Shown piece after piece: positions 1 to 32,530 of a stretch of 32,530 nucleotides of DNA (position 1 is its first letter; every line of letters begins with the position of its first letter). Source of the DNA: Ignavibacteriota bacterium (GTDB lineage: Bacteria; Bacteroidota; Ignavibacteria; Kapaibacteriales; UBA2268); NCBI GenBank assembly GCA_024636855.1, contig JAGXGG010000067.1, positions 1-32,530 on the forward strand, written 5' to 3'. The notes below the pieces were generated by a model. That model had not been told where the DNA came from. It saw only the letters and a list, made by a program, of their open reading frames with translations, and searched no databases. Both the position numbers and the translations under genes were made by a program.

Positions 1-67
1 AAGCTATTAGAGCGAAAACAATAGCAAAGAAGCTAGTTGTTAGTTTTTGTATAAAATGCTTTTTCAT
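1..67 (-). CDS. 5' end of a secreted protein (partial), paralogue of the 459-4718 gene
   Basis: Only the first 22 codons lie in the window, read leftwards from an ATG at 65-67. They encode a signal peptide beginning MKKHFIQKLTTSFFAIV. It aligns residue by residue with the start of the next gene (MRKSLLQKLTTGFIALV), with QKLTT and the following hydrophobic core shared. An SD sequence AAGGTG lies at 73-78, five bases before the ATG, and the neighbour has AGGTGG at nearly the same place. The rest is outside the window, so function cannot be read. By analogy it is probably another large exported, possibly T9SS-sorted, protein. This is an inference from 22 residues. Confidence 0.6.
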   Translation of the reverse strand, partial: MKKHFIQKLTTSFFAIVFALIA

Positions 68-393
68 TTTAACACCTTTTTATATAGTTAGTGATTAGTT
101 TAATATCTTTTCTTAATAGCAATAACCACGATTAAGAAAATATGTTACAGATTATTAACTATGTTTAGCCCTCGTAACTCCTTTATTTTACAGCTATTTG
201 TTACATTCTTACTTTGCTATTGGTGATTCTGTAACATTTTAATTAGTAAACAATAGGTATGGTCATATATTGGCAGCATTACTAGATATTTAGGCGTATT
301 TTGATATATACTATGATGTGACTTCCTTATAGATTTTGCTATTGATAGTAACAGAATATTCTACCATATTTTTCTAATTCAGTTACATTAATA
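68..393. other. gene-free intergenic stretch
   Basis: About 325 AT-rich bases lie between the partial gene at the left edge and the terminator of the next gene. Apart from the SD sequence at 73-78 I see no open frame with a start signal, no strong hairpin and no clear TAnnTTTG promoter box on either strand. It presumably holds the promoter of the edge gene. Confidence 0.5.
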
Positions 394-430
394 AACAAAA
401 AAAGACCCGCTATTCTCATAGCGGGTCTTT
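394..430 (-). terminator. Rho-independent terminator of the giant beta-helix gene
   Basis: A perfect 13-bp inverted repeat (401-413 with 418-430) encloses a 4-base loop. Read on the minus strand it is followed by a run of seven T. It lies 28 bases past the stop codon of the minus-strand gene ending at 459. The stem core is GACCCGC/GCGGGTC. Confidence 0.9.
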
Positions 431-458
431 ATATTTTAACTGTATTTAAATAATTAGA

Positions 459-3400
459 TTATTTAACTACGCTTAGTTGTCTAGTTTGAATACCAGACTC
501 ACTTCTTAATACTACAGTATATGTACCAGAAACTAAGTTAGAAACATTCAATGAATATTTAGAACCATTTAAAGTTTCAGTGATTAGTACATTACCATTG
601 ATATCAACAACTTCTAAAGTTAATGGAGAGTTATTTCCATTATCAAACAATAAGTCAGTTGTAGTAGAAGCAGGATTCTGAGTGATTCCAGCAAAGTTGA
701 AGTTACCTTCAGGTTTGATTTCTATTATTCTAACTTGATTGATTGCTTCTGAAGAACCATCAAAATCAATTGTTCTTAATTTGTAAGCATAAGTGTTACC
801 GTATTCTACTTTACTATCTACTACAGGTGAATAGTAATTCATTTCTGTAGATTTACCAACAGCAGCAACTTCGATACCAGTAGAGTTAAAGTTACCAGTT
901 ACAACATTACCTGTTGCATCAGCTCTTTCTACGATAAATTTAGTTGTACCATTTTCAGTTGCAGTTGCCCAATCTAATACTACAGATTTTTTGTTTTGTG
1001 TAGCATTGAAATCAGCTAATTCAACTGGAACGATAGATGCATCATTTCTTTCAAGGTGATCAATTGTACCTCTGATGATAGTTTCGATATCACCGAAATG
1101 TCTCCAATCAACTGTATTATGGATAATATTATAAGTAATAGTAATATTAGTAGTTCCAAATACTTGATTATCTAAAGGAGAGGCTAAGTTAAATAAGTAA
1201 GCAGGGTAAGAAAGCCCAACAAGTGGCTTAGTATCACTACCATAGTTACGAGTAGTAACTACAGCTGGATAAGGTAGTGGGTCATTCAGGTAGAATGAAG
1301 GTACATTAAGAGGGAAGGTTAAGTAGTGAATAGGTCTTGTTATTGGAATAACAAAATCTTTACTTATTGTTTCACCAATAATAGAATTACCTCCATAGCT
1401 AGCGCCTGTTCCCAAAGGATTACTATTTACATAGTTTGCTCTAAGTACGATGTTTTGGAAATCTTCATCAGTGTTCAATTTGCTCCACTCTTCAGTAGAA
1501 ACAACTAAGTTATTTTTCAATCTTTCAGTACCAGTGTTTAGGTATGTATAGATATCCATTTTCTCAAATCTAGTAGGAAGAACATTGTAAGCTTCAGAAT
1601 AGAACATGAAATTATACAATTTATAATTTACAGCTCTTGGTTCCCAGCTTCCTCTATCAAAGATATCATAATCATAAACTAAATTATTAGTATCTAAAGA
1701 TTCAACACTAAATCCAACAGTTGAGAAACCTTCAAGAATTGCTTCATAGTTTAGTTTACCAGCAGTAGCATTTGCAACACCAGCTAGTGGATCTGCAGTT
1801 GTATTAACTGAAGATACTATGATATGTCTATTTGTTTTCTTCAAGTAGAATCTTACATTCTTAGAATACTTATTATTGATATTCTCAAGGTCAGAACCTA
1901 CAAGAATATCTATTTTATATCTAGGAGTTACGTTAGCTGACATTTCAGCAAACTTAGCAGGGATATTACCAGTGTACTGTGTAGACCCTCTACCGATTAG
2001 GTCATCATAAGACATTGGATTCCAGTCGTCGCCATCTAAACCATCGGCAAGACCAAAGTCAAAGACAGCATTGTCAGTTGCAGGAATAGTAACTAAAACA
2101 TCTTTTTCTAGTACAGGAGCACCAGAGAAAAGACCATTTTCATCTTCTAGATATATTTTCACAAATACTTTAACACCTGCATATTGAATAGAACCATTGT
2201 TTCTAACATTAGCAGTTACTTCGAATGGAGATTCACCCATTATATACTCAGCATCAGAGAATTGAGTAGTAATATCTCTGTAAGATCTAGGAGATAATAA
2301 TGTAACTGGAGCTATATCGAATACATGTAATCTACCAATAAATTCATCAGCGCCGATATCATATCTTTGACCTGCAGCACCACGAATATCACCTTCAAAG
2401 TCAGTTTTTAACCAATCAATATTTTGACCACGGTTATTTAAAACTGAGTTCAATGGAGTTGGGTTAACTTTTACTCTATACAATAATGGTTCGATTCCAC
2501 TTCTTTGGTATAATTCATGATCAGCTGGGAAATTACCATATAAAGAGTTGTTTTGAGTATTTGTAGCCGCTTGAATTTGATTCAAATTAGCATACTCTAA
2601 ACGATAACCCATAGAAACTATAGCTTTATCTTCGTCTTGTTCAATATATCTTAGTAAATCTAGGTTAGTAAAGTCTAGATTTGCAACATCCTGACCAGTC
2701 CAATAAACATTTCTGTCTACATTAATACCATCATCAGTAAAATTACCTTGAACTAATAATGCAGCAGCTATCATAGAAGTAGCACCAACATTAGGGTCAA
2801 CAATTGAAATAGCATTATTAACTATATTAGTACCACGAGTATTTTGGACACCAATCCCAACAGTCATACCTGTGTTAGCAACACCAGTTGAACCTATTAA
2901 TATAGTGTTATTAACAATATCATCTTCTCGAGATACATAAGATAACACATCTGGAGTTACTAGATCACCATCCCTTTCAGTTAATAGATGAATACCAGCT
3001 CTAGTAGCATTACCATTTGATATATTCAATCCCCATATGAAGTTATTTGCTATACGTGATCTTTCATTAGTACGAGGGAATATAATTGGATTTTCACCTG
3101 TTTCATAGATTGTTCTATCTTGTTCTACTCTAATACCTGTTACATTAGTATTAGATGTTAAATTAGTTATTCTATTACCTAGGATACTTAATCTTAGGTT
3201 ATGATAACCTTTCGAATTAGAAGCAAAATTACCACCTGCTTCTATACCACTAGCCGTAGTACCAGCTGGAGCAGATACATTCCAAATTAAATTTCTTTCA
3301 ATCATCTGATCTTGTGTATAACCAACGAAGATACCTGTTCTTGCAGCGCCCCAGATTCTATTATCTGTAATTATGTTATCATAATTATAAAATGCTTTCA

Positions 3401-4718
3401 ATGTATCTAAAACGTTAGGGTCTGAGCTATAATCATGTCTTAGTACACCTAATCCGATATCAATAATACCAATACCAAAATTAGAAATATCATTTCCAAC
3501 AAATGTATTGTTGTGATTTTCAAGTGTGTCTCTCAAATCACCAATAAAAGTAGTTGCTTCAATTAGTGTAGATCTTGAAATAATACCAGCTGAATAACTA
3601 ATATCCTGACCAGCTTGACTTCTAAATACATCTCTATCATAAGTGAAACCATTATTTTCACCAAACTTTGCTGTTGGTATAGATACACTGTTATTGATTT
3701 GAGGTGAATTATTAGTTATCAAACAATTTTTAATAGTTATGTTCGAAGAACCTCTTTGTAAATAAACAGCTGCACCAAAAAGTGTATTTGTTGTATTTAG
3801 TTCGAATTCAAAACATTTTTGTGAACCACCATCAAAAGTGATATAACCAGCAGTACGAGCATATTCTCTTTCTGGGAAACTGATAATTACTGCATTTTGA
3901 TTAGAAGGTTGTAATTCGTGACCAAATCTGATACCGATACCAGAAGCTGCATTCATTTTGAATTTAACACCACCACGAACAGCTATTCTATTATTAGCTG
4001 GACGCATTGATATTCTGTAGATACCATCTTCATCATTAGGATCGTTAGTTGGACCAACACCGATAATTTTCGCAGACATGTCCCAAGCTGGAGCAAGTGT
4101 ATTAGGTGCATTAAGTACGTATTCAGCATCAGTGAATCTAAATTCAACATCTGCAGAAATACCTTCTCTATACAGTGCATTCATCAATGAATCTACTGTA
4201 GGGAAGTTAACAGCTTGAGTCTTGTTGTTTTTGCCTTCAACTTCATCAGCAGAACCAATAACAAAAGTACCCGCTAATCCTCTTTCAACTTCTATTGTAG
4301 AAGTTGCTGTTTGGCTAGCCATTCTGTCATATTCAGAAGTTTCTACCCAAGCAGAAGTTGAGTATTCACCAGAATTAGTGATAACCAACTTAGGGAAAGT
4401 AACTACCTTAGTAGTATTACCTTCGATAAGATCAAGAGTAGCAACATTATTATATACTTCTACTCCCTCAGAATTTTTAACAACCATACGGAAGTTAATT
4501 TTTGATGCATCAGCAGCACCAGTGTTCGTGAAGTTTACTTGCGGTGCATAAGGTCTATACACTTTCAGTGCTTCACCAGCCTTAGGTTGCAAATAATCAC
4601 CAGCTGTAAGTTGACTATCATTTTTGGCTACTGCCTGACTACCAGACGGCAGAGCTATTAGCACTAGTACTAACGCTATGAAGCCGGTTGTCAATTTCTG
4701 TAGTAAGCTTTTACGCAT
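459..4718 (-). CDS. giant secreted beta-helix protein with T9SS type A sorting domain
   Basis: A 1419-residue exported surface protein of unknown binding target. Residues 1-31 are a signal peptide (basic start, long hydrophobic core, SGSQA cleavage region). About 35-145 is a beta-sandwich-like N-terminal region. About 150-800 is rich in N-x-I/F and GI-x-V turns typical of a right-handed parallel beta-helix, and closes with the RYDIGADEF motif seen at the end of such helices. About 800-1230 holds further beta domains. From about 1233 the PVELADFNA...VLDWATATE motif marks the fibronectin-like module that commonly precedes T9SS signals. About 1335-1419 is the type A sorting domain (QNPAS, VDINGNVL, SGTYTVVLRSESG). 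SD sequence AGGTGG lies 4 bases before the ATG, and a terminator follows the gene. It is expected to cross the outer membrane by T9SS and be anchored or released there. No catalytic residues were recognised. Confidence 0.9.
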   Translation of the reverse strand: MRKSLLQKLTTGFIALVLVLIALPSGSQAVAKNDSQLTAGDYLQPKAGEALKVYRPYAPQVNFTNTGAADASKINFRMVVKNSEGVEVYNNVATLDLIEGNTTKVVTFPKLVITNSGEYSTSAWVETSEYDRMASQTATSTIEVERGLAGTFVIGSADEVEGKNNKTQAVNFPTVDSLMNALYREGISADVEFRFTDAEYVLNAPNTLAPAWDMSAKIIGVGPTNDPNDEDGIYRISMRPANNRIAVRGGVKFKMNAASGIGIRFGHELQPSNQNAVIISFPEREYARTAGYITFDGGSQKCFEFELNTTNTLFGAAVYLQRGSSNITIKNCLITNNSPQINNSVSIPTAKFGENNGFTYDRDVFRSQAGQDISYSAGIISRSTLIEATTFIGDLRDTLENHNNTFVGNDISNFGIGIIDIGLGVLRHDYSSDPNVLDTLKAFYNYDNIITDNRIWGAARTGIFVGYTQDQMIERNLIWNVSAPAGTTASGIEAGGNFASNSKGYHNLRLSILGNRITNLTSNTNVTGIRVEQDRTIYETGENPIIFPRTNERSRIANNFIWGLNISNGNATRAGIHLLTERDGDLVTPDVLSYVSREDDIVNNTILIGSTGVANTGMTVGIGVQNTRGTNIVNNAISIVDPNVGATSMIAAALLVQGNFTDDGINVDRNVYWTGQDVANLDFTNLDLLRYIEQDEDKAIVSMGYRLEYANLNQIQAATNTQNNSLYGNFPADHELYQRSGIEPLLYRVKVNPTPLNSVLNNRGQNIDWLKTDFEGDIRGAAGQRYDIGADEFIGRLHVFDIAPVTLLSPRSYRDITTQFSDAEYIMGESPFEVTANVRNNGSIQYAGVKVFVKIYLEDENGLFSGAPVLEKDVLVTIPATDNAVFDFGLADGLDGDDWNPMSYDDLIGRGSTQYTGNIPAKFAEMSANVTPRYKIDILVGSDLENINNKYSKNVRFYLKKTNRHIIVSSVNTTADPLAGVANATAGKLNYEAILEGFSTVGFSVESLDTNNLVYDYDIFDRGSWEPRAVNYKLYNFMFYSEAYNVLPTRFEKMDIYTYLNTGTERLKNNLVVSTEEWSKLNTDEDFQNIVLRANYVNSNPLGTGASYGGNSIIGETISKDFVIPITRPIHYLTFPLNVPSFYLNDPLPYPAVVTTRNYGSDTKPLVGLSYPAYLFNLASPLDNQVFGTTNITITYNIIHNTVDWRHFGDIETIIRGTIDHLERNDASIVPVELADFNATQNKKSVVLDWATATENGTTKFIVERADATGNVVTGNFNSTGIEVAAVGKSTEMNYYSPVVDSKVEYGNTYAYKLRTIDFDGSSEAINQVRIIEIKPEGNFNFAGITQNPASTTTDLLFDNGNNSPLTLEVVDINGNVLITETLNGSKYSLNVSNLVSGTYTVVLRSESGIQTRQLSVVK

Positions 4719-4798
4719 ATTACCACCTATTAATATTAGTTTAACATATTATTATTATTTTTTTCTATTCAGCGACTTACAAAGTAACAAATTTTAAT

Positions 4799-4806
4799 TA
4801 GATTTG
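4799..4806 (+). promoter_or_regulatory. possible -7 box (TAGATTTG) for the aspartate-kinase-like gene
   Basis: TAGATTTG matches the Bacteroidota -7 consensus TAnnTTTG, about 90 bases before the ATG at 4898, in the divergent gap between two genes. I see no good TTG -33 element at the expected distance, so this is tentative. Confidence 0.3.
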
Positions 4807-4897
4807 TTACGAATTATTACACACGCATCGCTTTTACATAATCTTTTTATGATATGTATTAAGCATCAGTATCCAACTTAAATAAAAATAATATAAA

Positions 4898-5956
4898 ATG
4901 AAAATAATTAAAATTGGTGGCACTGCTTTATCTAATATTAGTAATATTATAGACTTTGCTAACACAATAATTAACTCTAAACGCCCTATTTTGCTAGTCA
5001 TCTCAGCTTTTGGGAAACTAAGTTCTTCTCTAAAAAACTTTGATTCTAACTCTAATTTTGACGAAAATAACTCTCCTTTTAGCTTTTTTAGAGAATTTTC
5101 TTCTGTTTTATCAGACTCAGAATGTGTAGAATTTTTCACATATTTGGATAAAGTGGAAATAATTCTTACAAAAAGAGCTAAAGGAATATCCATTAGCGGT
5201 GAATTCCCTCCCAAAGTATTGGACGAAATTCTCAGTTTTGGTGAATTAGTCTCTTCTTACTTTGTTCATTGCCTGTTTAATTCGCTTCAAATTAACAACG
5301 AATTCGTTGAGGCAAGAACTCTAATTAAAACAGATTCAAATTATGGGAATGCTAAGATAAATTTGGATAATAGTATATCGAAAATACAGAAAAAGGAGTT
5401 CAAATCAGATGTAATCATTACTCAAGGGTTCATTGCCTCTGATTCAGAAAATAACACGACTACTATGGGATTTGAGAGTTCTAACCTAAGCGCAACAGTC
5501 TTTGCTAATGCCTTTGATTCCGATGTGATAGAAATCGTTACTAAAGTAAATCAGATATATAGTTCAGACCCAGAACTAAATAAAATGGCCAAACCCATAA
5601 ATCAAATACCATACTCTAGTGCAAGTGCTCTTGCTAACAATGGGTTTAAAATGCTTTTCCCAGGAATGATAGATTTGGCTGAGAAAAAGAACATAAGACT
5701 AGTTTATAGAGGCATTGATAATACTGGAGTCTCTATAATTTCTAAGGATTCGGAATTCGATTATCCTGTTATACTAGCGACAAATTTTGGATTTCTTGTT
5801 TCACCTATTATTTCTGCGAATGCAATTAAAATAATAGAAAACTTTGATTCCAAAATAACTGAGTATGGATTTGTTCACTCTAATAACACATTGACTATAA
5901 AGTCTGATGAAATAGATTTGAACGAATTACACGATTTTGCTATTTCTCTTTTCTGA
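4898..5956 (+). CDS. divergent aspartate-kinase-like protein (amino acid kinase fold)
   Basis: 352 residues, co-linear with the catalytic domain of aspartate kinase (L-aspartate to 4-phospho-L-aspartate, first step to Lys/Thr/Met). Landmarks: KIGGTAL at the start (family KFGGTSV), FGELVS (HGELMS), VIITQGFI, TTTMGFESSN (TTTLGRGGSD), TKVNQIYSSDPE (TDVxGIYTTDPR), and a segment matching the ..GAKVLHP.. region. The first Lys and the FGE glutamate are kept. The nucleotide and aspartate loop GRGGSD has become GFESSN, so Arg and the catalytic Asp are lost, and TDV has become TKV. The C-terminus (about 290-352) is too short for the usual double ACT region. Catalysis is therefore doubtful. It may be a pseudokinase, a regulator or a kinase with another substrate. 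Its 3' end overlaps the convergent permease gene by 17 bp. Confidence 0.75.
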   Translation: MKIIKIGGTALSNISNIIDFANTIINSKRPILLVISAFGKLSSSLKNFDSNSNFDENNSPFSFFREFSSVLSDSECVEFFTYLDKVEIILTKRAKGISISGEFPPKVLDEILSFGELVSSYFVHCLFNSLQINNEFVEARTLIKTDSNYGNAKINLDNSISKIQKKEFKSDVIITQGFIASDSENNTTTMGFESSNLSATVFANAFDSDVIEIVTKVNQIYSSDPELNKMAKPINQIPYSSASALANNGFKMLFPGMIDLAEKKNIRLVYRGIDNTGVSIISKDSEFDYPVILATNFGFLVSPIISANAIKIIENFDSKITEYGFVHSNNTLTIKSDEIDLNELHDFAISLF

Positions 5957-7304
5957 ATAAATTTCTAAAGAGAAACATTTCATTATTGATTCTCACCATT
6001 AGAACTACTCCCACTAAGAAAATAAGAATATCGGCGAAAAACATACCGAGCAAAGGCGTAATTATGCCTTTATCTGCAAGCTTTTCTCCAGCTATTAGAC
6101 AACCCCAATAGATAATATAGAACCCTAAACTAATAGCAGCACTTATACCGAAATTCCCACCCTTAGTTCTAATACCTAGCGGAACCCCAACAAATACAAA
6201 TACAAAACAAGCCAATGGTATAGAGTACTTTTTCCAAATTTCTACATCATATTTTCTAATATTATTCTCACGATTCTCTATTGTATAGGCATTTGTTTTA
6301 AAATCAGATGATAAGAAATTTACGTTCTTTTGCACCCTTGAAAGAATACTACGTTGGTTGGTATCTATTTCAAATGCGTTCATACTAGAGGTATCTTTAT
6401 TTTTATCTCTATACTCTAAACCCGTGAGTACATAGTCTAGATGCTGGTTTGCAATTGAATCGATGATTTTCTGGGCAAAACTCGCTTCGGATTTATTAGC
6501 ATCAACTACTTCTTGCATATCACTTATTCTCATCTCGCGGTCTCCCCTCGAAATAAGGTTAACATCGGTACGATTAAAATCAAAACCCGATGCTTCCATC
6601 TTAATCTGATACTCTTTGAAGTTAATTATCTTATAATCTTTGACATCATTGTTATTTCGTTGATGAATCTCACCTGAGAATAGATTAATAATAAGATGAG
6701 AATAATCATTAGAGAAGCCAATCTGACCACTATCAGCAGATATTATATTCTGTTGAGTAGTCCGAGAATAATCATATATAGTAACATCATGCAATCTACC
6801 TGTTACAGAATCCACTGCCCTAGATAGTATGATATTCCCACCCATACTAGGAGAAAATTCTCCTGGTTGAATTGCGAAAGTGGGCTTCTTCCTCTGAATA
6901 TCGTTCATTAGCACTTTTGCTTGGTGGTTTGACTCCGGTAATATATAGTCATTGAACCAAAAAAGAGTTAACGATAATACAAATCCTAAACCAATTGCAG
7001 GTACCATCATAGAGTAAAGTGAAGTTCCTGAAGATTTTATAATTGCTATTTCGTAGTTGGCCGACATAGCCCCGAAAGCCATAAGAGTAGCAAATAAAAT
7101 ACCCATAGGTGCAGCAAGGACTACCATCCAAGGTATATTAAGCACTATGGCATGAACTATAACCGAAGATTCTATCCCTTTGCCCAAGAGCTTATCTAAT
7201 GAATTTATAATAAATTGCATTAGAAAAATAAACACAACTGTCGAAAATCCAAAAAGAAATGGTCCGATATGTGATCTTAGAATATATAGGTTTATGATTT
7301 TCAT
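5940..7304 (-). CDS. LptF/LptG family permease (YjgP/YjgQ), LPS export
   Basis: Inner-membrane subunit of the LptB2FG ABC transporter that extracts lipopolysaccharide and pushes it through the Lpt bridge to the outer membrane. The start is placed at the ATG at 7304 (MKIINLYILRSHIGPF), which gives the conserved cytoplasmic helix before membrane segment 1; the reading frame is open six codons further upstream to a TTG. Three N-terminal hydrophobic segments lie within about 10-120, a periplasmic beta-jellyroll region at about 125-340, and three C-terminal segments from the YSIPLACFVFVFVGVPLG motif to the end. The length of 454 is within the family range. LptF and LptG cannot be told apart here, and no lptB or second permease is in the window. 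Its stop lies inside the 3' end of the convergent kinase-like gene. Confidence 0.88.
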   Translation of the reverse strand: MKIINLYILRSHIGPFLFGFSTVVFIFLMQFIINSLDKLLGKGIESSVIVHAIVLNIPWMVVLAAPMGILFATLMAFGAMSANYEIAIIKSSGTSLYSMMVPAIGLGFVLSLTLFWFNDYILPESNHQAKVLMNDIQRKKPTFAIQPGEFSPSMGGNIILSRAVDSVTGRLHDVTIYDYSRTTQQNIISADSGQIGFSNDYSHLIINLFSGEIHQRNNNDVKDYKIINFKEYQIKMEASGFDFNRTDVNLISRGDREMRISDMQEVVDANKSEASFAQKIIDSIANQHLDYVLTGLEYRDKNKDTSSMNAFEIDTNQRSILSRVQKNVNFLSSDFKTNAYTIENRENNIRKYDVEIWKKYSIPLACFVFVFVGVPLGIRTKGGNFGISAAISLGFYIIYWGCLIAGEKLADKGIITPLLGMFFADILIFLVGVVLMVRINNEMFLFRNLFRKEK

Positions 7305-7371
7305 AGAGTTCAAATATAACAAATAGCACGTATCAATTGACTATTATTTTGTGTAAAATATAAAATAATTC

Positions 7372-7402
7372 TTGATTGAAATTGTAAAATTAATTAAGTT
7401 TG
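7372..7402 (+). promoter_or_regulatory. Bacteroidota-type promoter of secG
   Basis: A TTG at 7372-7374 and TAAGTTTG at 7395-7402 are separated by 20 bases. This fits the TTG-N19/21-TAnnTTTG promoter used by the Bacteroidota primary sigma factor. Initiation would fall near 7408, about 25 bases before the ATG of secG. Confidence 0.5.
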
Positions 7403-7432
7403 AAGTTCTGAATAAAAAATGGAATAGAAAAC

Positions 7433-7759
7433 ATGTTTACTTTTTTGATAATATTAGCTATATTTATATCTGTACTACTAACTTTTGTAGTTCTGCTGCA
7501 ACCTGGTAAAGGTGATATGATATCTGGTATGGCTGGTCTTGGTGGTCAGTTCAACTCAGTTCTAGGATCTAGAAGAGCTGCGGATTTCTTAACGAAATTA
7601 ACTGTTGGACTTGCTTTTGCATTGATGGCTTTATCATTAATAACTAATTTATTCTTCGTTGGTGCTACTACATCTGTAGATGATGGTAAGGCAGCAACTG
7701 AAGGTATTAAAATAGAAAGACCATTGACTCCTCCGAGCAATATGCCTCCTCCACAATAG
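7433..7759 (+). CDS. secG: preprotein translocase subunit SecG
   Basis: A 108-residue inner-membrane protein, the non-essential third subunit of the SecYEG channel, which aids protein translocation. Two membrane segments (about 2-22 and 58-78) flank the conserved cytoplasmic loop with LLQPGKGDMISGMAGLGGQ, FNSVLGSRRAADFLTKLT, the recognisable SecG signature. A short Pro-rich hydrophilic tail follows (PLTPPSNMPPPQ). The gene stands alone with its own promoter and terminator. The window is dominated by Sec-exported envelope proteins, which would be its clients. Confidence 0.93.
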   Translation: MFTFLIILAIFISVLLTFVVLLQPGKGDMISGMAGLGGQFNSVLGSRRAADFLTKLTVGLAFALMALSLITNLFFVGATTSVDDGKAATEGIKIERPLTPPSNMPPPQ

Positions 7760-7781
7760 GAAGTAAAAAGAAAAATAAATT

Positions 7782-7817
7782 TAAGCCCATTAATCTTTTG
7801 ATTGATGGGCTTTTTTT
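7782..7817 (+). terminator. Rho-independent terminator of secG
   Basis: The inverted repeat AAGCCCATTAATC / GATTGATGGGCTT, with one G-T pair and a short TTTT loop, is followed by a T-run. It lies about 23 bases after the secG stop codon. Confidence 0.9.
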
Positions 7818-7849
7818 ATTCCTAAGCTCACAACTCCTTGTAAGTACCT

Positions 7850-7901
7850 CACTCTGAGCGTAGCGAAGAGTCCAAGAGAACTGCGTAGCAGTTCAATGTT
7901 A
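7850..7901 (+). repeat. dispersed hairpin repeat, copy 1
   Basis: A 52-base unit that recurs at 8076-8127 with only two differences. It starts CACTCTGAGCGTAGCGAAGA and contains two potential hairpins: ACTCT...AGAGT and the perfect GAACTGC-GTA-GCAGTTC. It lies in non-coding DNA after the secG terminator. Similar TCTGAGCG.AGCGAAGA elements are scattered between genes in many bacterial genomes (from memory, not searched). Confidence 0.85.
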
Positions 7902-8004
7902 GTAGCTGTTGTAACAGCAAGGACTAGGTTGTCTCTTATTATCAGAATCACGAATTAAATAGATTACTGGATTACACGGATTATTTATTTTTAAGAAGTG
8001 TGTA

Positions 8005-8045
8005 GACGTATTGCCTTTGCTGAGCGCCGCCGAAGTGAATACGTC
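8005..8045. repeat. inverted repeat with 8-bp arms
   Basis: GACGTATT (8005-8012) and AATACGTC (8038-8045) are exact reverse complements enclosing a GC-richer 25-base loop containing TGAGCGCCGCCGAAGTG. The loop echoes the TGAGCG..CGAAG core of the neighbouring dispersed repeats, so this is probably another degraded member of that intergenic family. Confidence 0.55.
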
Positions 8046-8075
8046 TCGAAATCGCCTAACCTCTTGCCTATACGT

Positions 8076-8127
8076 CACTCTGAGCGTAGCGAAGAGTCCA
8101 GGAGAACTGCGTAGCAGTTCAATATTA
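8076..8127 (+). repeat. dispersed hairpin repeat, copy 2
   Basis: Matches 7850-7901 at 50 of 52 positions in the same orientation, 226 bases away, with the same perfect GAACTGC/GCAGTTC hairpin. The near identity outside coding DNA suggests recent copying or gene conversion rather than shared ancestry of whole genes. Confidence 0.85.
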
Positions 8128-8165
8128 TGGGACTAAAGTCCAAAGTGAGTTAGTTAACAAATCAT

Positions 8166-8185
8166 CCGTTGGCTAAAGCCAACGG
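8166..8185. repeat. short palindromic element (CCGTTGGC-TAAA-GCCAACGG)
   Basis: A perfect 8-bp stem with a TAAA loop, 24 bases from the 3' end of the minus-strand gene that stops at 8209. It has no T-run on that strand, so it looks more like a repetitive palindrome than a strong terminator. A shorter relative, GGAC-TAAA-GTCC, lies about 30 bases to the left. Confidence 0.6.
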
Positions 8186-8208
8186 CAATACTAATTAAAA
8201 TAATGCAC

Positions 8209-11200
8209 TTACTCCACCACAATAACACTCTTCGTAATAGCGTCATAAGGAGTAATCAATCGTACCTGATACAAGCCACTAGGTATAGAAAGTATGTTTA
8301 TCTGCATCTGCTTAGTTCTTGTAGATTGCATCCACTCGTCCGTGTATATCACCCTTCCGTCAGTAGCAACTAGCTCCAGCTTCATAGCACCCTGCATACC
8401 AGTGGTGATATCTATGTTCATCTGCTCACTTGCTGGGTTGGGGTTTATAGACAGCGTTGTTGGGTCGAATGTTGTTATGTTCCTAAGTGGAAAAACACAA
8501 ACAGAGTCGATATATATCTTCCCAGGCTGTTCGATTACTTCTATGTAAGGATTGGTAAATGAGTAGTTAGGGAACGTGATGTCGTATTCTAAAGAACTAG
8601 ATAATAGTATCGTACCTTTCAGGTTGTGAATGTTAGTTCTTGATTGGTTGATAGCTTGAGTTTGATTTATAGTATAACTATCATTTGTAAAGAAAGCTGT
8701 TCTGTCTATTTCGGTAGTTATTGTGTACTCTTGTGCTGGTAGGTCAGCTTCACATTCTAGGTAAACTGGAACAGTTTCTGTTTGTCCGATTTGAGTGTAT
8801 ATGTCAGTTGTGCTGATAGTTGTACGAGCATATACAGTTGCTGTTATTGGGATTGTAATTACAGTGTCGCACGGCTCTATTATGCTAATATCAATGCTAT
8901 TGCTGAATGGGCCTAATTGTGTAGGTACAAAATCATAGTTGTATGGATATGATTGTCCATCAGCAATCGTTTGACCATTATCTAACTTTATATTAAACCC
9001 ACTATTGTTTGTGATTGTTGTATTATCTGTTTTGGTTTCTGTAATATAAACCTTCCCAAAATCTATACTTCCTTTGCTTATATCAAAACTCACTTCATAC
9101 TTCTCTACTGTGAATGACTCTGTTGCACTACACCCATTCTCATCTGTAACGGTTAGTGTATATGTGCCTGCTTCTGTTACTTCTATTTCTTCAGTTATCT
9201 CGTTTGTTGACCATAAGTATTCGTCGAAATCTTCGCTAGATGATAGTGTTGCAGTTTCATTATTACAGATTATATTCTCACCCAATATTTCAAACGTTGG
9301 TATTGGGCTTTCGTTTACAGTAAATTCAGCTGTTCCTACACATCCTGCTTTGCTAACAGTAACTGAATATGTTGCAGCTTGGTTTACTACTATAACTGGT
9401 GTTTCTTCTCCGTTACTCCATTTGTATGTATAGCTTGGGTCATTTGGTAAAGCAGTTAGTGTTGCTGATTCACCTGAGCAGATGTTGCTTCCTGTTATAG
9501 TAGGTTTCAAATTATCTTCTACTTTGATTGCTATTTCAGTGCTGTCCATACAGCCAGTTTTTGTGTCAGTTATTATAAGCTTATAATTGCCGCTTTGGCT
9601 AACATAGATGCTCTTTGTTGTAGCTCCTGTGTTCCACTCGTATCTATAATAAGGAAGATCGTAGCGTGATTGAAGTAAAGTTGAGTCACCGCTGCATATT
9701 GTTGTTGGTGATGGGTCTAATTCTACTCTAACCTGAGGATGGTCTTTCACTTCTATTGTTCTTGATACTGTACATCCTTCTTCTGTTTTAACTGTTAAGG
9801 TATATCTTGTTGGGTTAATAACAGTAATTGATTTTGTAGTCTCTCCATTAGACCACTTGTATTCTGGATATTCATCAGTGCTTGTGAGTGTTACGGATTC
9901 TCCCTTACATTTAATTGTATCGCCTTCAATTGCTAATACATAATCCTTTCCAAATCCAACATTCAACTCTACATAAGATTCACAACCAACATCATTAGTA
10001 ACTGTTACTCCATACATTCCACTTTTTGTAACTGTTATATATTCAGTAGTATCACCAGTTGACCAAAGATATGAAGCAAATTGTTCTTTCAACCTTATTA
10101 CTATAACACCATCATTACATAAAAATGCTTTGGGATATGCTTCTATAGTAGGTTTAGGAGTTGGTTTTACTCGAACAAATGTCTCTGCCGTGTATGTTTC
10201 TTGACCACTTCTGACAGTCACTATATATAGACCTGCTTGGTCTAGTTGAATATTTTTGATACTTGGGAATTGTTCATTTGACTTGTAGTTTTTTGGACCA
10301 GTCCAGTTATATGTAGCACTCGTGTCAGGTAACTGTGTCTTTGCAAATAACTCCAATTTTTCTCCTTCACATAATATAATCTCACTCCGTACATACACTG
10401 GTGCGAATGACGCGGATATGAATTGGGGTAAATCAATACTTCCATATACTGGCTTTCCTTTATTTAATCCAAAATAAAGCGGGTCAAACCTATAATTTGG
10501 ATTTAACTCACTATTAGGATTTTCAATGGATGATATGTGGTTTGCGTGGTTTCTACAGATGTATATTTTATTATTTGGTGCTATTCTAAGTTGCGATATA
10601 TTACCAAAAGTTAGTCCAGTTGTTGTATAAGAATCATAATCTTTACTCAATGGAACTAGTGTTTTAATTATAGTAATTAAAACTTCTTTTCTAGTGTCAT
10701 ATCTAAGAATAGATTCTTTAGTACCAGAACTAATCGGATTTTCAAAAGTAAATAAATATAAAAAATTAGAATTTGAAGAAAATTCCATATCCCTTAAGTA
10801 ATACTCATCTAATATTAACTCTTTATAATTTTTGAAATTTAAAGTTGTTGCATCAAAGTCACAAGTATAGAGTTTAGACTTGTGATATTTAGCCTCCGAT
10901 TCACTAGGTAACTTGTAAAAACCTTCTTGTGAACTAACAGCAATTTTATCTCCCATTTGATTTATTTTAATTTCTCTTCCATTAGTATTCGCATCTAATT
11001 CAAAGAATGTTTGAGCTTTTTTTCTTAGAAATTTACCATCTAAATCAAATTCAAATGCTTTTATTATACCTTTTGAATCGGCACCTACTAAAATATAATT
11101 ATTAGTAATAGCACTATATGTTAATTGAATTGCTTCTGAATGATATGTTTCATCTAGTTGCTGTCTTTGTATATCGTATTTAATTTTATCATTTTCTAAA

Positions 11201-11694
11201 TCATATTCAAATATAGAATAAACTAAACCTGTAGTGTCATCTAAATTTAGAGGAGGATTATATTTTTTGTTTATTGAACCATTAGTAAAGACACAAGAAA
11301 AAGCAATAAACTTATCTCCTTTTAATGGTGCTATTACAATTCCTTCTGTCTGTGAGATATGTAAACCAAACATGTCATCGAGTATATCAAACTTCCTACC
11401 CTGAAGTTCTTCCCCATTGGAATGAAGAAGGTAATTGCCCAATCTATCAGAAATAGTAGATGTATTTTCGCCTCCACCAAGATTAGTATTTCCTAAAAAT
11501 ATTGGTTCTTTATCTAAAGTATTGAATGACATACCAATTCCATAATATTTGTTAGATGAATTACTTTGTGCTCCACCTCCAAAATACCAATTATAGTAAA
11601 CTTTCCCTGCAATTGGGAGTGTATCATTGAATAATTCACCAGCAGATAGGTTACTGTTAAGTACAATAAATAGAAGTATGATATATTTTTTCAT
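8209..11694 (-). CDS. secreted protein with tandem Ig/PKD-like repeats and T9SS type A sorting domain
   Basis: 1161 residues. A signal peptide (about 1-18, ending LNSNLSAG) leads into a region to about 430 with propeller-like blades of the FEFDLDGKFL and VYSIFEYDLENDKI type. Then come six tandem beta-sandwich modules of about 70 residues, centred near 465, 545, 611, 686, 758 and 828. Each carries a Y.W(S/N/T)(T/N)G..T motif, an AGxYxVTV strand and, in the last five, a GC pair. About 870-970 is a choice-of-anchor-like sandwich (SIDFGKVYITET). About 1080-1161 is the T9SS type A domain (INPNPASEQ, DGRVIYTDEW, SGLYQVRLITP). It is an exported surface protein, with no catalytic site seen; the Ig-like modules suggest a spacer or adhesin role (inference). 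Intergenic repeats flank the gene on both sides. Confidence 0.88.
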   Translation of the reverse strand: MKKYIILLFIVLNSNLSAGELFNDTLPIAGKVYYNWYFGGGAQSNSSNKYYGIGMSFNTLDKEPIFLGNTNLGGGENTSTISDRLGNYLLHSNGEELQGRKFDILDDMFGLHISQTEGIVIAPLKGDKFIAFSCVFTNGSINKKYNPPLNLDDTTGLVYSIFEYDLENDKIKYDIQRQQLDETYHSEAIQLTYSAITNNYILVGADSKGIIKAFEFDLDGKFLRKKAQTFFELDANTNGREIKINQMGDKIAVSSQEGFYKLPSESEAKYHKSKLYTCDFDATTLNFKNYKELILDEYYLRDMEFSSNSNFLYLFTFENPISSGTKESILRYDTRKEVLITIIKTLVPLSKDYDSYTTTGLTFGNISQLRIAPNNKIYICRNHANHISSIENPNSELNPNYRFDPLYFGLNKGKPVYGSIDLPQFISASFAPVYVRSEIILCEGEKLELFAKTQLPDTSATYNWTGPKNYKSNEQFPSIKNIQLDQAGLYIVTVRSGQETYTAETFVRVKPTPKPTIEAYPKAFLCNDGVIVIRLKEQFASYLWSTGDTTEYITVTKSGMYGVTVTNDVGCESYVELNVGFGKDYVLAIEGDTIKCKGESVTLTSTDEYPEYKWSNGETTKSITVINPTRYTLTVKTEEGCTVSRTIEVKDHPQVRVELDPSPTTICSGDSTLLQSRYDLPYYRYEWNTGATTKSIYVSQSGNYKLIITDTKTGCMDSTEIAIKVEDNLKPTITGSNICSGESATLTALPNDPSYTYKWSNGEETPVIVVNQAATYSVTVSKAGCVGTAEFTVNESPIPTFEILGENIICNNETATLSSSEDFDEYLWSTNEITEEIEVTEAGTYTLTVTDENGCSATESFTVEKYEVSFDISKGSIDFGKVYITETKTDNTTITNNSGFNIKLDNGQTIADGQSYPYNYDFVPTQLGPFSNSIDISIIEPCDTVITIPITATVYARTTISTTDIYTQIGQTETVPVYLECEADLPAQEYTITTEIDRTAFFTNDSYTINQTQAINQSRTNIHNLKGTILLSSSLEYDITFPNYSFTNPYIEVIEQPGKIYIDSVCVFPLRNITTFDPTTLSINPNPASEQMNIDITTGMQGAMKLELVATDGRVIYTDEWMQSTRTKQMQINILSIPSGLYQVRLITPYDAITKSVIVVE

Positions 11695-11842
11695 AATAGT
11701 TTTTCCAAATTTGTAAAGCCCCTATTCTATATAGACACATGAACAGTAAAAACGTCTCATAAATGACGAAGTTTTTATGGGTTGCTTTGCATTAACATTA
11801 ATAAATATAGTATTATCAGTGGAATAATGCAAGTGTATTACC

Positions 11843-11886
11843 ACCCCGTCCTGCTCCGCAGTCCACCCCTCGAGAGGGGAATTTTG
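11843..11886 (-). repeat. mosaic double-hairpin repeat, copy 1
   Basis: Read on the minus strand the order is AAAATTCCCC, a short variable centre (TCTCGA), GGGGTGG, a small hairpin CTGC-GGA-GCAG, then GACGGGGT. The same constant blocks in the same order occur at 32219-32275 with different hairpin interiors. CCCC/GGGG forms the first stem. The element sits in gene-free DNA upstream of the Ig-repeat cargo gene. Confidence 0.75.
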
Positions 11887-11898
11887 TGGAATTCTTAT

Positions 11899-11938
11899 TT
11901 CTCCTGGATTCTTCGGACGCTACGTTCCCACTGAGTGA
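11899..11938 (-). repeat. diverged, inverted copy of the TGAGCGTAGCGAAGA repeat
   Basis: On the minus strand this reads CACTCAGTGGGAACGTAGCG, then TCCGAAGAATCCAGGAGAAA. It keeps the CGTAGCG..GAAGA.TCCAGGAGAA skeleton of the copies at 7850 and 8076 with substitutions and an insertion. The rest of the 11695-12010 gap holds the mosaic repeat beside it and no open gene. Confidence 0.5.
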
Positions 11939-12010
11939 AGTGTGGTATATTAGGGGGGGGAGACGTATTTGACACATCTCTATAATTCTTAATTCAAATA
12001 ATCTGATGAA

Positions 12011-13786
12011 TCAATCATCGAGTAGGTTAACACTCTTGATACCTTGTATATTTAGGATTTTTAGGAAGATATTATTTACGTCATCGTCTTCTTTTAATTT
12101 CAGAGTGAAGACTCCCTCGAAATCTTCTTCTTGGGCACTGATATGTAGTTCGTGCATACTGTTTTTACCTATAGCTTCTGTTATTTGCTTTAGCATACCT
12201 TCTCTATCTTCGCCTATTATCTTCATCTTTATAAATGAATGTTGGTCCTTCTTTTCTGAGATTTCTACGAATGGATTATCCTTGAAATAATGGAATAGGG
12301 AAATAACAGCTTTGAAAGTAACTACATTCTGTTGCCATTTTGGCTCTGGTTTTACGCTATCAGAAGTTATTATCTCTACCTGATCCCCATATCTTAACTC
12401 ATAACTAAGGTCTTTTATCACCCCATTTATCTTAGCAGAAATACAGTGCAAACCGTCTTCGTATGATTTGGAAAATGCGAAGTCTAGCACTGTCGAGCCA
12501 TCTGGTAATGAGACAGGGTCGCCTTTTTTGTTATAAACTACTACATCTACATCGAATAGATTTACTTTTATCGAATTCCAGATTATCTGTATAGCATTAT
12601 CAGGGTATTCTTCTATCATTTCTTGCATCCACTCGCCCCACTCTTCTGTATCTTCGCGGGTTATGTTGAGTGCTTTTCGCTTATTTTTTAGTGAGAATTT
12701 GGAAGCAAATCCATCCTCTGCTATCGCCTCCATTTCTTGAGTGCGTATAGAGAGTTCTATTTTTTTACCGTCTGGGCCTATTATCTCTGTATGTAGAGAT
12801 TTGTACCAATCGAATTTGGGTTTAGAAATATAATCCAAAAACTTTATCGAATCGAAGGTATTAGCTATTATCCCGTGTGCGCGATAACAATCGGAAATAT
12901 CATTTGAATTTATAATAAGATTTATAGAGTAGAAATTATCTATATCTGATAGTGATTTACCCTCTTGTATCATATTGAATATCTCGTATTCGTGTTTATG
13001 ATATATTGTTAGAGTATGATCTATTTCGTGTTGATTCAAACTAGTTTCTATAGTGCCAAGGAATGAAGTTATATATCCTAGAAATTCCCTACGCTTTTGG
13101 GTCAATCTACCTTTCAAATCTTCATAAGATTCTCTATCTAGGTAATAGAATGAAAGATTCTCAAGTTCAATTTTTATTTTTAGTAACCCTAACCTATGTG
13201 CAAGCATAGTATAGAAATTAAGTGTTTCTTCGGCTATATATTTTTGTTTATTAGGAGGGAGGTAGTGCAGAGTCCTTATATTGTGTAATCTATCCGCGAG
13301 TTTAATAAGGATAACTCTAATGTCCCTTACCAAAGCCAAAAACAGCTTCCTATATGAAGCAGCTTTGTTTTCAGTTTGGCTTACTTCCTTGTGGCTTATC
13401 TTAGTTACACCATCCACCATGCGAGCTACTTCTAGACTGAAAGCATCTTTTATACTATCCCAAGTCACGCTATCCACATCTTCCATAGTATCATGCAAAA
13501 GGCAAGCAGCTACAGTTTGAGAATCATAAATAGGGAATTCTTCAAGCAAAACTATTGATACATTAAGAGGATGCGTATAGAACGGCTTACCCGATTTACG
13601 CACCATCCCTTTATGGTTGTCGTAGCAATACCAAAATGCCTTAGTTATTAGTTCCTCATTATAGTCCTGCAAATAATCTTCAGCTTTCTGTAGCAAGTAG
13701 CTCAGATCAAAATTAGGGTCTATACCAAAAGGGCTATCCTCTTCGTATTCTGGTTGGAACATAAATATGTTTTCGGTATCAATCAA
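12011..13786 (-). CDS. RelA/SpoT family protein, hydrolase-type with eroded synthetase domain
   Basis: Up to 591 residues from a TTG at 13786; an ATG at 13762 gives 583 and is the more conventional start. Domains: (p)ppGpp hydrolase HD domain (about 40-200) with RKSGKPFYTHP, LLHDTMED and LADRLHNIRT, keeping the family's metal and substrate residues; a RelA/SpoT synthetase-like domain (about 235-375); TGS (about 412-475); C-terminal ACT (about 516-591). The synthetase motifs are degraded: the usual DLxAxR is NFYSIN, the RFKDYIA arginine and lysine are replaced (KFLDYIS), and GYQS is WYKS, although the IExxIRT glutamate remains. It is shorter than full-length Rel (about 730), with the TGS-to-ACT linker reduced. 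It probably degrades the alarmone (p)ppGpp in the cytoplasm without making it (inference). It is divergent from the LD-carboxypeptidase gene, 59 bases away. Confidence 0.85.
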   Translation of the reverse strand: MIDTENIFMFQPEYEEDSPFGIDPNFDLSYLLQKAEDYLQDYNEELITKAFWYCYDNHKGMVRKSGKPFYTHPLNVSIVLLEEFPIYDSQTVAACLLHDTMEDVDSVTWDSIKDAFSLEVARMVDGVTKISHKEVSQTENKAASYRKLFLALVRDIRVILIKLADRLHNIRTLHYLPPNKQKYIAEETLNFYTMLAHRLGLLKIKIELENLSFYYLDRESYEDLKGRLTQKRREFLGYITSFLGTIETSLNQHEIDHTLTIYHKHEYEIFNMIQEGKSLSDIDNFYSINLIINSNDISDCYRAHGIIANTFDSIKFLDYISKPKFDWYKSLHTEIIGPDGKKIELSIRTQEMEAIAEDGFASKFSLKNKRKALNITREDTEEWGEWMQEMIEEYPDNAIQIIWNSIKVNLFDVDVVVYNKKGDPVSLPDGSTVLDFAFSKSYEDGLHCISAKINGVIKDLSYELRYGDQVEIITSDSVKPEPKWQQNVVTFKAVISLFHYFKDNPFVEISEKKDQHSFIKMKIIGEDREGMLKQITEAIGKNSMHELHISAQEEDFEGVFTLKLKEDDDVNNIFLKILNIQGIKSVNLLDD

Positions 13787-13845
13787 TTTTTATATTACTT
13801 TTTTCTTTAATTTACACAATTATTATAATATTCTGAAAATAAACA

Positions 13846-14889
13846 ATGAATAGACGAAATTTATTAAAAATAACGGCACTATCATCAGTATTTTTACTGA
13901 AAGGTGGTAATAATCTATTATCACAGACGAATAAGCAGTCAATTATTAGACCAAAAAGACTGGAAAAAGGTGATAAAGTTGCATTGGTATCACCTGCTTC
14001 TAATGTAACTGATTTGATGGACGTTTATCGTGCTCAGGAAATATGTGACAAACTGGGACTTAATACTATTATGCCAAAGAGCATAGTAAAAACAGCATCA
14101 GGTTATAAAACTAGGACCGTTGAAGAGCGAGTAGATGATCTACACCAAGCTTTTGCAGATAAGTCTATAAAAGCTATTTTCTGTATTAGAGGTGGATTTG
14201 GCTCAGCTGAATTATTGGATAAATTAGACTATGAGTTGATAAAAAGAAATCCGAAGATAATTTGCGGTTATAGTGATATAACAGCACTTTTGACTGGGAT
14301 AAATAAGAAAACAGGACTAGTTACCTTCCATTCCCCTGTTATGCTTTCTGATTTTGATGAAATAACATTTACTTCTTTTCAAAATATGCTATATAATAGC
14401 TCTGCTTTTGGTGAAATTAAGAATCCAATATCTAGTGATATTAGGTCGGCTAATCCAACTATTGTAATTAACGATGGTAAGTCCAAAGGCGAATTAGTCG
14501 GAGGTAATCTTTCGCTAATAACATCACTTATAGGTACCGCCTACCAAATAGATACAGAGGCTAAAATACTATTCATAGAAGATGTGGGAGAAGCTCCGTA
14601 CCGTTTGGAGCGAATGTTAACTCAGATGAGAATGGCTGGGATGTTAAACAAACTAAATGGTGTTGTAATAGGTAAATGTGATGATTGCTCAGCTGGTAGC
14701 TCACAGTCTACCTGGGATAGAAGCGAGTTAGAAGTCTATAATTATATATTCGCAGGTATGGATTACCCAGTATTCTATGGATTATTATTCGGACATACAT
14801 CTACCCAATTTACTATTCCAATTGGTATAGAAGCGGAAATGAATAGTGAAGAAGGAACTCTGACTATACTTCAGAGTGCAGTTATCTAA
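13846..14889 (+). CDS. LD-carboxypeptidase (peptidase family S66), exported
   Basis: 347 residues. S66 serine peptidases cleave the L-Lys/DAP-D-Ala bond of peptidoglycan tetrapeptides; MccF relatives cleave microcin C. The N-terminal domain has KVALVSPAS and CIRGGFGSAELLD, with the nucleophile Ser143 in GYSDITALL. The C-terminal domain has GGNLSLITSLIGT, Glu245 in FIEDVGEAPYR and His317 in FGHTSTQF, so the Ser-Glu-His triad is complete. The N-terminus MNRRNLLK followed by a hydrophobic stretch resembles a Tat signal, so the enzyme is probably periplasmic, whereas E. coli LdcA is cytoplasmic. It starts 59 bases from the divergent SpoT-like gene and overlaps the convergent barrel gene by 8 bp. 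An MccF-like immunity role is less likely, as no microcin genes are nearby. Confidence 0.88.
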   Translation: MNRRNLLKITALSSVFLLKGGNNLLSQTNKQSIIRPKRLEKGDKVALVSPASNVTDLMDVYRAQEICDKLGLNTIMPKSIVKTASGYKTRTVEERVDDLHQAFADKSIKAIFCIRGGFGSAELLDKLDYELIKRNPKIICGYSDITALLTGINKKTGLVTFHSPVMLSDFDEITFTSFQNMLYNSSAFGEIKNPISSDIRSANPTIVINDGKSKGELVGGNLSLITSLIGTAYQIDTEAKILFIEDVGEAPYRLERMLTQMRMAGMLNKLNGVVIGKCDDCSAGSSQSTWDRSELEVYNYIFAGMDYPVFYGLLFGHTSTQFTIPIGIEAEMNSEEGTLTILQSAVI

Positions 14890-15643
14890 CTCCAAGATAT
14901 GCTTTTATCATAAGTTTGGTTTGTAGATTTTGCCAGCTATTATTCGATATGTAGCTATTGACAGTATAGCTACTGATAGCACTTATTTCGCCGTATCTTT
15001 CTATACCTAAGTCAACGTCATAACTGGCGCCAATACTGACACCTAATACAAAACTTGAGAGCTCCCCTATTCTACCATTAGTTAGTTCTTTTTCAAAAGT
15101 ACCATCAGAAAATGGTATATTATTTGGTGAAACTACAAGATTACGGTGAGTTTCGCTTGAGTTTATATTAAAATTAAAATCCATTCCTGCACGCAAACTA
15201 AGTTTATCGTAGATTCTTTTTTTCACAGCCATATCTAGAGTTATAAAACCAAGAGAAATATCGCTTTCGTAAGCCGTAGTCCAATTAAACCCCGGTAAAT
15301 CAGGGTCAGTTTTTTTGATGACACTAGTTTCTGCTCTGAAATTCGAGTTTACTTGAGAATAAAGCAAAGAAGCGGTAAAAGCCAAATCATGATCGTACCA
15401 ATACTCACCGGCTAAACCGAACTGAACACCTAGACCATCGCCCACATCATAATTGCAACAAACAATGTCTTTTTCTAAAAAGGGGAAATTGCCAGTATGA
15501 TAGCCATAAGACACGCTACTGGCAACACCTATATACTTATCCGTTATATTATAAGGATGACGAGAGCTGACTTGCCAATCAAATCCCTGCGAAAGAATCA
15601 GAGAAGGAAAAGCAAATATGAATATGAGTATTATCCTTATCAT
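14882..15643 (-). CDS. outer-membrane beta-barrel protein, coupled to the upstream T9SS cargo
   Basis: 253 residues. A signal peptide (MIRIILIFIFAFPSLILSQG) precedes a mature part built of alternating amphipathic strands, such as GLGVQFGLAGEYWYDHDLAF, LSLRAGMDFNFNIN and FVLGVSIGASYDVDL, typical of an 8- to 10-stranded porin-like barrel. A CC pair lies near residue 62. Its ATG overlaps the TGA of the upstream T9SS cargo gene in an ATGA (15640-15643), so translation is probably coupled. T9SS surface proteins are sometimes co-encoded with membrane partners (PorP/SprF with SprB-type proteins). This protein is not a recognisable PorP, but an anchor role is a reasonable guess. It could also simply be a PorT-type or OmpW-type barrel. 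Confidence 0.7.
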   Translation of the reverse strand: MIRIILIFIFAFPSLILSQGFDWQVSSRHPYNITDKYIGVASSVSYGYHTGNFPFLEKDIVCCNYDVGDGLGVQFGLAGEYWYDHDLAFTASLLYSQVNSNFRAETSVIKKTDPDLPGFNWTTAYESDISLGFITLDMAVKKRIYDKLSLRAGMDFNFNINSSETHRNLVVSPNNIPFSDGTFEKELTNGRIGELSSFVLGVSIGASYDVDLGIERYGEISAISSYTVNSYISNNSWQNLQTKLMIKAYLGVR

Positions 15644-17850
15644 CTATTTATAATTATTGTCCTATTCGTTATTATTCTATCTTTGACTAGCATTATATTA
15701 TACACACCACTCGATAAGCCAGAAAAGTCTATTTCTATTTCGTTACTTCCCTGCTTCAGTTGAGTGTTCATCATATTTATTTCCATTTCACCTAGGGTAT
15801 TTACTATCTGCAAATCAAGTGACATCTCAACAGGAGTGTATATTGTTATGATTGAACTTGACACAACAGGATTGGGACTTATATATTCTACATTGACACC
15901 TTGAGCATCATATATTTTGAAATCCAACCCACAAACGGAGTCTATCTCATATATACCACGTTGTGGTTTTATCTCGAACAATCTGTCACAATTTCTGTTA
16001 CTAAATTTCGAATCTGTGAAGTCTATACTTGTATATTTTGCATTCCCTAAGAAAGTCGCAAACTTAAGTATTACCAAAGTATCTGACTCCAAGAAATTTT
16101 CCTCAGATTGTCTTTTTATATTTACTTCTAAGTGGCCATCTTGGTTCAATCTGAACCTAGTATCAATAGAAGCTGAAGAACTTGCAGTATTCATGAAAAT
16201 TGGCTCAATAAATTGGAGCAAAGTCCTATTATAACGGAGTACATCTGTATAATTATTAGCGTTTATTATTTTCTCTTTCTCTACAATAATTGGCATTAGT
16301 ACTTCAGTACCAGGGAACGAGCTAACAGAATCTATCTTCAGAATAATATCAGCCTGAGGAACTCCGCTACCTATCAACTCTACATAACTCGTATCAAAAG
16401 GAATCGTCGCATTCGTTATTATCAGCAACTCACTTCTGTGATTCCCAGGGATATCTGGCTTATATGAAATTGTTATAATAGAAGTATCTAGTGGCGCTAA
16501 TTCACTTTTCACATAAGAAACTGTGTAATTCGCGTCATCTTTTGGAATAATATTGAATATACTAAGCGTTTCATTACCTATATTCTTAATCTGAATATTC
16601 TTCGAAACAAAGCTATTACAGTTTACATCAGTTGAGATGGTAACTGAGCCAAAATCAATAGAATCTTTGTTGAGCAAGACAATTGGCTGTCTTACGGTAC
16701 CGGTGAAATTCACTTCAAAAAGTGAATTAGCATGTTGCGCACCGGCTATTTTACGATCCATTAGATCACTTTTGAAAAGATATTGGAAACTGATATTACC
16801 TCCACTGCCAGCAGTGAACTCTATATCAATAGTATCTGCTTGAGTCTGGTATAAATGTTTCTTAGAGTTGATACCATTTAGAAGAGTAATAATATCATCT
16901 CTATTATTCGAAAAACTTTCTTCTTTATTACCAATAGGGAAATTACCCTCATTTTGCACTACGAATGATACTATTTCCTTCTCACCCGGTCTTAAATTCC
17001 CTAGGTTTATAGAGTTTTTATTATCCGAGAAAGTAAAAATATGCCCTGATAATACTCTTATTACTTTTAATTTCTGTGTGACCCCCGTACCCGTGATTCT
17101 AGTTTGAACCGAATCTATCTTATCAGTATTTCCTTCGGATTCGAAAGGGTAAAAATAAAGTTTATAAATTGCTTCATCTTGCTTAGTATCCAATGGGTTG
17201 TAACTGAAACTCCACTCTATAGATTCTCTATCAGGGGCTAATACTATATCATTCCCTAGCCGCTGAGGAGTAATCTCAATACCGGTTATAGCTGAGCTTA
17301 TTAGCTTATACTCATCTTTGAATAATCGTTGTGGTGTATTCCAAACGTTTCGAATATACCATTTTTTTGATACTTGGAATTGATTACCTATATAAACAGA
17401 ATCGAAGTTTATCCTCTCTTCGTAAGCACCAACAAACTTATTAGTTTTCCTAGCTATTATTGTAAAAGTGTCTTGTACTACCATGTTATCATCATCATCA
17501 AGCAACCCACATATATACTTGCACTTATTTACATTCACAACTTCATTAATTACACCGGGGAATAAGTACTGAACAAATACTGTATCTACTTGTTTTGTAG
17601 GACTGACAACAATTGGGAATGGATTAAAATCGTCTATAAACTGACGGAAAGTCTGATCCCCACTACCATCAATTGCAAAAATTGCTGAGGTCTGGTTTTG
17701 GTCAGTTATTCTAAGGCGCTTATCAGTATCATTATTGATAATAAAATTAGCACGCAATCGACGAAATTGTGTGTCAGATTTATACGTGATACCCAAATCT
17801 ACAGTGTCCGTCAAAGATTTTTCTGGTGTAATAGTAGGTTTTGCTACCAT
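15640..17850 (-). CDS. T9SS cargo with choice-of-anchor D and cohesin-like domains; signal peptide needs an upstream non-AUG start
   Basis: 736 residues from the ATG at 17850. About 260-390 and 390-495 are ASH/choice-of-anchor D sandwiches (INLGNLRPGEKEIVSFVVQN; SIDFGSVTI...IQIKNIGNETLSI). About 497-640 resembles a cohesin-type fold (ILKIDSVSSFPGTEVLMPII). About 655-736 is the T9SS type A domain (ISPNPVVSS, SSGVYNIMLVKDR). A T9SS cargo needs a Sec signal, but none follows this ATG. In the same frame upstream, 17853-17910 encodes IIIKSILLIILTVFSVQSYI, a convincing signal peptide, with no ATG, GTG or TTG before the in-frame stop at 17935-17937. The true start is therefore probably an ATT or ATC codon at 17904-17910, or an error or mutation hides it. 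The 3' end couples by ATGA to the barrel gene. Confidence 0.85.
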   Translation of the reverse strand: MVAKPTITPEKSLTDTVDLGITYKSDTQFRRLRANFIINNDTDKRLRITDQNQTSAIFAIDGSGDQTFRQFIDDFNPFPIVVSPTKQVDTVFVQYLFPGVINEVVNVNKCKYICGLLDDDDNMVVQDTFTIIARKTNKFVGAYEERINFDSVYIGNQFQVSKKWYIRNVWNTPQRLFKDEYKLISSAITGIEITPQRLGNDIVLAPDRESIEWSFSYNPLDTKQDEAIYKLYFYPFESEGNTDKIDSVQTRITGTGVTQKLKVIRVLSGHIFTFSDNKNSINLGNLRPGEKEIVSFVVQNEGNFPIGNKEESFSNNRDDIITLLNGINSKKHLYQTQADTIDIEFTAGSGGNISFQYLFKSDLMDRKIAGAQHANSLFEVNFTGTVRQPIVLLNKDSIDFGSVTISTDVNCNSFVSKNIQIKNIGNETLSIFNIIPKDDANYTVSYVKSELAPLDTSIITISYKPDIPGNHRSELLIITNATIPFDTSYVELIGSGVPQADIILKIDSVSSFPGTEVLMPIIVEKEKIINANNYTDVLRYNRTLLQFIEPIFMNTASSSASIDTRFRLNQDGHLEVNIKRQSEENFLESDTLVILKFATFLGNAKYTSIDFTDSKFSNRNCDRLFEIKPQRGIYEIDSVCGLDFKIYDAQGVNVEYISPNPVVSSSIITIYTPVEMSLDLQIVNTLGEMEINMMNTQLKQGSNEIEIDFSGLSSGVYNIMLVKDRIITNRTIIINR

Positions 17851-18027
17851 AATGTAACTTTGAACAGAAAAAACAGTTAATATTATTAGTAAAATTGATT
17901 TGATAATAATTAAATTTGATTTGTAAACGATTCTCTATCAATAACGATTGAATTCATACTAATTTTAAAGAAATTACGTTATGAGATAGAATTATTTTAT
18001 TAATTTAGTAAATATAATTGTACAAAA

Positions 18028-18032
18028 AGAGG
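18028..18032 (+). promoter_or_regulatory. ribosome binding site deciding the DUF1573 start
   Basis: AGAGG lies three bases before the ATG at 18036 and six before the second, tandem ATG at 18039. The spacing favours the second ATG as the real start, which would remove one Met from the signal peptide. Confidence 0.55.
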
Positions 18033-18035
18033 TAA

Positions 18036-18746
18036 ATGATGAAAAAATTAATTCTAACTATGCTTTCAGTTTTGATGATAGCATCAGTGGCTTATGCACA
18101 GCCTAAGCTAGAAGTAGTAGGTGGTAATAGCTATGATTGGGGAAAAGTAGGCCCTAAAGATAGCCCACTTAAGACAAAAGTAAAGATCAAAAATACGGGT
18201 AATGAGCAGCTTTTAATTACCAATGTAAAGCCATCTTGTGGCTGTACAACGGCACCATTGGACAAAGATAAGTTAGCTCCAGGTGAAGTTGCAACGATAG
18301 ATGTATCATTCAACGTGGGTAGTAGAGCGGGTGTTAACTCTAAGACTATACGTATTTCTTCAAATGACCCTGCAAATAGTACTACTATTTTCAGACTTTC
18401 AGCTGACGTACAGAAAGCGGTTACACTTTCTCCTGAGTTCTTCGCATTCAATCAAATGGAAGTTGGTAAAGAAGAATCTTCTAAGATTTCTATCAAAAAT
18501 ACTAGTAATAAGCCTTTAATTATTAGCAATGTTACTAAAAGTCCAGCGGATATGAAACTAAACCTTAGTGGTAATAAAACACTAAAACCTGGTGAATCCT
18601 TTGAATTAGTAGCTAAGGTAACTCCTACTGCTCCTGGTTATATGAATTGCTGGGTGAAGATGAAAACTAATTCTGTTGATGATCCTGAGATATCTATATC
18701 TGGCTATGGCTCCGTGAAAGAATCTCCTATCTTCAACAACAAGTAA
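18036..18746 (+). CDS. DUF1573 domain secreted protein
   Basis: 236 residues (235 if the second ATG is used). A signal peptide (MKKLILTMLSVLMIASVAYAQ) is followed by two immunoglobulin-like ASH/DUF1573 sandwiches. The first (about 24-125) holds the family hallmark VKIKNTGNEQLLITNVKPSCGCTTAP and SFNVGSRAGVNSKTIRISSN. The second (about 128-228) repeats the pattern with ISIKNTSNKPLIISNVTKS but lacks the CGC cysteines. Such proteins are abundant in Bacteroidota; their biochemical role is unknown, and they are probably periplasmic or surface-located. The gene stands alone, with an SD sequence upstream and a terminator downstream. The ASH-type domains of the divergent T9SS cargo next door have a similar fold. 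Confidence 0.88.
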   Translation: MMKKLILTMLSVLMIASVAYAQPKLEVVGGNSYDWGKVGPKDSPLKTKVKIKNTGNEQLLITNVKPSCGCTTAPLDKDKLAPGEVATIDVSFNVGSRAGVNSKTIRISSNDPANSTTIFRLSADVQKAVTLSPEFFAFNQMEVGKEESSKISIKNTSNKPLIISNVTKSPADMKLNLSGNKTLKPGESFELVAKVTPTAPGYMNCWVKMKTNSVDDPEISISGYGSVKESPIFNNK

Positions 18747-18767
18747 GCATCTAAAAAGACTTAAATC

Positions 18768-18793
18768 AAGCCGGCTGTAAAGTCGGCTTTTTT
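18768..18793 (+). terminator. Rho-independent terminator of the DUF1573 gene
   Basis: Stem AAGCCGGCT / AGTCGGCTT with one G-T pair and a GTAA loop, followed by a T-run, 22 bases after the stop codon. Confidence 0.85.
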
Positions 18794-18815
18794 ATTATAT
18801 AGCAAATAAACATGT

Positions 18816-19991
18816 ATGATTAGAAAAGACGTAGTTATAATAGGTGGCGGCGCAGCTGGACTGCAATGTGGCATCGAAGCAGCAAAAGCTGGTCGGAACA
18901 CTATATTGATAGAACACAACCGAATGATAGGAACTAAGATACTTATCTCAGGTGGTGGTAGATGCAATTTCACTAATATCAATGCTGGACCTTCTAACTA
19001 CACTTCGTCCAATCCCCATTTTCATAAATCTGCTCTTTCACGTTATACTCCAAACGATTTCATAGATTTGGTGGAGCAATACAAGATTGACTACTACGAA
19101 AAGACTCTTGGGCAGCTATTTTGTAAGAATTCCTCGAGAGAAATAGTAGCTTTGCTCCAATCCGAAGCTGATAAATATGGATTAGAGATACAGACTAGCA
19201 CGAAAGTCGGTGATATAAAAAAGTCAGATGACGGGCGATATTTCGTACTTACTAATCAGGGTGATTTCAGCTGTGAGTCAGTTGTAATAGCTACCGGTGG
19301 GCTTTCATTTCCTAGCCGTGGAGCTACTGATTTCTCATACAGAATAGCCGAACAATTTGGCTTAAAATTAAACCCTCCTCGTCCTGGATTAGTACCATTA
19401 TTGTTAGACTATAACAAAAATCTTGACTTCAAATCGCTGCGTGGTATCTCATTTAATGCCGAAGTATATACAGATGATATTAGCTTCAAAGAGGCAGTGT
19501 TGTTCACTCACAAAGGTATGAGTGGTCCTGCTATATTACAAATATCGAATTACCTAAATGACAGTAAAGAATTCCATATACGATTAGAACCAGATTTAGA
19601 TTTACCTGCTTTCTTCACTAAGGAAAGACGCTCAGGTGTACTCATAAAGAATTTACTCTCCGAATTCTTGTCTTCCAGATTCGCTACAGAATGGGCAACA
19701 TATCACGGATTCGATTGCTCACCTAAGCAGTTAGACGACCCACAATTCGAGAGACTACTAGGATTGTTAGACAAATGGACTATAGCGATAACTGGTGACG
19801 AAGGATACAGCAAAGCAGAGATAACCCTAGGCGGAGTTCATCCAGATGAACTCTCATCGAAGACTATGGAAACTAGAAAGCACAAAGGGCTATATATAAT
19901 CGGTGAAGCAGTAGATGTGAACGGTTGGCTTGGCGGATATAATTTTGCTTGGGCTTGGGCTTCTGGCTGGGCAGCAGGGCAGTTTGTTTAG
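18816..19991 (+). CDS. BaiN/HI0933 family NAD(P)/FAD-dependent oxidoreductase
   Basis: 391 residues, a cytoplasmic flavoprotein of the HI0933/YhiN/BaiN family. The N-terminal Rossmann motif VVIIGGGAAGLQCGIEAAKA binds the FAD ADP moiety. Residues near 45 carry the family signature KILISGGGRCNFTN. About 155-170 is VIATGGLSFPSRGATDFSY, and the C-terminus has TLGGVHPDEL and GLYIIGEAVDVNGWLGGYNFAWAWASG, which closes over the flavin. The length is typical (about 390-420). The physiological substrate of most members is unknown; BaiN was linked to bile-acid dehydroxylation, which should not be assumed here. The gene follows the DUF1573 terminator by 22 bases and has no operon partner downstream on its strand. 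Confidence 0.9.
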   Translation: MIRKDVVIIGGGAAGLQCGIEAAKAGRNTILIEHNRMIGTKILISGGGRCNFTNINAGPSNYTSSNPHFHKSALSRYTPNDFIDLVEQYKIDYYEKTLGQLFCKNSSREIVALLQSEADKYGLEIQTSTKVGDIKKSDDGRYFVLTNQGDFSCESVVIATGGLSFPSRGATDFSYRIAEQFGLKLNPPRPGLVPLLLDYNKNLDFKSLRGISFNAEVYTDDISFKEAVLFTHKGMSGPAILQISNYLNDSKEFHIRLEPDLDLPAFFTKERRSGVLIKNLLSEFLSSRFATEWATYHGFDCSPKQLDDPQFERLLGLLDKWTIAITGDEGYSKAEITLGGVHPDELSSKTMETRKHKGLYIIGEAVDVNGWLGGYNFAWAWASGWAAGQFV

Positions 19992-20010
19992 GTTATGTAA
20001 CTAGTGTTAA

Positions 20011-20494
20011 TTAGTTTATATTCTTATTTAAATCGAAATCTGTAATATTATACTGCTTCATAAAAGCTCTGAATTGCTTTCTTATAGACAAATGTACAAA
20101 GTCAGATTGAGAGTATTCCTCTAGTGACAATAATAAAATTTTATATTCATTTGTCAGAATTTCAATTTTATCTTTACTTACTTTAATCCCAATTGGTAGA
20201 TTCTCTTTATTAAATTTAAAGGATTGTTCGACTTCAAAGCATTCAACTCCGTCATCGCTAAATACTAACTTCTCTTTTTTTTTCTCTTACCCTTTTATTA
20301 TTCTTGTTTATTCTTTTTGCGTTGACAATCATTAGTATTATCCATCCGAGTACATACCATTCAAAATTGTCATTCCTTCTATTCATCATAGCTAACATAA
20401 ACCCAGAAAAGACTGTAAAAACAGTAATAAGGATATTAGTTATTGACTCATTTTGATGCTCTTTTATCAACTCAGTCTTTAAAAACTCATTCAT
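20011..20494 (-). pseudogene. small two-helix membrane protein interrupted by a frameshift at an A9 tract
   Basis: The first frame (20494 to 20258, 78 codons) starts MNEFLKTELIKEHQNES and has two membrane segments (about 20-37 and 45-58) and a basic end NKNNKRVREKK. It then runs through nine A residues (minus strand, 20275-20283) into a short out-of-frame tail and a TAG. Removing one A, or shifting +1, continues directly into an 87-residue open frame (20274 to 20011) beginning EKLVFSDDGVECFEVEQSFK, with a protein-like composition and ending in TAA. The joined product would be about 160 residues: membrane hairpin plus a cytoplasmic domain. I do not recognise the family. It could be a decayed gene, a phase-variable tract, transcriptional slippage or a sequencing error. 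It lies 5 bases after a second disrupted small gene. Confidence 0.55.
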
Positions 20495-20499
20495 TCAGA

Positions 20500-20646
20500 T
20501 TACCCAACTTCAGCTTTCTGCTTCTTTAATGCTTGCCTAGTTACGTCCTCACCCCTTAGCAATGCCGCTGCATAGGTCATAGTAATTAACATAAATCCTC
20601 CTCAAAGTAGACCGGCTATTATCCATCCATTTTTTTCAAAATTCAT
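20500..20646 (-). pseudogene. small single-span membrane protein with an in-frame TGA at codon 15
   Basis: SD-like AAGGA precedes an ATG at 20646. The frame reads MNFEKNGWIIAGLL, TGA (20602-20604), GGFMLITMTYAAALLRGEDV, and a basic tail ending KKQKAEVG before a TAA at 20500. With the TGA read through (for example an original TGG, Trp) it would be a 48-residue protein with one membrane helix. TGA is an ordinary stop for neighbouring genes, so recoding is not expected. A second SD-like GAGGAGG directly overlaps the TGA and precedes an internal ATG at codon 19, which would give a 30-residue product. It sits immediately upstream of the frameshifted gene, suggesting a former two-gene operon. The family is not recognised. 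Confidence 0.45.
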
Positions 20647-20806
20647 ATTCTTGTTTCCTTTTGCGTTTTACTAACCAAACATAATGAAATCAATATTATA
20701 ATCGAAATCTTTTATTCTGATAACTCCAAATTTTGCTTTTTCTCCATAAGAGATAGGATTTAAACAACTTGAATCTTCATATAATCTTCAAATCTATAGT
20801 AATACC

Positions 20807-21358
20807 TCACTTCCCTTTCCATATAACATCTTCTACGCCTGTCAGATGATTCACGTAGCGGGCAGCTGCGAAGAAGTAATCTGATAGTCTATTCAGATAT
20901 TTAATTACTATTGTGTTTATTTCTTCTGCGTTAGCTAGTTCTACTGTTAGTCGCTCAGCTCGGCGGCAAACTGTACGTGCATTATGCAAGAATGCAGCTG
21001 AGTGATGCCCACCTGGTAGAATGAAATTCTTTAATGGCTCCAGGTCTTCGTCGTATCTGTCAATTGCATCTTCTAGTCGAGTTATTTCGGTTTCGCTGGT
21101 TCGTTCTATTGCTTGCGATTTGATGAATTGATCAATCGGTGTAGCTAGGTCAGCCCCTACGGTGAAGAGAATATTCATAATATGCTTTAATTCAGTTTTC
21201 ACGGGTTCTGGGCACTCGAATGAATATGCTAACCCCACTACTGTGTTCAGCTCATCTACTGTTCCGTATGCTTCTACTCTGAGTGCGGCTTTGCTAACTC
21301 TTTTACCATTAAAAAGTCCCGTAGTTCCATCATCGCCAGTTTTAGTATAAATCTTCAT
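20807..21358 (-). CDS. PduO-type cob(I)alamin adenosyltransferase
   Basis: 183 residues, the usual size of this family, which transfers the 5'-deoxyadenosyl group of ATP to cob(I)alamin to give coenzyme B12. The N-terminal signature KIYTKTGDDGTTGLFNGKRV with the following VEAYGTVDELN forms the ATP site. The helical bundle carries ILPGGHHSAAFLHNARTVCRRAERL and ends with YLNRLSDYFFAAARYVNHL, both typical. The cytoplasmic enzyme would serve salvage or de novo B12 use, for example by methylmalonyl-CoA mutase or ribonucleotide reductase, none of which is in the window. It is divergent from the ymdB-like gene with a 59-base gap. I see no cobalamin riboswitch in that gap. Confidence 0.92.
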   Translation of the reverse strand: MKIYTKTGDDGTTGLFNGKRVSKAALRVEAYGTVDELNTVVGLAYSFECPEPVKTELKHIMNILFTVGADLATPIDQFIKSQAIERTSETEITRLEDAIDRYDEDLEPLKNFILPGGHHSAAFLHNARTVCRRAERLTVELANAEEINTIVIKYLNRLSDYFFAAARYVNHLTGVEDVIWKGK

Positions 21359-21381
21359 TTAATATTAGATGTTTTATTTTG

Positions 21382-21389
21382 TAAATTTG
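21382..21389 (+). promoter_or_regulatory. possible -7 box (TAAATTTG) for the ymdB-asd pair
   Basis: TAAATTTG matches TAnnTTTG in the short divergent gap, 28 bases before the TTG start at 21418. The -33 position would fall at the very start of the divergent gene, where I see no clear TTG, so support is partial. Confidence 0.4.
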
Positions 21390-21417
21390 TTTAATTCTAA
21401 TCACAAAATAAGAAATT

Positions 21418-22233
21418 TTGAAATTGAGCAAAGATATAAGTCTAATATTTGTAGGTGATGTAGTCGGAGAAATCGGCTTGAACAACCTAATAGCAGAACT
21501 TCCAGCTATAAAAGAAAAACATTCTGCTAATGCAATAATCGTAAATGGCGAAAACGTATGGGAAGGCAAAGGCATAAATGAAGAAGAAGCTAATAAGCTT
21601 TTCGATGCTGGAGTACACGTTATCACTACAGGTAACCACATCTGGGAAAATTGGAAATCACGTCCTTTGCTTGGCAAAGACCGTCGTGTTATCCGCCCTA
21701 TGAACTACCCTGCTGGTAATGCTGGTTACGGATTCACTACTTTCACTGCAGAAAATGGCGTAAAAGTCGGAGTACTTCAGTTGCAAGGTAGAACTTTCAT
21801 GTCAACTATTGACTGTCCGTTCAACTCGGCAGACTTTGCTATTGATAAAATGAAATCTGATACGAACATCACAATAGTAGATTTCCATGCAGAAGCTACT
21901 GCAGAGAAAATATCAATGGGTTGGTACCTAGATGGTAAAGTAAGTGCTGTAATAGGGACTCACACTCACGTACAGACTGCTGATGCTCAGATATTGCCTC
22001 ATGGTACTGGTTACATCACTGACGTTGGGATGACTGGTCCTTATGATAGTGTATTGGGTATGCGCAAAGATATAGCTATCAAACGCTTCCAATTGCAAAC
22101 GGCTCACAAATTCCAAGTAGCGGAAGATGATTTGAGAGTAGCTTATGTTCATTTGAATATAGACGGTGAGACTGGACAAACTATGAATATAACAGCTCAT
22201 ACGACTCCAAAATTCGAAAATCAAGTACTATGA
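21418..22233 (+). CDS. YmdB-like metallophosphoesterase (TIGR00282 family)
   Basis: 271 residues. YmdB of Bacillus is a dimetal phosphodiesterase acting on 2',3'-cyclic nucleotides and affecting biofilm and sporulation choices; family members are cytoplasmic. All expected metal and catalytic residues are present in order: Asp14 (FVGDVVGE), Glu45 and Asn46 (NGENVWEGKG), Asn73 and His74 (TTGNHIWENW), His157 (VDFHAEATAEK), His182 and His184 (GTHTHVQTAD). The start appears to be TTG at 21418; there is no ATG or GTG in frame upstream of the first beta-strand. A second TTG at 21424 is possible. Its TGA overlaps the ATG of the asd gene by 4 bases, so the two are probably translated together. Confidence 0.9.
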   Translation: MKLSKDISLIFVGDVVGEIGLNNLIAELPAIKEKHSANAIIVNGENVWEGKGINEEEANKLFDAGVHVITTGNHIWENWKSRPLLGKDRRVIRPMNYPAGNAGYGFTTFTAENGVKVGVLQLQGRTFMSTIDCPFNSADFAIDKMKSDTNITIVDFHAEATAEKISMGWYLDGKVSAVIGTHTHVQTADAQILPHGTGYITDVGMTGPYDSVLGMRKDIAIKRFQLQTAHKFQVAEDDLRVAYVHLNIDGETGQTMNITAHTTPKFENQVL

Positions 22234-23231
22234 GTGAAATGAAAGAGTATAATATTGCCATAGTAGGTGCTAGTGGATTAGTCGGACGCAAAATGTTGAC
22301 GGTACTCCACGAACGCCATTTGCCAATCAAAGAACTATCACTTTTCGCATCAGCCAGATCGGCTGGGCAAAAGTTAGTTTACAATGGTAAAGAAATAACA
22401 ATACAAGAGCTAACAGAAGATTCTTTCGATGGGATTGATATAGCTCTATTCTCAGCTGGTGGGGACACTAGTAAGAAATATGCTCCTATAGCGGCAGCCG
22501 CTGGTTGCACAGTTATAGACAATAGTAGTGCTTGGAGAATGGACGATAATACTCCACTAGTAGTACCAGAAGTAAATCCAGAGGCACTTAAAGGGCACAA
22601 GGGAATAATAGCAAATCCGAATTGCTCTACTATTCAGTTGATGTTACCTCTGAAAGCTATACACGAGAACTATGGCTTGAAGAGAGTAATATGCTCTACA
22701 TATCAATCTATAACAGGTGCAGGACAGAAAGGACTAGATAAACTAGAAAATGAACTAGTTGGAAATTATAGCGATGAAAAACCTATCGCTTTCAACACTT
22801 TATTCCACCCATTCGAAAGCAATGGCTTTACGAATGAAGAAAATAAGATGATAAAAGAGAGTCGTAAAATTCTAGGTTTACCAGAGCTGAATATAGCTGT
22901 AACTTGTGTGAGATTGCCTATAGTAGGCGGTCATGCAGAATCGGTAAACTTTGAGACGGAAAGAGATTTCTCAATCGACCATCTCCGTAATATACTAATG
23001 ACGGCTAAAAATATGGTTGTCTTAGATAATTGGAAAGAAGGCGATTACCCAACTCCTCAAGAAGCTAACGACAAAGATCCCGTCTTCGTAGGTCGACTAC
23101 GTAAAGACCCTTCAGCTCCAAACTCAGCATATATGTGGGTAGTGGCTGATAACCTTCGAAAAGGAGCAGCTACAAACGCTGTCCAGATTGCTGAAAAGCT
23201 TATAGAAATGGGTTTGGTGAAGGCTAAATAA
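22230..23231 (+). CDS. asd: aspartate-semialdehyde dehydrogenase
   Basis: 333 residues, the normal size. It reduces 4-aspartyl phosphate with NADPH to L-aspartate 4-semialdehyde, the branch point for Lys/diaminopimelate, Thr and Met. The N-terminal NADP Rossmann motif is IAIVGASGLVGRKML. The catalytic Cys132 sits in IANPNCSTIQLMLPL, and the general base His235 in RLPIVGGHAESVN. TYQSITGAGQKGLDKLENE and the C-terminal DNLRKGAATNAVQIAEKL also fit. It overlaps the upstream ymdB-like gene by ATGA and ends in a strong terminator. The substrate would come from aspartate kinase; the only kinase-like gene in this window (4898-5956) has lost key residues, so another kinase probably exists elsewhere. 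Confidence 0.95.
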   Translation: MSEMKEYNIAIVGASGLVGRKMLTVLHERHLPIKELSLFASARSAGQKLVYNGKEITIQELTEDSFDGIDIALFSAGGDTSKKYAPIAAAAGCTVIDNSSAWRMDDNTPLVVPEVNPEALKGHKGIIANPNCSTIQLMLPLKAIHENYGLKRVICSTYQSITGAGQKGLDKLENELVGNYSDEKPIAFNTLFHPFESNGFTNEENKMIKESRKILGLPELNIAVTCVRLPIVGGHAESVNFETERDFSIDHLRNILMTAKNMVVLDNWKEGDYPTPQEANDKDPVFVGRLRKDPSAPNSAYMWVVADNLRKGAATNAVQIAEKLIEMGLVKAK

Positions 23232-23252
23232 AGAATCAAATTAGAATATTAG

Positions 23253-23281
23253 AGACGCATTGCAAAATGCGTCTTTTTTTT
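23253..23281 (+). terminator. Rho-independent terminator of the ymdB-asd operon
   Basis: A perfect 9-bp stem AGACGCATT / AATGCGTCT with a GCAA tetraloop, followed by eight T, 21 bases after the asd stop. Confidence 0.92.
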
Positions 23282-23310
23282 GCCAGTTCTCAATAATAGT
23301 AAACTAACCC

Positions 23311-25314
23311 TTACTCCACTATTATCTCTACTCGTCTATTTTTCGAATCATCTTTATTATCAATTGGCTCGGTATCCCCTTTTCCTAGAGTTGTAATCTT
23401 TAGTTGTGGTAGTATTTCTATTAGATGATTTTTCACTGCTATCGCCCGATTGAGAGAGAGTTTTTTGTTATACTCGTCAGTTCCTACTTTGTCTGTATGG
23501 CCTATTATTTTAAGCTTATTGATACTATTTTGCTTCACAAAATCAACTAATCTCTTAAGCTCTGATGTAGATTCCTTTTTGAGGACAGCTGAATCAAAGT
23601 CAAAAAATATATTATTGACAATGATAGAGCTAGCTTTGCTTTTCATATCATTTATCGAGACTAACTCAATATCAACTTTTCGACTATCGCCGTCCTTACT
23701 TTTTCTCAAATCTATACTATTAGAAGTTGGATAGTATCCGTCTTTTTTTACAAAATAACCGTAGTTTCTCCCTACTGGTAAAGCAATAAAGTAGTGTCCA
23801 CTCATCATATTGCTTTTCGTTGTTCCTAATGCTTTCCCAGTTGTTAGATCTTCCCAAACAACCTCTGCTTCTAGTTTGTTTCCTCTGTTATCTGAGATAG
23901 TACCACTGACCATTACTATAGGATCAGGTCGAGCATCTTTCGGTAGTGTTATAGAGTATAAATCCCATTGCCCATAGCCATTAGTCCTAGCGAAACCAGA
24001 GAAAAATGCACTGTCCCCGGTTATACCAACTTTGTAACCCCAATCATTTAGTATTGTATTTATCTCTTTACCTAGATTCACAGGCTTAGACCAATTAGTC
24101 CAAGTATCATCTAATCTAACAGATTTGAATACGTCTAATCCACCCAGCCCAGCGTGTCCATCGGAGCTAAAATAAAGAGATTTGCCGTCTGGATGTAGAT
24201 AAGGTGATCTTTCTGCATAAGGAGTATTGATTGTTTTACCTAGATTCACAGGATCACTCCAGCCTGAATCAGTCATGAAGCAAACATATACATCCATATT
24301 ACCCATTATAGAACCATTGGCATAAGTATTTAGTGGAACAAATTCACCAATTCCTCCAGGTCTATCGGAAGTGAAGAGAAGAGCCTTCCTGTCGGCAGTT
24401 ATATTACCACCTTCATCTACATGTTCAGTGTTTATAGGATAAGGGTAATGATACAAATCACCCCAATCATCTCCCACCTTATCAATAGAGTATATATCAA
24501 ATTTTCCAAATGTACCCATGAAATCACCCGATAACATTAGAGTATTACCATCAGCCGATATATTATCAATTGTCTCATCTCGCTCGCCATTTACTTTGTT
24601 ACCAAGGTTCTTAGGAGTTTGCCATACACCATCTACAAGAGATGAAACCCATACATCATCACCACCAAGTCCACCACTTCGCGGATTCCCAGAAAAATAG
24701 ATTTGAGTTCCTTCGGAAGTTGGGTTTGGATCCCATTCATTTACAAAAGTGTTGATATTATTGCCAAGATTATTTACTCGTAATCCTTCATCTTTTCTTG
24801 CTATTATTTCTATCAAATCAAGAAAATGCTGTTGTTTATTAGGAAAGGCAGGAGCAAATCGTTTAATTTCGTTGAATACATTTTGCCATCTACCATAGTT
24901 TATATCATCTGAAATATATCTGGTAAAGGCGACATAAGCGTCTTCAGAAGGAGCATATTTAATAGCATAGCTCTCATATAGAGCACGGTTCACAGAATCT
25001 GGGTACTGTGTTAGTGCTATATTCTCGTATTGCTTTAGATTATCTAATAGAGCTTTCTCTTGTGTAGGAAACAAATGAGTGTATCTCTCCATCCAGGTAA
25101 ATGCGTTGATTGCCTTACCAACTCTGAGAAAAGTGTTTGATACTTGCATCATAGCACTCAGAGCGCCAGCATCTGGAGCATTTGCTTTTATCATTGAATC
25201 CAATCGATCAAGGTTTTCGGTTGTTAGAGGTTTATTCAACTGATAATCTGGAGTATTCTGTGCATATATCATTGAAGACAGAACAATAAGAAAAAATAAC
25301 CGTATTAATTTCAT
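23311..25314 (-). CDS. PorE-like T9SS component: TPR, beta-propeller, CRD and OmpA peptidoglycan-binding domains
   Basis: The start is placed at the ATG at 25314, which opens with a signal peptide (MKLIRLFFLIVLSSMIYAQ); the frame is open 14 more codons to a TTG. The 667 residues show helical, TPR-like repeats (about 20-175), a PD40-type propeller (about 190-460) with recurrent TIYFSG/LYFSSD...GGxDVF.S blades (NPRSGGLGGDDVWVS, DGHAGLGGLDVFKS), a carboxypeptidase-regulatory-like sandwich (about 465-550; VSGTISDNRGNKLEAEV) and a C-terminal OmpA domain (about 565-667) with FFDFDSAVLK, GHTDKVGTDEYN and LSLNRAIAV, keeping the peptidoglycan-binding Asp and Arg. This domain order is that of PorE (P. 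gingivalis PG1058), a periplasmic peptidoglycan-associated T9SS part. PorE is a lipoprotein, but no lipobox Cys is visible here. General OmpA/PD40 proteins are the alternative. Confidence 0.85.
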   Translation of the reverse strand: MKLIRLFFLIVLSSMIYAQNTPDYQLNKPLTTENLDRLDSMIKANAPDAGALSAMMQVSNTFLRVGKAINAFTWMERYTHLFPTQEKALLDNLKQYENIALTQYPDSVNRALYESYAIKYAPSEDAYVAFTRYISDDINYGRWQNVFNEIKRFAPAFPNKQQHFLDLIEIIARKDEGLRVNNLGNNINTFVNEWDPNPTSEGTQIYFSGNPRSGGLGGDDVWVSSLVDGVWQTPKNLGNKVNGERDETIDNISADGNTLMLSGDFMGTFGKFDIYSIDKVGDDWGDLYHYPYPINTEHVDEGGNITADRKALLFTSDRPGGIGEFVPLNTYANGSIMGNMDVYVCFMTDSGWSDPVNLGKTINTPYAERSPYLHPDGKSLYFSSDGHAGLGGLDVFKSVRLDDTWTNWSKPVNLGKEINTILNDWGYKVGITGDSAFFSGFARTNGYGQWDLYSITLPKDARPDPIVMVSGTISDNRGNKLEAEVVWEDLTTGKALGTTKSNMMSGHYFIALPVGRNYGYFVKKDGYYPTSNSIDLRKSKDGDSRKVDIELVSINDMKSKASSIIVNNIFFDFDSAVLKKESTSELKRLVDFVKQNSINKLKIIGHTDKVGTDEYNKKLSLNRAIAVKNHLIEILPQLKITTLGKGDTEPIDNKDDSKNRRVEIIVE

Positions 25315-25375
25315 AGAAAAATTATTTTTTATATCTTTAAAAACTTTTTGTGTCAAAACTAACTTAGGACTTTTT

Positions 25376-26014
25376 ATGAAATCTATAACGGTAATAGCAG
25401 TACTTTTGTTTGCAATAATTGGAATTAACGCTCAAACAGGTGATATTGGGCAACAGGTAATGGTAAAAGCGAAAGTAATAGACGTTAATACCAAACAACC
25501 AATCAGTATTGAAATTGAATTTCAACCTAAAGTAGGCAATAAATTTGTAGTGAAATCAAAAGAAGGTACTGGTACATTCGAGCAATTATTCCAAGCAAAT
25601 GAGACTTATGCAGTTACTTTTACTGGTGATAATGTATATAGAACAGAAACGACTTTTACTCCAAAATCTAATGAAGGATATAGTGAAATAAGCCAGACAT
25701 TCGAAGTCAAAGGATTAGCTCCTGGTGTACTAGTAGAAGATTTAGATATATTCGGTGCTAATAGTACTGATTTGACAGCCAAAGGCAAAGAAGCCTTGAA
25801 CAATATGAAAATATCTATGCGATTCAATAGAAATACAGAATTTTTATTCGTAGTGAATGCCACTAATAAAACTTTAGCAGAAAATAGGTTAAAGACACTA
25901 AAAGATTACATAAGTAATTGGAGAAGATTATTAGATAGAGTTGTATTTCAATCAGGGACTAATGGAAATAACCTACAAATAAAGGTAAATAAAGTAGAAG
26001 ATGTAATGAAATAA
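25376..26014 (+). CDS. small secreted protein with an OmpA-like C-terminal domain
   Basis: 212 residues. The signal peptide MKSITVIAVLLFAIIGINAQ is followed by a beta-sandwich (about 25-120; KAKVIDVNTKQPISIEIEFQ, YAVTFTGDNVY) like the peptidase-regulatory fold, then about 120-205 that tracks an OmpA domain in outline: DIFGANSTDLTAKGKEALNN in place of the F..GS..L start, and NKTLAENRLKTLKDYISN in place of the LS..RA..V..YL helix. The HTD motif is missing, so peptidoglycan binding is not assured. It is transcribed divergently from the PorE-like gene, with only 61 bases between the two starts, so they probably share a regulatory region and an envelope role. I do not recognise a named family; this is an inference from pattern. 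Confidence 0.65.
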   Translation: MKSITVIAVLLFAIIGINAQTGDIGQQVMVKAKVIDVNTKQPISIEIEFQPKVGNKFVVKSKEGTGTFEQLFQANETYAVTFTGDNVYRTETTFTPKSNEGYSEISQTFEVKGLAPGVLVEDLDIFGANSTDLTAKGKEALNNMKISMRFNRNTEFLFVVNATNKTLAENRLKTLKDYISNWRRLLDRVVFQSGTNGNNLQIKVNKVEDVMK

Positions 26015-26129
26015 GTATTAATAGTTACAAAATATACTAATTTCTTTTTTTATGTTATATTTTTATATTTAATTGCTTATACTTGTAAAACGCTTTAAGC
26101 AAATTAAAAGCCCTAGGGGTAACTTTTTC

Positions 26130-26137
26130 AGGAAGGG
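26130..26137 (+). promoter_or_regulatory. ribosome binding site deciding the methyltransferase start
   Basis: AGGAAGGG lies directly before the ATG at 26139 (AGGA core spaced five bases). It favours this ATG over the upstream in-frame TTG at 26073, whose 22-codon extension is basic and does not look like part of the family. Confidence 0.65.
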
Positions 26138-26138
26138 A

Positions 26139-27146
26139 ATGAAGAAAGTAGATAAAAGTAAATTCTCAGAAGCACATATACTAACTGTAGCAAGTGCTTT
26201 TAGACAAAGTAAAATACTTCTAACGTCAATTGAGTTAGGAGTGTTTTCTCTATTAGGCAGCCGTGAACTTACCGCTAAAGATGTGGCATTCGAATTACAA
26301 ACGGATGTAGACACTACCGAAAGACTGCTTAACTCATTAACTGCCCTCGAGTTTACCACCAAATATCGAGATCATTACAAAAACACCTCTGATAGTTTAC
26401 GATTTTTAGATAAATCTAGCCCAGATTATCTTGGGTCTCTACTCCACATGAACTTAAATTGGGAAAGTTGGGGTAAATTAACCGAAGTTGTACGAACTGG
26501 AAAATCTATTTATAAGAACTTATATGAAGAAAGATCTGATGAGTTTGTAGAAGCTTATGTTGAATCTTTACATCGCTCTTACAATCACGAAGCTGAGGGT
26601 GTATCTAAAGCAATTACCCTTAAGAATGTAAACAAAATGATGGATTTGGGTTGTGGTTCTGGAATGTACAGTATTGAGTTTATGAAACGTAATCCAGAAA
26701 TGGAAGTAGTTTTGATGGACTACCAAAAGGTAATACCTATTACCGAAAAGTATATGGAATTAGCCAAACTAAATACTAATAATTATAGGTTCATAACAGG
26801 AAAAGTAAAAGATGATGAATTCGAATCTGGTTTTGATTTGATTTATGCTTCTTTCTTGTTTGAAGAGTTTACGATATGGGAAAACATGGATATAATGCGT
26901 AAATGCTTTAACTCCTTGAATAAGGGCGGACGATTGATAATACACGAGAATTTTATTAATAATAACAGAACTTCTCCAGTACATAGCGTAGTTTACTCCC
27001 TCAATTTGAAATTACATACCGAAAATGGCAACACATTCTCAGAGAATGATTATTGGATAATGCTCAAAGAAGCTGGCTTCCAAAAAGTTGATAATCTAGT
27101 TACTGAATATGGCACCATCCTAATACGTGGTACGAAAACGTACTAA
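26139..27146 (+). CDS. SAM-dependent O-methyltransferase (acetylserotonin/hydroxyneurosporene type)
   Basis: 335 residues from the ATG at 26139. The N-terminal winged-helix dimerisation domain (about 10-90) has the typical SKILLTSIELGVFSLLGSRE and LNSLTALEF elements. The C-terminal Rossmann domain (about 170-330) has motif I MMDLGCGSGMYSIEFMKR, an acidic residue ending strand 2 (VVLMDYQKV), DLIYASFLFEEF and the LNKGGRLIIHENF motif. The fold belongs to Pfam Methyltransf_2, whose members methylate small hydroxylated molecules (carotenoid intermediates, polyketides, bacteriochlorophyll precursors). The substrate here cannot be deduced, as no biosynthetic genes are adjacent. The 124-base leader contains a short CCCTAGGGG element that could pair with the ribosome site, which is only suggestive. 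Confidence 0.82.
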   Translation: MKKVDKSKFSEAHILTVASAFRQSKILLTSIELGVFSLLGSRELTAKDVAFELQTDVDTTERLLNSLTALEFTTKYRDHYKNTSDSLRFLDKSSPDYLGSLLHMNLNWESWGKLTEVVRTGKSIYKNLYEERSDEFVEAYVESLHRSYNHEAEGVSKAITLKNVNKMMDLGCGSGMYSIEFMKRNPEMEVVLMDYQKVIPITEKYMELAKLNTNNYRFITGKVKDDEFESGFDLIYASFLFEEFTIWENMDIMRKCFNSLNKGGRLIIHENFINNNRTSPVHSVVYSLNLKLHTENGNTFSENDYWIMLKEAGFQKVDNLVTEYGTILIRGTKTY

Positions 27147-27211
27147 TACCTTAAGTTAAAATCACTTGAATATTTTCCATTATATATAGTTGAGGTTACT
27201 ATCTCGCTCTT

Positions 27212-27988
27212 CTATTCCTTATAGGGAATTTTTTCTAGTATATGATTAATAACTTCTAGCCTTGCTTCTGGCTTGTTGTTAGCATCTACTATTTTCCAAG
27301 GAGCATGATCTGTATCAGTCTTCTCAAACATTGTTTTCTTGTAAGTAGTATATTCATCCCATAGATTGCGCGAGTTCTCATCTACTTCTGTCAGCTTCCA
27401 TCTCTTTGATGGATTTTTCCTAATGTCCTCAAACCTTTGCCCTTGTTCTTCTTTGGTTATAGAGAAGTATATTTTGATGAGAAATGTGTCTGATTCTACT
27501 AGCATTTTCTCAAATTCGTTTACTTGCCCCATGAAGATTTCATACTCCTTGTCTGTGCAGAAGCCATTAACTGGTTCTACCACAGCTCTATTATACCAGC
27601 TTCTGTCAAAAAGTACCATCTCACCTGGTTTAGGCAATTTATTAATATATCTTTGGAAAAACCACTGTTTCCTTTCATCTTCAGTAGGTATATTCAAAGC
27701 AACTATTCTGAAGTGTCTAGGGTTTATGTGTTCTGTGACTCTCCTTATTGCACCGCCTTTACCGGCAGCATCTCGCCCTTCGAAAAGGATAACAATTTTC
27801 TTGTCATTCTTTATCACCCAATTTTGTAGTTTTATCATATCTTCTTGCTTCTCTTTGAAAGCAACTGAATATTTAACTTCTTCGAGTGATTTCTTCAAGT
27901 TGATTTTTTTTCTTCTCAGAAGTGACATCAAACCATCTTTAGAGTTTAATAATTCCACGTCTTCTTCTGTTAAATCTATTTTACTCAT
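27212..27988 (-). CDS. ppk2: polyphosphate kinase 2 (PPK2), tandem copy A
   Basis: 258 residues, one PPK2 domain. PPK2 enzymes reversibly transfer phosphate between polyphosphate and nucleotides. The Walker A motif FEGRDAAGKGGAIRR is at 70-83, the lid-like RHFRIVALNIPTEDERKQWF follows, and Walker B with the following loop VLFDRSWYNRAVVEP is at 125-139. An SD sequence (AGGAAAGG) precedes the ATG. It lies 13 bases after the stop of a second PPK2 gene, so the pair is one transcription unit arising from tandem duplication. It looks like a class I-type single-domain enzyme by motif, but nucleotide preference (ADP, GDP or AMP) cannot be read reliably from sequence alone. The 3' end faces the convergent methyltransferase. 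Confidence 0.92.
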   Translation of the reverse strand: MSKIDLTEEDVELLNSKDGLMSLLRRKKINLKKSLEEVKYSVAFKEKQEDMIKLQNWVIKNDKKIVILFEGRDAAGKGGAIRRVTEHINPRHFRIVALNIPTEDERKQWFFQRYINKLPKPGEMVLFDRSWYNRAVVEPVNGFCTDKEYEIFMGQVNEFEKMLVESDTFLIKIYFSITKEEQGQRFEDIRKNPSKRWKLTEVDENSRNLWDEYTTYKKTMFEKTDTDHAPWKIVDANNKPEARLEVINHILEKIPYKE

Positions 27989-28001
27989 ATTTTATCCTTT
28001 C

Positions 28002-28850
28002 CTATACATCTAATTGAATTACACTTCTGTTAAAACGCATCACCACATTTGGATCTGGGAGCAATGATATACCTGAATTACCTTTGCCTTCATAATCGAA
28101 TTGAGATAGTATGTATCTCATACTTTCTAGTCTAGCTTGTTTCTTGTCATTTGCCTTCACTATTATCCATGGACTGAAATTAGTGTGAGTTTTACTAAAC
28201 ATCTGTTCTTTATAATGCGTGTAGTCATCCCATAGCTCTTGTCCTTTCATATCCACTGGACTAAATTTCCAATTTTTCAATGGATCACTTAATCTAGAAT
28301 CAAATCTCTCCGCTTGCTCACCTTTTGAAACAGAGAACCAAAACTTTATTATTTTATGATTATCTTCGTATAGTAGATGCTCGAATTCGGGTACTTGCAT
28401 CATGAATTTATTATATTGCTCTTTACTACAAAAGCCCATAACTGGCTCTACTACAGCTCTATTATACCAACTACGGTCAAAGAAAACGACTTCTCCAGGG
28501 TTAGGTAATACCTTAATATAACGACGGAAATACCATTGTCCTTGCTCTACTTCTGTAGGTTTAGTTAGTGCAACAACCCTCGATGTTCTAGGATTCAAAT
28601 GTTCTTTGAATCTCTTTATAGAACCACCTTTACCTGAAGCATCTCTTCCCTCGAACAATATGGCAACTCTCATTTTATTTTTAGCAATCCACTTTTGTAA
28701 GTCAACGAATTCAGATTGCAACTGAGCCAGTGTAGATTCGTATTTCAACTTATTTAATGCCTTAGAAATAGGAATCCCGTTCTCATTTGCAATGTTTTTT
28801 AGGTCTCTTCTCGTTTTTGCTTGAAGTAGTTGTTCTTTAGTAAATTTCAT
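28002..28850 (-). CDS. ppk2: polyphosphate kinase 2 (PPK2), tandem copy B
   Basis: 282 residues, the first gene of the PPK2 pair. Walker A is FEGRDASGKGGSIKR (66-80), Walker B FFDRSWYNRAVVEP (123-136), with the same lid segment RTSRVVALTKPTE. Along the core it is clearly homologous to copy A but not nearly identical, so the duplication is old. It differs at the N-terminus (TRRDLKNIANENGI) and has a longer C-terminal tail (NSGISLLPDPNVVMRFNRS). Divergence between the copies suggests different partners, for example ADP- versus GDP- or AMP-directed activity (inference). It has an SD sequence AGGT before the ATG and a good TTG/TAnnTTTG promoter upstream. Confidence 0.92.
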   Translation of the reverse strand: MKFTKEQLLQAKTRRDLKNIANENGIPISKALNKLKYESTLAQLQSEFVDLQKWIAKNKMRVAILFEGRDASGKGGSIKRFKEHLNPRTSRVVALTKPTEVEQGQWYFRRYIKVLPNPGEVVFFDRSWYNRAVVEPVMGFCSKEQYNKFMMQVPEFEHLLYEDNHKIIKFWFSVSKGEQAERFDSRLSDPLKNWKFSPVDMKGQELWDDYTHYKEQMFSKTHTNFSPWIIVKANDKKQARLESMRYILSQFDYEGKGNSGISLLPDPNVVMRFNRSVIQLDV

Positions 28851-28904
28851 TTTTACCTATCTTGTTTCTATTAGGTTGTTTTTGATTTGATAGTTGTTCA
28901 TTTT

Positions 28905-28936
28905 CAAATTTATATCTATCAATTTCCCCATTTCAA
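28905..28936 (-). promoter_or_regulatory. Bacteroidota-type promoter of the PPK2 pair
   Basis: On the minus strand TTG (28934-28936) and TAAATTTG (28905-28912) are separated by 21 bases, matching the TTG-N19/21-TAnnTTTG consensus. Initiation near 28898 would leave a leader of about 48 bases before the ATG at 28850. Confidence 0.5.
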
Positions 28937-28992
28937 CGTTCAACTCTAATTTTATACTTGAACACTGTTAGGTTGTATTAATGTAGAATAAA

Positions 28993-29871
28993 CTATTTTT
29001 CTAATATAGATTCTTTCACAAGAATATCTATTAACTCATCTCTTGTTAACCCCTTTTTACTTCTAAATTCTAGATTGACTTTTGCTTTAGTATCTAGCTT
29101 TGAGTTATCTATATCTAATGTATCTAGAATTGTTTCTAAATTATAATTATGTGCAATTATAAAGAATAAAGTATCGTTGTATTCTAATTTATCGAAATAA
29201 TAATAATCTTTCTCTTTAAATTCTAGATTTGTGATCTTAAACATTTCAATTTTATCGTTAGATATATTTACTAAATCAATATTATGAAAGAATATAAAAG
29301 CAATCAGGAATAAAGTAAGATTAAATGAGCTATGAGCTATGATTGACCAAATCAGTCCAATTTTAATTCGAAGAAATCCCAATAGAAACCCTCCAAATAA
29401 TTGTGAAATTGTAAGTATTGGAATAAGTAATATTGCTATAACTCTGTAATCTTCTAAGTTTAAGAAATGAAGCAGACCAAATAATATAACAGAAGTATAG
29501 AAAATATATTTATAGAATCTAATCCAAAAATTTCTGAATTTACCTTTAGTTATTTTATTTAAAAATATAGCGATGAAATTGTGTTTGTAGACGAGAGGAA
29601 GTCTGAAAATTAATTCTTCAATTACAGGTAAAATGAGCACTCCCCAAAGAATTGAATCCTTAATATTTAGGAAATCAATTGGGCTAACAGTCTCAGTGAT
29701 TACATTTTCATAAAGATATATTAGTAATGGTGAAAGAATTAAAACTAATCCGAAATCAAGCAATAGAACTTTAAATAGTAGTTTAACCTTTTCTTTAAAA
29801 TTGTAGTTAGTGTATTCTACTTCATAAGGACTTTTCCCAAATTCCCATAGTTCTTTAATTAGTGTAATCAT
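28993..29871 (-). CDS. CPBP family intramembrane metalloprotease (CAAX/Abi type)
   Basis: 292 residues with about six to eight hydrophobic segments in the first 200 and a hydrophilic C-terminal part (about 200-292). The three CPBP motifs are present: EELIFR (Glu85, Glu86, Arg90), FGLLH (Phe131, His135) and HSSFN (His180, Asn184). These form the metal site of the Rce1-like intramembrane proteases. Bacterial members are implicated in processing of lipidated or membrane peptides, bacteriocin self-immunity and surface-protein handling; the substrate here is unknown. The ATG is only three bases past the stop of the T9SS BNR-repeat gene, so the two are cotranscribed. The soluble tail has no domain I recognise. 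Confidence 0.85.
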   Translation of the reverse strand: MITLIKELWEFGKSPYEVEYTNYNFKEKVKLLFKVLLLDFGLVLILSPLLIYLYENVITETVSPIDFLNIKDSILWGVLILPVIEELIFRLPLVYKHNFIAIFLNKITKGKFRNFWIRFYKYIFYTSVILFGLLHFLNLEDYRVIAILLIPILTISQLFGGFLLGFLRIKIGLIWSIIAHSSFNLTLFLIAFIFFHNIDLVNISNDKIEMFKITNLEFKEKDYYYFDKLEYNDTLFFIIAHNYNLETILDTLDIDNSKLDTKAKVNLEFRSKKGLTRDELIDILVKESILEK

Positions 29872-29874
29872 AAT

Positions 29875-31437
29875 TTACTTCAAAAGAATAGTTTTTAATG
29901 TCTCCACTTTCCCATTAATTGACAATACATAATAATATGAACCTGAAGAAAGATTAAGTGTATTCAGATTAATAGGTATGATATGAGCACCATATCCCAT
30001 ATCTTCATTATCAATTATAGTTTTTATCAATGTCCCTTTTTCATCGAACAGTTCTAACTTTATACTCGACTGCTCATGTAGTTTGAATGAGACATAACTT
30101 ACATTAGGAGTTGGATTAGGGTAAAGTCGAGTATCATTTGGATTAGCTTCCATTTCAGTTTCTACAGAACTAATTATATCATCCAATGGGGTTACATTAG
30201 TCCATATACTTAATTTCCCAGGATCAAATCTAGTCCAAATTGGACGAACTATATTATTATGAGCTACTATATTAGTATAGTCTCCGAAAAAAACTCCGTC
30301 ATTAGGTATAAAAGGTGGCTCACTTATCCGAGTATTATTGAAAGTTGTTCCACCATCGGTAGATATCGCCATATATACATCTGTTTTTATATCATCATAG
30401 TTTCTTCGATCATAGAACACGAAAAATAAATTTCCATTTGTTTGGTCAATATCCATCCAAGTTAAAAACTGATGTTTCTCAGAATCATCATCATTGACTT
30501 TAATTGATTGTGACCAAGTATCACCACCATCTGTTGATTTTTTAAGCCATATATCAGTATTATCAACTCCATTTTTCTGATCTGACCAATTGATATATAT
30601 TGTGCCGTGGTTACTACCGCCGCTAAGATCACACTTAGTTACTGGTAAACCGTTAGCTCGTAGAAGACCTGGTATATCATAAGCCCAGCCACCAGTTAAT
30701 GAATCAACGAAGATGTCTTCAGTTAACCATGTTTCTCCCTCATCTGTAGAGCGATTGAATACAATTCCTCTGGCACTAGCCCATGACACATATATTTCTC
30801 CATTTGGACCTACAGCAGGAACTGCTCCCTCGACAGTATTATCATCATCAATACAATCACCTGAAATTTGATTTATTTTCTTAGGTTCAGACCATGATTC
30901 ACCACGATCCAAAGATTTAGAGAATAATATTCGGCTGCTATCTGCTGTATTACTACTTCCATATTTATCGAATTCAGTCCAAGTTAGATAGATATTATTA
31001 TTAGTTCTATCTATCGCACTCCATTGTTTATCTTGTGCTTTCTTCCCGTCCAATCCGGTGTAAGAACCATTAGACCAAGTATCACCCTCGTCCTTAGATT
31101 TTTGACATACTATCCTGTCTATCCAATTTCCACCTGCCATATTCGAAAGATGAAAGAAGTAAAAGTTTCCTTCAGTATCAACATCTATAACAGGGTCTCC
31201 CCACACTCCATAAGTTGAATTCATAGTTTTCAAATTCCAAGTTAGCCCTCCATCATTAGATGTAAAGACATAATTTAGGTTAGCTCCTGCAACGAGTATA
31301 TTGGGATTTTTATAGTCCATCATAATAGATGGTTCATTGGGTTGACCAGTATTCGAAATAAGTACATTCTGAGCTAAAGCAATTTGAATGTTAACTATAG
31401 AGAGAGATAGAATTACTATATAGATTAAAATTTTCAT
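29875..31437 (-). CDS. secreted BNR/Asp-box beta-propeller protein with T9SS type A sorting domain
   Basis: The start at the ATG at 31437 gives a clean signal peptide (MKILIYIVILSLSIVNIQIA); an ATG 26 codons upstream (31515) would put a charged extension before it. The 520 residues form a sialidase-like propeller with Asp-box repeats S.D.G.TW: SNDGGLTW (about 61), SKDEGDTW (116), SLDRGESW (176), STDEGETW (231), STDGGDTW (304), STDGGTTF (361). The arginine triad and Tyr/Glu nucleophile pair of true sialidases are not evident, so binding or an uncharacterised hydrolase is more likely. About 437-520 is the T9SS type A signal (LYPNPTPNVSYVSF, DEKGTLIKTI, SGSYYYVLSINGK). It is followed at 3 bases by a CPBP protease gene. 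A TATATTTG -7-like box lies at 31470-31477 but without a clear -33. Confidence 0.85.
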   Translation of the reverse strand: MKILIYIVILSLSIVNIQIALAQNVLISNTGQPNEPSIMMDYKNPNILVAGANLNYVFTSNDGGLTWNLKTMNSTYGVWGDPVIDVDTEGNFYFFHLSNMAGGNWIDRIVCQKSKDEGDTWSNGSYTGLDGKKAQDKQWSAIDRTNNNIYLTWTEFDKYGSSNTADSSRILFSKSLDRGESWSEPKKINQISGDCIDDDNTVEGAVPAVGPNGEIYVSWASARGIVFNRSTDEGETWLTEDIFVDSLTGGWAYDIPGLLRANGLPVTKCDLSGGSNHGTIYINWSDQKNGVDNTDIWLKKSTDGGDTWSQSIKVNDDDSEKHQFLTWMDIDQTNGNLFFVFYDRRNYDDIKTDVYMAISTDGGTTFNNTRISEPPFIPNDGVFFGDYTNIVAHNNIVRPIWTRFDPGKLSIWTNVTPLDDIISSVETEMEANPNDTRLYPNPTPNVSYVSFKLHEQSSIKLELFDEKGTLIKTIIDNEDMGYGAHIIPINLNTLNLSSGSYYYVLSINGKVETLKTILLK

Positions 31438-31563
31438 ATTTGATGCGCTTAATTCATTGTATATTATAACAAATATACGAAATTTGATTGTTTCTCGTTG
31501 AGACTTTCTCAGCATTTCATTATTTAGAATTAATCTCCTAAAACTTAATTATTAAGTAAAAGC

Positions 31564-32115
31564 ATGAAAATACTAGCAATATCAGGCAGTACAAAACCAA
31601 ATTCTACTAGCCACCATATTCTAAATCATATTAAATCAAATTTAGAAAATATACTTGAATTAGAAATATACGAAGGAATAGAGAAATTACCTCATTTCAA
31701 TCCAGCTATAACAGATGAACAGACGTCTATAAATGTAATAGAATTCAGAAAACAAATTGAAAATGCTGATGGAGTAATATTCTGTACTCCCGAATATGTT
31801 TTTAGTATTCCGGGTAGTCTAAAAAATGCTATAGAATGGTGCGTATCAACTACTGTTTTCTCTCAAAAGCCAGTTGCTATGATAATAGCTGCAGCCTCAG
31901 GAGAGAAGGCCTACGAGTCGCTGAGTTTGATTTTGACAACAATTGAGACCATACTACCAAATGAGTCTAGACTGCTAATACAAGGCGCCAAAGGGAAAGT
32001 TAACACCCATGGGGAGATCACTGATATATCTACAAAGGAGCAAATAGAAAGAGTAATACAATCTCTAATAACTACTATTAGAGATGAGGATAAACGGCCT
32101 ACTAAATTGAGATAA
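31564..32115 (+). CDS. NADPH-dependent FMN reductase (flavodoxin-like fold)
   Basis: 183 residues, the typical size. The phosphate-binding loop ISGSTKPNSTS near the start holds FMN, and residues about 79-95 carry the family's hallmark TPEYVFSIPGSLKNAIEW, which packs on the isoalloxazine ring. Relatives are quinone, azo, chromate or flavin reductases using NAD(P)H; the physiological acceptor cannot be told. It starts divergently from the BNR-repeat gene (126 bases between starts) and runs into a gene-free stretch with a relic and a hairpin repeat. No terminator was seen directly after it. Confidence 0.9.
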   Translation: MKILAISGSTKPNSTSHHILNHIKSNLENILELEIYEGIEKLPHFNPAITDEQTSINVIEFRKQIENADGVIFCTPEYVFSIPGSLKNAIEWCVSTTVFSQKPVAMIIAAASGEKAYESLSLILTTIETILPNESRLLIQGAKGKVNTHGEITDISTKEQIERVIQSLITTIRDEDKRPTKLR

Positions 32116-32126
32116 TTTTAATGGGT

Positions 32127-32213
32127 TTACGGCTCATACTTAGCACCTTTCGGTGAATTACTTGGAGGGTCTGATTTTTTGTAGTCAGCTATCACTGTTC
32201 TTACGCTTCCTAA
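32127..32213 (-). pseudogene. possible C-terminal relic of a truncated gene
   Basis: On the minus strand an open frame encodes about 28 residues with a protein-like end, LGSVRTVIADYKKSDPP then SNSPKGAKYEP and TAA at 32127. It has no start codon of its own. Upstream the frame runs into the mosaic hairpin repeat at 32219-32275 and hits a stop there. It could be the tail of a gene cut off by repeat insertion or recombination, or a chance frame in non-coding DNA. The family is not recognised. Confidence 0.3.
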
Positions 32214-32218
32214 GTGGT

Positions 32219-32275
32219 AAAATTCCCCTTTTCGAGAAAAGGGGTGGCAGACTCACGCAGTGTGTCTGACGGGGT
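32219..32275 (+). repeat. mosaic double-hairpin repeat, copy 2
   Basis: Constant blocks AAAATTCCCC (32219-32228), GGGGTGG (32241-32247) and GACGGGGT (32268-32275) surround two variable hairpins: TTTTCGAGAAAA extends the CCCC/GGGG stem, and CAGACTCAC-GCA-GTGTGTCTG forms the second. The same blocks occur at 11843-11886 on the other strand with shorter interiors. The element ends 2 bases beyond the stop codon of the DUF559 gene and could double as its transcription end. Confidence 0.75.
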
Positions 32276-32277
32276 AT

Positions 32278-32530
32278 TCACATATCCACAAACTCCACCA
32301 TTATACGATTCTTCAAATCTAGAATAACATTATCCAAATTGGATTTCACATCCAGGTCAGCATATCTAAAAACTGTCAAACCAAGACTATTTAAGTAGTT
32401 GTCCCTTATCTCATCTTCTTCAATTTTTTCATTGTGGCTTACACCATCTATCTCAATTACAATTCCTAGTTTTTTAATATAAAAATCTACTATATAATTC
32501 CCTATTATTTTTTGTCTGTCGAAATCTAAA
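32278..32530 (-). CDS. DUF559 endonuclease-like protein (partial, C-terminal part)
   Basis: The frame enters from the right edge and stops at a TGA at 32278, giving 83 visible residues; the N-terminus lies outside. Core motifs of the DUF559 (Vsr-like, PD-(D/E)XK) fold are visible: FDRQKIIGNYIVDFYIKK with the catalytic-type VDF aspartate, VIEIDGVSHNE with the E-x-D-G..H element, EIRDNYLNSLGLTVFRY, and a final helix region. Such proteins are small (about 120 residues), presumed nucleases of unknown role, often scattered between genes. A mosaic hairpin repeat follows the stop codon by 2 bases. Confidence 0.85.
   Translation of the reverse strand, partial: LDFDRQKIIGNYIVDFYIKKLGIVIEIDGVSHNEKIEEDEIRDNYLNSLGLTVFRYADLDVKSNLDNVILDLKNRIMVEFVDM

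Follow-up and report, generated by a model that had tools for sequence, protein, structure and literature searches.

A putative lineage-specific membrane protein gene interrupted at an A9 tract: a probable young frameshift at a variable spot

We describe a candidate membrane protein gene that is broken at a run of nine adenines, within a stretch of 32,530 bp (the window, by which we mean the whole of the DNA that was analysed). The gene lies between those of an HI0933-like FAD oxidoreductase and a cobalamin adenosyltransferase, next to the remnant of a second small membrane protein gene. The features of the locus, in order of their coordinates in the window, are as follows.

18816 to 19991, + strand: HI0933-like FAD oxidoreductase gene (PF03486), a conserved flank
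20011 to 20274, - strand: continuing frame of the split gene, 87 codons and a TAA (20013-20011), one base over from the first frame
20258 to 20494, - strand: first frame of the split gene, ATG at 20494, 78 amino acids, stop at 20258
20275 to 20283, - strand: A9 tract, the site of the frame break, which reads T9 on the + strand
20500 to 20646, - strand: remnant of a gene for a small membrane protein; codon 15 is TGA (20604-20602), and 81 bp are lacking near 20536/20535 relative to three congeners
20807 to 21358, - strand: cobalamin adenosyltransferase gene (PF01923), a conserved flank

Seventy codons lead from the ATG at 20494 to the A9 tract, and the first frame stops eight residues beyond it. 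The first-pass annotation had counted 73 codons before the tract, a figure that runs into the tract; its placement of the break at the A9 itself stands. After the tract, the third frame meets a stop after six residues, and the remaining frame continues for 87 codons, in which neither a second lesion nor a stop has been gathered. The T9 at 20275-20283 of the + strand is the sole run of nine in the window. The second frame comprises 91 codons when counted from 20286. None of its first 52 is an ATG, GTG or TTG, and this speaks against a pair of distinct genes. Because a usual start is missing near the beginning of the second half, and because both halves are open beyond chance, the evidence supports one interrupted membrane protein gene, apparently broken at the A9.

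We quantified the openness of each frame against first-order Markov sequences matched in composition, 20,000 for each half. The 87-codon second frame stays open in a fraction of 1.5e-4 of these sequences and the 70-codon first frame in 7.5e-4, which bears out the earlier description of a membrane gene split at an A9 and continued by a one-base-shifted frame of 87 codons. Codon log-odds, trained on 21 genes of the window, average +0.071 in the second half and +0.073 in the first. True gene pieces of 80 codons have a mean of 0.169 and a 5th percentile of 0.040 (n = 109), and the 95th percentile of wrong-frame pieces is 0.043 (n = 545). Both halves are codon-like as well as open beyond chance, with scores near the low end of true genes. 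In the first half, one of the wrong frames reaches +0.070, and consequently the first half's codon score is weak when taken alone; its G+C content by codon position is also atypical. The second frame might belong to no gene at all, a reading in keeping with the failure to find homologues, with a regional G+C content of only 27-29% and with codon scores so close to the low end of real genes. We consider this very improbable, given the open-frame probability of the second half and a codon score that exceeds the 95th percentile of wrong frames.

The first half encodes a strong hydrophobic segment within residues 16-39, as well as a basic tail. A second, weaker hydrophobic segment lies at about residues 45-58 and is predicted as a helix only in a low-confidence model. 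The model of the read-through protein has two helices, four strands and a further helix at a mean pLDDT of 39, and the second half modelled alone has four strands and a helix at a mean pLDDT of 48; both values are too low for the folds to be trusted. A search of the PDB with the second-half model returned nothing at E <= 0.001, and a search of solved structures by protein sequence found no homologue. The joined protein has no match in Pfam, and searches of Pfam, NCBIfam and PHROGs gave nothing convincing for the split gene. We had presumed a resemblance to YcxB-like proteins (PF14317), which combine membrane helices with a small domain. This identity was dropped, since the joined protein has no Pfam match, the PF14317 profile finds zero members in this genome, and comparing profiles with three members, taken from the genomes of two relatives, gave a probability of 0.5%. 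As a separate observation, in another genome of this family a YcxB-like gene (L090, about 1800-2000, - strand) has an apparent in-frame TAA in its membrane part.

Protein searches of 40 relatives, 54 genomes of the family and 395 genomes of the phylum found no homologue of the split gene beyond chance-level matches, and the same was true of collections of genome contigs, viral contigs, plasmids and phages. The only good match was to the window itself. Weak matches appeared in 9 of the 40 relatives (the window's own genome included) at E values up to 1, the best foreign one at 0.003, and among the 54 family genomes in G044 and G017, also at 0.003; we take all of these to be chance. The unsplit homologue with which the first-pass annotation had proposed a comparison is thus absent from every set searched. 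With no relative found, neither an unsplit homologue nor a dN/dS ratio can be obtained. Its status as a gene rests on the open-frame statistics and codon scores, with no relative showing a whole version. Rfam returned nothing between 19900 and 21500. Scans for promoters and terminators yielded no more than shuffled sequences allow.

The two flanking genes are 93-96% identical in three congeners, and the interval between them (19992-20806) differs in length and content. Its length is 815 bp in the window; G003 has about 2.1 kb between the two genes, and G002 about 5.2 kb. In G001 the interval is broken by contig ends and comes to at least 2.8 kb. The intervals of the congeners hold a GNAT gene (assigned by PF13508 for the copy in G002) and a gene for a small membrane protein, together with further genes that vary from one congener to the next, several of them without known function. 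No trace of the split gene was seen in the same interval of the three congeners, two of which are spanned on one contig. On this comparison, the genus evidently has a variable spot between these two flanking genes.

The small membrane protein gene upstream of the split gene can be compared with its counterparts, whose frames are open in all three congeners (L050, L051 and L052). Codon 15 of the remnant is TGA in the window, TGG in G001 and G002, and TTT in G003, and the remnant has an 81-bp gap relative to all three. Judged from these lesions, the upstream gene is dead, independently of the split gene, which starts five bases past the remnant's stop. A dead neighbour shows the decay of the neighbour and not of the split gene, whose frame is broken at the A9 and which, unlike the gene upstream, has no homologue for comparison.

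We also determined how A9 tracts are placed in the rest of the genome. Exact A9 or T9 tracts number 111 in 3.10 Mb, so that an A9 is itself not rare. We classed 100 of the 111, calling a tract inside a frame when an open frame of at least 40 codons lay on each side; 12 lie inside intact open frames, 2 split a frame and 86 do neither. Among 3,632 random positions at the same loci, 2,347 lie inside and 44 split a frame. Splits are in excess at tracts (2 of 14, compared with 44 of 2,391 random positions, P = 0.028), but the excess falls to 1 of 13 (P = 0.22) when the starting tract is removed; it is then not significant, and we do not rely on it. The second split is a T9 at 1502-1510 of locus L075 (G000:C13:34767-34775), in the gene that ends a row of outer-membrane barrel genes. 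There, the two frames run on into each other and a whole paralogue (PF13568) adjoins; the upstream half of this barrel gene has no Pfam match. The gene's closest congeneric relative (in G001, L164) is 47% identical and carries an in-frame TGA. The only other split among the 100 of 111 tracts classed thus also looks like decay. Within the window, an eight-T run at 27904-27911 sits in an intact frame (27212-27988, - strand), and long tracts are therefore tolerated in coding frames here. A G8 run at 11953-11960 is intergenic, and is unusual for a window of 34% G+C.

On balance, we favour a young frameshift in a decaying, lineage-specific accessory gene at a variable spot as the probable explanation. 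The gene would be an orphan lodged between the two conserved flanks, the genes for cobalamin adenosyltransferase and the HI0933-like oxidoreductase, and its product would be a protein of some 160 residues anchored in the membrane. A recent one-base change in the length of the A tract, which would code for a lysine-rich linker, would have broken it, and replication slippage is the presumed source of that change. Without correction, the ribosome would make a 78-residue membrane stub and probably little full-length protein, although slippage by RNA polymerase might still yield some full-length product. The break is likely to be recent because the downstream frame has gathered no stop. The dead upstream neighbour, the variable interval and the split at L075, where a relative is also broken, suggest decay. 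An undamaged downstream frame, for its part, also fits a corrected gene, a switching gene or a consensus error.

Homopolymers are a common site of consensus error, and the genome is a draft of 110 contigs; together with the undamaged downstream frame, these facts would be explained if the A9 were an error of assembly or consensus, or reflected the majority in a mixed population, and the real gene were whole. We regard this as unlikely, because the twelve other A9 or T9 tracts inside intact frames of the same assembly read through long frames unbroken and because its other split, at L075, affects a gene whose relative is broken too. It is improbable, likewise, that the gene is phase-variable, flickering on and off as replication slippage alters the tract. 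The tract does lie within a membrane protein gene, and a neighbouring length joins the frames, but with 12 of the 100 classed tracts inside intact open frames, nine adenines alone are not a switch here, and the tract is kept in no relative among the 40 relatives and 54 family genomes searched.

A further alternative is that the gene is expressed through slippage of RNA polymerase on the A9, a share of the transcripts being in frame, so that the full protein is made alongside the 78-residue stub. Genes of this kind are expected to have about nine A or T in a row where the frames meet, as this one does, and nine adenines match a slippage length published for bacteria in the available part of the source (PMC1088944), which upholds the earlier statement that the A9 is long enough for slippage. 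The same portion of that 108-genome survey reports that A/T runs are avoided from length nine in many bacteria, and that growth from A8 to A9 breaks genes that may still be expressed, termed 'pseudo pseudogenes' (Baranov et al. 2005, PMC1088944). The broken gene here could be one of them, and its downstream frame is undamaged. However, the two frames join only when the transcript has, on balance, one base fewer or two more, and a one-base gain leads to the stop after six residues. According to the accessible part of a transcriptome survey, insertions dominate at A/T runs, 80% of them are of a single base, and deletions are rare, with no case of a restored frame (PMC5574713). Moreover, conservation of the split and its tract, the other expected mark of a slippage gene, is shown by no homologue in the genomes and collections searched. 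We consequently think slippage expression quite unlikely, and we see a slim chance that the A9 is a working switch in an undescribed family, one that would set how much of the 78-residue stub is made relative to a full-length anchored protein bearing a cytosolic domain. The first-pass annotation had preferred phase variation or slippage expression to a dead gene; that preference is left unsupported, since the searches showed neither an intact relative nor one with a conserved split, the upstream gene is dead and the interval is variable.

Three described groups of genes resemble the present one in part, as far as the available portions of the sources describe them. It shares with the 'pseudo pseudogenes' a single interrupted gene, an A9 at the break and a change in tract length that would join the frames; it differs in that whole homologues exist for those genes, whereas none was found for this one, known from sequence alone (PMC1088944). 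Insect endosymbionts keep homopolymer frameshifts in conserved genes, and the Blochmannia examples are alike in their AT-rich genome, single A-tract frameshift and otherwise intact frame; the broken genes there are conserved, in contrast to an orphan beside a dead gene at a variable spot (PMC3017870). In the GeneTack survey of frame transitions, orphan singletons are expected to result from gene overlaps, sequencing errors or indel mutations (PMC3711429), and the present gene is likewise frameshifted and without a homologue; the overlap option is weakened here by the lack of a usual start early in the second frame.

If the favoured explanation of a decaying accessory gene is correct, the locus would be a small and fresh case of gene death at a homopolymer, affecting a lineage-specific gene that sits in a variable spot. 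If its product is nevertheless made, the locus would instead offer an orphan case for slippage-expressed genes and a warning against calling such frames dead.
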